A DNA stretch of 64,000 nucleotides from the NCBI RefSeq assembly GCF_002266435.3, contig NZ_CP029426.2:4928001-4992000 (forward strand). Direction: 5' to 3'. Shown in pieces: positions 1-64,000 of this stretch. The position numbers were made by a program, and so were the translations under genes. Numbering within the stretch: position 1 is the stretch's first letter; the number at the start of each line of letters is the position of its first letter. The notes under the pieces are model-generated. The model saw only the letters and a list, made by a program, of their open reading frames with translations, was not told the origin of the DNA and ran no database searches. The DNA comes from Bradyrhizobium amphicarpaeae. Its GTDB lineage: Bacteria > Pseudomonadota > Alphaproteobacteria > Rhizobiales > Xanthobacteraceae.

Positions 1-263
1 TAGACGACCTTGGCGCCCTTGCGCGCCTTGCGCAGCAGCTTCTGCACCAGATCGTTGTGGGATTGCGGCCAGTTCCAGCTCGATTTCAGCGCCCAGCCGT
101 CGACGATGTCGCCGACCAGATAGATCGTGTCGGCATCATGGTAGCGCAGGAAGTCGAGCAGAAGATCGGCCTGAGAACCGCGGGCTCCGAGATGAACGTC
201 GGAGATGAACAACGTGCGAAAGCGCCGCTCCGGGCTCTCGTCACTCACATCGTAACTTCCCAT
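1..263 (-). CDS. UDP-2,3-diacylglucosamine diphosphatase-like metallophosphoesterase (partial)
   Basis: Only the first 87 codons lie in the window; the gene runs off the left edge. The visible part is a calcineurin-like phosphoesterase N-terminus. DVHLG at residues 22-26 supplies the first metal ligands (Asp, His) and GDIVDGW at 51-57 supplies the bridging Asp. This spacing and the sequence between the motifs match the proteins annotated as UDP-2,3-diacylglucosamine diphosphatase in Bradyrhizobium, which cleave the pyrophosphate of the lipid A precursor. The exact substrate is inferred from family resemblance only, because the metal-binding histidines of the C-terminal half are outside the window. 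The ATG at 263 begins MGSYDVSDE. The gene is transcribed away from thiD, with a long inverted repeat between them. Confidence 0.75.
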   Translation of the reverse strand, partial: MGSYDVSDESPERRFRTLFISDVHLGARGSQADLLLDFLRYHDADTIYLVGDIVDGWALKSSWNWPQSHNDLVQKLLRKARKGAKVV

Positions 264-421
264 GCGCCAGCCTGTAACAAATGTCCCGTGACAGGGGGAT
301 GACAGATTGAACCCTTGAGGCACCTTCAGATACGAATCAAACCTTGCCTCGCCCTCCCCGCGAATATCAGTCGCATGCGACAATCAGGCGACATGGGGCC
401 GCAGGGGGGCGCAGGACGTCT

Positions 422-575
422 ACCCTCCCCTGGAGGGGGAGGGTCGATCGCGCGCAGCGCGAGCGGGGTGGGGTGATCTCTCAGGCACTGTTGGCAATGG
501 AGAGACCGTCACCCCACCCCGTCTCACATTTCGCTACGCTCAATGTGAGCCGACCCTCCCCCTCCAGGGGAGGGT
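422..575. repeat. Large inverted repeat (nested palindrome, family A)
   Basis: A perfect 25-bp inverted repeat (422-446 against 551-575) encloses a second, imperfect pair of arms (about 464-481 against 501-521). The arms are C-runs and G-runs of the type CCCTCCCC/GGGGAGGG. It fills most of the gap between the divergent phosphoesterase gene and the end of thiD. Similar nested elements lie at 11197-11346 and 58813-58984, so it is a dispersed repeat family. The remaining bases of 264-632 show no gene. Confidence 0.85.
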
Positions 576-632
576 GAGCGGGCCGCGCCGCTTGTGCTGA
601 ACGGGTAAATGGCCGCGTTTCCGCAGACTGGC

Positions 633-1433
633 TCAGTAGAACCGATGGAAATGATGCACGGGCCCATGCCCGTGGCCGACGCTGAAACGGTCGGCGGCGG
701 CAATGGCTGCGCTGATCCAGGCCTTGGCGTTGCGCACGGCGGTTTCCAGATCCTCGCCCTTGGCCAGTCCCGCCGCGACCGCCGAGGACAGCGAGCAACC
801 GGTGCCGTGGGTGTTGCGCGTGGCAACACGCGGTGCCGCGAGCGCGACTCCGCCTTCGGACGTGACGAGATAGTCGGTGCTCTCGGCGCCCTCACCGTGC
901 CCGCCCTTGATCAGGACCGCGCGGCAGCCCAGCGCCAGCAGGCGCCGCCCCTGGCTTTCGATCCCGGCCTCGCTCACCGCGATCTCCTCGTCGAGCAGCG
1001 CCGCGGCCTCCGGCAGGTTCGGCGTGATCACTGAGGCCATCGGTATCAGCTTCGTGCGCAGGGCATCGACGGCCTCGGATGCCAGCAGGCGGTCGCCGGA
1101 GGTCGCCACCATCACGGGATCGAGCACGACGTGCTTCGGTTTCCAGCGCGACAGCGCGGTCGCGATTGCCTCGATGCTGGCGACCTGGGCGACCATGCCG
1201 ATTTTCACCGCGCCGACGTCGAGATCGGAGAACACAGCATCGATCTGCGCGGTGACGAACTCGGCCGGCACCGCTTGAATGCCGGTGACGCCGCGCGTGT
1301 TCTGCGCCGTCAGCGCCGTGATGGCGGAGGCGCCATAGACGCCGAGCGCGGCAAAGGTCTTGAGGTCGGCCTGGATGCCGGCGCCGCCGCTCGAATCGGA
1401 GCCGGCGATGGTGAGTGCGACCGGGGTCGTCAT
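633..1433 (-). CDS. thiD: Hydroxymethylpyrimidine/phosphomethylpyrimidine kinase ThiD
   Basis: This 266-residue enzyme phosphorylates HMP and HMP-phosphate to HMP-pyrophosphate, the pyrimidine half of thiamine, in the cytosol. The N-terminus carries the ThiD hallmark [14 protein letters not shown] (residues 12-25), which binds the pyrimidine, followed by the conserved TALTAQNT stretch. The ribokinase-fold anion-hole/catalytic motif GTGCSLSSA lies near residue 215. Length is typical of ThiD. I chose the ATG at 1433 ([11 protein letters not shown]) because the family begins there; an upstream in-frame extension has no family resemblance. No other thiamine gene is adjacent, so it appears to be a single-gene unit, convergent with the repeat at 422-575. 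Confidence 0.95.
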
Positions 1434-1564
1434 GGGCAGATTTTCATCGTTTTCGGGACCATGGTCCGTCCTACCGCGCTCGCCCTGTGACAAGCAAGTT
1501 CGCTTGCTAATTCCGGCCGGTTTTGGCCTATTAGCCGGAAGAATACGCTTTCGGAGTGCCCGCG

Positions 1565-1810
1565 ATGGTTCCTTTTTTCGTCCAGATCAAATGCAAGCTC
1601 GGCCAGTCCTATATTGTCGCCAACGCGCTTGCCGAAGCCGAGATCGCGTCCGAAATCTACTCCACGGCCGGCCAATACGACCTTCTCGTGAAGTTCTACG
1701 TCGACAAGGACACCGACATCGGCCATTTCGTCAACGAGAAGGTGCAGGTGCTGCCGGGCATCCAGGACACCCTCACCATCATCACCTTCAAGGCGTTCGG
1801 CGCCAGCTAG
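1565..1810 (+). CDS. Stand-alone Lrp/AsnC ligand-binding (RAM) domain protein
   Basis: This 81-residue protein consists only of the effector-binding domain of Lrp/AsnC regulators (AsnC_trans_reg, an ACT-like alpha-beta fold). The pattern VPFFVQIKC near the start, [22 protein letters not shown] in the middle and [17 protein letters not shown] at the end is the full RAM domain. No DNA-binding helix-turn-helix is present. Known members oligomerise and bind amino acids; they are thought to modulate full-length Lrp proteins or enzymes. The ATG at 1565 has a CGGAG eight bases upstream; a GTG at 1556 is an alternative. Its target is unknown. It is divergent from thiD with about 130 bp between them. 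Confidence 0.85.
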
Positions 1811-1817
1811 CCCGCAG

Positions 1818-2756
1818 CTAGCCGGCGTCCTTGCCGGCTTCCTTGCGCTTGGGCCGCGGCGGACCGTCCACCGGCGGCAGCGATTTGAGATAGTCCGCCA
1901 TTGCGGCAAGATCCGCGTCGGACAACTGCGAGGTGTTCTTGATCACTCGCGTCATCGCACCGCCGACGCTGTCGCCGTCCGGGAGTTCGCCGGTCTTGAG
2001 GAAATAGGCGATATCCTTCGCGCTCCACTCGCCGAGGCGCTTCTGGGTGATGTTGGGCACCCAGCCCTCGCCTTCCGGATTAGGCCCGCCGGCAAAGCGC
2101 TGGCTCGAGATGATGCCGCCGAGCGCGTTGCGCGGGCTGTGACATTCGGCGCAATGGCCAAAACTGTTGACGAGATAGGCGCCGCGATTGAATTGCGGCG
2201 ACCTGGTGCCGTCGGCGACAAAAGGCTTGTCGTCCAGGAACAGGAATTTCCAGATGCCGACGTTGCGGCGGATGTTGAAGGGAAAGCCGACGTCGTGGTC
2301 ACGCACCTTGCCGGTCACGGGCGGCAGCGTCTTCAGATAAGCGAAGAGATCGAGCACGTCCTCGCGCCTGGCATGCTGGTACGACGTATAGGGAAACGCG
2401 GGAAAATAATGCTGCCCGTCCGGCGAAACCCCGTGCATCACCGCATTGACGAAGTCGGCGTCGGTCCATTTGCCGATGCCGTCGTTCGGATCGGGGGAGA
2501 TGTTCGGCGCGTAGAACGTTCCGAACGGCGACTTGATCGCGACGCCGCCGCCGAGCCTGACACGATCGGGCTGGTTGGGCGTGGCATGGCAGGACGCGCA
2601 GCCCCCGGCGTTGAACATCGTCTCACCATTGGCAAGGTTTGCCACATGGGCCGGCGCGTTGCCCACAGCTGCCACCACCGGCGCGCTGAGCCACCAATAG
2701 ACGCCGGCAGCAATGACCGCGGCGAGCAGCCCTGCGAGAATTGTTCGTTGCAACAT
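1818..2756 (-). CDS. Membrane-anchored diheme cytochrome c
   Basis: This 312-residue protein has an N-terminal hydrophobic segment (residues 5-23) that probably acts as a signal anchor, placing the rest in the periplasm. Two c-type heme sites are visible: CASCH at 53-57 and CAECH at 202-206, each in a cytochrome-c-like domain. It resembles the cytochrome subunits that take electrons from periplasmic alcohol or aldehyde dehydrogenases and pass them to the respiratory chain, but those usually have three hemes. The electron donor here is unknown. A CoxL-like molybdopterin subunit lies about 3 kb away on the same strand, but the two are not in one operon. Its stop is only 7 bp from the convergent RAM-domain gene. 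Confidence 0.85.
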
Positions 2757-2911
2757 GCCGATCCATTCACTCGTCGCGGCGAACCTAAGACCGATGTCGT
2801 CGCGGCTCCAGCCACGAAGAATTTAGCCCGCCCTGGCCAAAAGCGGGAATAAACTGAAATGCCGGCTGTTGGAAGGTTGGCAGCCCGAACGGGCTCAGCA
2901 GGGAGATTATC

Positions 2912-3328
2912 ATGAACAAGACCGTCATTGCCGCCTTGGCGCTTGGCGCCGTTGCCTTCGCAAGCCCCGCCAGTGCAGAAAAGCTGAAAGCAGCGCTCGA
3001 CGGCAAGTCCGAGGTGCCGGCAACCACCAGCAGCGGCACCGGAACCGCCGATCTGAACTATGATGCCGCCAGCAAGAAGCTGTCCTGGACCGTCACTTAT
3101 TCCGGACTCTCCGGCCCCGCCACCGCCGCACATTTCCACGGACCTGCCGAGGCCGGCAAGAACGCCGGCGTGGCCGTTGCGATCCCGAATGCGGCCGCAA
3201 GCCCGGTCAAGGGTGAGGCGACGCTCACGGATGCGCAGGCTGCCGATCTGCTCGGCGGCAAGTACTACATCAACATCCACACCGCGGCCAATCCGGGCGG
3301 CGAGATCCGCGGTCAAGTGACGAAGTAA
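2912..3328 (+). CDS. Secreted CHRD-domain protein
   Basis: A 138-residue protein with a clear Sec signal peptide (hydrophobic 5-17, cleavage after SPASA at residue 22). The remainder is one CHRD domain: SGTGTADLNYD, the AHFHGPA core and the C-terminal GGKYYINIHTAANPGGEIRG motif. CHRD domains were defined in chordin and occur in many secreted bacterial proteins whose function is not established. The ATG at 2912 follows a GGGAG ribosome-binding site. It is divergent from the diheme cytochrome, and a strong hairpin terminator follows at 3351. Confidence 0.9.
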   Translation: MNKTVIAALALGAVAFASPASAEKLKAALDGKSEVPATTSSGTGTADLNYDAASKKLSWTVTYSGLSGPATAAHFHGPAEAGKNAGVAVAIPNAAASPVKGEATLTDAQAADLLGGKYYINIHTAANPGGEIRGQVTK

Positions 3329-3350
3329 GCCTCCAAGATTACTTCGTCGC

Positions 3351-3386
3351 AAAAGGCCGGGCGCAGGAGGGGGCGTCCGGCCTTTT
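3351..3386 (+). terminator. Rho-independent terminator of CHRD gene
   Basis: The arms AAAAGGCCGG and CCGGCCTTTT pair around a GC-rich loop. The hairpin starts 22 bp after the CHRD stop codon and ends in a T-run. Confidence 0.85.
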
Positions 3387-3408
3387 CGATTCCTAGGAGG
3401 TTGACGTC

Positions 3409-3494
3409 GCAGCCCGGATGGAGCGCAGCGCAATCCGGGACGAACTCAGAGGCGTAAAGATCCCGGATTACGCTTGCGCTCCATCCGGGCTACG
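3409..3494. repeat. Inverted repeat, family B (CCCGGATG type)
   Basis: The arms at about 3410-3440 and 3461-3492 are near-perfect reverse complements and contain AGCCCGGATGGAGCGCAGCG. They sit between the convergent CHRD and PLP-enzyme genes. The same core recurs at 4991-5070 and 53993-54062. Confidence 0.85.
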
Positions 3495-3511
3495 CACTTT
3501 TCGAGGAGCAC

Positions 3512-4795
3512 TCAGGCCGCGTTCAGCGCCTGCGTGAGGTCCGCGATCAGGTCCGACGGGTTCTCGATGCCGATCGACAACCGGATCGTGGAATCGAGCA
3601 CGCCGATTTTCCGGCGGATGTCGGCGGGAACGCCGGAATGCGTCATGGTCGCGGGCAGGCTCGCGAGCGACTCGGTGCCGCCGAGACTGACCGCCAGCTT
3701 GATGATCTGCAGCGCATTGAGGAATTTGACCGCCGCGTCCTTGCCGCCGACGATGTCGAACGAAAAGGTCGATCCCGCCCCCAGGCATTGCCGCGCGAAC
3801 ACACGGCCCGCGGGCGAGGCCTCCTCGTGATGACCGAGGTAGTGAACCTTGGCCACCTTGGGGTGATCGCGCAAATAATCCGCCACGAGGCGCGCATTCG
3901 CATCGGCTTTTTCCATGCGCAGGCTCAGCGTCTCGAGCGAGCGGCTGATCATCCAGCAGGAATGCGGATCGAGTTGCGTTCCGATGGCGCCGCGTAGCGC
4001 CTTGATGCCCTTCATCAGCGCCTTCGAACCAAGGGCTGCGCCAGCGATCAGATCGGAGTGACCGCCGACATATTTCGTGAGCGAGTAGAGAGAAATGTCG
4101 GCGCCGTGCTCGATCGGCCGTTGAAACACCGGTCCGAGCAGCGTGTTGTCGCAGGCGATGATCGGCGTGTCGCCCTGCGCCTTGCCGATGGAATCGGCAA
4201 TGCGGCGGATCATGGCGACATCGACCAGACCGTTGGTCGGGTTGGCCGGAGTTTCGATCAGGATCATCGACACGCGGCCCTTGGCCATGGCCTCCTCTGC
4301 CGCCTGCTGGACGGAGGCCTCATCAATCCCGTCGGCGAAGCCGACGGCGCCGATCGACAGACGCGCCAGCGTGTTCGTCAGCAGCGTCTCCGTCCCGCCA
4401 TAGAGCGGCTGGGAGTGCAGGATGACGTCGCCGGGACGAACGAAAGCCAGGATCGTGGTCGCGATCGCCGCCATGCCGGACGAGAACAGCGCGCACTTCT
4501 CGGTACGCTCGTAGATCGAGAGCCTGTCCTCGACGATCTCGCTGTTGGGGTGATTGAAGCGCGAATAGACCAGGCCCGCGCCCATGCCTTCCGGCGGCTC
4601 GCGCCGGCCGGCGACGAAGTCGAAAAAGTCCTGCCCGTCATCGGCCGTCTTGAACACGAAGGTGGAGGTCAGGAACACCGGCGGCTTGATGGCGCCTTCC
4701 GACAGCTGCGGATCATAGCCATAGGTCAGCATCAGCGTTTCAGGATGCAGCATGTGATTGCCGATGTGCGTCTTCGACGGAAACGGTTTGACCAT
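3512..4795 (-). CDS. Cystathionine gamma-synthase family PLP-dependent enzyme
   Basis: A 427-residue cytosolic enzyme of the Cys/Met metabolism PLP family (cystathionine gamma-synthase, cystathionine gamma-lyase, methionine gamma-lyase). Visible landmarks are [25 protein letters not shown], the [10 protein letters not shown] phosphate-binding region, [19 protein letters not shown], and the Schiff-base lysine in [11 protein letters not shown]. The reaction is probably gamma-elimination or gamma-replacement on a homocysteine/homoserine derivative; sequence alone does not separate these. The ATG at 4795 ([10 protein letters not shown]) was chosen because the upstream extension lacks family similarity. 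It is monocistronic, with a cytochrome c' terminator just upstream. The leader contains a small perfect hairpin (4884-4900); I found no recognisable SAM riboswitch. Confidence 0.88.
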
Positions 4796-4948
4796 GGCAT
4801 GTCTCGCTGTTGATGGGATCTTCGCCGCGTGCTGGAACTCCTGATGCCATGGCGCCGTCGGAACCGAGTGCACCTCGTCGCATCAATGGCGCGGCCATTG
4901 GCACGAAGATAGCTGCTCCCGCAGCGATCCGTCAGACCTTGCAGATGG

Positions 4949-4979
4949 AAAAAGGGCGGCTGCTTTCGCAACCGCCCTT
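4949..4979 (-). terminator. Rho-independent terminator of cytochrome c' gene
   Basis: On the minus strand AAGGGCGGTTGC and GCAGCCGCCCTT pair around GAAA and are followed by a T5 run. It lies downstream of the cytochrome c' gene and the family B repeat. Confidence 0.85.
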
Positions 4980-4990
4980 GTGAATTCCGG

Positions 4991-5070
4991 GTAGTCCGGA
5001 TGAGCGCAGCGACATCCGGGACAGACTATCGGCTGGACTCCCCGGATATCGCTGCGCTCATCCGGGCTAC
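4991..5070. repeat. Inverted repeat, family B
   Basis: The 30-bp arms 4991-5020 and 5041-5070 are reverse complements apart from a few mismatches. The core CCGGATGAGCGCAGCGA is the same as in the copies at 3409 and 53993. It lies just past the stop codon of the cytochrome c' gene. Confidence 0.88.
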
Positions 5071-5083
5071 GAGACTACGAACC

Positions 5084-5530
5084 TCAGCCGTTCTTGACGC
5101 GATAGGTCTCGTGGCAGCCGCCGCATTCCTTGCCGACGGCGGGGAAATTCGCCTTGAGCGAGTCCAGATCCTTGATCTTGCCCTTGGCCTCGCCGACGAC
5201 CTTGGCAAAGCTCGCGATCTTGGCGTCGAAGCCCGCCTTGTCGTCCCAGACCTTCGGCGAGCTCGAGTAGTCGCCCTCGGGCTTCATGCCCTTGGCGCTG
5301 GCCGGAAACAGGTTCGGCAGCTTCTTGGCGGTATCCTCGAACTGCGCCAGCGCGGTGTCGACCGTGGCCTGGTCGTAGGGCTTCTCGCCCTTCACCATCG
5401 CGGCCATCGCGCCGGCATTCTTGCCGTTGCCCTTCATGAGGGTCTGGACCTCCTTGACGGAGTCCTGTTGTGCCCAGACGGCGCCCATCCCGAGCAGCAG
5501 CGCGCCCCCAACAACCAACACTCGCTTCAT
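5084..5530 (-). CDS. Cytochrome c'
   Basis: A 148-residue periplasmic protein. A signal peptide ends at about residue 20 (GAVWA followed by QQD). The rest has the four-helix-bundle pattern of cytochrome c', with the single heme motif CGGCH close to the C-terminus (136-140), as is standard for this family. Cytochromes c' bind NO and other small ligands and often protect against nitrosative stress. That role is family knowledge; nothing in the sequence proves it here. The ATG at 5530 starts the signal peptide; longer in-frame starts would precede it with non-signal sequence. It lies 129 bp downstream of the CoxL-like gene on the same strand and could be co-transcribed, and it has its own terminator. 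Confidence 0.9.
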   Translation of the reverse strand: MKRVLVVGGALLLGMGAVWAQQDSVKEVQTLMKGNGKNAGAMAAMVKGEKPYDQATVDTALAQFEDTAKKLPNLFPASAKGMKPEGDYSSSPKVWDDKAGFDAKIASFAKVVGEAKGKIKDLDSLKANFPAVGKECGGCHETYRVKNG

Positions 5531-5659
5531 TCGCAAAATCCCTTTCCTGATGCAGGATCGTGCCGACCCCTTATGGGCCAACACCGTTCGGCAGATTTCA
5601 TTCCATCCCGAGCGCGACGATAAATCGTCGCACTCCGGATCCATCGACTGGGCCTGAAG

Positions 5660-7969
5660 TCACAGGCTGTGGCGGCGATGGTGCTCGTTGATCGCGATCC
5701 ACACCCGTTCCGGGGTTGCCGGCATGTCAATGTGGTCGATCTTGTATTCGCGCCAGAGCGCATCCACGATGGCGTTGACGATGGCCGGACAGGAGCCGAT
5801 CGCGCCGGCCTCGCCCGCCCCTTTCACGCCCATCGGATTGGTCTTGCAGGGGACGTTGGCGGTCTCGAACACGAAGGCCGGCCCGTCCGCCGCCCGCGGC
5901 AGCGCATAGTCCATGTAGGTCGCGGTGATGAGCTGGCCGTCATTGGGTCCATAGACCACCTGCTCCATCAGCGCCTGGCCGATGCCCTGCATGGCGCCGC
6001 CGTGCACCTGGCCGGCGAGAAGCAGCGGATTGAGCGTCTTGCCGAAATCGTCGACGATCACATAGTTGACGATCTTGATGATGCCGGTGGCCGGATCGAT
6101 CTCGACTTCCGCGACGTGCGTGCCGTTGGGATAGGTGCCGTCGGCGCTGGCGAAGGTCGCGCTGGCATTGAGCTTCGACGGATCGGCGCCGGGCCGCTTG
6201 GCGAGATCGGCGAACGAGATCGAGCGGTCCGTGCCGGCGATGCGTACCACACCATCCGAGATCTCGAGGTCGCCCGCGCCGGCCTCCAGTGCCTGCGCCG
6301 CGATCTCCTTGAGCTTTTGCCCGAGCTCGCGCGTGGCCCGCTCGACGCTGACGCCGCCGGAGGGGATCGAGGCCGAACCGCCGGTGCCGAGACCGGTCTT
6401 GATTTCGTCGGTGTCGCCCTGATGGACGTGGACGCGTTCCGGCGCCACGCCGAACTGCTCAGCGACGATCTGCGCATAAGCCGTCTGGTGCCCCTGCCCG
6501 CTCGACTGCGTGCCGATCAGGACGGTGATGTCACCATTTGGGTCCATCCGCACATTGGCGGTCTCCTCGCCCATGGTGCCGCAAACCTCGACATAGCTTG
6601 CCAGCCCAATGCCGCGGATCAGGCCGCTCTTCTTGGCCGCCTTGGCGCGCTTGGAAAAGTCCTTCCACTCGGCGATCTCCATCGCGCGCTTCAGATGCGC
6701 GGCGAAGTCGCCGGAATCATAGACCTTGCCGGTCGCGGTCTTGTAGGGCAGCGCCTTCGGCTGGATGAAGTTCTTGCGGCGAACCGCGTCCGGCGTCATG
6801 TCGAGTTTTCGTGCGCAAGCATCCACGAGACGCTCGATGACGTAGGCGGCCTCGGGCCGGCCTGCGCCGCGATAGGCATCGACCGGCACGCTGTTGGTGA
6901 AGACGGTCCGCACCCGGCAGTGAAAGGCCTGGATGTCGTAGAGACCCGGCAGCATGCCGGCGCCGCCATGGGGGATGTAGGGGCCGAAGGTCGACAGATA
7001 CGCGCCCATGTCGCCCATAAGGTCGCAATCCATCGCGAGGAACTTGCCGTCCTCGGCGAGCGCCATCTTGGCGGTGGTGACGTTGTCGCGGCCCTGCGCG
7101 TCGCCCATGAAGTGCTCGGTGCGGTCGGCCGCCCATTTCACCGTCTTCTTCAGTTTCTTCGCTGCGACCGCTACCAGCGCGTATTCGCGGTACGGGAACA
7201 GTTTCGTGCCGAAGCCGCCGCCGACATCCGGGCAGATCACCCGCATATGCTCGGTCGGGATCTTCAGCACGTTCTGGCACAGGATGTCGCGCAGGCGATG
7301 GCTGCCCTGGCTGCCGATCGTCAGCGTCAGATGATCGCGCTTGGCATCGTATTCGCAGACCGCGGCGCGCGTCTCCATGAAGCTTGCGACCACGCGCGGA
7401 TTGACGATGGAAACCTCCGCCACCGCATGCGCCTTGGCGAAGGCGGCTTCCGTCGCCGCCTTGTCGCCGATCGAGACGTCGAACAGCACATTGCCGGCCT
7501 TGTCGGGCCACACCTGCGGTGCGCCCTTTTTGACGGCATTGACGACGCCGGTCACCGCCGGCAGCGGCGACCATTTGACCTCGATCGCCTCGATCGCGTC
7601 GCGGGCCTGGTCGATGGTCTCGGCGACCACGAAGGCAATGGAATCGCCGACATGGCGCACCTCATCCTTGGCCAGGATCGGATAGGGAGGGCCCTTGAAC
7701 GGGTCGGTCTCGAGATTGAACAGGCACGGCAGATCGCCGAGATCGCTGACGTCGGCGGCCGTCAGGATCAGCGCGACGCCGGGCAGCCCGCGGGCGCGGC
7801 TCGCATCGATGGTGAATTTGGCGTGAGCATGCGGCGAGCGCAGCATCAGGCAGCGCAGCGCGGCCTGCGGCGCGTAATCGTCGGTATAGCGGCCCTTGCC
7901 GCGGATGAGCGCGTCATCCTCCTTGCGCAGCACGCTTTGGCCAACGCCGAACTTGATGGGAGCCGCCAT
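5660..7969 (-). CDS. Xanthine dehydrogenase family molybdopterin-binding subunit (CoxL-like)
   Basis: A 769-residue large subunit of the molybdenum hydroxylase family. The N-terminal ald_Xan_dh_C domain (about 20-130) precedes the molybdopterin-binding domains: PDVGGGFGTK (248-256), the active-site loop VDAYRGAGRPEA (363-374), GTQSSGQGHQT, and the catalytic Glu in GVKGAGEAG near the C-terminus. The AYRGAGRPE loop is the form II type, not the AYXCSFR loop of true form I CO dehydrogenase, so CO oxidation is unlikely and the substrate cannot be named. The partner FAD (medium) and 2Fe-2S (small) subunits, normally adjacent, are absent from the whole window. Cytochrome c' lies downstream. Confidence 0.9.
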   Translation of the reverse strand: MAAPIKFGVGQSVLRKEDDALIRGKGRYTDDYAPQAALRCLMLRSPHAHAKFTIDASRARGLPGVALILTAADVSDLGDLPCLFNLETDPFKGPPYPILAKDEVRHVGDSIAFVVAETIDQARDAIEAIEVKWSPLPAVTGVVNAVKKGAPQVWPDKAGNVLFDVSIGDKAATEAAFAKAHAVAEVSIVNPRVVASFMETRAAVCEYDAKRDHLTLTIGSQGSHRLRDILCQNVLKIPTEHMRVICPDVGGGFGTKLFPYREYALVAVAAKKLKKTVKWAADRTEHFMGDAQGRDNVTTAKMALAEDGKFLAMDCDLMGDMGAYLSTFGPYIPHGGAGMLPGLYDIQAFHCRVRTVFTNSVPVDAYRGAGRPEAAYVIERLVDACARKLDMTPDAVRRKNFIQPKALPYKTATGKVYDSGDFAAHLKRAMEIAEWKDFSKRAKAAKKSGLIRGIGLASYVEVCGTMGEETANVRMDPNGDITVLIGTQSSGQGHQTAYAQIVAEQFGVAPERVHVHQGDTDEIKTGLGTGGSASIPSGGVSVERATRELGQKLKEIAAQALEAGAGDLEISDGVVRIAGTDRSISFADLAKRPGADPSKLNASATFASADGTYPNGTHVAEVEIDPATGIIKIVNYVIVDDFGKTLNPLLLAGQVHGGAMQGIGQALMEQVVYGPNDGQLITATYMDYALPRAADGPAFVFETANVPCKTNPMGVKGAGEAGAIGSCPAIVNAIVDALWREYKIDHIDMPATPERVWIAINEHHRRHSL

Positions 7970-8169
7970 TTGATTGTCCCGTTCTCATGGTTGTTTTGCC
8001 GGCATATTGCCGTGGAAAAACTGGCAAGGCAAACGGGTTTAAACCGGCGCCATCCGCCAAAAAATGCTCAGCCCGTTGCGCTCCAGAGCAGTACCGGACG
8101 GATAGGCCGCCGCTCGATCATTTCACTGTGAAAATCCTTGATTCTACACCGCAGCGCACACCTGAGAAC

Positions 8170-8193
8170 AAGCGACGATGTTGACCGTCGCTT
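8170..8193 (-). terminator. Hairpin downstream of DUF1127 gene
   Basis: AAGCGACG (8170-8177) and CGTCGCTT (8186-8193) form a perfect 8-bp stem, 36 bp after the DUF1127 stop on the minus strand. Only a short T-rich stretch follows, so it is a modest terminator. The rest of 7970-8229 has no gene. Confidence 0.55.
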
Positions 8194-8229
8194 GCTCGCA
8201 AAGTGCATGTCTGCGTTTGCCAGGATGAT

Positions 8230-8634
8230 CTACATCCCAGTGTGGTTCAACAGATACCTCGTGCGATCTCTCAAGGCATCGATCGCTCTCCCAGGTGCGA
8301 GGCGGTAGAGATCGCCGCGCGTCAGGCCGATATCCATCAACTCCCTGTCGCTCAAATCCTGCAGGATGACCCGCGGGTTCTGACGCCACTCTCGAAACGC
8401 GCGCCAATATCGCTTGAGCAAGCCAAGGACGCCCTGCGTCGGTTCGGCCACTGCTCCCGCATCCCTTCCCAATAGGGTGTCGCGCGGCATTGCCGTGGAT
8501 GAATTAAGGCGCGCCGCTGCTGTCAAAACCTCGTCCATGGCCTCCTTCGCCAACGCGATCGAGCGGTCAAGGCGGAGCACCGCGGCATCGCGCTCCGTCA
8601 CGGCTGTGATGATGTTCGTCTGTTGCGGTGGCAT
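8230..8634 (-). CDS. DUF1127 domain-containing protein
   Basis: A 134-residue, mostly helical protein. The C-terminal part (about 71-115) holds the DUF1127 signature: an aromatic/basic stretch (RYWRAFREWRQNP) followed by LQDLSDRELMDIGLTRGDL. The N-terminal 65 residues are of unknown type and make the protein longer than the usual 45-70-residue DUF1127 proteins. In some alphaproteobacteria small DUF1127 proteins affect RNA turnover and phosphate or carbon metabolism; nothing here allows that to be assigned. An AGGAG precedes the ATG at 8634. Confidence 0.85.
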   Translation of the reverse strand: MPPQQTNIITAVTERDAAVLRLDRSIALAKEAMDEVLTAAARLNSSTAMPRDTLLGRDAGAVAEPTQGVLGLLKRYWRAFREWRQNPRVILQDLSDRELMDIGLTRGDLYRLAPGRAIDALRDRTRYLLNHTGM

Positions 8635-8674
8635 CGCACGCTCCTGCTGTTGTGCCGGCAGGGAAGCGTGGCCA

Positions 8675-8706
8675 CAAAAAAGGCCCCGTCCGATGCCGGC
8701 GGGGCC
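8675..8706 (-). terminator. Rho-independent terminator
   Basis: GGCCCCG (8682-8688) pairs with CGGGGCC (8700-8706), and on the minus strand it is followed by a T6 run. It ends transcription of the 25-codon reading frame at 8732-8809 or of the cytochrome c gene upstream, ahead of the DUF1127 gene. Confidence 0.85.
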
Positions 8707-8731
8707 TGGTGGAAAAGATGTCGTCGAGATC

Positions 8732-8809
8732 CTAGCGCACGACTCCTCCCACGGCCCAGCCGAAGCGGGTCATGTGATTGCGGTTGAGTTTGCGCGAGCA
8801 TTTAATCAT
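8732..8809 (-). CDS. Possible 25-residue small protein
   Basis: A short reading frame (starting MIKCSRKLNRNHM, ending WAVGGVVR) lies directly in front of a strong terminator, 165 bp beyond the cytochrome c stop. It is basic at the N-terminus and ends with a short hydrophobic stretch. The ribosome-binding site is weak. The placement, with its stop 26 bp before a terminator stem, is what suggests a transcript; the coding status is a guess. The rest of the 8635-8974 gap shows nothing else. Confidence 0.3.
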   Translation of the reverse strand: MIKCSRKLNRNHMTRFGWAVGGVVR

Positions 8810-8974
8810 GCAGCGCTGATATCACGGCAATTGCACAAAATCAAGAGATGTGGAGAGGTTGCATACATCCCTGGGGCGAGCACCCTGCTTCGTCGGATGC
8901 ATCGTCCCTCGGATCACCTTCCATGGGCAGGCACTCCAGCGGGATGGGCAAGAGATCTCGATGCTCGCCGGCTG

Positions 8975-9424
8975 CTACTTTTGCTGAATGCGACCGAGAT
9001 AATCGACGACGGCGAGGATACGTTTTCGCACGACGACTTCCGGGCTTTGATCCGGTCCGGCCTTCTGCCAATAGGATGGATCGACATAGTGAGGCAGGTT
9101 GACGATCGGGTTGAATCGTACTCCCCAAACCGGCATTTCACGGGTGCCGTGAGCGGGAATTGTTTTCATTCCATCGATGGTTTCATAGACGGTGTTCGCA
9201 GGAAACACACCGTTGTTGGTCTTGGCCAACACAGTCAAATCGGAAGGCGGCGTCTTGAGCTGGTCGCTAACCGGTCCTTTGCCTCTGGCATCCGCACCGT
9301 GGCAACTCGCGCACGACGACTGAAACTCCAACTTGCCGACGTCGAGATCGTCAGCCTGAGCCGCCGCGGCGAAACCAGCGGCAAGACCGGCAATGATCAA
9401 ACATTTCACAGCAGATATTACCAT
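8975..9424 (-). CDS. Periplasmic monoheme cytochrome c
   Basis: A 149-residue class I cytochrome c. The signal peptide runs to about residue 24 (ending AAAQA). The heme site is CASCH (38-42) followed by GADARGKGP, typical of small soluble cytochrome c domains. A methionine in the MPVWG segment (about residue 103) is the likely sixth ligand. It probably shuttles electrons in the periplasm; its partner is not evident. The ATG at 9424 (MVISAVK) was preferred because it begins the signal peptide. It lies between murJ upstream and the DUF1127 gene, all on the minus strand but with gaps of 180 and 340 bp. Confidence 0.88.
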   Translation of the reverse strand: MVISAVKCLIIAGLAAGFAAAAQADDLDVGKLEFQSSCASCHGADARGKGPVSDQLKTPPSDLTVLAKTNNGVFPANTVYETIDGMKTIPAHGTREMPVWGVRFNPIVNLPHYVDPSYWQKAGPDQSPEVVVRKRILAVVDYLGRIQQK

Positions 9425-9607
9425 GTCCTGCTCCGATGCTGGCCAGCAAGAGTTCATTACTAGCCGCTTCGCCCGCCGGCAGTTTGACCCACATCAAGAC
9501 TGGCTTCCGGCCTGGCTCAAGCGTGCTCCGAGCCTGCGCAAATTCAGGCGGACGGCGACGGGGCTCCGAAGGTTTCGACGAACCTGTTGCGTGCGATCGT
9601 TCCGCGC

Positions 9608-11134
9608 CTAGCCGCGCACCAGCGAGACCAGCCAGCTGCGGCCGAACAGCACGAGGATCGCGAGCGCATAGACGATGGTGCCACCGACCGCGAGGAGAAC
9701 CAGCATCACCTCATCGCGGAAGTGCATCGGGCCCAGCGCGGGTCCGCCAAAGCGCGCAATCAGCCAGAACACCACCGCCAGAATGATCCCGGTCAGCAGA
9801 AATTTCGCGAGCGACATCAGCCAGGCACGATCCAGCACGAGAAAGCCCCGGCGCACGGCGAAGAACAGCACCAGCAATAGATTGGTCCAGACGCCGACGG
9901 CGGTTGCGAGCGCAAGGCCGATCTGGGCGAGCGATCCCATCAAGGCGACCTTCAGCGCGACGTTGACGGCGATGCCGGTCAGCGACGCCCGCACCGGCGT
10001 CGCGGTATCCTTGCGGGCGTAGAAGGTCGCGACTGCGCTGCGGATCAGCACGAACGGGATCAGGCCGATGGCATAGGCTGCGAGGGTGCCGCCGGCAGCC
10101 ACCGCGTCGGCCTTGGAGAACGCGCCGCGGGCGAACAGCGCGCGCATGATCTCGTCGGGCACGGTGAGGAAGGCCGCCACGAACGGGATCGAGAACAGCA
10201 GCGTAAAATCGAAGGCGCGGCGCTGCGCCTTCATCGCCCCGTCATGGTCGTTCGCCGTGATCCGTTTCGACATCTCCGGCAGCAGCACGGTGCCGATGGC
10301 GATGCCGATCACGCCGATCGGGAGCTGGTTGAGCCGATCGGCGTAATAGAGAGCCGACAGCGCACCGGCGGGCAGGAAGGTCGCGATGATGGTGTCGGCG
10401 AACAGCGCGACCTGCGTGCCCATCGAGCCCAGTGTCGCGGGGCCGAGCGCTTTGAAGAAACCGCGGACATCTTCGTCGAGCTTGAGCGGCGCAAAGCGCG
10501 GCAGGCCGCCATGGCGGGCGAGATCGCCGGCCAGCAGGAAATATTGCAGGAAACCGGAGATCAGCACGCCCCAGGCGGCGGCGTGGCCGGCCGTCGGAAA
10601 CCAGACGGCGACCGCCAGCGTCATCATCATGGCGACGTTGAGGAAGATCGATGCGGCTGCCGCGCTGGCAAAGCGCTGCATCACGTTGAGCATGCCGCCA
10701 TAGAGCGTCACCAGCGTGATCAGCAGCAGATAGGGAAAGGTGATCCGGGTCAGCTCGATCGCGAGCTTGCGCTGCTCGGCATCCTCGGAAAAGCCGGGCG
10801 CAAGCAAGCTCATGGCCTGCGGCATGAACAGCCAGGCGACGATCAGCAGCACCACCTGCGAGGCCAGCAGCAGCGTGAAGATGCGGTCAGCGAACCGATG
10901 CGCCGCCGCCTCCCCCTTCTCGCCATGGACATGGGCATAGGCCGGCACCCAGGCGGCGTTGAAGGCGCCCTCGGCGAAGATCGCGCGAAAATGGTTGGGC
11001 AGCCGCAGCGCCACGAAAAAGGCGTCGGCCACGGGGCCGGCGCCGAGGATCGCCGCGAGCATGATGTCGCGGGCAAATCCCGTCAGCCGCGAGAGCAGCG
11101 TGTAGCCGCCAACTGTGAAGATGCGTCCGAGCAT
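9608..11134 (-). CDS. murJ: Lipid II flippase MurJ
   Basis: A 508-residue inner-membrane protein of the MOP superfamily with about 14 transmembrane helices. It flips lipid II to the periplasm for peptidoglycan synthesis. The MurJ/MviN hallmarks are near the start: SRLTGFARDIMLA, GAGPVADAFFVALRLPNHFRAIFAEGAFN. Further conserved segments include ALFARGAF and the C-terminal helices. Length is normal. The ATG at 11134 is the family start. It stands alone, with the family A repeat separating it from the DegT-family gene upstream. Confidence 0.96.
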   Translation of the reverse strand: MLGRIFTVGGYTLLSRLTGFARDIMLAAILGAGPVADAFFVALRLPNHFRAIFAEGAFNAAWVPAYAHVHGEKGEAAAHRFADRIFTLLLASQVVLLIVAWLFMPQAMSLLAPGFSEDAEQRKLAIELTRITFPYLLLITLVTLYGGMLNVMQRFASAAAASIFLNVAMMMTLAVAVWFPTAGHAAAWGVLISGFLQYFLLAGDLARHGGLPRFAPLKLDEDVRGFFKALGPATLGSMGTQVALFADTIIATFLPAGALSALYYADRLNQLPIGVIGIAIGTVLLPEMSKRITANDHDGAMKAQRRAFDFTLLFSIPFVAAFLTVPDEIMRALFARGAFSKADAVAAGGTLAAYAIGLIPFVLIRSAVATFYARKDTATPVRASLTGIAVNVALKVALMGSLAQIGLALATAVGVWTNLLLVLFFAVRRGFLVLDRAWLMSLAKFLLTGIILAVVFWLIARFGGPALGPMHFRDEVMLVLLAVGGTIVYALAILVLFGRSWLVSLVRG

Positions 11135-11196
11135 GCGTCTGTTTTAGAGGCTTATCGAACAGAGGTCGATTGCATCTTGCGATGCGCATCGCTGTG

Positions 11197-11346
11197 CCCT
11201 CTCCCCTTGTGGGAGAGGGCAGCTCCGCGAGTAGACACAAGCTCATTGGGGTGAGGGGTCTCTCTCCACGCATTCCGTGCGGAGAGAGACCCCTCACCCG
11301 TCTCGCCGCTTTGCGGCGAGCCACCCTCTCCCACAGGGGGAGAGGG
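11197..11346. repeat. Large inverted repeat (nested palindrome, family A)
   Basis: The outer arms 11197-11219 and 11324-11346 (CCCTCTCCC...GGGAGAGGG) match with one mismatch. The inner arms 11248-11267 and 11281-11299 (GGGTGAGGGGTCTCTCTCC type) pair perfectly. It lies between murJ and the upstream aminotransferase gene. Confidence 0.88.
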
Positions 11347-11360
11347 TTGGAGCGGCCCGC

Positions 11361-12548
11361 TCAGCCCGCCAGCGCACCTTGCACGGCGGCGATGATTCGC
11401 TCCTGATCGGCTTCGGTCAGATAGGCATGCATCGGCAGGCTGATGACGTCCTGCGACAGGCTCTCGCAACCGGGCAGGCCGCCCTCGGCGACCGGATATT
11501 GCCTGTAGGCGGTCTGCTGATGCATCGACTTGCCGTAATAGATCGCGGTCGGCACGCCCTGGGCCTTCAGCGCGGCAGCAAAGCCGTCGCGGTCGGTGCC
11601 CTTGGGCAGGCGGATGGTGTACTGCGCCCAGACCGAGGTATTGCCGGGCGCCAGGCGCGGCACGGTGACGACGTTGGACAGGCCGCGCGCGTAGCGCTCG
11701 GCGACCTTGTTGCGGGCGGCGATCTCGTCGTCGAAGATCTTCAGCTTCTCGATCAGGATCGCGGCCTGCATGGTGTCGAGCCGGCCGGTGAGGCCGAGGC
11801 GGACGTTGTCGTATTTGTCGACGCCCTGCCCGTGCACGCGGATGCTGCGCAAGGTCGCCGCGAGTTCGTCGTCATCGGTGAAGATCGCGCCGCCGTCGCC
11901 GAAGCAGCCGAGCGGCTTGGCCGGGAAGAAGCTGGTCGCGGTCGCGAGCCCGAAGGTGCCGAGCTTGCGGCCCTTGTAGCTCGCGCCAAAGCCTTGCGCG
12001 GCGTCGTCGAGCACGAACAGGCCCTCGGCCCTCGCGATCTCGGCGATCGCATCGTGATCGGCGGGCTGGCCGAACAGATCGACCGGAACGACCGCGACCG
12101 GCCTGAGGCCGGCCTTGCGCGCAGTCGCGATGCCGCGCTTGAGCGATTCCGGGCTCATGTTGAAGGTGGTCTCGTCGACGTCGACGTAGACAGGCGTCGC
12201 GCCGGTTCGCGCCACCGGCGAGGCCGTCGCGATGAAGGTGAAGGACGGACACAGCACGGCATCGCCGGGCCCGACGTTCTTCGCCATCATCACCATCAGG
12301 ATCGCGTCGGTACCGCTAGCGCAGCCGATGACGTGCTTGGCGCCGCTATAGGCCGCGAGCTGCTTCTCGAGCTCGGCGACTTCAGGGCCATTGACGAACT
12401 GGCAATGGTCGAGAACGCGCTTGACCGCGGCATCCAGCGAAGCGCCGAGCCGGCGGCGCTGCGAGGCGACGTCGATGAAGGGAATGGGTTCGGAACGCAG
12501 ATGCTGGTTCATGGCCTGGTTCTTGGCGCTTTCAGGGGGCGTCGACAT
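11361..12548 (-). CDS. DegT/DnrJ/EryC1/StrS sugar aminotransferase (WbpE-like)
   Basis: A 395-residue PLP-dependent enzyme that transfers an amino group to a keto-nucleotide-sugar. Landmarks are the GCASGTDAI phosphate-binding loop (75-83), the DDAAQGFGA stretch (181-189) and the PLP lysine K211 in SFFPAKPLG. The sequence around the lysine resembles WbpE, which aminates the 3-keto product made by the oxidoreductase WbpB. An oxidoreductase of that type lies 11 bp upstream, supporting a WbpB/WbpE-like pair that makes a 3-amino sugar for surface polysaccharide. A start at 12512 (MNQHL) is a plausible alternative. Confidence 0.87.
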   Translation of the reverse strand: MSTPPESAKNQAMNQHLRSEPIPFIDVASQRRRLGASLDAAVKRVLDHCQFVNGPEVAELEKQLAAYSGAKHVIGCASGTDAILMVMMAKNVGPGDAVLCPSFTFIATASPVARTGATPVYVDVDETTFNMSPESLKRGIATARKAGLRPVAVVPVDLFGQPADHDAIAEIARAEGLFVLDDAAQGFGASYKGRKLGTFGLATATSFFPAKPLGCFGDGGAIFTDDDELAATLRSIRVHGQGVDKYDNVRLGLTGRLDTMQAAILIEKLKIFDDEIAARNKVAERYARGLSNVVTVPRLAPGNTSVWAQYTIRLPKGTDRDGFAAALKAQGVPTAIYYGKSMHQQTAYRQYPVAEGGLPGCESLSQDVISLPMHAYLTEADQERIIAAVQGALAG

Positions 12549-12559
12549 GGATCAAGGGT

Positions 12560-13564
12560 TTAGCCGGCGACGCGGCGCGGGCCCTTGAGGGCGGGCGATT
12601 TGGCCGCGGGCCGTGACGGCGTCTCCAGGCACTGCGTCGCGATCTCGAGGCTGGCAACGCCTTCGTCGCCCGTGACCGCCGGCGTCTCGCCGTTGCGCAC
12701 CGCCTTGAGGAACGCGATCAGCTCGGCGCGGAGCGGTTCGTCATGGCCGACCGGCAGATGCCGCATCGAATAGCTGCCGTCAGGCTTGAAGCCGAAGCAT
12801 TCGGTGACCTGGCGCGTCAGCAGATCGCCCATCACGTATTTGCCGCGGGTCGCGACCGTGACGCTGCGCGCCTTGAACGGCGTCAGCCAGTTGGTGTTGA
12901 TGTGCGCGAGCACGCCGTTGGCCGTGCGGAACTGCAACAGCGCAATGTCCTCGCGTTCGGCGACCGCGCTCGACAATTGCGGCTGCACCTCGACGATGTC
13001 GGATTCGGTGAACCAGCGGATCAGATCGATGTCGTGCACGGCGAGGTCGATGACGACGCCGACATTGGACATGCGCGGCGGGAACGGGCCGACCCGCGTG
13101 ATCGCGATGGAGAGAATGTCCTCGCCCGCGATCGCCTGCTTGACGGCGACGACCGCCGGATTGAAGCGCTCGACATGGCCGACCATCAGCGTGACGCCGG
13201 CCTTGTGCGCGGCAGCGACGATCTCGCGGCCCTCCTCCACGGTGGATGCGATCGGCTTCTCGACCAGAACATGGATGTTCTTGGCGATGCAGGCGAGCGC
13301 GACCTCGTGATGCAGATGGGTCGGAGCTGCGATGGTGACGGCGTCGACGCCTTCGGCCAACAGCTGGTCGAGGGTCTCGAAGCTTGCGCAATTGGCCAGT
13401 TCCGTCGCGCGTGTGCGATGTGCCGGCGAAGGATCGACGACGCCCACGAGGCTGACGCCGGGAAGACCCGCAAGCACGCGCGCGTGGTTGCTCCCCATTA
13501 CACCGGCGCCAATGACGCCGACGCGCAAGCCGGCCTTTGCCGGTGCAGACCCTTTGGAACTCAT
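12560..13564 (-). CDS. Gfo/Idh/MocA family NAD-dependent oxidoreductase (WbpB-like)
   Basis: A 334-residue cytosolic dehydrogenase. The N-terminal Rossmann fold starts with GVIGAGVMGSNHA (16-28), and the family EKP motif is at 102-104. The C-terminal alpha/beta domain (about 125-300) includes the VGHVERFNP and DLAVHDIDL segments, with the likely catalytic His in the latter. With the WbpE-like aminotransferase immediately downstream it plausibly oxidises the C3 hydroxyl of a UDP-sugar. Substrate assignment is an inference from this pairing. The two genes form an operon; the 180 bp upstream hold the presumed promoter. Confidence 0.85.
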   Translation of the reverse strand: MSSKGSAPAKAGLRVGVIGAGVMGSNHARVLAGLPGVSLVGVVDPSPAHRTRATELANCASFETLDQLLAEGVDAVTIAAPTHLHHEVALACIAKNIHVLVEKPIASTVEEGREIVAAAHKAGVTLMVGHVERFNPAVVAVKQAIAGEDILSIAITRVGPFPPRMSNVGVVIDLAVHDIDLIRWFTESDIVEVQPQLSSAVAEREDIALLQFRTANGVLAHINTNWLTPFKARSVTVATRGKYVMGDLLTRQVTECFGFKPDGSYSMRHLPVGHDEPLRAELIAFLKAVRNGETPAVTGDEGVASLEIATQCLETPSRPAAKSPALKGPRRVAG

Positions 13565-13745
13565 CTGAGCAAACCCCGATTCAACGCAAATCCCCGGCGC
13601 GCTTCTAGCACGGCCGCCACATTTGTGGCGAATGCCGCCTTGGCGGCCCGGACACGATTTGATTCAAAAAGTTACACGTTCCCCGGGCCTTAAGCCGAAA
13701 AATATCGCCTACCTGGCCCGGGTCTCGTGATTCGGAGTTTGCTGG

Positions 13746-15164
13746 TTACGACCTTTGATAGTCGTCTTCAATCCGGATGATGTCGTCTTCCCCGAGATAG
13801 CTTCCAGTCTGGACCTCGATCAGTTCCAGCATGATCTTACCGGGGTTCTCCATCCGGTGGACGGCGCCCATCGGGATGTAGATCGACTCGTTCTCGTGCA
13901 CGGCCTTCACGGTCTCGTTGACGGTGACGCGGGCGGTGCCGCGGACCACGATCCAGTGCTCGGCACGATGATGGTGCTTCTGCAGCGACAGCCGGCCACC
14001 CGGCTTCACCACGATGCGCTTGACCTGGTGGCGCTCGCCATTGTCGACCGACTGGTAGCTGCCCCAGGGGCGGTGCACCTTGAGATGCTCCTCGGTGACC
14101 TTCGGCGCGACCGCCTTCAGCTTGGTGACGAGACGCTTCAGGCCGTTGGCATCCTTCTGGCGCGAGACCAGCACCGCATCGGCGGTTGCGACCACGACGA
14201 GATCATCGACGCCTTCGAGCGCCACCAGCGCGGAGTCGGTCGTGACATTGCAATTGCGGGAATCCTCGAACACCGCGCTGCCGTGCGACGCGTTGCCTTG
14301 CGCGTCCTTGTCGGAGAGCTCCCACACCGCGTGCCAGGAGCCGACGTCGGACCAGCCGCACGACACCGGCACCACCGCTGCGCGCGAGGTCTTCTCCATC
14401 ACGGCATAATCGATCGAAATCGCCTTCGCCGCGCCGAACGCCTCGGGCTCCAGCGTGACGAAGCCGAGATCGCGGCCGGCATTGTTGACCGCGCTGGTGA
14501 TGGTCTCGACGCTTCCCGCATCGACCTTGCGATATTCGTCGAGCAGCAGGCTCGCCGGGAACATGAAGTTGCCGCTGTTCCAGAGATAACCCGAATTGAC
14601 GTAATCGGAGGCCTTCACTGCGTCCGGCTTCTCGACGAAGCGTGCGACCGCATGAACCTCACCGGAGATCACTTCGCCCGGATTGATGTAGCCGTATTCG
14701 GTCGCCGGCCGCTCCGGCTTGATGCCGAAGGTGACGATGCGCCCGGTGCTCGCGGCGGTGAGGCCCTCGCGGCAGGCGGCGACGAAAGCCGCATTATCCT
14801 GCACGACGTGGTCGGCGGCGAGCGCGAGCACGATGGCGTCACTGGCGCGGTTCTGCGCGAACACCGCGCCGGCCGCGATCGCAGGTCCGGAATCGCGGCG
14901 CATCGGCTCGAGGATCACGTCGGCCTCGATGCCGATCTCGGCGAGTTGCTCCAGCACCATGAAGCGATAGGACGCGTTGGTGATGATGATGGGCCGGTCG
15001 AACAGGGAGGGATCGGAGACGCGCAGCAGCGTGTCCTGGAAGGTCGAGCGCGCGCCGAACAGCGGCAGGAACTGTTTCGGCCGCACCTCGCGCGAAGCCG
15101 GCCACAGCCGCGTGCCGGCGCCGCCGCACATGATCAGGGGGATTATGCGTTTGTCCATCGTCAT
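13746..15164 (-). CDS. manC: Mannose-1-phosphate guanylyltransferase / mannose-6-phosphate isomerase
   Basis: A 472-residue bifunctional-type enzyme that makes GDP-mannose for surface polysaccharides. The N-terminal nucleotidyltransferase domain carries GGAGTRLWPASR (14-25) with RPKQF after it, and the FVEKP segment. The C-terminal cupin domain (about 355-470) begins with HRPWGSY and includes GGRLSLQKHHHRAEHW, as in ManC/AlgA/XanB. The ATG at 15164 starts one base after the stop of the upstream epimerase gene, so the two are translationally linked. A second ATG lies two codons in. Confidence 0.93.
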   Translation of the reverse strand: MTMDKRIIPLIMCGGAGTRLWPASREVRPKQFLPLFGARSTFQDTLLRVSDPSLFDRPIIITNASYRFMVLEQLAEIGIEADVILEPMRRDSGPAIAAGAVFAQNRASDAIVLALAADHVVQDNAAFVAACREGLTAASTGRIVTFGIKPERPATEYGYINPGEVISGEVHAVARFVEKPDAVKASDYVNSGYLWNSGNFMFPASLLLDEYRKVDAGSVETITSAVNNAGRDLGFVTLEPEAFGAAKAISIDYAVMEKTSRAAVVPVSCGWSDVGSWHAVWELSDKDAQGNASHGSAVFEDSRNCNVTTDSALVALEGVDDLVVVATADAVLVSRQKDANGLKRLVTKLKAVAPKVTEEHLKVHRPWGSYQSVDNGERHQVKRIVVKPGGRLSLQKHHHRAEHWIVVRGTARVTVNETVKAVHENESIYIPMGAVHRMENPGKIMLELIEVQTGSYLGEDDIIRIEDDYQRS

Positions 15165-15165
15165 C

Positions 15166-16155
15166 TCAAACCTTGAAGTAGTCGCGATACCAGGTGACAA
15201 AATTGTGGACCCCATGCTCGATCGGCGTTGACGGTGCAAAGCCGGTGTCGCGCATCAGATCCTCGACATCCGCGAACGTTTCCAGCACATCTCCCGGCTG
15301 CATCGGCAGCAATTCTTTGATCGCCGTCCGGCCCAGCTCCCGCTCCAGAAGACCGACGACGTGCATCAGTTCCTCCGGATGGTGATTGCCGACATTGTAG
15401 AGCTTAAACGGCGCATTTGCGGCAGCCGGATCGTCCGCAGGCACAAGATCGATCAGCTTGGATACTACACGTGTGACATCATCAACATAGGTGAAGTCGC
15501 GGCGCATTCGGCCATGGTTAAACAGCCGGATCGGCTTGCCCGCCATGATGGCGTTTACGAACAGGAACATGGCCATGTCGGGCCGTCCCCATGGCCCGTA
15601 AATGGTAAAGAAGCGCAGGCCCGTGACCGGCAGGCGATAGAGATGGCTGTAGGACTGCGCCATCACCTCGTTCGCCTTCTTGGTCGCGGCGTAGAAGCTC
15701 ACGGGATGATCGGTGCGGTCCGCAACCGCAAATGGCATTTTTGTGTTGGCGCCGTAAACGGAGGATGACGAGGCGTAGACGAGATGACGACAGCCGCTGT
15801 TGCGGCAGCCCTCGAGCACGTTGAGAAAGCCCACCAGATTGGAATCGACATAGGCGTGCGGCTGCTCGATCGAGTAGCGCACGCCGGCCTGTGCCGCCAG
15901 ATGCACGACCTCGGTGAAACGATGCCGCGCAAACAGCGCCGCCATCGTCTCGCGGTCGGCAAGGTCAGCCTCGACGAAGGAGAAGCGAGGGTCGCCCTGC
16001 AGCAGCGCCAGACGCGCCCGCTTCAGTGCCGGATCGTAATAGGCGTTGAGATTGTCGAGCCCGACGACGGACCGGCCTTCGCCCAGAAGCTGCCGGGCGA
16101 CGTGAAAGCCGATGAATCCGGCGGCCCCGGTGACCAAAATCGCCTGATCCGTCAT
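15166..16155 (-). CDS. NAD-dependent epimerase, UDP-glucuronate 4-epimerase-like
   Basis: A 329-residue extended SDR. GAAGFIG (10-16) binds NAD. The catalytic set is Ser131/132 plus YAATK (Tyr155, Lys159). The sequence DNLNAYYDPALKRARL and TIYGPWGRPDMA are characteristic of UDP-glucuronate 4-epimerases (LpsL/Cap1J/GAE), which give UDP-galacturonate for LPS or capsule. The ATG at 16155 has GGGGGAACAGG in front. It is the first gene of a two-gene unit with manC, divergent from the UPF0104 gene at 16341. Confidence 0.9.
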   Translation of the reverse strand: MTDQAILVTGAAGFIGFHVARQLLGEGRSVVGLDNLNAYYDPALKRARLALLQGDPRFSFVEADLADRETMAALFARHRFTEVVHLAAQAGVRYSIEQPHAYVDSNLVGFLNVLEGCRNSGCRHLVYASSSSVYGANTKMPFAVADRTDHPVSFYAATKKANEVMAQSYSHLYRLPVTGLRFFTIYGPWGRPDMAMFLFVNAIMAGKPIRLFNHGRMRRDFTYVDDVTRVVSKLIDLVPADDPAAANAPFKLYNVGNHHPEELMHVVGLLERELGRTAIKELLPMQPGDVLETFADVEDLMRDTGFAPSTPIEHGVHNFVTWYRDYFKV

Positions 16156-16340
16156 CCTGTTCCCCCGGAGATTCCCTCGCCCGATCCCCTTTAGCCGTCC
16201 GTTCGAGGGGATCGCAATAGGCCCGCCGCCGCTCACGACGGCTATTGCAAGATCGGCGCCAAAACCATACCAAAGCGGCCGAATTCGGCGCTCGCGTCGG
16301 GTTGCCTCAAATCTTCGCAAACCCAGTTCATGCGGGCGAG

Positions 16341-17300
16341 ATGCGCCGAATCCTGCTGTCGACGGCCAAAATCCTGATTTCCGTGGCGCTGCTCTATCTG
16401 GCGCTGCGCAAGGTCGATCTGTCCGAATTGTTTTCGCGCTTCACCGTGTCCAGCCTGTTCTGGATCGGCGCCGCGATCGCGATCACCTTCCTGCAGATCT
16501 TCGTCGGCGTGCTGCGCTGGCGCGAGATCAGCGCCGTCTGCGGCGCGCCGCTCGAGCTCGGCCGCGCCATGCGCTACAACGTGATCGGCTCGTTCTTCAA
16601 CCAGACCCTGCCGTCGGCCATCGGCGGCGACGCGGTCCGGCTGTGGCTGGTCGCGCGCGCCGGCGCCGGCTGGCGTGCGGCGACCTACTCGATCTTCGTC
16701 GACCGCGCGATCGGATTGATCGCGCTCGCGATTCTCATCGTCGCGAGCCTGCCCTGGAGCTACACCCTCATCACCGATCCGCACGGGCGCTCGGCGCTGC
16801 TGCTCATCGATCTCCTGGCGCTCGCCGGCGGCCTCGGCTTCCTGGTTTTCGGCGCGCTGAAATGGCGCTGGCTGAAGACCTGGTGGGCCACGCATCACAT
16901 TCACGCCTGTGCCGTGATCGCGAACCGCGTGATCTTCAACCGCAGCCGCGGACCGATCATCGCGATCCTGTCTCTGCTCGTTCACGTGCTCGCCGTCGTC
17001 ATCGCATGGTGCGTCGTGCAGTCGATCGCAGCCCCGGTCCGCTTCAGCGACGTCTTTATGCTGGTGCCGCCCGTGATGCTGATCACGATGATGCCGATCT
17101 CGATCGCCGGCTGGGGCGTGCGTGAAGCCACGATGGGCCTGGCGTTCGGCTTCGCCGGACTTGCCGCCAACGAGGGCGTCAACGTCTCGCTGCTGTTCGG
17201 CGCCGTGTCCTTCATCGTCGGCGCGTTCGGCGGCCTGGTCTGGATCCTCAGCGCGGAGAAAGCCGCGCAGGGGTCGGCGCCGATCGGAGTGCCGGAGTGA
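16341..17300 (+). CDS. UPF0104 / lysylphosphatidylglycerol synthase transmembrane-type protein
   Basis: A 319-residue inner-membrane protein with about eight hydrophobic helices. It matches the transmembrane region shared by MprF and the AglD/YbhN-type proteins: RWREISAV, SFFNQTLPSAIGGDAVRLWL and the C-terminal GWGVREA motif. There is no cytosolic tRNA-dependent synthase domain, so it does not make lysyl-PG on its own. Such proteins are often found beside polysaccharide genes and may move lipid-linked sugars, but this is inference. The ATG at 16341 was chosen over upstream starts that lack hydrophobic sequence. Its stop overlaps the next gene's GTG start (GTGA). Confidence 0.85.
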   Translation: MRRILLSTAKILISVALLYLALRKVDLSELFSRFTVSSLFWIGAAIAITFLQIFVGVLRWREISAVCGAPLELGRAMRYNVIGSFFNQTLPSAIGGDAVRLWLVARAGAGWRAATYSIFVDRAIGLIALAILIVASLPWSYTLITDPHGRSALLLIDLLALAGGLGFLVFGALKWRWLKTWWATHHIHACAVIANRVIFNRSRGPIIAILSLLVHVLAVVIAWCVVQSIAAPVRFSDVFMLVPPVMLITMMPISIAGWGVREATMGLAFGFAGLAANEGVNVSLLFGAVSFIVGAFGGLVWILSAEKAAQGSAPIGVPE

Positions 17301-18322
17301 CGACCCTCGTCGCGGGTCCGGACCTTGCGGCGGGACTGGTGCTGTTTGCACTTGCGCCGGCCGTGCTGGCCGCACTGATCTCGGCCGGCATCACCTGGCA
17401 GAGCATGCCGCTGCTGCAACGTTACGCGTTGGCGCGTCCGAACGCACGCTCGTCGCACAGGATACCGACCCCGCAGGGTGCGGGCATCGCGGTTGTCGCG
17501 GCCACGCTGCTGGTGGCTGCGGCATGGACATCCGGCGCGATCCCCTTGCCTCTGATCGGCTCCGCTGTCCTGATCGCGATGGTCGGGCTCGTCGATGACA
17601 TCAGGCCTCTGCCAGTACTGCTCCGCCTCGTGTTGCAGGCGGCAGCCGTGGCTGCCGTCGTCTTCACGACACCGGAGACGCTGCGCATCGTGCCGGCCCT
17701 GCCGCTCGCGCTGGAGCGTGGCCTCATCCTGCTCGCCGGAATCTGGTTCGTGAACCTCGTCAATTTCATGGACGGGCTCGACCTCATGACCGTAGCGGAG
17801 GTGGTGCCCGTCACGACCGCGCTCGGACTGTTCGGGTGGTTTGGCGACCTCTCGCCATCCGCGGCGCTGCTCGCCACCGCGCTGTGCGGCGCCATGCTCG
17901 GCTTTGCGCCGTTCAACCGTCCGGCCGCAAAGGTGTTCCTGGGCGATGTCGGCAGCCTGCCGATCGGCCTTTTGCTCGGCTGGTGCCTGCTGGAGCTCGC
18001 CTGGAACGGACAGCCCGCCGCGGCGCTGCTGCTGCCGGCCTATTACCTTGCGGATTCCACCATCACGCTGTTTCGCCGGATCGCGCGCCGTGAACCATTC
18101 TGGTCGGCGCACCGCACGCACTTCTATCAGCGCGCCACCGACAACGGCTTCACGATCGGGCAGGTGATCGCCGAGGTGTTCGCGCTCAATCTCGTGCTGG
18201 CGTTGCTTGCCATCGCCAGCGTTCGCGCCGGCTCGGTGCCGGTCACGATCGTCTCCCTGATCGCAGGCGCGGTCTCGGTCGCCTTCGTGCTGCGGCGGTT
18301 CTCCCGCCCTCAGGCATCCTGA
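17297..18322 (+). CDS. Polyprenyl-phosphate N-acetylhexosamine-1-phosphate transferase (WbpL/WecA-like)
   Basis: A 341-residue multi-pass membrane enzyme of glycosyltransferase family 4 (MraY/WecA superfamily). It should attach the first sugar phosphate to undecaprenyl phosphate to start O-antigen synthesis. Superfamily motifs are present: a substrate-binding region SSHRIPTPQGAG (52-63), GLVDDIRPLP (97-106), NFMDGLDLM (156-164), FLGDVGSLPIG (near 217) and the cytosolic HRTHFYQRA loop (near 275). It resembles P. aeruginosa WbpL and rhizobial WreU, which transfer N-acetyl-6-deoxy-hexosamine phosphates, and the adjacent WbpV- and WbpM-like genes fit that. Start is GTG within GTGA. Its 3' end overlaps the convergent SDR gene by 13 bp. 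Confidence 0.9.
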   Translation: MTTLVAGPDLAAGLVLFALAPAVLAALISAGITWQSMPLLQRYALARPNARSSHRIPTPQGAGIAVVAATLLVAAAWTSGAIPLPLIGSAVLIAMVGLVDDIRPLPVLLRLVLQAAAVAAVVFTTPETLRIVPALPLALERGLILLAGIWFVNLVNFMDGLDLMTVAEVVPVTTALGLFGWFGDLSPSAALLATALCGAMLGFAPFNRPAAKVFLGDVGSLPIGLLLGWCLLELAWNGQPAAALLLPAYYLADSTITLFRRIARREPFWSAHRTHFYQRATDNGFTIGQVIAEVFALNLVLALLAIASVRAGSVPVTIVSLIAGAVSVAFVLRRFSRPQAS

Positions 18323-19257
18323 GCCGCCAACGCCAGCCGCAGCCCCTCGTCGAGGGAGACCTCGGGCTGCCAGCCGGTTGCGAGCGCCTTGGAGATGTTG
18401 AGCTCGAGCGAGCCGATCAGGCTATCATGCGTATCCTGCCGGCCGATCACGCTGAGCAGCGTACTGAGCACGCCCGACGGCACGCCGAGCAGCCGCAGCT
18501 TCTTGCCGGATGCTTCCGCCAGCCGCGTGATGAATTCGGGCGTCGAGACCTGCTCCCTGTCGGCGACGAGGAAGATCTCGAAATTGCTGGCGGGATCGGG
18601 ATGGCCGAGCCGATGCAGGATGAACGACGACAGGTTCTGCACGGCAAGGAAGGCGCGGTGGTTGCGGATCGCGGCAAAGGGCAGCGGCAGCCCGAGATGG
18701 ACCGCGCGCGTCAGCAGCGCGAAATTGCCCCTGGCGCCCGCGCCATAGACCAGCGGCGGCCGGATCACCGAGATTTTCATGTCGTTGTCGCGCGCCAGCG
18801 TCCTCAAGCCCGCCTCGGCCGCAGCCTTTGACATGCCGTAGAGGCCGCGCGGCGTCAGGATGTCGTCTTCGCTGAACGGCGCACGGCCCTCGTTGCTGCG
18901 ACCGTGCACGAGAACGGTGCTGACGAAGACGAATTGGCGCACGCCGGCCGTCGCCGCGCAACGCGCCAGATGCAGTGTGCCGGCGATATTGACGTTGCGG
19001 TAGAGCTGGACCGCGTGCTCCTCGTTCTTGTGGTGCACCCGCGCGGCGAGATGGACGACGGCATCGACGCCCTCCAGCGCGGCGTGCCAATCGGTCTCGG
19101 GACCGATCGTTTCGATCACGACCTCGTCGTCGACACCTTGCGGGCTGCGGACCGCGCGGCGGACCGACCATCCCTCGCGCGCCAGCGCAGGGGCGACATG
19201 ACGTCCGACGAAACCGTTCGCCCCCGTCACCAGCACGACCGGCTTCTTCTCGCTCAT
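18310..19257 (-). CDS. NAD-dependent epimerase/reductase (WbpV/WreQ-like)
   Basis: A 315-residue extended SDR. GANGFVG (12-18) binds the dinucleotide; the catalytic residues are Ser113 and YGMSK (Tyr140, Lys144). The family relation is to WbpV and WreQ, which reduce UDP-4-keto-6-deoxy-GlcNAc to UDP-N-acetylquinovosamine or fucosamine. The neighbouring WbpM-like dehydratase would provide its substrate and the WbpL-like transferase would use its product. The assignment rests on this set of three; plain 4-epimerase activity is an alternative. It is the last gene of the hldD-to-here operon, with an ATGA overlap with the glycosyltransferase upstream. Confidence 0.85.
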   Translation of the reverse strand: MSEKKPVVLVTGANGFVGRHVAPALAREGWSVRRAVRSPQGVDDEVVIETIGPETDWHAALEGVDAVVHLAARVHHKNEEHAVQLYRNVNIAGTLHLARCAATAGVRQFVFVSTVLVHGRSNEGRAPFSEDDILTPRGLYGMSKAAAEAGLRTLARDNDMKISVIRPPLVYGAGARGNFALLTRAVHLGLPLPFAAIRNHRAFLAVQNLSSFILHRLGHPDPASNFEIFLVADREQVSTPEFITRLAEASGKKLRLLGVPSGVLSTLLSVIGRQDTHDSLIGSLELNISKALATGWQPEVSLDEGLRLALAAQDA

Positions 19258-20474
19258 CGTTGCTCCGAAAGGTGCGGGGTGCGCAGCAATTCGTCGATTA
19301 CGCCGGCATAGGCGTTCATCGCAATCGTCCGGTCGAATCGCGCTGCCGTCTTCACCGCGCGCGCCGCAATCGCGTCGTCGTCGGAACGCGACGCCGTGCG
19401 GATCGCCGCGGCGAGCTGATCGGCGCGGCCCGGCGTCACGACCCAGCCAAGCCCGTTCTCCACCACCGTCAAGGCCGCCTCGGCCTCCGGCTCGGAGACC
19501 AGCAGCACGGGACGGCCGACCGCCAGCAGATTGTAGAACCGGCTCGGCACCGACACCCCCGCCACGTCCTTCCGGTACGGAATGATCCAGAGATTGGCCG
19601 CCGCCAGGAACGCCTCGAGCTCGGTATCCGCGACGCGCGCCACGAAGGAGACATTGGAGAGGTTTGCTTCGGCCTGCAACTGCTTCAGCCGTTCGAATCC
19701 GATGCCCCAGCCGGACAGCAGGAAGTGAATGTCGGCCTCGTCCTTCAGAATACGCGCCGCCTGGAACACGATCTCGGGATCATGGGTGAAGCCGAGATTG
19801 CCCGACAGGCCGACGATGAAGCGCGCGGAAAATCCCTTGCGGAACGGGTTGTCCGAATTGACCGGCCGTGGCGCGGGCACGAGCGTCGCCCAGTTCGGGA
19901 TGAAGCGGATCTTGTTCCGCGTCATTCCGGCATAGCTCAGCAGCGGCCGCTCCGCGTCGCGGCCGATGGTGATGACGGCATTGAGCGCGCGGAACATCAG
20001 GCCGTTGGCGGCGCGCATCGTCCGCGTCACGAGCGAACCCGGCTTCAACAGGCCCGCCATCACCAGCACGTCGGGAAAGAGGTCGTGCATGATCAACGCC
20101 GAGCGTGCGCCCTTGAACCTGGCTGCCGCCGCCACCGCGTAAGGCAGCATGAACGGGGCGGTGACCGTGAGCGCGACGTCCCCTGCCTTGAGCTCCCGCA
20201 TCAACGCGACGAACGTGCGCGCCGCGAACAGCAGCTCCGACACCCCGCGCCGCACCAGCGCCGCCTTGCCCGCCATGCGGTTCTTGATCGCGACGACGCG
20301 CGGCTTGCCCGGTCCGGTCTGCAAGGCCGGCAATGCGCCCGGCCAGCCCGAGAGCACGACGACCTCGTGCTCGGCGGCGAGACGGCAGGCGATCTCTGCC
20401 ATGATCGCCGCCGTCGTGCTCGTATCCGGCGGGTAATGCTGGCTCGCGACGACGATCTTGCCTCGAGGCTGCAT
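19254..20474 (-). CDS. Glycosyltransferase family 4 (WbuB-like)
   Basis: A 406-residue GT-B fold glycosyltransferase. The N-terminal part has the ASQHYPPDTSTTA pattern and MHDLFPDVL typical of WbuB-type enzymes. The C-terminal nucleotide-sugar half includes GLSGNLGFTHD, RFYNLLAVGRPVLLV and an E-rich donor-binding segment near SEPEAEAAL. It probably adds the next sugar to the lipid-linked O-antigen on the cytosolic face. The donor is unknown. The ATG at 20474 lies 2 bp beyond the stop of the WbpM-like gene, and its own stop overlaps the next start by 4 bp, so it is in mid-operon. Confidence 0.87.
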   Translation of the reverse strand: MQPRGKIVVASQHYPPDTSTTAAIMAEIACRLAAEHEVVVLSGWPGALPALQTGPGKPRVVAIKNRMAGKAALVRRGVSELLFAARTFVALMRELKAGDVALTVTAPFMLPYAVAAAARFKGARSALIMHDLFPDVLVMAGLLKPGSLVTRTMRAANGLMFRALNAVITIGRDAERPLLSYAGMTRNKIRFIPNWATLVPAPRPVNSDNPFRKGFSARFIVGLSGNLGFTHDPEIVFQAARILKDEADIHFLLSGWGIGFERLKQLQAEANLSNVSFVARVADTELEAFLAAANLWIIPYRKDVAGVSVPSRFYNLLAVGRPVLLVSEPEAEAALTVVENGLGWVVTPGRADQLAAAIRTASRSDDDAIAARAVKTAARFDRTIAMNAYAGVIDELLRTPHLSEQR

Positions 20475-20476
20475 GG

Positions 20477-22390
20477 TCAGGCCGCGGTCGACCCGAATTC
20501 GGGCACCGCATCCTTCAGGATGGTCCTGATGGTGGCGCGATCGTCGCGCGCGATCGCCTGCTCCAGCGCCGCGATCCATTTGCGCAGCGTCTGCATCGGC
20601 GGCTCGTTTGGCTGCGCGGCCATGATGCCGGCAACGCCGATCTCGCGGGTCGGCTCCTCGGTGGCGAACAGGATCTCGTGCAGGCGCTCGCCCGGCCGCA
20701 TGCCGGTGAACACGATCTCGATGTCGTAGCCGGGCTGCAGTCCGGACAGGCGGATCATGCGCTCGGCGAGATCGACGATCTTCACCGGCTGGCCCATGTT
20801 GAGCACGTAGACCGAGACGTCGGGTCGGTGCGTTCCGAGCGCATGCGTGGCCGCAGTGATGACGAGATCGCAGGCCTCGCGGATGGTCATGAAGTAGCGG
20901 ACCATGTCGGGATGTGTCACGGTCACCGGACCGCCGGCCTCGATCTGGGCCTTGAATTTGGGAACCACCGAGCCGTTCGAGGCGAGCACGTTGCCGAACC
21001 GGACCGAGATCAGCCGCATCGCCGGCCTGGCGCCGCCGCTACCTGCCGCAAGGTCGTGATCCAGCGCCTGGCAGTACATCTCGGCGAAGCGCTTGGTCAG
21101 GCCGAGCATCGACACCGGCTCGATCGCCTTGTCGGTCGAAATCATCACCATGGCTTCGGCGCCGGCGGCAACGGCGGCATCCGCAACGTTGATCGAGCCG
21201 AAGATGTTGGTCTTGACGCCCTCGCTCCAGTCGCGTTCGAGGATCGGCACGTGCTTGAGCGCGGCGGCGTGGAACACGATGTCCGGCTTGAACCCGGCCA
21301 TCAGGCGCATGATGCGCTCGCGGTCGCGGATGTCGGCGATCCGTCCCTCGACCTCGGCAGCCGCGCCTCGCGCGGCGAGCGCCTCCGTGATCGCATAGAG
21401 CGCGGGCTCGGAGTTTTCGACGATCAGGAGCCGCGCGGCGCCGAAGGCGACGACGCGCTCGCAGATCTCCGACCCGATCGAGCCGCCGCCGCCGGTCACG
21501 ATCACCGCCTTGCCGTTGATCAGCGCCTCCAGGCGGGCATAATCGATGGTCTCGCTCGGCCGCAGCAGGAGGTCCTCGACCGCGACGGCCGTGAGCCGCG
21601 GGGTGTCGCCGCTCTCGAGCGAGGGCATCCGGTTGACGATCACACCCAGCTTGCGCGCCCGCATCAGGATCGATTCCGGATGGGATTCCGGCTCGAATGC
21701 CGACGGCGTCATGACAAGGCGCGCGATCGGCTTGTTGCGCTTGGCGAAGTCGGCGACGACGTCCTCGACGTCGTCGATGCCGCCCAGCACCGGCACGTTG
21801 CGGATGAACTGGCCCCGATCCGAATTCGACGGCGACAGCAGGCCGACCGGCCAGATGCGCTTGATCGCCCCGCTCTCGATGCCGCGCAGGAGCACCTCCG
21901 CATCCGCGGCGCGGCCGATCAGCAGCGTCGGCGCGGCCTCCTCGCCCCTGGCGTGACGCCTCACCCGCGTGTAGCGGAAGTAGCGGTAGGCCATGCGCAA
22001 CGCGCTGAGGCAGGAGATTTCGAGGAACCAATAGAGGACGATCGTCACCTTGCCGAGGAAGAAGGCGCCGCGGACGTTGGGGGCGACGAAGATGTAATCG
22101 AGCACGAGCAGCGCGACCGTGAGCACAGTCGCGACGCGGATGATGTTCAGCGCGTCAGGCAGCGAGATGAAGCGCCATTTCGTCGTGGTCAGGTTGAAGA
22201 TGAAGAACACGACCACGCTGAAGGCGAGGAAATAAGGCAGGATCTGGAACAGCAGCGGCAGGCGGTCGAAGAAGCCGTCGCCACCCTCGAATCGCAGATA
22301 GAAGGCGGCAAAAAGCGCCGCCGCGGTCGCCAGCAGGTCGTGGAGCGCGATCAGGAAATTGCGCAAGGTGAGATGCGAAAGACGCGTCAT
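20477..22390 (-). CDS. UDP-N-acetylglucosamine 4,6-dehydratase, membrane-anchored (WbpM/CapD/WreV-like)
   Basis: A 637-residue protein with four N-terminal transmembrane helices (about 12-33, 50-68, 86-103, 113-131), a CoA-binding-like Rossmann domain (about 150-260), and an SDR domain from 290 on. TGGGGSIGSE (299-308) binds NAD; STDKA (418-422) and Lys433 in LGLTKR are catalytic landmarks. The position of the SDR tyrosine holds Leu429, next to Met428; in WbpM this position is Met, so loss of Tyr is normal for the long-form family, but Leu is notable. It should convert UDP-GlcNAc to UDP-4-keto-6-deoxy-GlcNAc for the WbpV-like enzyme. The ATG at 22390 starts the first membrane helix. Confidence 0.9.
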   Translation of the reverse strand: MTRLSHLTLRNFLIALHDLLATAAALFAAFYLRFEGGDGFFDRLPLLFQILPYFLAFSVVVFFIFNLTTTKWRFISLPDALNIIRVATVLTVALLVLDYIFVAPNVRGAFFLGKVTIVLYWFLEISCLSALRMAYRYFRYTRVRRHARGEEAAPTLLIGRAADAEVLLRGIESGAIKRIWPVGLLSPSNSDRGQFIRNVPVLGGIDDVEDVVADFAKRNKPIARLVMTPSAFEPESHPESILMRARKLGVIVNRMPSLESGDTPRLTAVAVEDLLLRPSETIDYARLEALINGKAVIVTGGGGSIGSEICERVVAFGAARLLIVENSEPALYAITEALAARGAAAEVEGRIADIRDRERIMRLMAGFKPDIVFHAAALKHVPILERDWSEGVKTNIFGSINVADAAVAAGAEAMVMISTDKAIEPVSMLGLTKRFAEMYCQALDHDLAAGSGGARPAMRLISVRFGNVLASNGSVVPKFKAQIEAGGPVTVTHPDMVRYFMTIREACDLVITAATHALGTHRPDVSVYVLNMGQPVKIVDLAERMIRLSGLQPGYDIEIVFTGMRPGERLHEILFATEEPTREIGVAGIMAAQPNEPPMQTLRKWIAALEQAIARDDRATIRTILKDAVPEFGSTAA

Positions 22391-22474
22391 CCGCCGACCG
22401 ATGAAAACCCAGTTAGATGCAACCTGACCGCGCTGATAGCCCATCTGGGCTGGACTTGCCAGCCGCGCGGCCGC

Positions 22475-23761
22475 TCAGGAACCGGCTTCCCCCATCTTCA
22501 CCTGGGGCTGTTGTGCCCGGAGCACCATGCCGCCGGCAACGCCGACGCCGATGACGTACATCCAGCCCTCGTGGAAGTCGAACAGATGGGAATTGAACAG
22601 CGAGGTGAAGACGTTCTGCACCACCACCAGAAGCCCGATCCAGTTGGCCAGCCCCTCGCCGCGAAACAACCGCAGGTGCAGGATCCAGATCGCGTAGAGA
22701 ACGGCGATGCCGATCATGCCCCATTGCACGGCAACGTTGAGCGTCTGGTTATGCGGGTTGCCGATCACCTCGGCGGAGGCCTGGTACCGACCGGCGGGGG
22801 TCGCAACGCGTTCGAACAATCCGCGCGTCGAACCGGTGCCGTGTCCCTTGATCGGCGCCTCCGCGAAGAAGCCGAGCGACTTCCGCCAGAATTCGAGCCG
22901 CAGGCCGAGCGAGGTCGGCTCGCCATTTTCGACATAGCGCGTGTAGTCGTCGGAAAACCTCTCGGCAGTATGGCGCAAATGCGGCGAGGCCTGCCAAGCG
23001 AGAACGGCGCCGACGAGCAAGGCGGCGGAGATGAGCCCGATACTGCGCCTCTTGAGATGCAGCAGCGCGAACACGCCGAACATGATCGGGATGGTGACGA
23101 GCGCGGTGCGTGACACCACCACGAAGGTCATGTTGACGAAGAAGCCCAGTGCCAGTGCCGTCAGCAGTCCGGCGAACCAGTATCGCCTCTCACGCAGCAG
23201 CATCACGATCGGATAGGCGAGCGCGACCGCGCAGAGCGCGAATTCCTGGCTTTGGTCGATGTAATTCTTGACGAAGATGCCGCGCTCGGCCGGATCGGTC
23301 TTGAGTGCGAGGTTCGGATAGAAGGCGACCAGCCACGACATCACCGACAACAGGGCGCAGGACACCAGGAAGGCGACGAAGATCCAGCGGCCGCGCGGCG
23401 AGCGCTCGAAATGATAGAGCAGCACCGGCAGCACCAGCAGCTTCATGGTCGGATTGACCGCATAGAAGCGCGCGCCCCAGGCTGCGTCCGACCACAGCGT
23501 CCCCACCAGCGCGAGCAGGACGAGCGCGATCGGGGCCGCGCAGATCGGACGCTTCAGGGATTGCAGGAACGCGCGGACGTCGAGGAACGGCACCATGCAG
23601 AGCAGCATCAGCACGTTGAAGATGCCCGTCAGCGAGGTCGACCAGGGCAGCGAGGCCGCGGTCAGGATAGCAAATAGATCGACGGTCTCGCTCCAGGCCG
23701 CCGGGCTGCGCAGGCGGCGAAGCAACATCTCGCCGGTCGTCTCGCGTGCCAGTGCCGTCAC
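22475..23761 (-). CDS. O-antigen ligase family protein (WaaL/Wzy_C)
   Basis: A 428-residue inner-membrane protein with about 12 hydrophobic helices and one large periplasmic loop (about 240-350) that contains the conserved GNPHNQTLN motif, whose His is essential in WaaL ligases. It joins the lipid-linked O-polysaccharide to the lipid A-core, or acts as a related polymerase. Position in an operon with core-heptose genes favours the ligase role. Start is GTG at 23761 overlapping the HldE stop (GTGA). An 84-bp gap separates it from the WbpM-like gene. Confidence 0.87.
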
Positions 23762-25242
23762 TTGCCCCCTCCCCGGGCGCGATGGACCAGCGCCGTCGTG
23801 CTGAAGCCCTGGAGGATGTCGACCAGCACGACCGTTCCGCCGGCTTGCTCGACGACCTCGTGGCCGACCACCTGCTCGCGGGTGTAATCGCCGCCCTTCA
23901 CCAGCACGCCGGGCTTGATCCGCGTGATCAGGTCGATCGGCGTGTCCTCTTCGAAGATGACGACGAGATCGACGGCTTCGAGCGCGGCGAGCACCTCGGC
24001 ACGCGCGCGCTCGTCCTGGACCGGCCGCTCGGCGCCCTTGAGCCGCCGCACCGAGGCGTCGCTATTGAGCCCGACGATCAGGCGGTCGCAAGCGGCGCGC
24101 GCCGCAGTCAGCACCTTGACGTGGCCGGGATGCAGGATGTCGAAGCAGCCATTGGTGAAGCCGACACGCTGGCCCTGCCTGTTCCATTCGGCGAGCTGCG
24201 CATCGAGGGTATCAGGCTCGAGCACGATCTTCTCCTCGGCCGCCAGCGTGGCATGCGGCAGGATCTTCCGGCGCAGCTCGGCCGCGCTCACGCTGGCAGT
24301 GCCCTGCTTGCCGACGGCGACGGCGGCAGCGGCACTGGCCATGCGCAACGCCGTGTCCCAGTCCGCGCCTGTCGCAAGCGAGACCGCGAGCGCGGCGGCG
24401 ACGGTGTCACCGGCGCCGGAGACGTCGCGCACCTTGACCGGGAAAGCCGGAACGTGAACCGCAGCACCATTGCGCGGCACCAGTGTCATGCCGTGCCCGC
24501 CTTGCGTGACCAGGATCGCCTCGCAATCGGCGAGCCGCATCACATCCTCGCTGGCGTCGACGATGCTTTGTGGCGTGTCGGCGCGGCTGCGCGTTGCTTC
24601 CGAAAATTCCTTGCGGTTGGGGGTGAGCAGCGTCGCGCCGCGATAGATCGCCCAGTTCAGGCTCTTGGGATCCACGATCACGGGCTTGCCGAGCTTGCGC
24701 GCGGCGTCGATGGTGTGGCGGATGACGCGCGCCGTCAGCACGCCCTTGGCGTAGTCCGAGAGCAGCACGACGTCGGCGCGCGCGATCTGCGGCAGGATCG
24801 CCTCGATCAACCTGGTCTCGACGTCGTCGGACGCAGGCGCCGCCTGCTCCCAATCCGCCCGCAGCATGTGCGTGGAAAAATGTTCGGAGACGAAGCGGAC
24901 CTTTCGCGTGGTCGGCCGCGTGGGGTCGCGCACCAGCACGTTTTCGATCGCAGCAAGCTCATCCAGCGCCGCCTCCAGCCGTGCGCCTGCATCGTCCGCG
25001 CCGACGAGGCCGACGAAGATGCAGCGCGCGCCGAGAGAGGCGACATTGCGCGCGACGTTACCGGCGCCGCCGATGTGGATCTCGCTGCGCTGGGCCGTGA
25101 TGACGGGCGTCGGCGCTTCCGGCGAGATCCGCGACACCTCGCCATAGACGAACTCGTCCAGCATGATGTCGCCGATGCACAGCACCGTGCGGCCTGAGAT
25201 GGCCTTCGCGAGAGCGTCGAAATCGAGAATGGGCGTCGGCAT
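23758..25242 (-). CDS. hldE: Bifunctional heptose-7-phosphate kinase / heptose-1-phosphate adenylyltransferase HldE
   Basis: A 494-residue cytosolic enzyme that makes ADP-D-glycero-manno-heptose for the LPS inner core. The N-terminal ribokinase-like domain (about 1-320) has [20 protein letters not shown] and the catalytic [11 protein letters not shown]. The C-terminal nucleotidyltransferase domain (about 345-494) has [14 protein letters not shown], including the HxGH motif. I prefer the ATG at 25242 (MPTPILDF); a TTG two codons earlier is in frame. HldD lies immediately upstream and supplies the next step, so the pair is the standard heptose module. Confidence 0.95.
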
Positions 25243-25254
25243 GGTCAAATGGCC

Positions 25255-26235
25255 TCAGCGGAAGCGGTCGGGCCGGTCGAGGTAATCCCCGACATAGGCC
25301 TTCACCGCGTCCTCGAGCGTCGTGAAGCCGCCATTATAGCCGGCGCGGTGGAGGCGATCGACCTCGCTCTGGGTGAAGTACTGGTAGGCCCCGCGGATCT
25401 GCTCGGGCATGTCGATATATTCGATGTTGGGCCTGGTGCCGAGCGCCGCATAGGCGGCCTGCATCAGATCCTTGAAGCTGCGCGCCTTGCCGGTTCCGAC
25501 GTTGAAGAGTCCTGATACCGATGGTGTCGCGAGCAGCCACATCACCACGCGCACGACGTCGTCGACATAGATGAAATCGCGGCGCTGATCGCCGTCGGCG
25601 ATGCCCTCGCGGTGCGACTTGAACAATTGCACGACGCGGCCCGCCTTGACGTCGTCGAAGCGCCGCGCCAGCACGCTCATCATCGAGCCCTTGTGGTACT
25701 CGTTGGGGCCGAACACGTTGAAGAATTTCAGGCCCACCCATTGCGGCGGGAGCTTCTCGCCGCGCGCGGCACGTTCGGCGACCGCGAGATCGAACATGTG
25801 CTTGCTCCAGCCGTAGAGATTCATCGGCCGCAGTTTCTTCAGCGCCGGCAGCGAGCCGTCGTCGTCAAAACCCGTCTCGCCGTCGCCATAGGTCGCCGCC
25901 GAGGAGGCATAAATGAAGGGCACCGCGCCCGCCGTGCACCAGTCGAGAAGGCGCATCGACAGGCGGAAATTGGTCTCGAAGACGAGGTCGCCGTCGGTCG
26001 CGGTGGTCGCGGAAATTGCTCCGAGATGGATCATTGCGTCCAGCTTGCGGCCCTTCAGCCAGTCCATCAGCTCGTCGGGCGGAACGATATCCACAAGCTG
26101 GCGCTTGGCGAGGTTCCGCCACTTGCCCTCGTTGCCGAGGACATCGCAGACCACGACGTCGCTGCGGCCGGCGTCATTGAGCGCGGCCACGACATTCGAC
26201 CCGATAAAACCGGCCCCGCCGGTCACTAGCAACAT
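25255..26235 (-). CDS. hldD: ADP-glyceromanno-heptose 6-epimerase HldD
   Basis: A 326-residue extended SDR that inverts C6 of ADP-D-glycero-manno-heptose. TGGAGFIGSN (5-14) binds NADP. The family-specific segments are HLGAISATT, SSAATYGDG and LYGWSKHMFD (catalytic Tyr and Lys), and FFNVFGPNEYHKGSM. Length and start are typical. It is the first gene of the six-gene LPS operon (hldD-hldE-ligase-WbpM-GT-WbpV-like). It is divergent from the heptosyltransferase gene, with the shared promoter region at 26236-26394. Confidence 0.95.
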   Translation of the reverse strand: MLLVTGGAGFIGSNVVAALNDAGRSDVVVCDVLGNEGKWRNLAKRQLVDIVPPDELMDWLKGRKLDAMIHLGAISATTATDGDLVFETNFRLSMRLLDWCTAGAVPFIYASSAATYGDGETGFDDDGSLPALKKLRPMNLYGWSKHMFDLAVAERAARGEKLPPQWVGLKFFNVFGPNEYHKGSMMSVLARRFDDVKAGRVVQLFKSHREGIADGDQRRDFIYVDDVVRVVMWLLATPSVSGLFNVGTGKARSFKDLMQAAYAALGTRPNIEYIDMPEQIRGAYQYFTQSEVDRLHRAGYNGGFTTLEDAVKAYVGDYLDRPDRFR

Positions 26236-26394
26236 TCAGAAATCCCTGCCCGATCTTTGCGGCCCGGTCCTGCCGTAGCGCATGAGCCGCCGAAGTGTAA
26301 GCGGTTTTGGAATTGAACGGTCTGCCGGCTTTACCTGCCGGCCCGGAGCGGCTACCGAACCGCGATAATCGGATCGCCGCGGCCCCATCAACAA

Positions 26395-27483
26395 ATGAAT
26401 GCAGATTCGCAATTTAGTGAAGACGCCGATCCGGACGACACGCGCCCGATCCTGATCATTCCCTACATGTGGATCGGCGATTTCGTCCGGAATCACACCG
26501 TGGTGCGGGTCCTGAAAGAGCGCTGGCCCAACCGGCCGGTCGATCTGCTCACCACATCCCTCTGCGCTCCGCTGGTCGATTACATGCCCGGCGTGCGCGA
26601 GGGCATCGTCTGGGACCTGCCGCGTGGCCGCCTCGCCGTCGCCCGCCAGCTCGCCTTGGGGAAGCTGCTGCGCGAGCGGAACTACGGCACGGCCCTGGTG
26701 CTACCCCGGACCTGGAAGGCGGCCATAGCACCGGCGCTGGCCGGTATTCCTGAACGGGTCGGCTTCGTCGGCGAATTCCGGTTCGGCCTGCTCAACCGCT
26801 GGCGCTGGGGCGAGAAGAAGCTGCCCCGCTTCATCGACAAGAACGCCGCCCTGGCCCAGCCCGATGGCGCGCCCCTGCCTCCGGAATGGCCGGTGCCGCA
26901 ATTGCGGGTCCCGGCCGAGGACATCGTCCGCTGGCGACAGGCCAACGGCCTCAGCGCCGGCGCCGCGGTGGCGCTGGCACCCGGCTCGGTCGGCGTGTCG
27001 AAGCGCTGGACCGGCTACCCCGAGGCCGCCCGGCTGCTGGTCGAGCGCGGGCTCGAAGTCTGGGTGGTCGGCGGCCCCGGCGAAAAGGGCCTCGCCCAGG
27101 AGATCGTCGCCGCGGGCGGTCCGGGGATCCGCGATCTCACCGGCACCGATTTGCGCAACGGCGTGCTGGCGATGGCCGCCGCCGGTGTCGCCATCTCCAA
27201 CGATTCCGGCCTGATGCACATCGCGGCCGCACTGGGCACGCCCACCATGGGCATCTTCGGCCCGACCAGCCCCTATCTCTGGGCCCCCCTCAACGGCCTC
27301 GCCGCGACCGTGGTCCAGGACAAGGAAAAGCTGTCCTGCCAGCCCTGCCAGAGCACGATCTGCAAGATCAACGACCACCGCTGCATGCGGAATATCGCCG
27401 CGAGCGAGGTGGTGGGGATTGCTCAGACAGTCTTGGCGGAGTCACGCGTCACGGGCCGGGACATCGAGCACGGACAGTCCTGA
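26395..27483 (+). CDS. waaF: LPS heptosyltransferase II (WaaF)
   Basis: A 362-residue glycosyltransferase family 9 enzyme that adds the second heptose to the LPS core, using ADP-heptose. Characteristic sequences are IPYMWIGDFV near the start, APGSVGVSKRW and GYPEAARLL in the centre, GTDLRNG, and the ADP-heptose binding segment SNDSGLMHIAAALGTP followed by GIFGPTSPY. A late CxxC...C pattern (SCQPCQSTICKINDHRC) is common in WaaF. The start at 26395 has only a weak ribosome-binding site. It ends at a strong terminator shared with the convergent fasciclin gene. Confidence 0.92.
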   Translation: MNADSQFSEDADPDDTRPILIIPYMWIGDFVRNHTVVRVLKERWPNRPVDLLTTSLCAPLVDYMPGVREGIVWDLPRGRLAVARQLALGKLLRERNYGTALVLPRTWKAAIAPALAGIPERVGFVGEFRFGLLNRWRWGEKKLPRFIDKNAALAQPDGAPLPPEWPVPQLRVPAEDIVRWRQANGLSAGAAVALAPGSVGVSKRWTGYPEAARLLVERGLEVWVVGGPGEKGLAQEIVAAGGPGIRDLTGTDLRNGVLAMAAAGVAISNDSGLMHIAAALGTPTMGIFGPTSPYLWAPLNGLAATVVQDKEKLSCQPCQSTICKINDHRCMRNIAASEVVGIAQTVLAESRVTGRDIEHGQS

Positions 27484-27494
27484 CCCAAATCGCA

Positions 27495-27531
27495 CCGGAG
27501 ACCACCCTGCGTCGGCACGGGTGGTCTCCGG
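27495..27531. terminator. Bidirectional terminator hairpin
   Basis: A perfect 13-bp stem (27495-27507 with 27519-27531) and an 11-base loop lie between the convergent waaF and fasciclin genes. There is no long T-run. Confidence 0.75.
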
Positions 27532-27538
27532 TCGATCG

Positions 27539-28042
27539 TCAGTGATGCGTCTTGCCGCGCGCCGGAGGCAGCAGCACGGTGTCGATGACGTGGATCACGC
27601 CGTTCGACGCCTCGATGTCCGGCTGGATGACATGCGCGTCGTTGACCGTCACGCCGAAGCTGCCGTCGACGCTCACCGGCTGGCCCTGGACGGTCGCGAC
27701 CTTGAGCGACTTGCCGGCCACGTCAGCCGCCTTCACGCGGCCCGGAATGACGTGATATTTGAGCACAGCGCGCAGCTTGGCCTTGTTCTTGAGCAGCGAC
27801 TCGACGGTGCCCGGCGGCAGCTTGGCGAAAGCCGCATCGTTCGGCGCGAACACCGTGAACGGACCCTTGCCCTTCAGCGTAGGTACGAGGCCGGCGGCCT
27901 TGACGGCGGTGACGAGTGTCGTGAACTGCCCAGCGGAGACCGCGGTGTCCACGATGTCGGCGGCGCGTGCCATCGAGGGGCCGAGCAGACCAGCGACCAA
28001 GGCGGCTCCAGCCACGAACGAACGAATTGCGGGCGTCATCAT
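27539..28042 (-). CDS. Secreted fasciclin-domain protein
   Basis: A 167-residue protein with a signal peptide ending around residue 27 (PSMARA). The remainder is one fasciclin (FAS1) domain with both conserved boxes: H1-like [17 protein letters not shown] and H2-like [14 protein letters not shown], and the YHVIPG motif between them. FAS1 proteins mediate adhesion or ligand binding outside the cytoplasm; in rhizobia such proteins have been linked to symbiosis, but no function can be assigned here. The ATG at 28042 (MMTP) has GGAG in front. The 219 bp upstream contain no convincing gene. Confidence 0.92.
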
Positions 28043-28261
28043 TTTCTCCGAGTTGCTGTGATCTTGTTTCCACCGATGTGACGGATGCGCACGAAATCCA
28101 CCTTGCGATCCGATGCGATCGACGTTGACGAAACGGAGCCTCGCGACCGCTGGATCACCTGCCTGTTGGAAAATCCTGCGGCGCAGTGCCGCGCTCGATC
28201 AACGCGACAGTGAACAACGAGCGATGCGCGCTCGTGGATCACCGCGCTCCCGGAGGACGCG

Positions 28262-29119
28262 TCAGCTCAGGGTCTTGATTACGAACTCCTTGAGGCGTTG
28301 CGCCGGCCGGGGGAGACGGTCGCGCTCCAGGATCGCGATCTCGGTATCCTTCAGGTCGGGCATCGGCTTTCCGTCCACGACATGCAGATCGGGCGGGACC
28401 ATGTCCTTCGGAAGCACCGTCACGCCAAGCCGGGCGCGCACGGCCGCCAGCGTTCCCGCCAGCGAACCGCAGGTGTAGGCGACGCGCCAGGACCTTTTGG
28501 CGCGATCGAGCGCCTCGGTGGCCCGCTTCCTGTAGACACACGGCTTGGGCGACACGGCGAGAGGTAAAACGCCCTGCCTGAGATCGAGCCCGCCCGTCAC
28601 CCAGACCAGAGGCTCACGCCAGACACGGATGCCGGGGATTTCGATGGATCGCTCACGCTTGATCAGAGCGAGGTCGAACGCGCCCTTCCTGAAGCGCTCG
28701 ATCAGATTCATCGTCAGATCGCAGGTGACCTCGAGGTCGACCTGCGGATAGGCCTGGGCGAAACGCGAGAGCACGTCGGGAAGATGGCGGGTCGCGAAAT
28801 CCTCGGGGGCCCCGAGCCGGACCAGCCCGCGCATCGCCGGCTCCTGGATGCGCGAGACCATCTCGTCGTTCAGATCGAGCATGCGCCGCGCATAGTCGAA
28901 GAACGTCTCGCCTTCCGCGGTCAACGCAACCGATTGCGGCGATCGCTCCAGCAGCTTGCTGCCGATCTGCTCTTCCAGCCGGCGGATTTGCAGCGAGATC
29001 GTGGATTGCTGCACGCCGAGCCCCTGCGCGGCGCGTGTGAAGTTTCCGAGCGATACGATGGCGACGAAGGACCTGACCAGGTCGATGTCCAGATTGACGC
29101 GCGTGCGTGGCATCATCAT
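28262..29119 (-). CDS. LysR-family transcriptional regulator, divergent from sbtA-like gene
   Basis: A 285-residue LysR regulator. The winged helix-turn-helix (about 10-68) contains VSLGNFTRAAQGLGVQQSTISLQIRRLEEQ. The C-terminal periplasmic-binding-protein-like effector domain spans about 90-285. Three consecutive ATG codons (29119, 29116, 29113) follow GAGAAAGG; the last has the best spacing, so the true start may be 29113. The 96-bp intergenic region shared with the bicarbonate-transporter-like gene is AT-rich (about 29128-29157), the usual place for a LysR operator. It therefore probably controls sbtA-sbtB, by analogy with CcmR/CmpR in cyanobacteria. The inducer is unknown. Confidence 0.88.
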   Translation of the reverse strand: MMMPRTRVNLDIDLVRSFVAIVSLGNFTRAAQGLGVQQSTISLQIRRLEEQIGSKLLERSPQSVALTAEGETFFDYARRMLDLNDEMVSRIQEPAMRGLVRLGAPEDFATRHLPDVLSRFAQAYPQVDLEVTCDLTMNLIERFRKGAFDLALIKRERSIEIPGIRVWREPLVWVTGGLDLRQGVLPLAVSPKPCVYRKRATEALDRAKRSWRVAYTCGSLAGTLAAVRARLGVTVLPKDMVPPDLHVVDGKPMPDLKDTEIAILERDRLPRPAQRLKEFVIKTLS

Positions 29120-29127
29120 TGCCTTTC

Positions 29128-29157
29128 TCAATGATGATATTCAATACAATCAATTTC
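29128..29157. promoter_or_regulatory. Candidate LysR operator/promoter region
   Basis: An AT-rich block with imperfect dyad sequence TTCAATACAATCAAT (29140-29154) lies in the gap between the divergent LysR gene and the sbtA-like gene. It stands out from the GC-rich surroundings. No base-by-base LysR consensus can be claimed. Confidence 0.4.
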
Positions 29158-29215
29158 GACAAAGGCCAGCCGAAAGCTATCAGGGCGCTGTTGAACAAAC
29201 ACGTCAGGGGGTCCC

Positions 29216-30187
29216 GTGCTTGCGCTTGCCGTCCAGAACCTTGTCTCTCCTCCCGTGCTCTTCTTCGGAATGGGCCTCGGGGCTTCGCTCGGCCGGTCCG
29301 ACCTGTCCGTGCCCGAGGCGATCGCACGCTTCCTCTCGCTCTATCTCCTGATCTCGATCGGCTTCCGGGGCGGCGCCGAGGTCGCCCACCAGGGGCTGAC
29401 GCTGACGCTGGTGGCAACGATCGCGGCCGGAATCGCCTTGTCCGGCGGCTTGCCGTTCCTCGCCTACGCCTTCCTGCGCACTATCGCAGGCCTCGACCAC
29501 GTCAATGCGGCGGCGGTGGCCGGACATTACGGCTCGATCTCGGCCGTGACCTTCGTCGCCGTCACCGGCGCCCTGACCCAGCTCGGGCTGCCGTTTGACG
29601 GCTACATGATCGCCGTTGCGGCTGCGATGGAGACGCCGGCGATCTTCTCCGCGCTGTTCATCGCGCACGCAGGGCGAGGCCGGGCCGAGGGAGAGATGCC
29701 AAAGGATTTCCTGCGGGAGATCGCGCTCAACGGCTCGATCGTGGCCCTGCTCGGCGCGTTCGCAGTCGGCTGCGTCACGGGCGAACGCGGCATGACCTCG
29801 CTCAAGCCTTTCCTGCTCGACGCGTTCGCGGGATTTCTCTGCATCTTCCTGCTCGACATGGGTCTGCTCGCCGGCCGGGGGCTGCGGGACGGCTGGCGGT
29901 CGCTGTCCGTCCCGGTCGCTGCCTTTGCCTGGGTCATGCCGCTCGTCGGCGCCGCGCTGGCGGCGGCCCTGGCGTGGCTGATCGGATTGCAGGCCGGCAG
30001 CACGGCGGTGCTGATGACGCTCGGCGCCTCCGCCTCCTACATCGCCGTGCCGGCCGCGATGCGGCTGGCGCTGCCCGCAGCCAATCCCGCGATCGCGCTC
30101 ACGCTCTCGCTCGGTCTGACGTTTCCGTTCAACCTCACGGTCGGCATCCCCCTGTACATCGCCGCCGCACAGATCATCGCACAATGA
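29216..30187 (+). CDS. Sodium-dependent bicarbonate transport family permease (SbtA-like)
   Basis: A 323-residue inner-membrane protein with about ten hydrophobic helices in two halves, matching the SbtA family (DUF897). The first-half signature GHYGSISAVTF is at 103-113 and the second-half counterpart ASYIAVPAAMR is near 280. Cyanobacterial SbtA imports bicarbonate with sodium and feeds the CO2-concentrating mechanism. It is about 370 residues long; this protein is shorter, mainly in the cytosolic linker between halves (around 160-180). GTG start at 29216 after AGGGGG. The next gene encodes an SbtB-like partner 7 bp downstream. Bicarbonate as substrate is inferred from family and context. 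Confidence 0.85.
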   Translation: MLALAVQNLVSPPVLFFGMGLGASLGRSDLSVPEAIARFLSLYLLISIGFRGGAEVAHQGLTLTLVATIAAGIALSGGLPFLAYAFLRTIAGLDHVNAAAVAGHYGSISAVTFVAVTGALTQLGLPFDGYMIAVAAAMETPAIFSALFIAHAGRGRAEGEMPKDFLREIALNGSIVALLGAFAVGCVTGERGMTSLKPFLLDAFAGFLCIFLLDMGLLAGRGLRDGWRSLSVPVAAFAWVMPLVGAALAAALAWLIGLQAGSTAVLMTLGASASYIAVPAAMRLALPAANPAIALTLSLGLTFPFNLTVGIPLYIAAAQIIAQ

Positions 30188-30194
30188 GGACAGC

Positions 30195-30506
30195 ATGCAG
30201 ATGTTTGCCAAGAAGCGCGTCGAGATCCTGATCGAGCGGGCTCTGCTGAAGCGACTGACGGATGAACTGGTGCGCACCGGCGTCAGCGGATTTTCCGTCG
30301 TGCCCCTCGCCGCGGGACGCGGCCAGGCCGGACAATGGGATTCGGACGGCCAGATCGGAGACGCCGCCGGCATGTACGCACTGTGGTGCATCGTCGATCC
30401 CGGCCGCCTCGACGGCCTGCTGGAGGCTGTCTTCGCGATCGTCTCCCGGCAGGTGGGACTGGTCTCAGTCAGCGACGTGGAGGTGGTGCGGCCGGAGCGG
30501 TTCTGA
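30195..30506 (+). CDS. PII-like protein (SbtB-like)
   Basis: A 103-residue protein with the ferredoxin-like beta-alpha-beta pattern of PII superfamily proteins: KRVEILIERALLKRLTDEL at the start, a T-loop region around 40-60, and LVSVSDVEVVRPERF at the end. Its place directly after an SbtA-like transporter indicates SbtB, which binds adenyl nucleotides including cAMP and gates SbtA. The C-terminal CGPEGC redox extension found in many cyanobacterial SbtB proteins is absent. It forms an operon with the permease. The 176 bp after it show no gene or clear terminator. Confidence 0.8.
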   Translation: MQMFAKKRVEILIERALLKRLTDELVRTGVSGFSVVPLAAGRGQAGQWDSDGQIGDAAGMYALWCIVDPGRLDGLLEAVFAIVSRQVGLVSVSDVEVVRPERF

Positions 30507-30682
30507 GCGGGATGTGCCGTTAGAGCAGAAATGAGTCAGCTTGATCCAAAAGTGGGTCGGAAGATCGTCGCGCTGCCGACGGTCGCTTACGTTGAATGCC
30601 CGGTTCTGTTCGAGAGTCGACCTCGAGCCGAAGTCGCATTTTGTCCCAAAGCGGAAGAACGATGGAAGACCAGACTACGAAG

Positions 30683-31633
30683 CTAAAAATACTGGCGTCG
30701 TAAGCGCGTCGCAGAAGGCAATTCTCCGAATGCAGATTTGTAGCTTACCGAGAATTCGCCCATGTGCCAGAAGCCATTAGCCATGGCAATGTTCGTTACG
30801 GTCGCAGCCGGAGGACCGAATTGCAGCTGTTTTCGGACCTCCCAAAGTCGCTTACTGCGAATGTAGTGGTGTAAGTTGACGCCGTGCATCGTTCGGACTG
30901 CGGTTTGCAGTGTGCGCACCGAGACATGCAGTCGTAGCGCAAGATCGTCGCTGTATAATGGTGAGTGCTTGAGTAATGAAATATGCTCATCAAGCTCTGC
31001 CACTAATTTGCGATACGTTTCAAACTTGCCTCGCCGTCCTATAGACGTTCCTTCACGCGGCATCAGAGCGGCGTCGAGGCAAGCGTAGAGCGACTCACGT
31101 AGACTACCTTGCAACAGACCAAAGTCCGTCGCGTCGTTACAAGTCGACGCGGAACAAAAAATATCTAGAATTGATGCCTTAAGTCGGTTCATGACCGGTC
31201 GAGCCGGCCTTATAAGCGACAGCCCTTTACCACTATCCAGCCAGCCGCGGTGACTCATATCGGAATCAAAACGGAGCATTAAATAAGTGTTCGGATGTTC
31301 TTCGACCGCTTCAGTCTCAACTCGACCCCGCAGCACCGCGATAGTTGAATTGTCGAGCGTTGCCTTGTTGGCAATCGAGTGAAAGGCTATGGGGATGACG
31401 AGGCCCACTCCCTCATCCGTACCCATGTTTGTTTGAAGGCGTCTCGCAAAGGATCGCTGAAGAACGAGTAAGCTGCCTTGTAGAGGCAGGACGGCACGGT
31501 GAGCCGAAAAGTTTGATGGATCGGTAGGCTTGCTGATGCCGCCTCCGATCACCTCGTTAGGACGGAATTGCTCGAAATCGACGAACGACTCCGTGCTAAG
31601 AAAGCGAGAAGGTTTCAGCCAACGAACGGGCAT
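30683..31633 (-). CDS. AraC-family transcriptional regulator (AT-rich region)
   Basis: A 316-residue regulator. The C-terminal AraC DNA-binding domain (about 215-316) has two helix-turn-helix units: LHVSVRTLQTAVRTMHGVNL and the second around VTNIAMANGFWHMGEFSVSYK, followed by FGELPSATRLRR. The N-terminal 200 residues resemble the substrate-binding part of AraC-type regulators such as those of the OruR/FeaR kind but the effector cannot be named. Base composition is clearly lower in GC than neighbouring genes, and rare codons such as ATA and TTA are frequent, so the gene was probably acquired by transfer. No target gene is obvious; the nearest neighbour in that stretch is the M20 amidohydrolase. 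Confidence 0.85.
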   Translation of the reverse strand: MPVRWLKPSRFLSTESFVDFEQFRPNEVIGGGISKPTDPSNFSAHRAVLPLQGSLLVLQRSFARRLQTNMGTDEGVGLVIPIAFHSIANKATLDNSTIAVLRGRVETEAVEEHPNTYLMLRFDSDMSHRGWLDSGKGLSLIRPARPVMNRLKASILDIFCSASTCNDATDFGLLQGSLRESLYACLDAALMPREGTSIGRRGKFETYRKLVAELDEHISLLKHSPLYSDDLALRLHVSVRTLQTAVRTMHGVNLHHYIRSKRLWEVRKQLQFGPPAATVTNIAMANGFWHMGEFSVSYKSAFGELPSATRLRRQYF

Positions 31634-32064
31634 ATTGGTCTCAGGTTGATGCGAAGTCGTGTCCGAGCCAAATTCTAAGCTGCTGTAATACGTAAAGACG
31701 TCGCCAACGCATCATTCACGATGCGTCATAAAGCTACGGCTATGTGGTTGCTAAAAAGTTTGTCCCGCCAACGCCAGGGATGCTCAAATTCTGCCATGGC
31801 CTTTCAAAGGTCCAAGCCGATGGATTGCCTAAATCCGATAGCTAAATTTCTGGTGGCCATTTTAAATCCAACAGGTGGGTCCGATTTTGATACCGCCCTT
31901 TGGTCCGTCGGCGAAGTGGTACCATCGCTCCACGAAGTCGGCTTATTAAGACGACCCCCTCATGTCGGCTTGTGGCCCGTTGCTGACCAATCACGGCATG
32001 GTCAGCGATGGCAGCATTTGACGCTATTGGGACATTGGGTTGCAATGGCTGTCATGCCGGTTGC
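31634..32064. other. Non-coding AT-rich stretch with repeat-like debris
   Basis: These 431 bp lie between the AraC gene and the amidohydrolase. Reading frames exist but lack family resemblance, ribosome-binding sites and codon bias. On the plus strand the text around 31935-31990 (two short similar phrases containing GTCGGCTT) looks like decayed copies of a short repeat. I see no intact transposase. Confidence 0.5.
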
Positions 32065-33636
32065 TCACGTTTCAGAGCTAACCTCGCTAAGGATTTCATC
32101 CCCAGTATCCTTCGTCAGCCGGTCGGGAATGCCCGGAGGCTGTTTGATCTCTGGCGGAATTGGCGAGACGTATTTGTAGTCACCTCGGCGGCGCACCAGA
32201 TCTTCCTTCGCCGCTTTGCGCAAATCGGCGTTGGTCATTAGATCGTGCCCAATGCCTGCCATGATCTTCGCCGACGCAATGGATGCCTTGTCGCCGATGG
32301 ACATCCCGCCGCATGCCGTTACACCCCACGTGTGCAAGGCGACGCCGAGCGGAAGCGTTGGCCAGCCGAAGACCGACAATGGCGTGTTGAAGCTGACGTC
32401 GCCGCAATCCGATCCGCCCCCCGTCGTCTTTTCGCCGATTGTTGGGGCGACAGCCGTGGCCAATCCTTTTTCCGGCAACGTCATTTCTTTCTGAATAGTT
32501 TTAGCAAACGTCTGCTCTGCGTCTGTCCATTCTATCGGCGTCGCCTTCATGTGCCGATGTGTTAGCGCAATGAGTGTATCGTTCGGAAGGATCTGGTGAA
32601 CGCCGGTGAACACTTGGAATTCCGCTCTGGTCTGGGTCATCTGAGCCGCACCTTCGGCGATGCCCTTCGCCCACTCAGTGAGCTTCACCACGTTCTGGCG
32701 ATTCTTGTCCCGAATCGTGAGGAGCATTTGTGCAAAATCCGGCACGATGTTCGGAGAGAGGCCAGCCTTTTCGTAAACGTAATGCATGCGAACGGTCGGC
32801 TCCACATGCTCGCGCATAAATTGTATGCCAATGCCGAATAGTTCCGCCGCTTTCAGTGCGCTGCGCCCTTGCCACGGTTCCACGCCCGCATGCGCAGTTC
32901 TGCCAAAGAACTTGATGTGAATGCCATTATTCGCAGCGGTAGAGACGGCGCCTGTGACTGCAACTGGGGCTGGATGCCATGACAAGGCGGCATCGACATC
33001 GTCAAAGAGCCCATCTCGCGCAAAATAGGCTTTTACCGCCCCGCCTTCCTCGGCGGCACAGCCAAAGACCAAGATAGTGCCGGGCGTTTTGTCCTGCTCC
33101 ATCATTTTCTTGAGCGCTATAGCGGCGCCCGTGCACCCGGCTCCCAGCATATTGTGTCCGCAGCCATGCCCGACCTCAAAGCCGGTCGGCCCGGGCGTCT
33201 TGCGCGGTTCTGCCGCGTTGCCGAGGCCGGGGAGGGCATCATACTCAGGAAGGAACCCGATCTTGGGACCTGCCGATCCCTGTTTCCATTCCCCGAGAAA
33301 TGCGGTTGGGATATTTGACGTACCGGTAGTCACCTTGAAGCCAGCGGCCTTCAGCTCTCTCACGTGAATTGCCGACGATTTTTCCTCTACAAAAAGGCCC
33401 TCGGCGTTCGTCCAAACCTCGCGGGAAATACGCAGAATGATGTCGCGCGTGCTCTCCACGGCTGTTGCAGCATTAGCTGCAGAAGGAGGAGGAGCAGCCG
33501 CTGCGGTTGCTACAGGTGCCGCCTGCGCCAGCACCGGTCCGACCGAGCCGATGCTGCTTGCTCCGATGCCAACCGCACCAGTTGCGAGAAATGTTCTGCG
33601 ATCAACGCCGGCCTTGTCATTTTTATTGCCAGCCAT
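32065..33636 (-). CDS. Tat-exported M20-family amidohydrolase (AbgB-like)
   Basis: A 523-residue zinc peptidase/amidohydrolase. The N-terminus has a twin-arginine signal (DRRTFLATG, Arg13-Arg14, then a hydrophobic stretch and VLAQA), so the folded enzyme is likely exported. The M20 catalytic landmarks are LPEYDALPGLGNA, HGCGHNMLGAG, CAAEEGGAVKAYFARDGLFD and the dimerisation-domain GRTAHAGVEPW; near the end GGGSDCGDVS. It is closest to the AbgB (p-aminobenzoyl-glutamate utilisation) and amidohydrolase group. The natural substrate is unknown. The ATG at 33636 follows GGGAGGC; composition is less GC-rich than the surrounding genes. Confidence 0.88.
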   Translation of the reverse strand: MAGNKNDKAGVDRRTFLATGAVGIGASSIGSVGPVLAQAAPVATAAAAPPPSAANAATAVESTRDIILRISREVWTNAEGLFVEEKSSAIHVRELKAAGFKVTTGTSNIPTAFLGEWKQGSAGPKIGFLPEYDALPGLGNAAEPRKTPGPTGFEVGHGCGHNMLGAGCTGAAIALKKMMEQDKTPGTILVFGCAAEEGGAVKAYFARDGLFDDVDAALSWHPAPVAVTGAVSTAANNGIHIKFFGRTAHAGVEPWQGRSALKAAELFGIGIQFMREHVEPTVRMHYVYEKAGLSPNIVPDFAQMLLTIRDKNRQNVVKLTEWAKGIAEGAAQMTQTRAEFQVFTGVHQILPNDTLIALTHRHMKATPIEWTDAEQTFAKTIQKEMTLPEKGLATAVAPTIGEKTTGGGSDCGDVSFNTPLSVFGWPTLPLGVALHTWGVTACGGMSIGDKASIASAKIMAGIGHDLMTNADLRKAAKEDLVRRRGDYKYVSPIPPEIKQPPGIPDRLTKDTGDEILSEVSSET

Positions 33637-33987
33637 TTTTGCCTCCCAAGGGCATGCATGCCTCTGAGGCACAATTTTCAGACTAACCCATTTAACTCAA
33701 GGATGATTGATCCATCTCAACAAGCGCCTTTCGTTCGATCACCTCAAGGTGGTCTCTACCGACGCTCGACGTCTCCGTTTGGCCCTTCTCGGACTCGTGG
33801 CTCCAGCGGAATGTCCGGTTCAGGCATAAAACTGCCGCCCCTCCGGTACTCGAAATTCAAGAGTCTCGGATGCTCGGGGCCCGCGGTTGATGAAAATCTG
33901 ACTTCAAACCCGCTCAATGGGCCGGCTTGAAAGCAATAACGCTCCGATCTCCCCGGACCCGCAATTCGCCTTGAGGCACGCGGCGCA
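33637..33987. other. Intergenic region with possible gene remnant
   Basis: No complete gene is visible. On the minus strand 33756-33935 reads through as FQAGPLSGFEV...PRLLNFEYRRGG...ERR with coding-like composition and no start of its own, so it may be the tail of a decayed gene. The rest is the promoter side of the amidohydrolase. Confidence 0.35.
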
Positions 33988-34764
33988 TCATGCCGCCGTC
34001 GGATCGCCGCGCCGCCGGTAGATCTGGAGATAGTTGGTATTGCACGAGCGGGTCGTATGCCAGCGCATGGTGATCGGAGCGAGCTCCAGGCCGCAGGTCT
34101 CGATGACGGAGAAGCCGAGCGGAGCAAGTGTGCTCGCGATCTCGTCCGGCCGCATGAAGCGCCGCCAGTCGTGCGTGCCGCGGGGCAGCCAGCCCAGAAC
34201 GTATTCCGCCCCGATGATCGCCTTCACGAACGACACCAGCGTGCGGTTCAACGTGCCGATCACCAGCAGCCCGCCGGGCGCAACCAGGCTGCCGGTCGCG
34301 GCGAGGAAGCAATCGGTGTCGGCGACGTGCTCGACGACTTCGAGCGACAAGACGATATCGAACTGCCGCCGTTCGGCGACCAGCTCCTCGGGAACGGCCT
34401 GCCGGTAGCCGATGGGCAAACCGGCCTGGTCCGCATGGACGGTCGCCACGCGGACGTTCCGCTCGGCAGCGTCGATGCCGAGGACAAGCGCGCCGAGACG
34501 CGCCATCGGCTCCGTCACCACACCCGCGCCGCAACCGACATCGAGCAGGGTCAATCCGTCGAGGGGCCGCTCCAGCCTGATGTCACGCACCATCAGCGCA
34601 GGTAGCCGCTTGCGGAGATGCGCGACGCGCGCCGCATTGAAGCTGTGAATTAGCTTCATGCGGCCATCGGGATTCCACCAATCCTCGGCGAGGGCCTCGA
34701 ACCGCGCGATCTCGTCGGGATCCACGGTCGGCGGAAGACCGGTCTTCATGTCCTTGCGCAGCAT
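33988..34764 (-). CDS. UbiG-like class I SAM-dependent methyltransferase
   Basis: A 258-residue cytosolic methyltransferase. The N-terminus (DPDEIARFEALAEDWWNPDGRMKLIHSFNAAR) is the signature of UbiG, the ubiquinone O-methyltransferase. Motif I is LLDVGCGAGVVTEPMA (73-88), followed by GIDAAERN. The C-terminus diverges from canonical UbiG (no VNYxLxA ending; it reads TNYLQIYRRRGD), so it may be a paralogue with another substrate while the true ubiG lies elsewhere. It is 2 bp downstream of a DUF2256 mini-gene, and the two form an operon. Confidence 0.8.
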   Translation of the reverse strand: MLRKDMKTGLPPTVDPDEIARFEALAEDWWNPDGRMKLIHSFNAARVAHLRKRLPALMVRDIRLERPLDGLTLLDVGCGAGVVTEPMARLGALVLGIDAAERNVRVATVHADQAGLPIGYRQAVPEELVAERRQFDIVLSLEVVEHVADTDCFLAATGSLVAPGGLLVIGTLNRTLVSFVKAIIGAEYVLGWLPRGTHDWRRFMRPDEIASTLAPLGFSVIETCGLELAPITMRWHTTRSCNTNYLQIYRRRGDPTAA

Positions 34765-34766
34765 GG

Positions 34767-34931
34767 TCAACCTTCCTGGCGCGCGGCTCTTCGCCCGTCG
34801 CCTCGACACCGTTCGGAACAGAATTTCACGCTTGGCCAATCCCGCGACCATTTTCGCCGCCAAGCGAACGGCCGCTTGCAAGCGGCGCATATTTTGGTCG
34901 GAAGGTCCGATTTGCGTCGCATCTTCGGCAT
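34767..34931 (-). CDS. DUF2256 zinc-binding mini-protein
   Basis: A 54-residue protein starting MPKMRRKSDLP. It has the complete DUF2256 pattern: ICAACKRPFAWRRKW with a CxxC pair, then WPSVKFCSERCRG with a second CxxxC pair, giving four cysteines suited to one zinc ion. Function of the family is unknown. Its stop lies 2 bp before the methyltransferase ATG, so it leads that operon. In many bacteria DUF2256 genes stand near photolyase/cryptochrome-related genes, but none is in this window. A longer in-frame reading is possible, but only the last 54 codons show family similarity. Confidence 0.85.
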   Translation of the reverse strand: MPKMRRKSDLPTKICAACKRPFAWRRKWSRDWPSVKFCSERCRGDGRRAARQEG

Positions 34932-35166
34932 GGAGGCTTGCCCGGAGAGAAAAAGACCCGTCAGGGCGGCTGGTGCCCGCAGCCAGCGTGGGTACCCGCA
35001 CGGATCGAGACCTTCTCTCCCTGAACGACTCTGAACGGCTTCTGGATCATGACGCGTGGCCCTTCGCCGCGCCACCTGTGATCCGAATCCGGCTTGCGAT
35101 CGTTTCCTACACCGTGGCGACGCTCATCGTGCAGGAAGATCAGATCAACCGGCGCGCCAAAGGCAG

Positions 35167-35718
35167 ATGATCAAGACCATTGCAGCTTGGATCGGCAGCT
35201 ATGCGGATCACCCGGAACCTCGTTCGGCCTTGGCCGGCAAGATCGCGCTCGTGGTGGCATCCAACCAGCCGTTCTATCCACTCTATCTGCATTGGATCGT
35301 GGGGACGGCCGCCTGGCCGGCCTGGCTCAGCCTGCTCTCCACGCCTTTTTTCCTCGCCGTCCCGGCCCTCGCAAAAAGGCATTCGCTTGCGGGGCGCGCG
35401 CTGCTTCCACTGGCCGGCGTCGGCAACACCGTCTTGTGCGTCAAGCTGCTCGGCGCACCGTCGGGCGTCGAGCTGTTCCTGCTTCCCTGTGCGCTGCTTG
35501 GCATCATCCTTTTTCGGCCGGACGAGCGCCTCAAAACCGCGATCGTCGCCGCGCTTCCCTTCATCGCCTATCTCTTCGTCGACGCCCATCTCGGCCAACC
35601 CCTGATGATGACGTCGGACCATGCGAGGCTGGTCGCCTTGAACGGCATGAGCGTGGCAGCCTTGATCGTGCTGATCGGCCTGCTCTGTTCGACGCTGCTG
35701 GCGGCGCGGGAGGCGTGA
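35167..35718 (+). CDS. Multi-pass membrane protein of unknown function
   Basis: A 183-residue protein with five to six hydrophobic segments (about 25-45, 50-68, 75-95, 98-112, 120-137, 158-178). I do not recognise the family. The N-terminus (MIKTIAAWIGSYADHPEP) looks amphipathic; conserved-looking pieces include GVELFLLPCALLG and RPDERLKTAIVA. The ATG at 35167 is preferred because sequence upstream is not hydrophobic and would overlap the divergent promoter. It is followed 35 bp later by the DUF3429 gene, so the two are likely co-transcribed, divergent from the DUF2256/methyltransferase pair. Confidence 0.7.
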   Translation: MIKTIAAWIGSYADHPEPRSALAGKIALVVASNQPFYPLYLHWIVGTAAWPAWLSLLSTPFFLAVPALAKRHSLAGRALLPLAGVGNTVLCVKLLGAPSGVELFLLPCALLGIILFRPDERLKTAIVAALPFIAYLFVDAHLGQPLMMTSDHARLVALNGMSVAALIVLIGLLCSTLLAAREA

Positions 35719-35753
35719 GATCGTGACCATCGGGATCCCCGGCGCGAGGCAGC

Positions 35754-36245
35754 ATGTCGACATCTCCGGCTGACGATCACGATGGCGGGCGGCGGCGCGC
35801 CGCACCGGTTCCGACTGCTGCAACATGGCTCGGCGGATTGGGCCTGGTGCCGTTCGTCGGGCTCTCGGTCGCCTCCCAGGCCATCGAGGGCGATTTGAAG
35901 ACCGCCACCCTGCGCGGACTGCTGGCCTACGGCGCCGTCATCCTGTCGTTCCTCGGCGGCATCCATTGGGGCGCGGCAATGACCCGGTCGATCTCACAGC
36001 CGGATCACGGCATCGATTCCGCCAGGCTCGGCATCAGTGTCGTTCCCTCGCTCGTCGGCTGGGCGTCGCTGCTGATCGATGTCCGGTATGGTCTCGCACT
36101 GTTGGCGGTCGGCTTCGCCGCGAACCTGTTGCTGGATCTCCGGTCCGCGCGTCAGGGTTTGGTCCCGCCGTGGTACCGCAGGCTTCGCCAGCCGCTCACG
36201 ATGGTCGTCGTCGTCGCCCTGATTGTCGCCGAGTTCGGCCAGTGA
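35754..36245 (+). CDS. DUF3429 membrane protein
   Basis: A 163-residue protein with about four transmembrane helices and the DUF3429 core: GLGLVPFVGL, LRGLLAYGAVILSFLGGIHWG, and PSLVGWASLL. No biochemical role is known for the family. It is downstream of the unknown membrane protein and probably in the same transcript. The first 20 residues are charged and cytosolic. The 196 bp beyond its stop contain only short AT-richer sequence with no gene. Confidence 0.85.
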   Translation: MSTSPADDHDGGRRRAAPVPTAATWLGGLGLVPFVGLSVASQAIEGDLKTATLRGLLAYGAVILSFLGGIHWGAAMTRSISQPDHGIDSARLGISVVPSLVGWASLLIDVRYGLALLAVGFAANLLLDLRSARQGLVPPWYRRLRQPLTMVVVVALIVAEFGQ

Positions 36246-36441
36246 GACGCCTTTGTTTCGCCGGATCTGATGATGTTGCGATGGTGAAGGCTGAGAGCTG
36301 TTTTGCCCGACAGGTCAATCAACTTTCGCATACTCAGAACAACGTTGTCACCGACCCGCAAGTCATTGATTCCGTTATGGCCGGCTACTGTGCATGGGGT
36401 TGTTTTCGCAGTTTTTAGTTCTTGGCGCCTGAAGGCGCTGC

Positions 36442-37479
36442 TCAAAGCAGCGGCCGATAGACCTCGCCGATCCGCGCCGCCTCGGCGTCGAGGCTGAACT
36501 TCGCGAGCACCCGCGCCCGCCCCCGCTCGCCCATCGCCGTCGCCGCGGCCACGTCGCGCATCAGCGGCTCCAGTGCCGCAGCCAGCGCCTCGGCATCGCC
36601 GGTCGGGACCAGCACGCCGCTCACGCCATCCTCGACCACCAGCTCGGCCGCACCGGCGCGGGCGGCGACGAGCGCGCTGCCCGCGGCCATCGCCTCGATC
36701 AGCGTCAGGCCAAAGCCTTCGTTGCGCGAGGTGAAGGCGTAGATCGTCAGCCGCTGATACCAGCGCTGCACCGCTTCGATCGGCAACTCGCCGGTGATGA
36801 CGATGCGTGATTGCAGGCCGGCGGCTTCGATTCGCTTTTTCAGGTCATTGGCAAAGGCGGTCTGCTCGGCCGTGACCTGCCCAACGATCGCGGCGGTGAA
36901 ATCAGGATAGTGCGGCAGCAGCCGGCACATCGCGTCGACGAACACATCGGTGCCCTTCTGCGCGCGCACGCGGCCGAAGCAGCCGATGGCGTAGCGGCCC
37001 GGCAGCGCGGCCTCCGCAAAGGCCGCGGCGCGATCGCTCGGCGGCGCATAGATTTCGGTGTCGACGCCGTGCGGGATCACAGTCGCCTTCACCTTCAGGA
37101 ACGAGGCCGAGAGATCTGACGTCGCGATGATCGCATCCATGCGCCGGATCAGCCAGCGCGTGATCCAGCTATGGTGCCGCTGCGCCGCCGAGGTGAACAC
37201 GAGTTTCAACGGCCAGCCGAGCGCGCGCAGCACGACGCCCGCGATCATCTCGTTGTTGCGCCGCGCATGCCAGATCAATGGCGCCTTGCGGCGCCACAGC
37301 TTCAGGAAATCGGCGGCGCTGAGGCGCGCGATCCCGGCCGGCGCGTGCGAGCCGAACCAGCCGGCGCGGTACAGTTTCGCCAGCCGCGGCGCCACCATCC
37401 GGTTGGTCGCGGTGACCCCGGAATAGCGCCTGTGCAGATTTGGCACGATCACTTCGAGATCGCCGGGGGAATTGGCCAC
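36442..37479 (-). CDS. Glycosyltransferase family 4 (LPS/polysaccharide-type)
   Basis: A 345-residue GT-B enzyme. The donor-binding half carries VIPHGVDTEIYAPP, GCFGRVRAQKGTDVF and the retaining GT4 EX7E-like motif EGFGLTLIEAMA followed by AGAAELV and DGVSGVLVPTGD. This resembles rhizobial LPS core glycosyltransferases (LpsE-like), but the sugar is not identifiable. Start is GTG at 37479 (MANSPGDLEV); an ATG just upstream is out of frame. It is divergent from galE, with 126 bp between them. Confidence 0.87.
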   Translation of the reverse strand: MANSPGDLEVIVPNLHRRYSGVTATNRMVAPRLAKLYRAGWFGSHAPAGIARLSAADFLKLWRRKAPLIWHARRNNEMIAGVVLRALGWPLKLVFTSAAQRHHSWITRWLIRRMDAIIATSDLSASFLKVKATVIPHGVDTEIYAPPSDRAAAFAEAALPGRYAIGCFGRVRAQKGTDVFVDAMCRLLPHYPDFTAAIVGQVTAEQTAFANDLKKRIEAAGLQSRIVITGELPIEAVQRWYQRLTIYAFTSRNEGFGLTLIEAMAAGSALVAARAGAAELVVEDGVSGVLVPTGDAEALAAALEPLMRDVAAATAMGERGRARVLAKFSLDAEAARIGEVYRPLL

Positions 37480-37605
37480 GTCATGCTCCGTCTGGTGGGT
37501 CCCCTATACGCAACATTAAGCATAGTGACCAGTTCAGCGCCGCCGAAACCCACTCTTCACCGCACAAACGTTAGCTTGCCGCGTTGATCGAAGACGGGTG
37601 AGATC

Positions 37606-38619
37606 ATGACTGTGCTAGTCACCGGCGGCGCCGGCTATATCGGAAGTCACACGGTCCTCGCGCTGGCGGAAGCCGGCGAGGACGTCGTCGTGATCGACGA
37701 TCTCTCCACCGGTTTCTCCGCCTATCTGCCAGAGGGCGTGCCGCTGTTCATTGGCGACGCCGGCGACGAGAACCTGCTCGAAGGCGTGATCGCGCAGCAC
37801 AACATCGAGAGCATCATCCATTTCGCCGGCTCCGTCGTCGTGCCGGATTCGATGCGCGATCCGCTCGGCTACTACCGCAACAATTTCACGACCGCGCGCA
37901 ATCTGCTCAACGTCGCGGTCAAGCGCGGCATCAACCGCTTCATCTTCTCCTCGACCGCCGCCGTCTACGGCAATCCGGACCAGGTACCGGTCCCCGAACA
38001 CGCGCCGACGCGGCCGCTGTCGCCCTACGGCTCGTCGAAGCTGATGACCGAGATCATGCTGCACGACGTCGCCGCCGCCTACGGCATGCAGTACGTCACC
38101 CTGCGCTATTTCAACGTCGCCGGCGCGGACCCGCAGGCCCGCATCGGCCTTGCCACCGCCGGCGCCACGCATCTGCTCAAGATCGCGGTGGAAGCCGCAA
38201 CCGGCCAGCGCGCCAAGATCGACGTGTTCGGCACCGACTATCCGACCCCCGACGGCAGCTGCATCCGCGACTTCATCCACGTCACGGACCTCTCGCAGGC
38301 GCATCGTTCGGCGCTCGCGTATCTGCGCAACGGCGGCGCCTCGACGACGCTCAATTGCGGCTATGGCCGCGGCTATTCGGTGCTGGAGACCATCGACGCC
38401 GTGCGCCGGGTGTCAGGCCGCAGCTTCGCCGTGCAATACGCCCCGCGCCGGCCCGGCGACATCATGACCATGGTCGCCGACACCAGCCGCATCCGCGGCC
38501 TGCTCGACTGGAAGCCGCAATACGACGACCTCGAGACCATCGCCGCGCACGCCCTGGCGTGGGAGGACAAGCTGTTCCACGAGCGCCATGGCGAGCTCCG
38601 CCACGCCGCCTCGGCCTAG
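37606..38619 (+). CDS. galE: UDP-glucose 4-epimerase GalE
   Basis: A 337-residue extended SDR that interconverts UDP-glucose and UDP-galactose. TGGAGYIGSHT (6-16) binds NAD; FAGSVVVPDS, SSTAAVYG and PYGSSKLMTE (catalytic Tyr and Lys) follow, then the GalE-specific YFNVAGADP and DGSCIRDFIHV. Complete and of typical length. It supplies galactose units for exopolysaccharide or LPS, fitting the flanking glycosyltransferase and the MsbA-type exporter 118 bp downstream. Confidence 0.95.
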   Translation: MTVLVTGGAGYIGSHTVLALAEAGEDVVVIDDLSTGFSAYLPEGVPLFIGDAGDENLLEGVIAQHNIESIIHFAGSVVVPDSMRDPLGYYRNNFTTARNLLNVAVKRGINRFIFSSTAAVYGNPDQVPVPEHAPTRPLSPYGSSKLMTEIMLHDVAAAYGMQYVTLRYFNVAGADPQARIGLATAGATHLLKIAVEAATGQRAKIDVFGTDYPTPDGSCIRDFIHVTDLSQAHRSALAYLRNGGASTTLNCGYGRGYSVLETIDAVRRVSGRSFAVQYAPRRPGDIMTMVADTSRIRGLLDWKPQYDDLETIAAHALAWEDKLFHERHGELRHAASA

Positions 38620-38737
38620 ATTCTCTTCCGACGCAAGCCCTTAATTGGGCTTGAAAAACTCCGCTTGAGCGGGCACAGAGGCCCATCGATCCCTGACGCG
38701 CGGGCAGGCTTTGTCCCGTGCCGTCAATGGACTGCGG

Positions 38738-40540
38738 ATGGCCCAGTTTCCAAAGAAAATCACCGACGATCCCTATGCGGCAATGGTGCTCGTTCGCCGC
38801 CTGGTCACGGAACAGGGGGTCGTCTATTGGCGGCGCTACCTCGTCGCCTTCGCGTTGATGGCGATTGCCGCGGGATCGACCGCGGGCGCGACCTACGTGC
38901 TCGGCCAGGTCATCAACCAGGCCTATGTCGACAAGAACATCCCGGGCATCGCGATGTTCTCGGGCATCACGGTGATCCTGCTCTTCATCAAGGGCGTGGC
39001 GACCTACGGCCACATGGTGATCCTGACCAAGATCTCCAACGCCATCCTCGCCACCAACCAGCGGCAACTGTTCGCCAAGCTGATGCGCGAGAGCGTCGGC
39101 TTCTTCTCCGAGCGGCATTCGTCCGAGTTCCTGGCGCGGCTGACCGCCGGCGCCAAATCCATCACCGACGTCCTCAACATGCTGGTCAACGCCATCGGGC
39201 GCGACCTGTTGATGCTGCTTGCCATGATCGGCGTGATGGTGTGGCAGGATCCGCTGATGTCGCTCATTGGCCTCGTCGCGGTGCCGCCGGCGATGCTGGT
39301 GCTGCGCAAGCTGGTCAAGCGCATCAAGGGTCTCGCCTTCAACCAGTTCACCGGCACCGCCGACATCATGGAGACGATGCAGGAATCGCTGCAGGGCATC
39401 CGCACCGTCAAGGCGTTCACGCTCGAAGACACCATGCAGAAGCGCATCGACGAGAACATCGCGATCGTCGAGCGCAACGCCAACAAGATGGCGCGTGTCG
39501 CCAACCGCTCCAACCCGCTGATGGAGATGCTCGGCGGCTTCGCGGTTGCCGGCTGCCTGCTGTACGGCGGCTATGCCGTGGTCGCTCTCAACGCCACGCC
39601 CGGCGCCTTCTTCTCCTTCATGACCGCCTTCCTGATGGCGACCGAGCCGGCCAAGCGGCTGGCGCGGCTCAATATCGATTTGAACAGCCAGCTCGTCGGC
39701 GCCCGCATGCTGCTCGAGATCATCGACAGCCCGGAGAGCGAGCGCTCCGACGACGACAAGCCGGCGCTGAAGCTCACCGACGCGCGGATCGAGCTGCGCG
39801 ATGTCAGCTTCTCCTATCGCTCGGGCGAGACCGTGCTCAACCGCATGAGCTTCGTGGCGGAGCCCGGCAAGATCACCGCGCTGGTCGGCCCGTCCGGCGG
39901 CGGCAAGTCCACGGTGCTGGCGCTGCTGCTGCGCTTCTACGAGGTGTCTCAGGGCGACATCGCGATCGACGGCCAGTCGATCGGTGCGATCTCTCGCAAG
40001 TCGCTGCGGGCGCAGACCGCCTATGTCGGGCAGGACGTCTATCTGTTCCGCGACACCATCCGTAACAACATCGCATTCGGCAAGCCGGGCGCGACCGAGA
40101 ACGAAATCGTCGACGCCGCCAAGGCAGCCTGCGCGCATGATTTCATCATGGGCTTCCCGCTCGGCTACGACACGCCGGTCGGCGAGCACGGCACGCAGCT
40201 TTCAGGCGGACAGCGCCAGCGCATCGCGGTGGCGCGCGCGCTGCTCAAGAACGCACCGATCATCCTGCTCGACGAGGCCACCGCCGCTCTCGATTCCGAA
40301 TCCGAACGGCAAGTGCAGGAAGCGATCGAGCATCTCTGCCAGAACCGCACCACCATCGTGATCGCGCACCGCCTGCACACCATCATGCACGCAGACAGCA
40401 TCCTTGTGATCGAAGACGGCGAAATCGTCGAGCAGGGCCGGCATGACGAGCTGCTCCGCCGCGGCGGGCGCTATGCCTCGTTCTTCCGCCTGCAACATCA
40501 CGATGCCGGCGCTCTGGCGCCGATCAGCGCAACCGCATAG
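38738..40540 (+). CDS. MsbA-type ABC exporter (fused permease and ATPase)
   Basis: A 600-residue half-transporter. The N-terminal six-helix membrane domain covers about 30-320 and the ATPase domain about 345-580. ATPase motifs are Walker A GPSGGGKST, Q-loop GQDVYLFRDT, signature LSGGQRQR, Walker B IILLDEATAALD and the H-loop IAHRL. It works as a homodimer in the inner membrane, exporting a lipid or lipid-linked glycan; MsbA itself flips lipid A-core. Context next to galE and glycosyltransferases supports an envelope substrate. The ATG at 38738 (MAQFPKKIT) is preferred over an upstream TTG. Confidence 0.9.
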   Translation: MAQFPKKITDDPYAAMVLVRRLVTEQGVVYWRRYLVAFALMAIAAGSTAGATYVLGQVINQAYVDKNIPGIAMFSGITVILLFIKGVATYGHMVILTKISNAILATNQRQLFAKLMRESVGFFSERHSSEFLARLTAGAKSITDVLNMLVNAIGRDLLMLLAMIGVMVWQDPLMSLIGLVAVPPAMLVLRKLVKRIKGLAFNQFTGTADIMETMQESLQGIRTVKAFTLEDTMQKRIDENIAIVERNANKMARVANRSNPLMEMLGGFAVAGCLLYGGYAVVALNATPGAFFSFMTAFLMATEPAKRLARLNIDLNSQLVGARMLLEIIDSPESERSDDDKPALKLTDARIELRDVSFSYRSGETVLNRMSFVAEPGKITALVGPSGGGKSTVLALLLRFYEVSQGDIAIDGQSIGAISRKSLRAQTAYVGQDVYLFRDTIRNNIAFGKPGATENEIVDAAKAACAHDFIMGFPLGYDTPVGEHGTQLSGGQRQRIAVARALLKNAPIILLDEATAALDSESERQVQEAIEHLCQNRTTIVIAHRLHTIMHADSILVIEDGEIVEQGRHDELLRRGGRYASFFRLQHHDAGALAPISATA

Positions 40541-40575
40541 AGTTCCCTGTCAACCTCAAGAGCCGCGAGACCCGC

Positions 40576-41277
40576 ATGAACGCCGCCTCCTACGTCATCC
40601 CGCTTCCACCCCAGGCTTCGCTTCCCGTCGTCGGCGAAAGCGGCCGCTATCCGGTGCGCCGCATCTGGTGCGTCGGCCGCAACTATCTCGAGCACATCCG
40701 CGAGATGGGCAATGACGAGCGCGCCCCGCCGTTCTTCTTCGCCAAGCACGCCGATATGCTGGTGCCCGATGGCGCCACCATTCCCTATCCGCCGCTGACC
40801 AAGGATTTGCATCACGAGGTCGAGCTGATCGTCGCGATGAAGAGCGGCGGACTCAACATCCCCGCCGACAAGGCGCTGGATCACGTCTACGGCTATGCCG
40901 TCGGCATCGACCTCACCCGCCGCGACCTCCAGATCGCCTCGCGCAAGAAGGAGCGTCCCTGGGAGATCGGCAAGTCGTTCGACGGCTCCGCTCCGTGCTC
41001 CGCGATTCAGCCGGCCTCCAAGATCGGCCATCCCGCCAAGGGCAAGATCTGGCTCACGGTCAACGGCAAGGAGGCTCAGAAGGGCGACCTCACCGAGCTG
41101 ATCTGGAACGTGCCCGAGATCATCTGGCAGCTCTCGCAGCAGGTGAAGCTCGCCGCCGGCGACATCATCATGACGGGCACCCCCGCCGGCGTGTCGCAGC
41201 TCCAGCCGGGCGACAAGCTCGAATGCGGCGTCGACGGCGTCGGCGCGCTGAAGGTGAGCATCGGCCAGCCGGAATAG
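40576..41277 (+). CDS. Fumarylacetoacetate hydrolase family protein
   Basis: A 233-residue metal-dependent enzyme of the FAH superfamily. Landmarks are RIWCVGRNYLEHIREM, PFFFAKHADML, the metal-binding HHEVELIVAM (His-x-Glu-x-Glu), GYAVGIDLTRRDLQ, and the C-terminal GDIIMTGTPAGVSQL. Family members hydrolyse C-C bonds of acylpyruvates or decarboxylate/isomerise aromatic breakdown products; the compact length suggests an acylpyruvase-like enzyme. It is 35 bp after the ABC exporter, possibly co-transcribed, with a strong terminator after it. Confidence 0.9.
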   Translation: MNAASYVIPLPPQASLPVVGESGRYPVRRIWCVGRNYLEHIREMGNDERAPPFFFAKHADMLVPDGATIPYPPLTKDLHHEVELIVAMKSGGLNIPADKALDHVYGYAVGIDLTRRDLQIASRKKERPWEIGKSFDGSAPCSAIQPASKIGHPAKGKIWLTVNGKEAQKGDLTELIWNVPEIIWQLSQQVKLAAGDIIMTGTPAGVSQLQPGDKLECGVDGVGALKVSIGQPE

Positions 41278-41299
41278 GCTGCACGACATCTCGAAAATC

Positions 41300-41332
41300 A
41301 AAAGGCCCCGGACATATCCGGGGCCTTTTTGA
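41300..41332. terminator. Bidirectional rho-independent terminator
   Basis: AAAAGGCCCCGGA and TCCGGGGCCTTTTT pair around CATA, with A- and T-runs on either side. It lies between the convergent FAH and NTF2-like genes. Confidence 0.93.
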
Positions 41333-41344
41333 TTCCGATCACAT

Positions 41345-41803
41345 CTACCAGGCTTTTACCGGTCGATTGGCGTGGCTGGCCTGCGGCACACCACGATTGA
41401 GTGACATGTGCGAATGCACGCACAGCCAGCCATCACCTTCTCTCGAAAACACCATCGTCGCGCGACCAGGGCGCGGAAAAGCGCTGCCATCGGCATGATA
41501 GCCCGTGCTCGTCCATGGCGCGATGACCGTCGCCATCATGCCGTCAGGGGATGCCAGGATCGAGGTTTGCTCGAGCACGAAACGGAAGTCGCTTGTCTTG
41601 GGCCAGACGTTATTCCATTGACTCGTGACCCATTGGTCGAGGCCGGGGATGACATCGTTATGCGTGCCGAATGCAAGCACGTCGGGATGGAACAGCGGCC
41701 TCGCCGAAGCGTAGTCGACCTCGCGGACGTAGCCTGCGAAGGTTTCCAGCCACCGGCGGAAGAACTGCACGATCTCGGTGTTCGCAAGCGGCAAGGCAGC
41801 CAT
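41345..41803 (-). CDS. NTF2-like (SnoaL/DUF4440-type) protein
   Basis: A 152-residue protein with the cone-shaped NTF2-like fold pattern: a helical N-terminus (IVQFFRRWLETFAGY), DYASARPLFHPDVLAFGT, and beta-strands ending in ATMVFSREGDGWLCVHSHMS. Similar proteins include ketosteroid isomerase-like and calcium/calmodulin-type association domains; no catalytic residues can be named. The start at 41803 gives the conserved length. It is 10 bp downstream of the LpxO-like gene on the same strand, so the two share a transcript. Confidence 0.8.
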   Translation of the reverse strand: MAALPLANTEIVQFFRRWLETFAGYVREVDYASARPLFHPDVLAFGTHNDVIPGLDQWVTSQWNNVWPKTSDFRFVLEQTSILASPDGMMATVIAPWTSTGYHADGSAFPRPGRATMVFSREGDGWLCVHSHMSLNRGVPQASHANRPVKAW

Positions 41804-41813
41804 TGTGCGCCGA

Positions 41814-42743
41814 CTACCTCAACGCCGAATACACGATGAGGCCGAGGATCAGCGCCGTCAGCGAATATTTCAGCGTGTAGTAGACGTTGCGGTTCCACTC
41901 CTTCACCTTGCGGCTGCCGAGATGGATCTCGTAGAGCTTGCCGAACACCTTGTTGAGGGCGCCGACATGCTCGCCGTCCACGTTCTGGGTCGCCGACGCC
42001 TTGACGATGTGATGGCTGACCCAGCGGTTGATCGCGGTCATGAAGCCGTACTTCATCGGGCGCTCGACGTCGCAGAACAGGATGATGCGATTGACGTCGG
42101 TCGCATTCTCGGCGCTGTGGATGAAGGTCTCGTCGAACATGAAGGCCTCGCCGTCGCGCCAGACGCATTCGACGCCGTCGACCAGGATGCGGCACTTGTT
42201 CGAGTTCGGCGTCACCAGGCCGAGGTGGTAGCGAAGCGAGCCCGCGAACGGATCGCGATGAGCCCCTAACTTGCCGCCCGGCGGCAGCATCGCGAACATC
42301 GCGCCGTGCACGCTCGGGATCGACTTGAGCAGTTCAACCGTCTTCGGGCACAGCGTGTTCGCCGAGGGCAGGAAGTCGTCGTACCATTTCAGGTAAAACC
42401 GCTTCCAGCCACTCTTGAAGAACGAGTAGAAGCCCCAGTCGTTGTTCTTGGCAGCGGCCCGGATGAAACCTTCGTCGAACAGGCGCACGGCCTCGTCGCG
42501 GATGGTTTCCCAATTCTCGCTGAGGGGCCTCAGTTCCGGAAACTGCTCGACCGCGATCACCGGCTTGTTCGGCACCGCCGAGCCCGCATACATCAGCACA
42601 TTGTAGGGCGCGAGATAGGTCGAGTGATCGCCGAGCTGGCGCGCGAAGCGCAGCCGCTGCTTGCCGCGGAAGTGAACGTAAATCGTCGAGGCCACAAGCA
42701 CATAAAGAATGACGAGTTGCGGCGCAAAAAGCTGCTTCAGCAT
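41814..42743 (-). CDS. Aspartyl/asparaginyl beta-hydroxylase domain protein (LpxO-like)
   Basis: A 309-residue membrane-bound Fe(II)/2-oxoglutarate dioxygenase. A helix at 5-24 and a second near 288-306 flank the catalytic domain. The metal ligands are in HRDP (His162, Asp164) and His209 in FDETFIHSAEN, with the 2-oxoglutarate-binding Arg about residue 219. The family includes LpxO, which 2-hydroxylates a lipid A acyl chain. Lipid A as substrate fits the envelope context but is not proven. The ATG at 42743 follows GGGGA. Confidence 0.85.
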   Translation of the reverse strand: MLKQLFAPQLVILYVLVASTIYVHFRGKQRLRFARQLGDHSTYLAPYNVLMYAGSAVPNKPVIAVEQFPELRPLSENWETIRDEAVRLFDEGFIRAAAKNNDWGFYSFFKSGWKRFYLKWYDDFLPSANTLCPKTVELLKSIPSVHGAMFAMLPPGGKLGAHRDPFAGSLRYHLGLVTPNSNKCRILVDGVECVWRDGEAFMFDETFIHSAENATDVNRIILFCDVERPMKYGFMTAINRWVSHHIVKASATQNVDGEHVGALNKVFGKLYEIHLGSRKVKEWNRNVYYTLKYSLTALILGLIVYSALR

Positions 42744-42873
42744 TTCCCCGGTCCCCAGTGACCCAGCCGGGATGTCCTCTACCCCGACCCGACAGGGACG
42801 GCAAGATGTTCCCGGGTGGGTTGCAATCAAGCTGGGGGGAGCGCTCGGGCGGAACTGTAGGAAACCGCCGCGA

Positions 42874-43029
42874 TCACGCCCGGGATAGCGCCTGGAGGCC
42901 CTTGAAGGTCAGGCGCTTGGGGTCGGTCACCCCGGCGAGATAGAGCCGGCGGATAAAGGCAACGACAGCGTTGCGGTCGCAATCGGTCAACGCGACGACT
43001 GCGTCGACCGCGATCTTCTGGGCTTCCAT
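42874..43029 (-). CDS. Small 51-residue conserved-looking protein of unknown function
   Basis: The frame starts MEAQKIAVDAVVAL and ends with GLQALSRA. It has a strong GAGGTGA ribosome-binding site at the right distance, GC-rich codon third positions, and an amphipathic helix-loop-helix look (about 5-28 and 38-49). I do not recognise a family. It stands alone between the LpxO-like gene and the LysR gene, both on the same strand. A possible EcfG-type stress promoter (GGAAT with CGGTT 17 bases later) lies about 60-85 bp upstream; this is weak. Confidence 0.65.
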   Translation of the reverse strand: MEAQKIAVDAVVALTDCDRNAVVAFIRRLYLAGVTDPKRLTFKGLQALSRA

Positions 43030-43174
43030 TGGGCTCACCTCGGCCTTGCGAGTAACCCCGGCCGAGACAGGCTAGGACTGATCCGTAAATCCGGCGTTAA
43101 CCGTTCGGGCAGGATCGCCGATTCCTCCTCGCGGCCGAATACGTAAAACGACGCATTGCCGGGCGCGCGGCAGC

Positions 43175-44098
43175 TCATTGCGCACTCACGCACTTCTTCA
43201 GCTGAGCAAAGTGCTTCTTCAGCCGCGGCACCGCAAAGTCGGTGAAGGCCCGCACCTTCGGCACCGAGAGCCGACCCTGCGGGCAGATCAAGTGCGCCGG
43301 CATCTCCGGGTCCTTCTCGCCGGCCAGCACGATCTCCAGCTCGCCGCGCCCGACCTGCTCGGCCACCTGGTATGAATACATCCGGGCAACGCCGCGGCCG
43401 GCAACGGCGGAGGCTACGGCCGCATAGGTGCTGTTGACGATGAGACGCGGCGTGAACTGGACCGTACGCGGGACCGCCCCGCCGGCCTGCGGTGCGAAGG
43501 TCCAGGAATTGGGCAGATGCGCCATCGCCACGATCTGATGCTTGGCGAGATCGCCGGGCTCGGTGATGCGGGGATGCTGCTTCAGATAGCGGGGGGCTGC
43601 GACGACGACGCGGCTGATCTCGCCGACCCGCATCGCCACCATCGCCGAATCCGCGAGGGGGCCGATGCGAAGCGCGATGTCGATGCCCTCCTCGATCAGA
43701 TTGACCGCGCGATCAAACAGCAGCAGCTTGGCCGACACCGTGGGACAGGCATCGAGAAACGCATCCAGGATCGGCCGCAGCACCATCTCTCCCGACACCA
43801 CGGGAGCGGTGATCGTAAGCAGGCCGCGCGGCGCCGAGCGCGGTCCGGCCGCGATGTCGTCGGCCTCCTCCAGCTCGGTGAGAACCCGGCGGCAAATCGC
43901 GACATAGCGCTCGCCCTCCTCGCTCAACTTGATCGAGCGGGTCGTCCGATGCAGCAGCTCCGCACCGACCCGTTCCTCGAGAAAGGCGATGGCGCGGCTC
44001 ACCGCCGCCGGCGAGCGGCCGAGCTTACGGCCGGCGGCAGCCAGACTGCCCTCGTCCACCGCAAGGACGAACACTTTCATCGCATCCAGACGATCCAT
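43175..44098 (-). CDS. LysR-family transcriptional regulator, divergent from SDR/MFS genes
   Basis: A 307-residue regulator. The helix-turn-helix (about 2-60) includes MKVFVLAVDEGSLAAAGRKLG and SPAAVSRAIAFLEERVG, followed by LLHRTTRSIKL. The effector domain (about 90-295) is of the DmlR/AaeR-like group with GLLTITAPVVSGEMVLRPIL. It faces away from the SDR and MFS genes with 216 bp between them, the normal arrangement for a LysR protein that controls its neighbours. The effector is not evident. It ends with a Lys-rich tail (RLKKHFAQLKKC). Confidence 0.88.
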   Translation of the reverse strand: MDRLDAMKVFVLAVDEGSLAAAGRKLGRSPAAVSRAIAFLEERVGAELLHRTTRSIKLSEEGERYVAICRRVLTELEEADDIAAGPRSAPRGLLTITAPVVSGEMVLRPILDAFLDACPTVSAKLLLFDRAVNLIEEGIDIALRIGPLADSAMVAMRVGEISRVVVAAPRYLKQHPRITEPGDLAKHQIVAMAHLPNSWTFAPQAGGAVPRTVQFTPRLIVNSTYAAVASAVAGRGVARMYSYQVAEQVGRGELEIVLAGEKDPEMPAHLICPQGRLSVPKVRAFTDFAVPRLKKHFAQLKKCVSAQ

Positions 44099-44314
44099 GC
44101 CTTCCCGCCCGCCCCCTCAGAGTCAGGCCGCAGGCTAGGCGTTCCCCTCCGTGGCGACAACCGTCGCCGGGCGCCGACCCGGCATTCGTACGCGCCGCGA
44201 AAGAGTGTCTGCCGGACGGCATGTATTCGCAGCGGGGCCGCCCCGGCGTACCTCACAGACCATGCCAGCTGAGTGCCGGCGCAGTTTTCTCAAGGCCAAC
44301 AACAGGAGCCCGTC

Positions 44315-45025
44315 ATGGGTATCGAGCAGAAAGTCGCCATCATCACCGGTGCTTCGCAGGGCATCGGCGCCGCCCTGGTCCAGGGCTTTCGCGATCGCAA
44401 CTACCGCGTCGTCGCGACCGCGCGCTCGATCAAGCCGTCGGGGGACGACGATGTCCTCGCGGTGCCGGGCGACATCACCGAGCGGAGCACCGCCGAGCGC
44501 GTGGTTTCGCAGGCGGTCGCCCGCTTTGGGCGCGTCGACACGCTGGTGAACAACGCAGGCATTTTCGTCGCAAAGCCGTTCACGCAGTACACGGCCGAGG
44601 ATTACGCGGCGGTGATGGGCACCAACGTCGCGGGCTTCTTCCACATCACGCAGCTCGCCATCGCCGAGATGGAGAAGCAGGGTTCGGGCCACGTCGTCCA
44701 GATCACGACCACGCTGACCGATCAGGCCAATTCCAACGTGCCCTCGGTGCTGGCCTCGCTGAGCAAGGGCGGCCTGAACGCCGCAACCAAGTCGCTTGCC
44801 ATCGAATACGCCAGGCGCGGCATTCGCGTGAATGCGGTCTCGCCGGGGATCATCAAGTCACCGATGCACCCGGCCGCGACGCATGCCCAGCTCAGCGCGC
44901 TGCACCCCGTCGGCCACATGGGCGAAATGTCCGACATCGTCGGTGCCGTCCTCTATCTCGAGGGCGCCTCCTTCGTCACCGGCGAAATCCTGCATGTCGA
45001 CGGCGGACAGAGCGCCGGCCACTGA
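44315..45025 (+). CDS. Atypical short-chain dehydrogenase/reductase lacking the catalytic Tyr
   Basis: A 236-residue SDR. The NAD(P)-binding GASQGIGAA (12-20) and NNAG (79-82) are intact, and the C-terminal segments VNAVSPGIIKSP and HVDGGQSAGH are typical. The normal catalytic Tyr-x-x-x-Lys is altered: Lys151 is present but the Tyr position is Ala147 (context PSVLASLSKGG), and the usual Ser is replaced in a TTTL stretch. Either another residue serves or the protein is not an oxidoreductase. ATG at 44315 after CAGGAG. It precedes the MFS gene by 37 bp and is likely co-transcribed with it. Confidence 0.85.
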   Translation: MGIEQKVAIITGASQGIGAALVQGFRDRNYRVVATARSIKPSGDDDVLAVPGDITERSTAERVVSQAVARFGRVDTLVNNAGIFVAKPFTQYTAEDYAAVMGTNVAGFFHITQLAIAEMEKQGSGHVVQITTTLTDQANSNVPSVLASLSKGGLNAATKSLAIEYARRGIRVNAVSPGIIKSPMHPAATHAQLSALHPVGHMGEMSDIVGAVLYLEGASFVTGEILHVDGGQSAGH

Positions 45026-45062
45026 AAGCCGGCCGCGCCAAGCGAGTACGCAGGAGGTCGAC

Positions 45063-46283
45063 ATGACCGAATTGAATGCAGACACCAAACATCGGGTCCA
45101 CGCGCGACCGCACATGCGGCCAGGTTCAAATTGGCGATACGCGGTGGCGGGACTAACCGCTTCCCTGGTCGGACTGGGCCTCGCCCGCTTTTCCTACACG
45201 CCGCTGATCCCGGCCCTGATCGGCGCAAAATGGTTCAGCGCGTCGGATGTCGTCTATCTCGGTGCTGCGAACCTCGCCGGTTATCTCGCCGGCGCGCTGG
45301 CCGCACGGAGGGTCGCCGGCCGCATCGGCGCGGTTCGCGCGTTGCGGGCGATGATGCTGCTGGCCACCCTCTCCTTCTTCGCCAGCTCATCGCCGGTGTC
45401 GTTCACCTGGTTCTTCGCCTGGCGCTTCCTCTCCGGCCTCACCGGCGGAATCATCATGGTGCTGGCGGCCTCCGTGATTCTGCCGCACACCTCGGCCACA
45501 AGGCGCGGCATTGTCGGCGGCGTGATCTTTGCGGGTGTCGGCCTCGGCGTCGCCGCATCGGGCACGCTGGTGCCGCTGCTGCTGCAACAGGGATTGCGGC
45601 AGAGCTGGTATGGGCTCGGCGTGCTCTCCGCCGTGCTCACGGTCGCAAGCTGGTGGAACTGGCCCGCCGAAGCGAAGGGCGACACGGCGCCGTCCCAGAC
45701 CAAGCACCATCAAGCCTCGGCCGTCACCCGTGCGCTGCTGATCCAGTACGGCCTCAACGCGATGGCATTGGTGCCGCACATGGTCTTCGTCGTCGATTTC
45801 GTGGCCCGCGGCCTCGGCCAGGGCATTGCCGCGGGATCACGCTATTGGGTGCTGTATGGCCTCGGCGCCGTCGTCGGCCCGCTCATCACCGGCCATCTCG
45901 GTGACCGCGCGGGGTTCGGTCCGGCGTTGCGCGCGGCTTTTCTGATCGAGGCGGCCGCGGTGCTGCTGCCGACGGTCAGCACCGCTCCTGTCTCGCTGAT
46001 CGCATCGAGCATCGTGGTCGGCGGCTTCACGCCCGGCATCGTGCCGCTGGTGCTCGGACGCATCCATGAACTCGTTCCGCACTCCGCCGAGCAGCAGCGC
46101 GCAACCTGGAGCCATGCCACCACCAGCTTTGCACTGTTCCAGGCCGCGGCCGCTTACGGCTTCTCCTGGATCTACGCGCAGACCGGCGGTGATTATCCGG
46201 TGCTGTTCTCACTCGGCGGGGGTGCGGCGGTGCTGGCGCTCGCGATCGACCTTGCACTGGCACTTACCACACGCAAGGCATAA
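45063..46283 (+). CDS. YbfB/YjiJ family MFS transporter
   Basis: A 406-residue inner-membrane transporter with 12 hydrophobic helices starting near residue 25. The family signature is LVGLGLARFSYTPLIPAL in helix 1, YLGAANLAGYLAGALAARR in helix 2, and AWRFLSGLTGGIIMVLAA in helix 4. Substrates of YbfB/YjiJ proteins are largely unknown. The start at 45063 has a strong GGAGGT and overlaps no other gene. It is downstream of the atypical SDR and probably under control of the divergent LysR. Confidence 0.9.
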   Translation: MTELNADTKHRVHARPHMRPGSNWRYAVAGLTASLVGLGLARFSYTPLIPALIGAKWFSASDVVYLGAANLAGYLAGALAARRVAGRIGAVRALRAMMLLATLSFFASSSPVSFTWFFAWRFLSGLTGGIIMVLAASVILPHTSATRRGIVGGVIFAGVGLGVAASGTLVPLLLQQGLRQSWYGLGVLSAVLTVASWWNWPAEAKGDTAPSQTKHHQASAVTRALLIQYGLNAMALVPHMVFVVDFVARGLGQGIAAGSRYWVLYGLGAVVGPLITGHLGDRAGFGPALRAAFLIEAAAVLLPTVSTAPVSLIASSIVVGGFTPGIVPLVLGRIHELVPHSAEQQRATWSHATTSFALFQAAAAYGFSWIYAQTGGDYPVLFSLGGGAAVLALAIDLALALTTRKA

Positions 46284-46301
46284 GCACGGGCGGCGATGCG
46301 A

Positions 46302-47762
46302 TCAGGAATATCGCATCACGCCGTCGTCGATCCGGCCGAACCGCAAGGACACGATGTCGAGCGCGTAGTTCTGGTACAGCCGCCACGGCTGCTTCGAGCC
46401 CTGCTTCGGCATCTTGGCCACCGAGCGCTGCACATAGCCCGAGGTGAAGTCCAGCGACGGCTGCGCCGTGATATCAGGGTCGTCATTATGCGGCATGCAC
46501 TGGCGGAAATTGTGTCGGTCCATGTAGTTGATGAGCCTGCAGACATATTCGCAGGTGAGGTCGCATTTCAGCGTCCAGGATGCATTGGTGTAGCCAAACG
46601 CCGAGGCCATGTTAGGCACGTCGGCATACATCATCCCCTTGTAGGTCAGCGTGTTGGCGAAATCGACGGCACGGCCGTCGACGCTGACGTCGAGACCGCC
46701 GACGACCTGGAGCACCAGCCCGGTCGCGGTCACGATGATGTCGGCGGCGAGTTCGCGGCCGTCTCTGAGACGGATGCCGTCGCGGGTAAACGTGTCGATC
46801 TCATTGGTGACGACGGAGGCGCGCTGCTCGCGGATCGCCTTGAACAGATCGCCGTCAGGCACCAGGCACAGCCGCTGGTCCCACGGATTGTAGCGCGGCG
46901 TGAAATGGGTGGCGACGTCGTAGTCCGGGCCAAGCGCCATCTGCACGCCCTTGAGGACCAGCTCCTTGACCTTCGCAGGACGGCGCCGGCTGAGCTGGAA
47001 GAAGAACATCCCCCACATCACGTTGCGCCAGCGGATGACATGATAGGCCAGCCGCGTCGGCAGATTACGGCGGATCTTGTTGGCGACGGGATCCTGCGCC
47101 GGGCGCGACACCACATAGGTCGGCGAGCGCTGCAGCATGGTAACCTGTGCCGCCTTCTTGGCGAGCTCCGGCACCAGCGTCACCGCGGTCGCGCCCGAGC
47201 CGATCACCACGACGCGCTTGCCCGAATAGTCGATGTCCTCGGTCCATTTCTGCGGATGGACGATGCGGCCGGCGAAATCAGCGGAGCCCTTGAACTCCGG
47301 CGTGTAGCCCGCCTCGTATTTGTAATAGCCCGAGCACATGAACAGGAAATTGCAGGTGAAGCGCACCAGCTCGGTCGCGCCCTCGCCCGTGATGCGCTCC
47401 GCCTCGATGGTCCAGCGTGCGTCCGGCGTCGACCACGACGCGCGCTTGACGCGATGGCGGAAGCGGATGTGCTTCTCGATGCCGTTCTCGGCCGCGGTCT
47501 CGCGCACATAGTTCAGGATTTGCGGCCCGTCGGCGATCGCCTTCGGGTCGGTCCACGGCTTGAAGGAATAGCCGAGCGTGAACATGTCGCTGTCGGAGCG
47601 GATGCCGGGATAGCGAAACAGGTCCCAGGTGCCGCCGATGCAGTCGCGACCCTCGAGAATGACGTAACTCTTGCCCGGGCACTTCTTCTGCAAATGATAG
47701 CCGGCGCCGATACCTGATAGCCCGGCACCGACGATGAGGACGTCGAAATGTTCTTGTTGCAT
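46302..47762 (-). CDS. Flavin-containing Baeyer-Villiger-type monooxygenase (EthA-like)
   Basis: A 486-residue FAD- and NADPH-dependent enzyme. GAGLSG (12-17) binds FAD, GSGATAVTLVPELAKK (188-203) binds NADPH, and the Baeyer-Villiger fingerprint FAGRIVHPQKWTED (163-176; Phe, Gly, His169, Trp173) separates them. The closest match is the EthA/ monooxygenase group that oxidises ketones, with loose substrate range. It stands alone, convergent with the MFS gene (18 bp apart). The ATG at 47762 follows GGAGGAAG. Confidence 0.9.
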   Translation of the reverse strand: MQQEHFDVLIVGAGLSGIGAGYHLQKKCPGKSYVILEGRDCIGGTWDLFRYPGIRSDSDMFTLGYSFKPWTDPKAIADGPQILNYVRETAAENGIEKHIRFRHRVKRASWSTPDARWTIEAERITGEGATELVRFTCNFLFMCSGYYKYEAGYTPEFKGSADFAGRIVHPQKWTEDIDYSGKRVVVIGSGATAVTLVPELAKKAAQVTMLQRSPTYVVSRPAQDPVANKIRRNLPTRLAYHVIRWRNVMWGMFFFQLSRRRPAKVKELVLKGVQMALGPDYDVATHFTPRYNPWDQRLCLVPDGDLFKAIREQRASVVTNEIDTFTRDGIRLRDGRELAADIIVTATGLVLQVVGGLDVSVDGRAVDFANTLTYKGMMYADVPNMASAFGYTNASWTLKCDLTCEYVCRLINYMDRHNFRQCMPHNDDPDITAQPSLDFTSGYVQRSVAKMPKQGSKQPWRLYQNYALDIVSLRFGRIDDGVMRYS

Positions 47763-47868
47763 GGCTTCCTCCGCCAGGAGGATTGTCCGCCCGTCACTGC
47801 TGGCCGTCAATCGGCAATCAGCCACGCAGCAACCGGAAAGCGAGTTGAATTCCGTGCGCCGAAACGAT

Positions 47869-47894
47869 GAAGCCCCGGATCGCTCCGGGGCTTC
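47869..47894 (-). terminator. Terminator hairpin downstream of ahcY
   Basis: A perfect 11-bp stem (GAAGCCCCGGA with TCCGGGGCTTC) and a 4-base loop lie 28 bp after the ahcY stop. It has only a weak T-rich tail. Confidence 0.75.
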
Positions 47895-47921
47895 GCGTCG
47901 ATGGCTGATCTGACCAGGGGA

Positions 47922-49343
<1,422 letters not shown>

Positions 49344-49368
49344 GGCAGGTTCCTGTTTGTTTGGCTCG

Positions 49369-49458
49369 TCATTCCGGCGAGCTCGTGAAGCGAGCGAACC
49401 CGGAATCCGAAAGCTTCGAGATTCCGGGTTCGCCGCTGTTGCGGCGCCCCGGAATGAC
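49369..49458. repeat. Palindromic repeat, family C (GTCATTCC type)
   Basis: The outer ends GTCATTCCGG and CCGGAATGAC and the inner arms CGAACCCGGAATC and GATTCCGGGTTCG form a long imperfect hairpin between ahcY and metK. A shorter relative (ATTCCCCGCCTTCGCGGGGAAT) lies at about 54176-54200. Confidence 0.83.
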
Positions 49459-49467
49459 TCAAGTGAC

Positions 49468-50664
<1,197 letters not shown>

Positions 50665-50726
50665 CAGTAACCCCTTGTTCCGCCACTAAGCCGGCGGGCG
50701 TTTGCGATATTTACTTGTGAATGAAG

Positions 50727-52082
50727 TCAATCACGCCGGCGCGAGATGACGTAGGATTCGTCGAGAAACCAGAGCCCATTGTACTTCCGCAGCACATCCC
50801 TGGCGGCATCCAGAGTGCGGCCGTTTTGAGTCATTTCTGTCAACCGGTCGTCCTCAATCTGAGCGACATACACCGCCGCATTCCACGCTGCAAAGGCCGT
50901 CGAGGTTCCGATGGTCCCGGTTACCTCGTTGGGCAACGCTTCCATATCATACCTGAAGATCGAGCGGTTATCCGCATATGCATTAAAATTTAAGTCGCGG
51001 CCCAACGATCCGAGTTCATACTTAACGGCGCGCAATAGCTCATGACGGCTCACGGCGAAAGGATTTTCTCCTGGCCAGATCGCCTGGATCATTTCCATGC
51101 CCGGATCCTGGCCATGGGAGTGGATTCCGATCAGCCGCCCGCCCGGCCGAAGCGCCTTTGCCAGAGGTGCGATGATCCGCTTCGCCCGAAAGTTGACCGA
51201 GGACAGGGCGCGGTAAGGCTGGGACGCGATGACGAGGTCGAAATTGGCCTCGGTCTGGCCCGGCCGCGGAATGGTCGAGTCGAGCAGGAACCGGTGATCC
51301 TCGCGGTAGAGCACCAGAACCACAGGCCGCTCGTAGAGCGGCATGGCCGTGCGTGGGCTGATCGCGGCACGCCAGTTCTGCTCCAGGAACGGCCGGAGCT
51401 CGGCGATCTGCTGCTCGAACTCGCCTGACGAGGCGCCCCGCAGCGGCACCTCGTGCCAGACGGTCGCAGCCGCCGCCGCAGGCGATGCCGGCGTCAGCCA
51501 GGGCGCTTCCGAGTAGAACATGTTGGTGAAGACGAACACCGACGCCGGATGCTCGAAAATGCGGTCCGGCACCTTTTCCAGCGTCAGGCGCAGATCCTCC
51601 AGGCTGAGCTCCTTGCCGGCAACGTAGAATGGCATATGGGGGTAGCGCTGGTGCGTGGCGCGCAGCACCCGCGCCAGCACCGTGCCGTCGCCGACGCCGG
51701 CGTCGAACAGGCGCAGCGCCGGTGGGCGCGGATGGATGGAGGCGAGCTCCAGCGCGACCCTGTCGGCGACCACCCGCTTTTCGCTGCAGGTGTGGACGAA
51801 CAGCAGGTATTTCTGCCGGTTCTCGAAGAAGCGGAAATTGCCGCGCGGGTCGCGTTTTTCGGGCGGTACCTGAAGCCCCCGCGGCGGCGGCACACCACCG
51901 GCCATCGAGGCCGCCATATAGGCCTGGATCCGGTCCAGCGTGTCGATGGTGATGCGCTTGCCCTCGCGCAGGCGATGCACAAGCTTCCCATCGTTCACCG
52001 CGCGCCGGCCGAACGTCGATTCCGCCATGTCCGCCTTGCGGCAGAACTCCGTGATCTGGCTGAGGATTTCGTCGTTTTTCAT
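50727..52082 (-). CDS. HTH plus SAM-methyltransferase-like fusion protein upstream of metK
   Basis: A 451-residue protein without a name I can give. Residues 1-57 look like a lambda-repressor-type helix-turn-helix (AESTFGRRAVNDGKLVHRLREGK). Residues 90-430 look like a SAM-dependent methyltransferase: motif I FDAGVGDGTVLARVL (126-140), an acidic motif II region near KELSLED, and a later ALRPGGRLIGIHSHG typical of post-motif III. The usual DPPY-type catalytic motif is not seen. Context next to metK suggests it may sense SAM or regulate SAM use, an inference. Codon use matches neighbours. Confidence 0.7.
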   Translation of the reverse strand: MKNDEILSQITEFCRKADMAESTFGRRAVNDGKLVHRLREGKRITIDTLDRIQAYMAASMAGGVPPPRGLQVPPEKRDPRGNFRFFENRQKYLLFVHTCSEKRVVADRVALELASIHPRPPALRLFDAGVGDGTVLARVLRATHQRYPHMPFYVAGKELSLEDLRLTLEKVPDRIFEHPASVFVFTNMFYSEAPWLTPASPAAAAATVWHEVPLRGASSGEFEQQIAELRPFLEQNWRAAISPRTAMPLYERPVVLVLYREDHRFLLDSTIPRPGQTEANFDLVIASQPYRALSSVNFRAKRIIAPLAKALRPGGRLIGIHSHGQDPGMEMIQAIWPGENPFAVSRHELLRAVKYELGSLGRDLNFNAYADNRSIFRYDMEALPNEVTGTIGTSTAFAAWNAAVYVAQIEDDRLTEMTQNGRTLDAARDVLRKYNGLWFLDESYVISRRRD

Positions 52083-52253
52083 GAGTGGGACGCGGTGGGC
52101 AGAAAAGTTGGGCTCCGCCTCCTAGCAAATTCTGCCCACTAAAGGAATAGCAGCTGTCCGACTTTTCCTCGTCTGCTCACGCCAGCGCGGCCCGTGAACC
52201 CCCGCAGCAAGCCGAGCAACAAACAAGCGCCTTCCTTTGATGGGGACTTTCGC

Positions 52254-53975
52254 ATGCGCCGCCTGCTCGTCGCGCTCAGCCTGCTCGCCGCAACCCTATG
52301 GTCCGCGCCCGCGGCGGCGCAGGCGCGCAATCAGCTCGGGCCGCTTTGCACCACCGACACCACGCCGGCGGACCAGATGATCGACGCCTGCAACAAGATC
52401 ATCGCGTTGAAGGTGTTTCGGGGCGAGCAGCTTGCGACGATCCATTTCTGGCGCGCAGTCGGCTGGAACAAGAAGGGCGACTATTCGAAGGTCATCACCG
52501 ACGCCACCGAAGCGATCCGGCTGCAGCCGAGCCAGGCGGCCTACAACCTCAGGGGATCGGCTTATTACGACAAGGGCGACTACGACATCGCGATCGCGGA
52601 CTTCGACGACGCGCTGAAGCTCGGCCCGCCGAGCGGCACCATCTTCCACAATCGCGGCAATGCCTGGCGCGGCAAGCACGACTATGCCAAGGCCATTGCC
52701 GACTACGACATGGCGATCAAGGCCGATCCGAAAGCGGCGTTCTCGTTCCAGAACCGCGGCATCTCGAAACAGGCACTCGGCGATCTCGACGGTGCGCTCG
52801 CCGACATCAACCAGGCGATCCGGCTCGATCCCTCGCTGCCGCAGCCGCTGATCAACCGCACCGCGATCTGGCGCGCCAAGGGCGATCTCGACCGCGCCAT
52901 CGCCGACGGCAGCGAGGCGATCCGGCTCGCCAGGGAGAAGCCGCCGGCCAACATCATGACGCCGCCGAACAGCGTGCTGATCTCCGGCTATACTCATCGC
53001 GCGCTGGCCTTTGAAGCGAAGGGCGATTACGCAAGCGCGCGCGAAGACTACAAGGCGACGCTTGCGATCGTGGCTTCGGATGCCGGCAGCAAGGCCAACC
53101 AGGCGACAGCAAAGGTTCGGCTGTCGCTGGTGACGGAGACGAGCGCGCCGATCCCGCGCGATGCGCCTTCGCCGGCGACGCAGCCGACCGCGACTCCCGC
53201 TCCGCAGCAGAAGCCGGGCGCAGCGCAGCTTCCCTCACCTGCGCCAGCCGCTCGCGGCGTACGCATGGCGCTGATCATCGGCAACGGCGCCTATGCGCAC
53301 GTCAAGGCGCTGGCCAATCCGGCCAACGACGCACGCGCCGTCGCGAAGAGCCTGCGCGATATCGGCTTCACCGTGTCGGAAGGCATCGATCTCGACCGCT
53401 CTGCGATGCAGAAGATAACACGCGACTTCCTGCGCGAGGCCGCGCGGGCGCAAGTCGCGGTGGTCTATTATGCCGGCCACGGCGTTCAGGTTGACGGCCG
53501 CAACTATCTCATTCCCATCGACGTCGAGCTCAAGCCGGGCACGGCCATGACCGAGGCGATGATCGACATGGACACGATCATGGCCGGCCTCGACGACCAG
53601 GTTCGCACCAACATTCTGATATTCGATGCCTGCCGCAACAATCCCATGGCGCAGCAGGTCGCCAGTGCCGGCGCCAACCGCGCCATCGAGGGCGTCTCCG
53701 GACTTGCTGCGCCGGCAAGTCTCGGTAGCGGCGTAACGTTAGGAGCAGGCACGCTGATCGCGTTCGCAACAGCGCCGGGCCAGGTCGCGCTCGATGGCGA
53801 GGGCGCCAATTCGCCGTTCTCCGCCGCACTGTCCCGCCACGTCGGGACGCCGGGGCTGGAGGTACAGCAGATGTTGACGCGGGTACGGGCCGAAGTGGTG
53901 TCGAGCACGAAAAACAAGCAGGTGCCGTGGTCGAACTCCTCGCTGCTGGGCGAGGTTTATCTGGCGGAGAAGTGA
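52254..53975 (+). CDS. Secreted TPR-caspase (orthocaspase-type) protein
   Basis: A 573-residue protein. A signal peptide ends around residue 22 (SAPAAAQA). Residues about 60-275 hold five TPR-like repeats (for example RGSAYYDKGDYDIAIADFDDA and RGNAWRGKHDYAKAIADYDMA). A proline/alanine-rich linker (about 298-334) leads to a caspase-like domain (about 336-565), which has the catalytic dyad His409 in YYAGHG and Cys460 in FDACRNNP. Bacterial members are cysteine proteases or scaffolds of unknown role. It would act in the periplasm. Start at the ATG 52254 after GGGGA. It is divergent from the HTH-methyltransferase gene with 171 bp between, and no obvious partner. Confidence 0.88.
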   Translation: MRRLLVALSLLAATLWSAPAAAQARNQLGPLCTTDTTPADQMIDACNKIIALKVFRGEQLATIHFWRAVGWNKKGDYSKVITDATEAIRLQPSQAAYNLRGSAYYDKGDYDIAIADFDDALKLGPPSGTIFHNRGNAWRGKHDYAKAIADYDMAIKADPKAAFSFQNRGISKQALGDLDGALADINQAIRLDPSLPQPLINRTAIWRAKGDLDRAIADGSEAIRLAREKPPANIMTPPNSVLISGYTHRALAFEAKGDYASAREDYKATLAIVASDAGSKANQATAKVRLSLVTETSAPIPRDAPSPATQPTATPAPQQKPGAAQLPSPAPAARGVRMALIIGNGAYAHVKALANPANDARAVAKSLRDIGFTVSEGIDLDRSAMQKITRDFLREAARAQVAVVYYAGHGVQVDGRNYLIPIDVELKPGTAMTEAMIDMDTIMAGLDDQVRTNILIFDACRNNPMAQQVASAGANRAIEGVSGLAAPASLGSGVTLGAGTLIAFATAPGQVALDGEGANSPFSAALSRHVGTPGLEVQQMLTRVRAEVVSSTKNKQVPWSNSSLLGEVYLAEK

Positions 53976-53992
53976 GGCTTGGGCGCGATGCC

Positions 53993-54062
53993 GTAGCCCG
54001 GATGAGCGAAGCGACATCCGGGTTCAAGCGGCCCCGCATATCGCTCCGCTCATGCGGGCTAC
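53993..54062. repeat. Inverted repeat, family B
   Basis: Arms 53993-54022 and 54033-54062 (GTAGCCCGGATGAGCGAAGCGA type) pair with few mismatches. Located after the caspase gene. The 54063-54254 remainder holds a short family C relative (54176-54200) and no gene. Confidence 0.85.
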
Positions 54063-54254
54063 GAAAGCGCCCCACGCTCGCTGTCGCCCTCGGCAAGTAC
54101 GCAATTGCCCACTAGGACCGGGCGCCCCAGTCTTCCAGAGACGCCGGCGATTCTCTGGGAAGCCGCGGCGTACTGGATTCCCCGCCTTCGCGGGGAATGA
54201 CAGTGATTGTGCGGAGAGGCCTCGCCTCGACCTACGCAACGCCCAGTGCTGGGC

Positions 54255-55373
54255 TCAGTTACCCCACACTTCCTTTGCGATCTCGACGGCAAGGCTCAGC
54301 TTCGCCCACTGCTCTTCCTCGGAAAGGACATTGCCTTCTTCCGTCGAGGCAAAACCGCATTGCGGCGACAGCGCGAGCTGCTCCAGCGGGGCGAACTTGG
54401 CGGCTTCTTCCAGACGGCGCTTGATGTCGTCCTTCTTCTCGAGCTCGCCGAACTTCGAGGTGATGACGCCGACCACGACGACCTTGTTGCCCTTGGGCAG
54501 GAAGCGCAGCGGCTCGAAGCCGCCGGCACGATCGCTGTCATATTCGAGGAAATAGCCGTCGTAATTGGTGCCGGCGAGCATGGTCTCCGCGACCGGCTCG
54601 TAGCCACCCGAGGAAATCCAGGTCGAGCGGAAATTGCCGCGGCAGACATGCGTCGTCACCACCATGTCGGCGGGCTTCTCGGCCAGCGCGTAGTTGATGA
54701 TGCGAGCATAGATCTGCTGGAGACCGTCCGGATTGTCGCCGCGCTCGCGCGCCTTCTGCAACTCGTCCTGCGAGCAGAGATAGGCCCATACGGTGTCGTC
54801 GAACTGGAGATAGCGACAGCCGGCGTCGTAGAAGGCCTTGACCGCTTTCCGATAGGTCTTGCCGAGGTCCTCGTAGAATGCGTCGAGATCGGGATAGACA
54901 TCCTTGGAGATCGCCTTGCGGCCGCCGCGGAAGTGCAGCACCGCGGGCGACGGGATCGTCATCTTGGCGGTGACGTGGGCCTGGTCGGCGACCTTCTTCA
55001 GGAAGCGGAAATGGTCCAGCATCGGGTGATCGGCCGGGAAGTCGAGCTTGCCGATCACCCGCACCGCATCGTGCCGGGTCTGCACGCCTGCGAACTGAAT
55101 GCCGGAATCGGGATGAAACAGCTCGCAGCCGGTGAGCTTGGCCAGGAAGTCGAAATGCCACCAGGAGCGGCGGAATTCGCCATCGGTCGCGAGCTTGAGG
55201 CCGAGCGAGGCCTGCTTGTGCACGACCTTCTCGATCTCCATGTCCTCGATCTTGCGCAGATCGTCGGCCGAGATCTCGCCCTTCTCGAGCCGGCTACGGG
55301 CTTCCTTGATCTTGGCCGGACGCAAGAGGCTGCCGACCTCGTCGGCGCGGAAGGGGGCTTTGGTTCGCTGCAT
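54255..55373 (-). CDS. Cobalamin-independent methionine synthase C-domain-like methyltransferase
   Basis: A 372-residue protein equivalent to the C-terminal catalytic barrel of MetE, of the YxjG/YxjH type. The zinc ligands expected in this family appear as His and Cys in THVCRGN and Cys in SPQCGFAS; FDDTVWAYL is a substrate-binding segment. It should transfer a methyl group to homocysteine or a similar thiol, probably from a donor other than long-chain folate. It lacks the N-terminal MetE half. Only 24 bp separate it from livF, so it is the last gene of the ABC-transporter operon. Confidence 0.88.
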   Translation of the reverse strand: MQRTKAPFRADEVGSLLRPAKIKEARSRLEKGEISADDLRKIEDMEIEKVVHKQASLGLKLATDGEFRRSWWHFDFLAKLTGCELFHPDSGIQFAGVQTRHDAVRVIGKLDFPADHPMLDHFRFLKKVADQAHVTAKMTIPSPAVLHFRGGRKAISKDVYPDLDAFYEDLGKTYRKAVKAFYDAGCRYLQFDDTVWAYLCSQDELQKARERGDNPDGLQQIYARIINYALAEKPADMVVTTHVCRGNFRSTWISSGGYEPVAETMLAGTNYDGYFLEYDSDRAGGFEPLRFLPKGNKVVVVGVITSKFGELEKKDDIKRRLEEAAKFAPLEQLALSPQCGFASTEEGNVLSEEEQWAKLSLAVEIAKEVWGN

Positions 55374-55397
55374 GTCTTACTCCCTGGACATTTTAGT

Positions 55398-56114
55398 TTA
55401 GTGAGCTGCGGCCCCGGCGACGCCGAGATGGCGCTCCAGGACCGAAGGGTCGGCTTTCAGCGCGGCGCTCGGAGCATCGTGGACGATCGTTCCGCGCTCC
55501 AATATCACAACGCGGTCGGCCAGCCCCAGAATCTTTTGGGCATTCTGTTCGACGATGATCGAGCAGATGCCGCCTGCCCGCGTGATGCTGCCGATCGCCT
55601 TCAAGAGCTCCTCGACGATGATGGGGGCAAGGCCTTCGGTCGGCTCGTCCAGCAGCAGCACCTTCGGGTTGAGGGTGAGCGCGCGGCCGATCGCCAGCAT
55701 CTGCTGCTCGCCGCCGGAGAGCTGGTTGCCGAAATTACTCCGCCGCTCCTTCAGCCGCGGGAACATCTCGTAGACCTTCTCGATCGTCCATGGACCGGGC
55801 TGCGCCACGGCGGTCATGTTCTCTTCCACGGTGAGCGAGCGAAAGATATTGCGCTCCTGCGGCACCCAGCCGATGCCGGCGCGCGCCCGCTGGTCGGGCC
55901 GGAGCGAAGTGACATCGGCGCCGGCGAGCGCCACGCTGCCGGAGAAGCGACGGGTGACGCCGACGATCGAATTGATCAGCGTGGTCTTGCCGGTGCCGTT
56001 GCGGCCGAGCAGCGCCAGCACCTGCCCCTCGGCGAGGCGCAAGGACATATTGGGCAGGACCACCGCCTCGCCATAACCGGCGCGCAACGCCTCGATCGCG
56101 AGCAGGTCAGACAT
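55398..56114 (-). CDS. livF: Branched-chain amino acid-type ABC transporter ATPase LivF
   Basis: A 238-residue cytosolic ATPase subunit. Walker A GRNGTGKTT, LivF-typical GIGWVPQERNIFRSLTVEEN, signature LSGGEQQMLAIGRAL, Walker B VLLLDEPTEGLAP, then IIVEQNAQ. It pairs with LivG to power a LivH-LivM channel. The substrate class (branched-chain or other amino acids, or aromatic/amide compounds) is not fixed by the sequence. Its start overlaps livG's end by 8 bp. Confidence 0.94.
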   Translation of the reverse strand: MSDLLAIEALRAGYGEAVVLPNMSLRLAEGQVLALLGRNGTGKTTLINSIVGVTRRFSGSVALAGADVTSLRPDQRARAGIGWVPQERNIFRSLTVEENMTAVAQPGPWTIEKVYEMFPRLKERRSNFGNQLSGGEQQMLAIGRALTLNPKVLLLDEPTEGLAPIIVEELLKAIGSITRAGGICSIIVEQNAQKILGLADRVVILERGTIVHDAPSAALKADPSVLERHLGVAGAAAH

Positions 56115-56862
56115 TGACCGCCTCCTCGCCGAGATAGACCGCCTTGACCTGCGGATCGCGCGCGACCTGCTCGGGCGGCCCCTCGGTGAGCAGCGCGCCG
56201 GAGACGAGCACGGAGATGCGGTCGGCGAAGGAGAACACGAGGTCCATGTCGTGCTCGATCAAGAGCACGGTGACGTCGCGCGGCAGGCTGCCGACGACCG
56301 CGAGGATATCGTGGCGCTCGCTCTCGGGCACGCCGGCGGCGGGCTCGTCGAGCAGCAGCACGCGCGGCTTGGCCGCGATCGCGACTGCGATCTCGAGCAG
56401 GCGCTGCTTGCCGTAGGGCAGCGTCACGGTCTGTTCGTTCATGACGTCGAGCAGATGGAAGCGCGCAAGCAGATCGGCGATCTCACCATTGACGTCGCTG
56501 CGCGTGCCCATCCGCCGCCACCAGTCGCCGCCATGGCCGAGGCGCTCGGATACGGCGAGGCCGATGGTCTCGAGCGGCGTCAGGTCAGGATAGAGCTGGT
56601 TGATCTGGAAGGTGCGCGACAGACCACGCAGCACGCGCTTGTGCACGGGCAGATCGGTGATGTCCTGTCCCTCCAGCAGGATGCGGCCGGAATTGGGCTT
56701 GAGCACACCGGTGAGCTGGTTGATCACCGTGGTCTTGCCGGCGCCGTTGGGACCGATCAGCGCGTGGCGGGCGCCCTGCTCGATCTTCAAGGAGAGATCG
56801 CGAGTGACGCGCAGCCCGCCAAACTGCTTTTCGAGATTTTGGGTTTCGAGCGCGATCGTCAT
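56107..56862 (-). CDS. livG: Branched-chain amino acid-type ABC transporter ATPase LivG
   Basis: A 251-residue ATPase. Walker A GPNGAGKTT, LivG-type GLSRTFQINQLYPDLTPLET, a diverged signature region (TLPYGKQRLLEIAVAIAA replacing LSGGQ, as usual in LivG), Walker B VLLLDEPAAGVPE and the C-terminal YLGEE. Overlaps livM by the ATGA junction at 56859-56862. It works with LivF. Confidence 0.94.
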   Translation of the reverse strand: MTIALETQNLEKQFGGLRVTRDLSLKIEQGARHALIGPNGAGKTTVINQLTGVLKPNSGRILLEGQDITDLPVHKRVLRGLSRTFQINQLYPDLTPLETIGLAVSERLGHGGDWWRRMGTRSDVNGEIADLLARFHLLDVMNEQTVTLPYGKQRLLEIAVAIAAKPRVLLLDEPAAGVPESERHDILAVVGSLPRDVTVLLIEHDMDLVFSFADRISVLVSGALLTEGPPEQVARDPQVKAVYLGEEAVNV

Positions 56863-57887
56863 GCCTCGCTCTCCGGCACGGCGGCGACGGCCTTGCGACC
56901 CGCGATCTGCCTGATGACCAGATTGGGCAGGTACAGCACCCAGCGGTGCAGGCGCTGGCGGCCGACCAGCACGATCACGACCAGCACGAGGCCGATCCAG
57001 AACTGCCAGTATTGCGGGGTGATGGTGGAGAACACTTCCTGGAGCATGCGGAAGATCACCGCGCCGATCAGCCCGCCATAGAGATAACCGGTGCCGCCGA
57101 TGACGAGCACCAGCATCAAATCGGCGGAGCGCTCGAAGGCGAAGACGTCGAGCGAGGCGATCGCGGTGGTCTGGGTGAACAGCGCGCCCGCGACGCCGGC
57201 ATAGAATGCCGCCAGCGTGTAGATCGCGATCAGGCGGCGGTTGACGGGAATGCCGATCGCGGCGGCGCGCAGCGGATTGTTCTTGATCGCGCGCAGCGAC
57301 AGGCCGAACGGCGAATGCACGACGCGGCGGGCAAACAGGAACAGCAGGAACAGCACGGCGAGCGAATAGAAGAAGCCGGCCTTGCCGAACATGTCGAACG
57401 GGATCTGGCCGAGGATCGGCTGCATCTCGATGCCCTGCAGGCCGTCGGTGCCGCCGGTGACGTTGGAGAAGCGTTCGGCGAGCGCTTCCAGCAGCAGCGC
57501 GATGCCGAGCGTCACCATCAGCCGCGTGAGATCGACGCCTCGGATCACCAGGAAGCTGGTGGCAAAGCCGAGCACCATCGCGGCAAGACCTGCGGCGATC
57601 AGCGCCAGCACAGGCTCGTTGACGATACCATGAAGCGCGAGCAGCCCCGCCGCATAGGCGCCGACGCCGAAGAAAGCAGCATGCCCGAGCGAGACGATGC
57701 CGGCATAGCCGAGGATCAGATCGAGCGACATCGCAAACAGCGCCAGCCGCAGGATGTCGGTCATGATCAGATAGCGCGCGGGAAATGCAAAGCCGCAGGC
57801 CAGCACGACGAGCCAGAAGGCGACTTCGCCATAGTGCCAGCGTGCCTGGCTCTGGGCGTGATGACCGACGTCGGAGGAAGCGCTCAT
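56859..57887 (-). CDS. livM: Branched-chain amino acid-type ABC transporter permease LivM
   Basis: A 342-residue inner-membrane permease with about nine helices. Family sequences: LALFAMSLDLILGYAGIVSLGHAAFFGVGAYAAG and SPFGLSLRAIKNNPLRAAAIGI, then FAGVAGAL-like YAGVAGALF. The start at ATG 57887 (MSASSDVGHH) is placed 8 bp after livH; longer in-frame starts would overlap livH. It forms the channel with LivH. Confidence 0.92.
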   Translation of the reverse strand: MSASSDVGHHAQSQARWHYGEVAFWLVVLACGFAFPARYLIMTDILRLALFAMSLDLILGYAGIVSLGHAAFFGVGAYAAGLLALHGIVNEPVLALIAAGLAAMVLGFATSFLVIRGVDLTRLMVTLGIALLLEALAERFSNVTGGTDGLQGIEMQPILGQIPFDMFGKAGFFYSLAVLFLLFLFARRVVHSPFGLSLRAIKNNPLRAAAIGIPVNRRLIAIYTLAAFYAGVAGALFTQTTAIASLDVFAFERSADLMLVLVIGGTGYLYGGLIGAVIFRMLQEVFSTITPQYWQFWIGLVLVVIVLVGRQRLHRWVLYLPNLVIRQIAGRKAVAAVPESEA

Positions 57888-57895
57888 CGGCGAAC

Positions 57896-58765
57896 TCAAC
57901 GCGCGGCCGTGCGGCCGAACAGGCCGTTCGGGCGCCAGATCAGGATCACGATCATCATGGTGTAGATCACGAAGGGGCCCATCTTCGGCACGTAATACTT
58001 GCCGGCGACGTCGCCGATGCCGAGCAGAAGCGAGGCCAGGAACGGGCCGGTGATCGAGGACGAACCGCCGACGGTGACCACGATCAGGAAGTAGATCATG
58101 AACTTCAGCGGAAAGTACGGATCGAGGCCGAGGATCTCGGCGCTCAGCGCGCCGCCGAGGCCCGCGAGCCCGCACCCGAAGGCAAAGGTGAATGCGAACA
58201 CTTGCGGCACGTTGATGCCGAGGCCGCTCGCGGCGCGGGGATCATCGACGGCGGCGCGCAGGCGGCTGCCGAAACGCGTCTTGGCGAGCACCATCTGGAG
58301 GCCGATGGTGAGCAAGCCGCAGATCACGATGATCATCAGCCGGTAGCGGCCGATACCGACCCCGAACACATCGAACTGGCCCTGGAGCGCGGCCGGCAGG
58401 TTGATGAAGACCCGCGACGAGCCCTGAATGTAGTCGACGGCGGCGACCGACATGAAAGTCAGGCCGATGGTGAACAGCACCTGATCGAGATGGCTCCGCG
58501 CATAGAGGTGGCGGTAGAGCGTGCGTTCGAGCACGATGCCGATCGCGGCCGACGAGACAAAAGCGAGCGGCAGCGCTGCGAAGAACGGCCAGCCCATCCG
58601 GTTGACCAGCACCATGCAGACATAGCCGCCGGCCATCGCGAAGGCGCCATGAGCGAGATTGACGAAGTTCATCAATCCGAGCGTGACCGCGAGCCCGCAA
58701 GCGAGCACGAACAGCAACATGCCGTAGGCGACGCCGTCGAACAGGTTGGTGAGGATAGAGGTCAT
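57896..58765 (-). CDS. livH: Branched-chain amino acid-type ABC transporter permease LivH
   Basis: A 289-residue permease with about eight helices. Family sequences: NLFDGVAYGMLLFVLACGLAV, GLMNFVNLAHGAF, and FGSRLRAAVDDPRAASGLGIN. It pairs with LivM. It is the second gene of the liv cluster; a 230-bp gap that holds a large inverted repeat separates it from the binding-protein gene. Confidence 0.93.
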   Translation of the reverse strand: MTSILTNLFDGVAYGMLLFVLACGLAVTLGLMNFVNLAHGAFAMAGGYVCMVLVNRMGWPFFAALPLAFVSSAAIGIVLERTLYRHLYARSHLDQVLFTIGLTFMSVAAVDYIQGSSRVFINLPAALQGQFDVFGVGIGRYRLMIIVICGLLTIGLQMVLAKTRFGSRLRAAVDDPRAASGLGINVPQVFAFTFAFGCGLAGLGGALSAEILGLDPYFPLKFMIYFLIVVTVGGSSSITGPFLASLLLGIGDVAGKYYVPKMGPFVIYTMMIVILIWRPNGLFGRTAAR

Positions 58766-58812
58766 TGAAGGTCGAAGATCATTTCAGGTTTAGCCCAAGG
58801 CCGTGCTGCGCT

Positions 58813-58984
58813 CCCTCTCCCGCTTGCGGGGGAGGGCTGGGGAGAGGGTGTCTCCGCAATGGGACACCTCCCTAGTGGAAAGAACCCTCACCCGCCGCTT
58901 CGCGATAGCCGAGGCGACGCCTCGGCGTCTCTTGAAGGACGGCCGCCGGAGGCGGCCTACGCTCTCCCGCAAGCGGGAGAGGTG
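58813..58984. repeat. Large inverted repeat (family A)
   Basis: Outer arms at 58813-58836 and 58962-58984 (CTCTCCCGC and GCGGGAGAG cores) flank an internal G/C-rich arm pair, the same plan as at 422 and 11197. It sits between the livK-like and livH genes, inside the operon, so it may attenuate or stabilise the mRNA. Confidence 0.83.
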
Positions 58985-58995
58985 AAGCGAGCGCG

Positions 58996-60174
58996 TCACT
59001 TCTTGGTCTTGCCGAGATCCTTGACGGCCTCGAAGGTCTGGAACTCGACGTTGTAGAGTTCGCCGTCGACCTTCTCGACCTTGCGGATGTAGATGTTCTG
59101 CACGATGTCGCGGGTCTCCGGGTCGATCGAGATCGGGCCGCGCGGGCTCTCCCACTTCTGCCCCTTCATGGCCTCGACCAGCTTGGTGCCGTCGGTGTCG
59201 CCATTCGTCTTCTTAAGCGCCTCGTAAATCAGGTGGATGCCGTCATATCCGCTGACCGCCATGAAGCCCGGACGATTGCCGAACGCCTTCTTGTAGGCTG
59301 CGACGAAATCCTTGTTCATCTGCGAGGGGTGCGCCGCGGAGTAGAGGTGCGCGGTGACCGTGCCGAGCACGGCGTCGCCCATGTTGTTGAGCAAATCGTC
59401 GTCGGTGACGTCGCCGGGTCCGATCACCTTGATGCCGGCCTTGTCGAGGCCGCGCTCGGCATACTGCTTCATGAAGTTGCCGCCCTGGCCGGCCGGCACG
59501 AACACGAAGATCGCGTCGGGCTTGGCGTCTTTCATGCGCTGCAGGAACGGCGCGAAGTCGGGATTGGCGAGCGGCGTCTTGACTTCTTCGACCACCTCGC
59601 CGCCGCCCGCGGTGAAGTGCTGCTTGAAGAAGTTCAGCGCGTCATTGCCCGGCGCGTAGTCGGAGGTCAGCGTCGCCACTTTCTTGATGCCGTTCTTCAC
59701 CGCCCAGTCGCCGATGATGGTCGAGGACTGTGCCAGCGTGAAGCTGGTGCGTACGATATAGGGCGAGCGCTCGGTGATGATGGAGGTGCCGGCTGCCATC
59801 ACGACTTCCGGAATCTTGGCCTGCGTCGCCAGCGGAGCCGCCGCCAGCGCGGCCGGCGTCACGCCGAAGCCTGCGATGAAGTTGACCTTGTCGTTGACGA
59901 TCAGCTCTTGCGCGGCGGTCTTGGTCTTGTCGGGGATCGCGGCGTCGTCCTTGAGGATGATCTCGATCTTCTTGCCGGCGACGGTGTCGCCCTTCTGCTG
60001 CATGTAAAGCTTGATCGCGTTTTCGATCTGCTTTCCGGTCGAGGCCTGGCCGCCGGTCATCGGCAGGATCAGGCCGACCTTGACGCTGTCCTCGGCCTTT
60101 GCAGGCGCAAGGCCTGCAACGCCTGCAATGGCGGCTGCTGCTACGGTGCGTGAAAAAATTCTGCGTTCGAACAT
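58996..60174 (-). CDS. Amino-acid-type ABC transporter substrate-binding protein (LivK-like)
   Basis: A 392-residue periplasmic binding protein. Signal peptide with an arginine-containing start (MFERRIFSRT) ends around residue 27 (PAKAEDSVK). The leucine-binding-protein fold (Peripla_BP_6) is seen as VGLILPMTGGQASTGK, IILKDDAAIPDKTKT, FIAGFGVTPAALA, TLTSDYAPGND and the C-terminal PRGPISIDPETRDI. The ligand is unknown. The ATG at 60174 follows GGGAGGG. First gene of the operon livK-H-M-G-F-metE-like. Confidence 0.92.
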   Translation of the reverse strand: MFERRIFSRTVAAAAIAGVAGLAPAKAEDSVKVGLILPMTGGQASTGKQIENAIKLYMQQKGDTVAGKKIEIILKDDAAIPDKTKTAAQELIVNDKVNFIAGFGVTPAALAAAPLATQAKIPEVVMAAGTSIITERSPYIVRTSFTLAQSSTIIGDWAVKNGIKKVATLTSDYAPGNDALNFFKQHFTAGGGEVVEEVKTPLANPDFAPFLQRMKDAKPDAIFVFVPAGQGGNFMKQYAERGLDKAGIKVIGPGDVTDDDLLNNMGDAVLGTVTAHLYSAAHPSQMNKDFVAAYKKAFGNRPGFMAVSGYDGIHLIYEALKKTNGDTDGTKLVEAMKGQKWESPRGPISIDPETRDIVQNIYIRKVEKVDGELYNVEFQTFEAVKDLGKTKK

Positions 60175-60360
60175 CAGATGTCCCTCCCCTTCCATTCCTG
60201 ACCTGTTGTGCGCCAGACCGAGTACCCGGTCCTTGCCGCGCTCTAACCCACGGACAAGCCATGCCGTCTGGCCACATGGCGTCCTCCGCAACCCCGTTGT
60301 CAATCGGACGTTGGGCGACCATTCGGCGCAAGCCACGCGGTCGGATTGCCGGCAGGGGAG

Positions 60361-60384
60361 TTATTTGTACGATTGTACAAATAA
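60361..60384. promoter_or_regulatory. Perfect 10-bp inverted repeat, probable operator
   Basis: TTATTTGTAC and GTACAAATAA flank GATT. It lies 187 bp upstream of the livK-like start. TTGTAC-type palindromes are used by GntR- and TetR-family repressors; no such regulator gene is adjacent, so the protein that binds is unknown. Confidence 0.6.
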
Positions 60385-60554
60385 AATGGCCCTGTCAACA
60401 ATAAAGCCTTTCGATGCCCGCGCCTAACCCCTCCGCGTCATGCCGTACTCTAAGAGCGCCCGGCGGCGCCGTGGTTGGATGAATCCGCCTCCGCTTTGCA
60501 GAATTCGAACATTCAAAGGGCCCGACGAAATTGAACTCTCCACCTCGATCGTGA

Positions 60555-60574
60555 ATACGGATTGTATACCGTAT
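60555..60574. promoter_or_regulatory. Dyad near the lipoprotein/livK divergent region
   Basis: ATACGG and CCGTAT flank ATTGTATA; a further TGTATACA palindrome lies at 60626-60633. Both are AT-rich like GntR-type operators (ATTGTATACAAT class). Function is inferred only from symmetry and location. Confidence 0.4.
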
Positions 60575-60741
60575 CAACTAGCACGGCGCGATCAACCTCA
60601 AATAAGACGTATTATTCTACCTTTATGTATACAAAAAAATTCGCCGCCGAATAGGCCAATTTTACTTGTTGAGGACTAGAGTGCGCCGCTGGCGCCCACC
60701 GGGCGTCCCGTATCCGCGCCCGGTCCAGTTCGACCCAGAAG

Positions 60742-61035
60742 ATGATCATGCGTATCCGCTTGCCTTCGACCGCTGCCATCGTTGCCTTGCTGGCCTCCAG
60801 CCTTGCGGGCTGCGGGACCGTCAACGAAAGACTCTCCGCCGGCATGGGCGACTACGTCCCGCAATGGGCCGGCGGGCTGCCGGCCGATGCCCCGCCGCGG
60901 GCGGGCACGCCGCAATACGACGCCTACATGAAGGAGCGCGAACGCAAGCGGCTGCTGCCGGCGGCGGATCGCGAGAAGGAAGAGCAGGCGCAGAAGGGCG
61001 CGACGGGGACGATTTCGGGCAGCGCGGTGCGTTAG
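60742..61035 (+). CDS. Small lipoprotein of unknown function
   Basis: A 97-residue protein (or 95 from the second ATG at 60748) with a lipoprotein signal: basic start, hydrophobic core, and lipobox LAGC with the acylated Cys at about residue 24. After it come a GDYVPQWAGGLPAD segment, a proline-rich hinge, and a charged tail (KERERKRLLPAADREKEEQ). I do not recognise a family beyond small rhizobial lipoproteins. It stands alone, divergent from the livK-like gene and convergent with purU (10 bp apart). Confidence 0.7.
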   Translation: MIMRIRLPSTAAIVALLASSLAGCGTVNERLSAGMGDYVPQWAGGLPADAPPRAGTPQYDAYMKERERKRLLPAADREKEEQAQKGATGTISGSAVR

Positions 61036-61045
61036 GGGCGCTCCC

Positions 61046-61909
61046 TCAATCCACGAACACCACGGTCTTGCGGCCGTTGAGGATGACGCGGTCGTCGAGA
61101 TGGTAGCGGATCGCGCGGGCCAGCACGCGGCGCTCGATGTCACGGCCCTTGCGGACGAGATCCTCCGGCGTGTCGCGATGGCTGATGCGCTCGACGTCCT
61201 GGTCGATGATCGGGCCCTCGTCGAGGTCACGCGTGACATAGTGCGCGGTGGCGCCGATCAGCTTGACGCCGCGCTCATGGGCCTGGTGATAGGGCTTTGC
61301 GCCCTTGAAGCCCGGCAGGAACGAGTGGTGGATGTTGATGCAGCGCCCCGACAGCTTCGCCGACAGGTCGTCCGACAGGATCTGCATGTAGCGGGCGAGC
61401 ACGACGAGATCGGTCTTCGTGGTATCCACGAGGTCCATGATCCGGCCCTCCTGCTCGCGCTTGGTCTCCCTGGTCACGGGCAGATGGTGGAACGGGATGT
61501 CCCCGAAATCGAGCCCGCCATAGACCTCGCGCGGATGGTTGGAGACGATCGCAGCAAGCGTCATCGGCAGTTCGCCGGTGCGCCAGCGATAGAGGATGTC
61601 GACCAGGCAGTGGTCGGACTTCGACACCAGCAGCATCACCTTGCGGTGCGCGGCCCGATCGCGCATCTGCCAGTCCATGCCGAAACGCTCGGCGATCGCG
61701 GCAAAGCCGGTCTGCAGCGCCGACAGTTCCACGGCGAGATCGGCCGCGGTGAACACCACGCGCATGAAGAATTTCTTGGTCTCGATGTCGTCGAACTGCT
61801 GGGCGTCGAGAATGTTCTGTCCATTATGGGCCAGGAAGGTCGACACCGCCGAAACGATGCCGGGGCGATCCGGGCAGGACAGGGTCAGCACATATTGATG
61901 ATCGGGCAT
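61046..61909 (-). CDS. purU: Formyltetrahydrofolate deformylase PurU
   Basis: A 287-residue enzyme that hydrolyses 10-formyl-THF to formate and THF, balancing one-carbon pools. N-terminal ACT domain (about 1-80, with [17 protein letters not shown]) and C-terminal formyltransferase-like domain (about 88-287). Catalytic residues: Asn and His in [11 protein letters not shown] and Asp in DLDEGPII. Complete and typical length. Monocistronic, divergent from the HemD-family gene. Confidence 0.95.
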
Positions 61910-62083
61910 GTTGATGAACGGGCTTGGCTCTGATGAAGGTTTGTGCAGCAGCTACGGGACACGCCGCGATTTGCACCCTGCTCTAGCACCGACACGCCCC
62001 TTGCGCCAATCCCGGGGCTTGCTTCGACGTAAAGCGTGGAGTCAGGATGAACGGACGATTGCGATTTATGCCGGAGCATTTCC

Positions 62084-62923
62084 ATGGCCGACCGTTTGAA
62101 CGGCACCCGCATCCTGATCCTGGAAACGCGTGAGGAGGCGCAGTTTTCAAGACTTCTCGCCGAGCAAGGCGCCGAGGTCGTGCAATGCCCGATGTTCACC
62201 ATCCAGGATGCGCCGGATCCGGCCCCGGTCGACGCCTGGATCCGCCGCGCCATCGACAAGCCGTTCGACGATCTCGTGCTGATGACCGGTGAAGGCCTGC
62301 GGCGGATCATGAAGCTCGCGCGCGCACGCGGGCTCGACCAAGCCCTCGTCGCTGCTCTCGCCGGATCGCGAAAGTTCATCCGCGGGCCGAAACCAGGCAA
62401 GGCACTGCGCGAACTCGGCCTCGAACCGCAGCAGACCACGGAGAAACCGATCACCGAGGGCGTGATCGAGATGCTCGGCAAGGTCGACCTGAGGGGGCAC
62501 CGTATCGGCCTCCAGCTCTATCCGGACAAGGACCATAGCGCACTGACCGGCGCGCTCGCCGCGCAAGGCGCCGATGTCGATGCGGTGCTGCCTTATGCCT
62601 ACGATGCCAGCGCCGCCGATGCCAGCATCGTCACCGCGATCGACGAGATGGCCGCGGGGCGGATCGATTCCATTGCGCTGACCAATCTCGGCCAGGTCCG
62701 TCGCCTGATCGAGGCAGCGAAGGCGCATGGCAGCGAGGCCAAGCTGCGCGCAGGCTTCGAACGGACGTTGATTGCGTCGGTGGGCCCGGCGGTCTCGGGC
62801 GAGCTCGCCGCGCACGGCCTGCGCGCCGACATCTCGCCGGCCGATGAAGCCTATTTCATGCGGCCGCTGATCTCGGCGATGGCCACGGCTCTGGCAGAGC
62901 GGAAGCCGGCAACGACCAGGTAA
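62084..62923 (+). CDS. Uroporphyrinogen-III synthase family protein (HemD-like)
   Basis: A 279-residue protein with the two-domain HEM4 fold: RILILETREEAQFSRLLAEQGAEVVQCPMF at the start, FDDLVLMTGEGLRRI in domain 2, SIALTNLGQVRRLIE and ASVGPAVSGELAAHGL at the end, matching the family's substrate-binding regions. HemD converts hydroxymethylbilane to uroporphyrinogen III. Because the N-terminus diverges, a paralogue role (for example in siroheme or nitrate regulation) cannot be excluded. No other heme gene is adjacent. Confidence 0.8.
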   Translation: MADRLNGTRILILETREEAQFSRLLAEQGAEVVQCPMFTIQDAPDPAPVDAWIRRAIDKPFDDLVLMTGEGLRRIMKLARARGLDQALVAALAGSRKFIRGPKPGKALRELGLEPQQTTEKPITEGVIEMLGKVDLRGHRIGLQLYPDKDHSALTGALAAQGADVDAVLPYAYDASAADASIVTAIDEMAAGRIDSIALTNLGQVRRLIEAAKAHGSEAKLRAGFERTLIASVGPAVSGELAAHGLRADISPADEAYFMRPLISAMATALAERKPATTR

Positions 62924-63045
62924 GAGCTGAGCGCGGGAGCGGCATGCGGCGGCTCTGATTGACACGTGCGCCCTCGGCCCTACGGTGCCGGAAATGAAAA
63001 GAAACCACACGGGCAGGGAATCGCCGTGACACGAGCCATCGCGTC

Positions 63046-64000
63046 TTGAGCACAGCCGCACGACCTTCTGCGCTCGCGCCGTTCCGCATCCGCAATTATC
63101 GCTTTCAATGGCCGTCCGATCTGCTCACCTCCTGGGCTTTCGAGGTGGAGACGCTCGTGCTCGGCTGGTACATCCTGGTCGAGACCGGCTCGGTGCTGCT
63201 GCTCACCGTGCTTGCCTCGCTCCAGTTCGTGGGGACCCTGGTCGCGCCGGTGCTGGGCATGATCGGCGACCGCATCGGCCATCGCGATCTCCTGGTCATC
63301 ATGCGCCTCATCTACACGGTGCTGTCGTCAACCATCATGGTGCTGGCGCTGACCGGTCACCTGTCGCCGCTGAGCGTCATGATCATCGTGACGATCATGG
63401 GGATGATCCGACCCTCGGATCTCGGCGTGCGGGGCGCGCTGCTGGCCGAGATCATGCCGGCCGAGCAATTGGTCGGCGCCATCAGCGTTGCACGCACGAC
63501 CCAGGACAGCGCGCGCATCGCCGGCGCGCTGACCGGCGCCGGGCTGTTTGCCCTCCTCGGCATCGGCTTCGTCTATGTGGTGATCGCCTGTCTCTACTTT
63601 GCGGCCGCGCTGCTGATGCTCTGCCTGACCCGACCGGAAAGGTCCGTCGCGACCAGCGATCTTCCGGCGAACAGCCGCGCCGTCTCACGATTACTGGGCG
63701 ATCTCAAGGAAGGGATTGTCTACGCCTGGAACGGCCCGGGAATGCGTGCGGCGCTGTGTGTCGCTTTCCTGGCCAATCTCACCGCATTTCCCTTCACCGG
63801 CGGATTGTTGCCCTATATCGCGCGCGAGATCTTCCACACCGACCAGACCGGCCTAGGTTACCTCTCGGCGAGCTTCGCCGTGGGCTCGTTGATCGGCTCC
63901 ATCACCCTGAGCCTCGTCAGCGGACTGCGCATTGCCCGGCTTCTGATCGGCGCGACGCTGGCCTGGTACGCCATGTTGCTGGTGTTCGTCGAGATCAGGA
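63046..64000 (+). CDS. MFS exporter of the EntS/MFS_3 type (partial, cut by window edge)
   Basis: The reading frame is open from a TTG start at 63046 to the window end (318 codons), so the C-terminus is missing. About nine hydrophobic helices are visible, starting near residue 28. The pattern PFRIRNYRFQWPSDLLTSW and GDRIGHRDLLV (MFS motif A-like between helices 2 and 3) followed by RPSDLGVRGALLAEIMP fits the MFS_3 (enterobactin exporter EntS) group. The start is uncertain: no ATG or GTG occurs in frame close by, and no clear ribosome-binding site precedes TTG. Substrate unknown. Confidence 0.75.
   Translation, partial: MSTAARPSALAPFRIRNYRFQWPSDLLTSWAFEVETLVLGWYILVETGSVLLLTVLASLQFVGTLVAPVLGMIGDRIGHRDLLVIMRLIYTVLSSTIMVLALTGHLSPLSVMIIVTIMGMIRPSDLGVRGALLAEIMPAEQLVGAISVARTTQDSARIAGALTGAGLFALLGIGFVYVVIACLYFAAALLMLCLTRPERSVATSDLPANSRAVSRLLGDLKEGIVYAWNGPGMRAALCVAFLANLTAFPFTGGLLPYIAREIFHTDQTGLGYLSASFAVGSLIGSITLSLVSGLRIARLLIGATLAWYAMLLVFVEIR

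Follow-up and report, generated by a model that had tools for sequence, protein, structure and literature searches.

The permease Slr1512 of Synechocystis (SbtA, Pfam family Sbt_1) is encoded directly before the PII-like protein Slr1513 (SbtB), and this pair is among the closest described systems for the locus reported here. Another is CPII of Thiomonas intermedia K12 (PDB 5d4l-5d4p, 5drk and 5ds7), a PII-like protein that is reportedly carboxysome-associated, and whose ligands are given as ADP, AMP and bicarbonate in the PDB titles of 5d4o and 5d4p. In the SbtA-SbtB structure, the T-loop enters the exit cleft, and HCO3- was docked on Ser114, Tyr140, Ser324 and Ser327 of Slr1512, where replacement of any one of the four residues by Ala leaves ∼10-40% of transport (PMC8352866).

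SbtA-family transporters in autotrophic Proteobacteria are already in print, as far as the accessible parts of that literature go. Thiomicrospira pelophila has Sbt transporters, one of them near a carboxysome locus, and its Sbt and Sbt-CS rescue carbonic-anhydrase-less E. coli and give accumulation of inorganic carbon (Ci), according to the available portion of PMC12628692. Thiomicrospira is not among the names in the 120 listed of 8000 homology matches, where Gallionellaceae, Sulfurimicrobium and Thiothrix are present but most rows are nameless, and the relation of its transporters to the type described below is a guess from one carboxysomal locus (G478). The family is widespread and its permeases are already annotated: many carry the source name sodium-dependent bicarbonate transport family permease, with P-II family nitrogen regulator as the name of some partners. 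The parts of the present locus are of known kinds, found outside the carboxysome setting of this type of sensor.

The permease gene and its PII-like partner

Here we describe a locus in the window, meaning the whole 64,000-nucleotide stretch of Bradyrhizobium amphicarpaeae DNA that was analysed, with the following features:

27539..28042, minus strand: gene for a fasciclin-domain protein (PF02469, 142 bits), on the far side of the LysR gene
28262..29113, minus strand: LrhA-like LysR regulator gene, divergent from sbtA (HTH_1 and LysR_substrate by Pfam)
29113..29137, no strand: candidate LysR operator, the dyad TCATCATTG-N7-CAATGATGA, with its axis at 29125 and containing T-N11-A
29149..29156, no strand: ATCAATTT box between the dyad and sbtA, all 8 letters present in 15 of 16 aligned intergenic regions
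29216..30187, plus strand: SbtA-family (Sbt_1, PF05982) permease gene of the Pseudomonadota type, GTG start, 323 aa, HYGSISAVTF ... SASYIAVPAAMR
30195..30506, plus strand: PII-like gene, CPII-type partner of the permease, 103 aa, 7 bp after the permease stop

An earlier sequence-only reading had assigned the 29216-30187 ORF to the SbtA family, and the assignment holds: the Pfam Sbt_1 profile matches over all 308 positions (1-308/308) with 340.8 bits, above the curated cut-off of 27 bits, which places the permease in the Sbt_1/SbtA superfamily. SbtA (7cye) is its sole PDB relative by sequence (E 3e-16, among matches with E up to 1), and where the two align in pieces it is ∼30% identical to Slr1512. 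Among named loci, that of Bradyrhizobium japonicum SZCCT0148 is nearest, at 86%, and the permease of a Cereibacter plasmid is 56% identical to that of the window. The shorter cytosolic linker that had been noted is real (21 residues between the aligned halves, against 65 in Slr1512); however, a cyanobacterial SbtA from a Pseudanabaena plasmid (335 aa, with SSSDISGPP, and with an SbtB-looking gene behind its own by eye) has a linker about as short (lengths compared by eye). The short linker therefore marks no departure from cyanobacterial SbtA, and as a special feature of the window permease it was rejected.

The ORF behind the permease gene starts 7 bp past its stop and matches P-II in Pfam with 46.1 bits, as expected of the PII-like gene proposed there. 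On comparison, SbtB was not the nearer relative. In profile searches the protein scores 59.5 bits for CPII against 35.3 bits for SbtB, and its predicted fold gives a Z of 14.2 for CPII against 12.2 for SbtB; the one PII-like protein used as a control, which comes from a different sbtA locus, ranks SbtB above CPII by sequence. Thiomonas CPII is matched over the full length, at 28-31% identity in the structural rows, and in both sequence and fold the window protein lies nearer to CPII than to other PII-like proteins. With SbtB as candidate for the closest relative, only the fold is shared. SbtB orthology was rejected on this order of profile and fold together with the reversed control, and action as an SbtB orthologue through cAMP/AMP, as in cyanobacteria, is distinctly unlikely. 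The PII-like protein of B. guangzhouense is 91% identical to that of the window.

The absence of a CGPEGC redox tail was correctly seen, the protein ending in PERF; a search for a C-terminal CGPxGC R-loop found none, and the R-loop cysteines of Slr1513 are lacking. This is no anomaly, because Cyanobium SbtB also lacks the tail and the R-loop is not universal in SbtB, according to the part of PMC10991534 at hand.

The divergent LysR gene and the intergenic region

The divergent LysR gene facing the permease gene is real, with HTH_1 and substrate domains by Pfam. Its ORF is open up to a TTG at 29131, with an ATG between 29119 and 29113 as the likelier start; the ATG ending at 29111 is preserved in 14 of 16 aligned rows. 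The best PDB match is LrhA (7yhj, E 1e-38, residues 9-267), and LrhA is also first in NCBIfam, with 150.8 bits, which is below the curated full-length cut-off of 530 bits; on these comparisons the regulator is best called LrhA-like, not LrhA. The CbbR model NF045990 is absent for the window protein among the 25 listed of 57 NCBIfam families, and comes first for the control CbbR-like proteins of two Bradyrhizobium cbb sites (G057 and G000), of G177 and of Cereibacter, all of them under its 450-bit cut-off. A CbbR-type regulator was rejected on this basis, LrhA being first in both NCBIfam and the PDB and CbbR first only in the controls; the comparison, which used NCBIfam LysR models, the PDB and CbbR-like controls, decides on likeness to CbbR alone and not on likeness to CcmR or CmpR.

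An AT-rich operator region had also been proposed, and the intergenic region is indeed AT-rich: 29114-29215 is 53.9% AT against 35.7% in the window, and the AT content of 29114-29173 is matched by 0.17% of 60-bp windows. The T-N11-A within the dyad is what we take to be the LysR motif. At the dyad axis, 81% of 112 column-pair cells are complementary across 16 loci (15 of the genus including the window, plus L005), against 59% for the next-best axis and a mean of 26% (SD 11%) over 382 axes. When the 71-bp core was simply shuffled 5000 times, 150 shuffles contained an inverted repeat with a spacer of 3-12 and arms of 7; the real arms are of 9. The left arm overlaps the likely lysR start codons, and this overlap may account for part of its conservation. 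The ATCAATTT box is a possible second LysR contact site.

A homologous LysR gene lies opposite sbtA in 15 of 19 genus loci and in the named loci L003, L005, L006 and L007 (L003 is the same contig as one genus locus and is counted in both sets). This recurrence speaks against the alternative that the LysR acts on the fasciclin gene, or on others, in place of sbtA. In each of the 11 window-type genomes sampled from the genus, the module has the fasciclin gene beside it; in G094, G225 and G247 the fetched stretch contains no fasciclin gene, and the LysR gene is still opposite sbtA. Control directed elsewhere is highly unlikely.

Neighbourhoods and carriage in relatives

For comparison, 80 named loci were kept out of 573 confirmed stretches, with flanks of up to 6 kb. 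In 70 of these, the neighbour of the permease gene is a PII-like gene, as it is in 17 of 19 genus loci. Of the 80, 12 have a LysR gene that diverges from sbtA at a distance of up to 700 bp, of the window's type in 4 and of another type in 8. Each of the 10 loci that lack a PII-like gene has a divergent LysR, each of the 68 that lack a divergent LysR has a PII-like gene, and two (L003 and L005) have both, as in the window. The pattern looks like the exchange of one control layer for another, with few lineages behind the count.

Of the 80 loci, 33 encode a beta-carbonic anhydrase homologue in their flanks (up to 6 kb), within 1 kb of the pair in 32, and upstream in 18 and downstream in 15; Pfam identifies one of these homologues, which served as the probe, as Pro_CA. 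The fetched flanks of the genus modules yielded no carbonic anhydrase. Links to CO2 fixation genes recur in the genus: G057, G149 and G123 have cbbR and the module 6-11 kb apart on a single contig, and in G177 a CbbR-like gene lies 2.7 kb from the module, which makes 4 of 18 genus carriers with the module within 11 kb of a cbbR gene. Three further genus carriers probably have it near cbbR; closeness to cbb is suggested for G060 and G128 by contigs, one with the module and one with the cbb genes, whose ends are neighbours in the G057 order, and location at the cbb site is suggested for G153 by a flank common with that site.

Cereibacter is a phototrophic genus. In plasmids of C. azotoformans and C. 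sphaeroides (NZ_CP089967.1 and CP031752.1; two viewed of three listed), a LysR gene and RuBisCO genes annotated as form I come after the permease gene; in the one plasmid tested, the LysR gene next to RuBisCO was found to be CbbR-like. As in the window, a LysR-type gene (annotated as hydrogen peroxide-inducible genes activator) is divergent from sbtA; unlike in the window, no PII-like gene is annotated beside sbtA, and the CbbR-like and RuBisCO genes are next to it. In G478, three BMC shell genes are located ∼2 kb away from a permease gene of the Pseudomonadota type, and two RuBisCO-large genes at a greater distance; the PII-like partner of this permease fits the window-type profile poorly (E 1.5e-8) and is SbtB-like by eye.

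In three genomes (G000, G012 and G022), the module lies between a heptosyltransferase-family gene (26395-27483) and a methyltransferase gene (33988-35001), and is absent from the cbb flanks, which argues that the fasciclin, LysR, sbtA and PII-like genes moved as one unit; by gene order, the window module has evidently left the cbb site. Past the PII-like gene, an AraC-type gene and an M20-type gene are present in the window and missing at the same site in G012 and G022. ARAGORN found no tRNA in the window, and therefore no tRNA-anchored insertion is seen; no RNA family reached gathering score over 27000-31000.

The host genome is one contig of 7.03 Mb, and its module is 3 Mb away from the cbb genes. 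The context had been described as non-photosynthetic-looking, which is contradicted by two adjacent reaction-centre (Photo_RC) genes at C1:5476544-5478230 and by one RuBisCO large-subunit gene with a small-subunit gene, beside a CbbR-like gene (CbbR is its best NCBIfam model, with a score below cut-off); a non-photosynthetic host is ruled out by these genes. Two beta-carbonic anhydrases are also encoded. Although Thiomonas CPII is reportedly associated with carboxysomes, the host genome gave no match to BMC shell genes, so that the CPII-type partner stands here apart from carboxysome genes. Judged by its gene content, the host is a phototroph with a Calvin cycle and without carboxysomes.

Sbt_1 exceeds the cut-off in 18 of 265 genus genomes and in 55 of 398 genomes drawn across the phylum. 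Among the 54 Pseudomonadota carriers left after removing the window's own genome, RuBisCO-large is over the cut-off in 9 (10 with any match) and BMC genes occur in 1. Since most carriers lack RuBisCO, a CO2-concentrating mechanism cannot be the default reading of the module. Genus members with reaction-centre genes carry it more often than those without (8/27 vs 10/238 genomes; Fisher 9e-5, kinship not corrected), and carriage does not go with RuBisCO, which is present in 14 of 18 carriers and 241 of 265 genomes.

The substrate site and the proposed role

The equivalents of Ser114 and Ser324 are invariant in 126 distinct Pseudomonadota permease sequences and are retained in the window. Asp325 and Ser327 are replaced by Tyr and Ala, respectively, in all 126, and the Tyr140 place is occupied by Ala (101), Leu (12), Met (6), Val (4), Thr (2) or Gly (1). 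In the window permease, Ala135 stands at the Tyr140 place, Tyr275 at that of Asp325 and Ala277 at that of Ser327, so that two of the four residues of the cyanobacterial HCO3- site are kept. The replacements extend to the carboxysomal G478 permease, which belongs to the 126 and has Leu at the Tyr140 place; this argues that the changed substrate site characterizes the Pseudomonadota branch as sampled and is not peculiar to the window. T. pelophila Sbt may or may not share it.

Replacement of two docked HCO3- residues throughout the set is what a diverged Sbt_1 transporter of another small anion (e.g. an organic acid) might show, with the PII-like protein tying uptake to the energy state, and a cyanobacterial SbtA-like protein of 24% identity apparently cannot replace SbtA, according to the available part of PMC11890772. 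Against this stand the carbonic anhydrase homologues in the flanks of 33/80 loci, the cbb and carboxysome neighbourhoods and the published transport by T. pelophila Sbt, and we consider a different anion unlikely. Bicarbonate uptake, as the sequence-only reading proposed, stands as the best reading, by the family and by the carbonic-anhydrase, cbb and carboxysome neighbourhoods; the SbtB partner and the non-photosynthetic host that went with it do not.

The proposed role starts from the gene identities, the nearness of the partner to CPII, the conserved operator-like dyad and the links of relatives to carbonic anhydrase, to cbb genes and to one carboxysome. By analogy, Na+/HCO3- transport is the most likely activity of the window permease, and the unit is probably a bicarbonate-supply module, with a permease, a CPII-type gate and a LysR switch, providing HCO3- for RuBisCO and carboxylases. 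Several observations count against it: the replaced HCO3- residues, the SbtA-like protein that apparently cannot stand in for SbtA, the SbtB-like look of the G478 partner, carriage that is independent of RuBisCO, the 3 Mb between module and cbb genes in this host and the genus flanks devoid of carbonic anhydrase. In this module the Sbt_1 permease would import HCO3- together with Na+, as the family, the neighbourhoods and T. pelophila Sbt suggest. The PII-like protein may dock on the cytosolic face of the permease, and slow or plug it in response to adenylates and bicarbonate, going by CPII, SbtB and the gene pairing. The LrhA-like regulator would switch transcription from the dyad at 29113-29137, to judge from the divergent layout and the dyad itself. 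When CO2 is low, RuBisCO would be supplied from the imported HCO3- by way of a carbonic anhydrase, and HCO3--using carboxylases would draw on it too; in carriers without RuBisCO, supply of HCO3--dependent carboxylases alone would suffice.

A closely overlapping alternative, which differs from the bicarbonate-supply module only in the use of HCO3-, is that bicarbonate is carried for anaplerosis and biosynthesis through HCO3--using carboxylases and not for CO2 fixation, the cbb neighbourhood of some species being incidental. The scarcity of RuBisCO-large (9/54) and BMC genes (1/54) among carriers favours it, as do the SBT permeases in two SAR11 IIIa and six LD12 genomes (in the portion of PMC10030771 available) and the view, in the accessible part of PMC9894237, that nutritional need for HCO3- explains effects of Ci transport without carboxysomes. 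The enrichment of reaction-centre genes among genus carriers and the repeated closeness to CbbR-like and RuBisCO genes, in both Bradyrhizobium and Cereibacter, speak against it, and we regard it as possible, if somewhat short of an even chance.

Returning to the bicarbonate-supply module, a wider proposal is that CPII-type proteins, rather than being mainly carboxysome parts, usually gate a bicarbonate symporter in Alphaproteobacteria that have no carboxysomes and mostly no RuBisCO, often in a cluster that includes a beta-carbonic anhydrase; that lineages swap this protein-level control for a divergent LysR; and that the window clade has both layers in a unit moved off the cbb operon. We advance this tentatively, at somewhat below an even chance. 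In the open-access literature searched, we found no report of CPII in carboxysome-less Alphaproteobacteria, nor of the nearness of such partners to CPII, the clustering with carbonic anhydrase or the alternation of LysR and PII. The system would allow bicarbonate transport by the Pseudomonadota permeases, with their altered substrate site, to be tested cleanly, and it lets control by PII be compared with control by LysR as the two occur in nature. If the proposal is true, the role of a PII protein that binds bicarbonate and was studied in a single bacterium with carboxysomes would be much wider, and the supply of inorganic carbon would be actively managed in bacteria without carboxysomes.

Genes flanking the module

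Two features of the window lie around the module formed by the Sbt_1 permease gene (sbtA), the PII-like gene and the divergent LysR gene:

27539-28042, fasciclin-domain gene, beside the module in all 11 genomes with a window-type locus
30683-33672, AraC-type gene and M20-family gene (weak codon bias), between the module and a methyltransferase gene

The fasciclin-domain gene stays with the module even where the module sites differ (11/11 window-type genomes). The place of the AraC-type and M20-family genes is taken by different genes in G012 and G022, genomes that share the window's site. At the cbb flank of the window's own genome (L174:12476-13993), the module is absent, whereas it is present there in three other Bradyrhizobium genomes (G057, G149 and G123); its place is occupied by a different sequence of 1.5 kb.

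Composition of sbtA loci

Among the flanks of sbtA in the best 80 loci (L003-L082), all 10 permease genes without a PII-like neighbour have a divergent LysR gene, and a PII-like gene is present in each of the loci without a divergent LysR (68/68). Within the genus, the genome G228 carries two differing sbtA loci (L083 and L101), one having a PII-like gene with the window-type LysR absent from the fetched stretch, and the other lacking a PII-like gene but having a LysR in the same orientation as sbtA. In G153 (L097/L118), the locus is of the window type, with LysR and sbtA present and no PII-like match downstream of sbtA.

In P0019, a 443-aa predicted protein, an Sbt_1 permease (77% identical) and a PII-like domain lie within a single frame. 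This joined frame, present on one contig, is either a natural fusion or the product of a lost stop.

Plasmid-borne and carboxysomal sbtA

Plasmids of Tritonibacter and Maritalea (L200, L201) carry sbtA, each with a divergent LysR-type gene, and the Maritalea copy adjoins repABC. The carboxysome locus of the Pseudomonadota genome G478 (L156:7305-11472) holds sbtA and a PII-like gene of a different group, together with three shell genes and with ferritin-like and ParA-like genes (both names assigned by eye).
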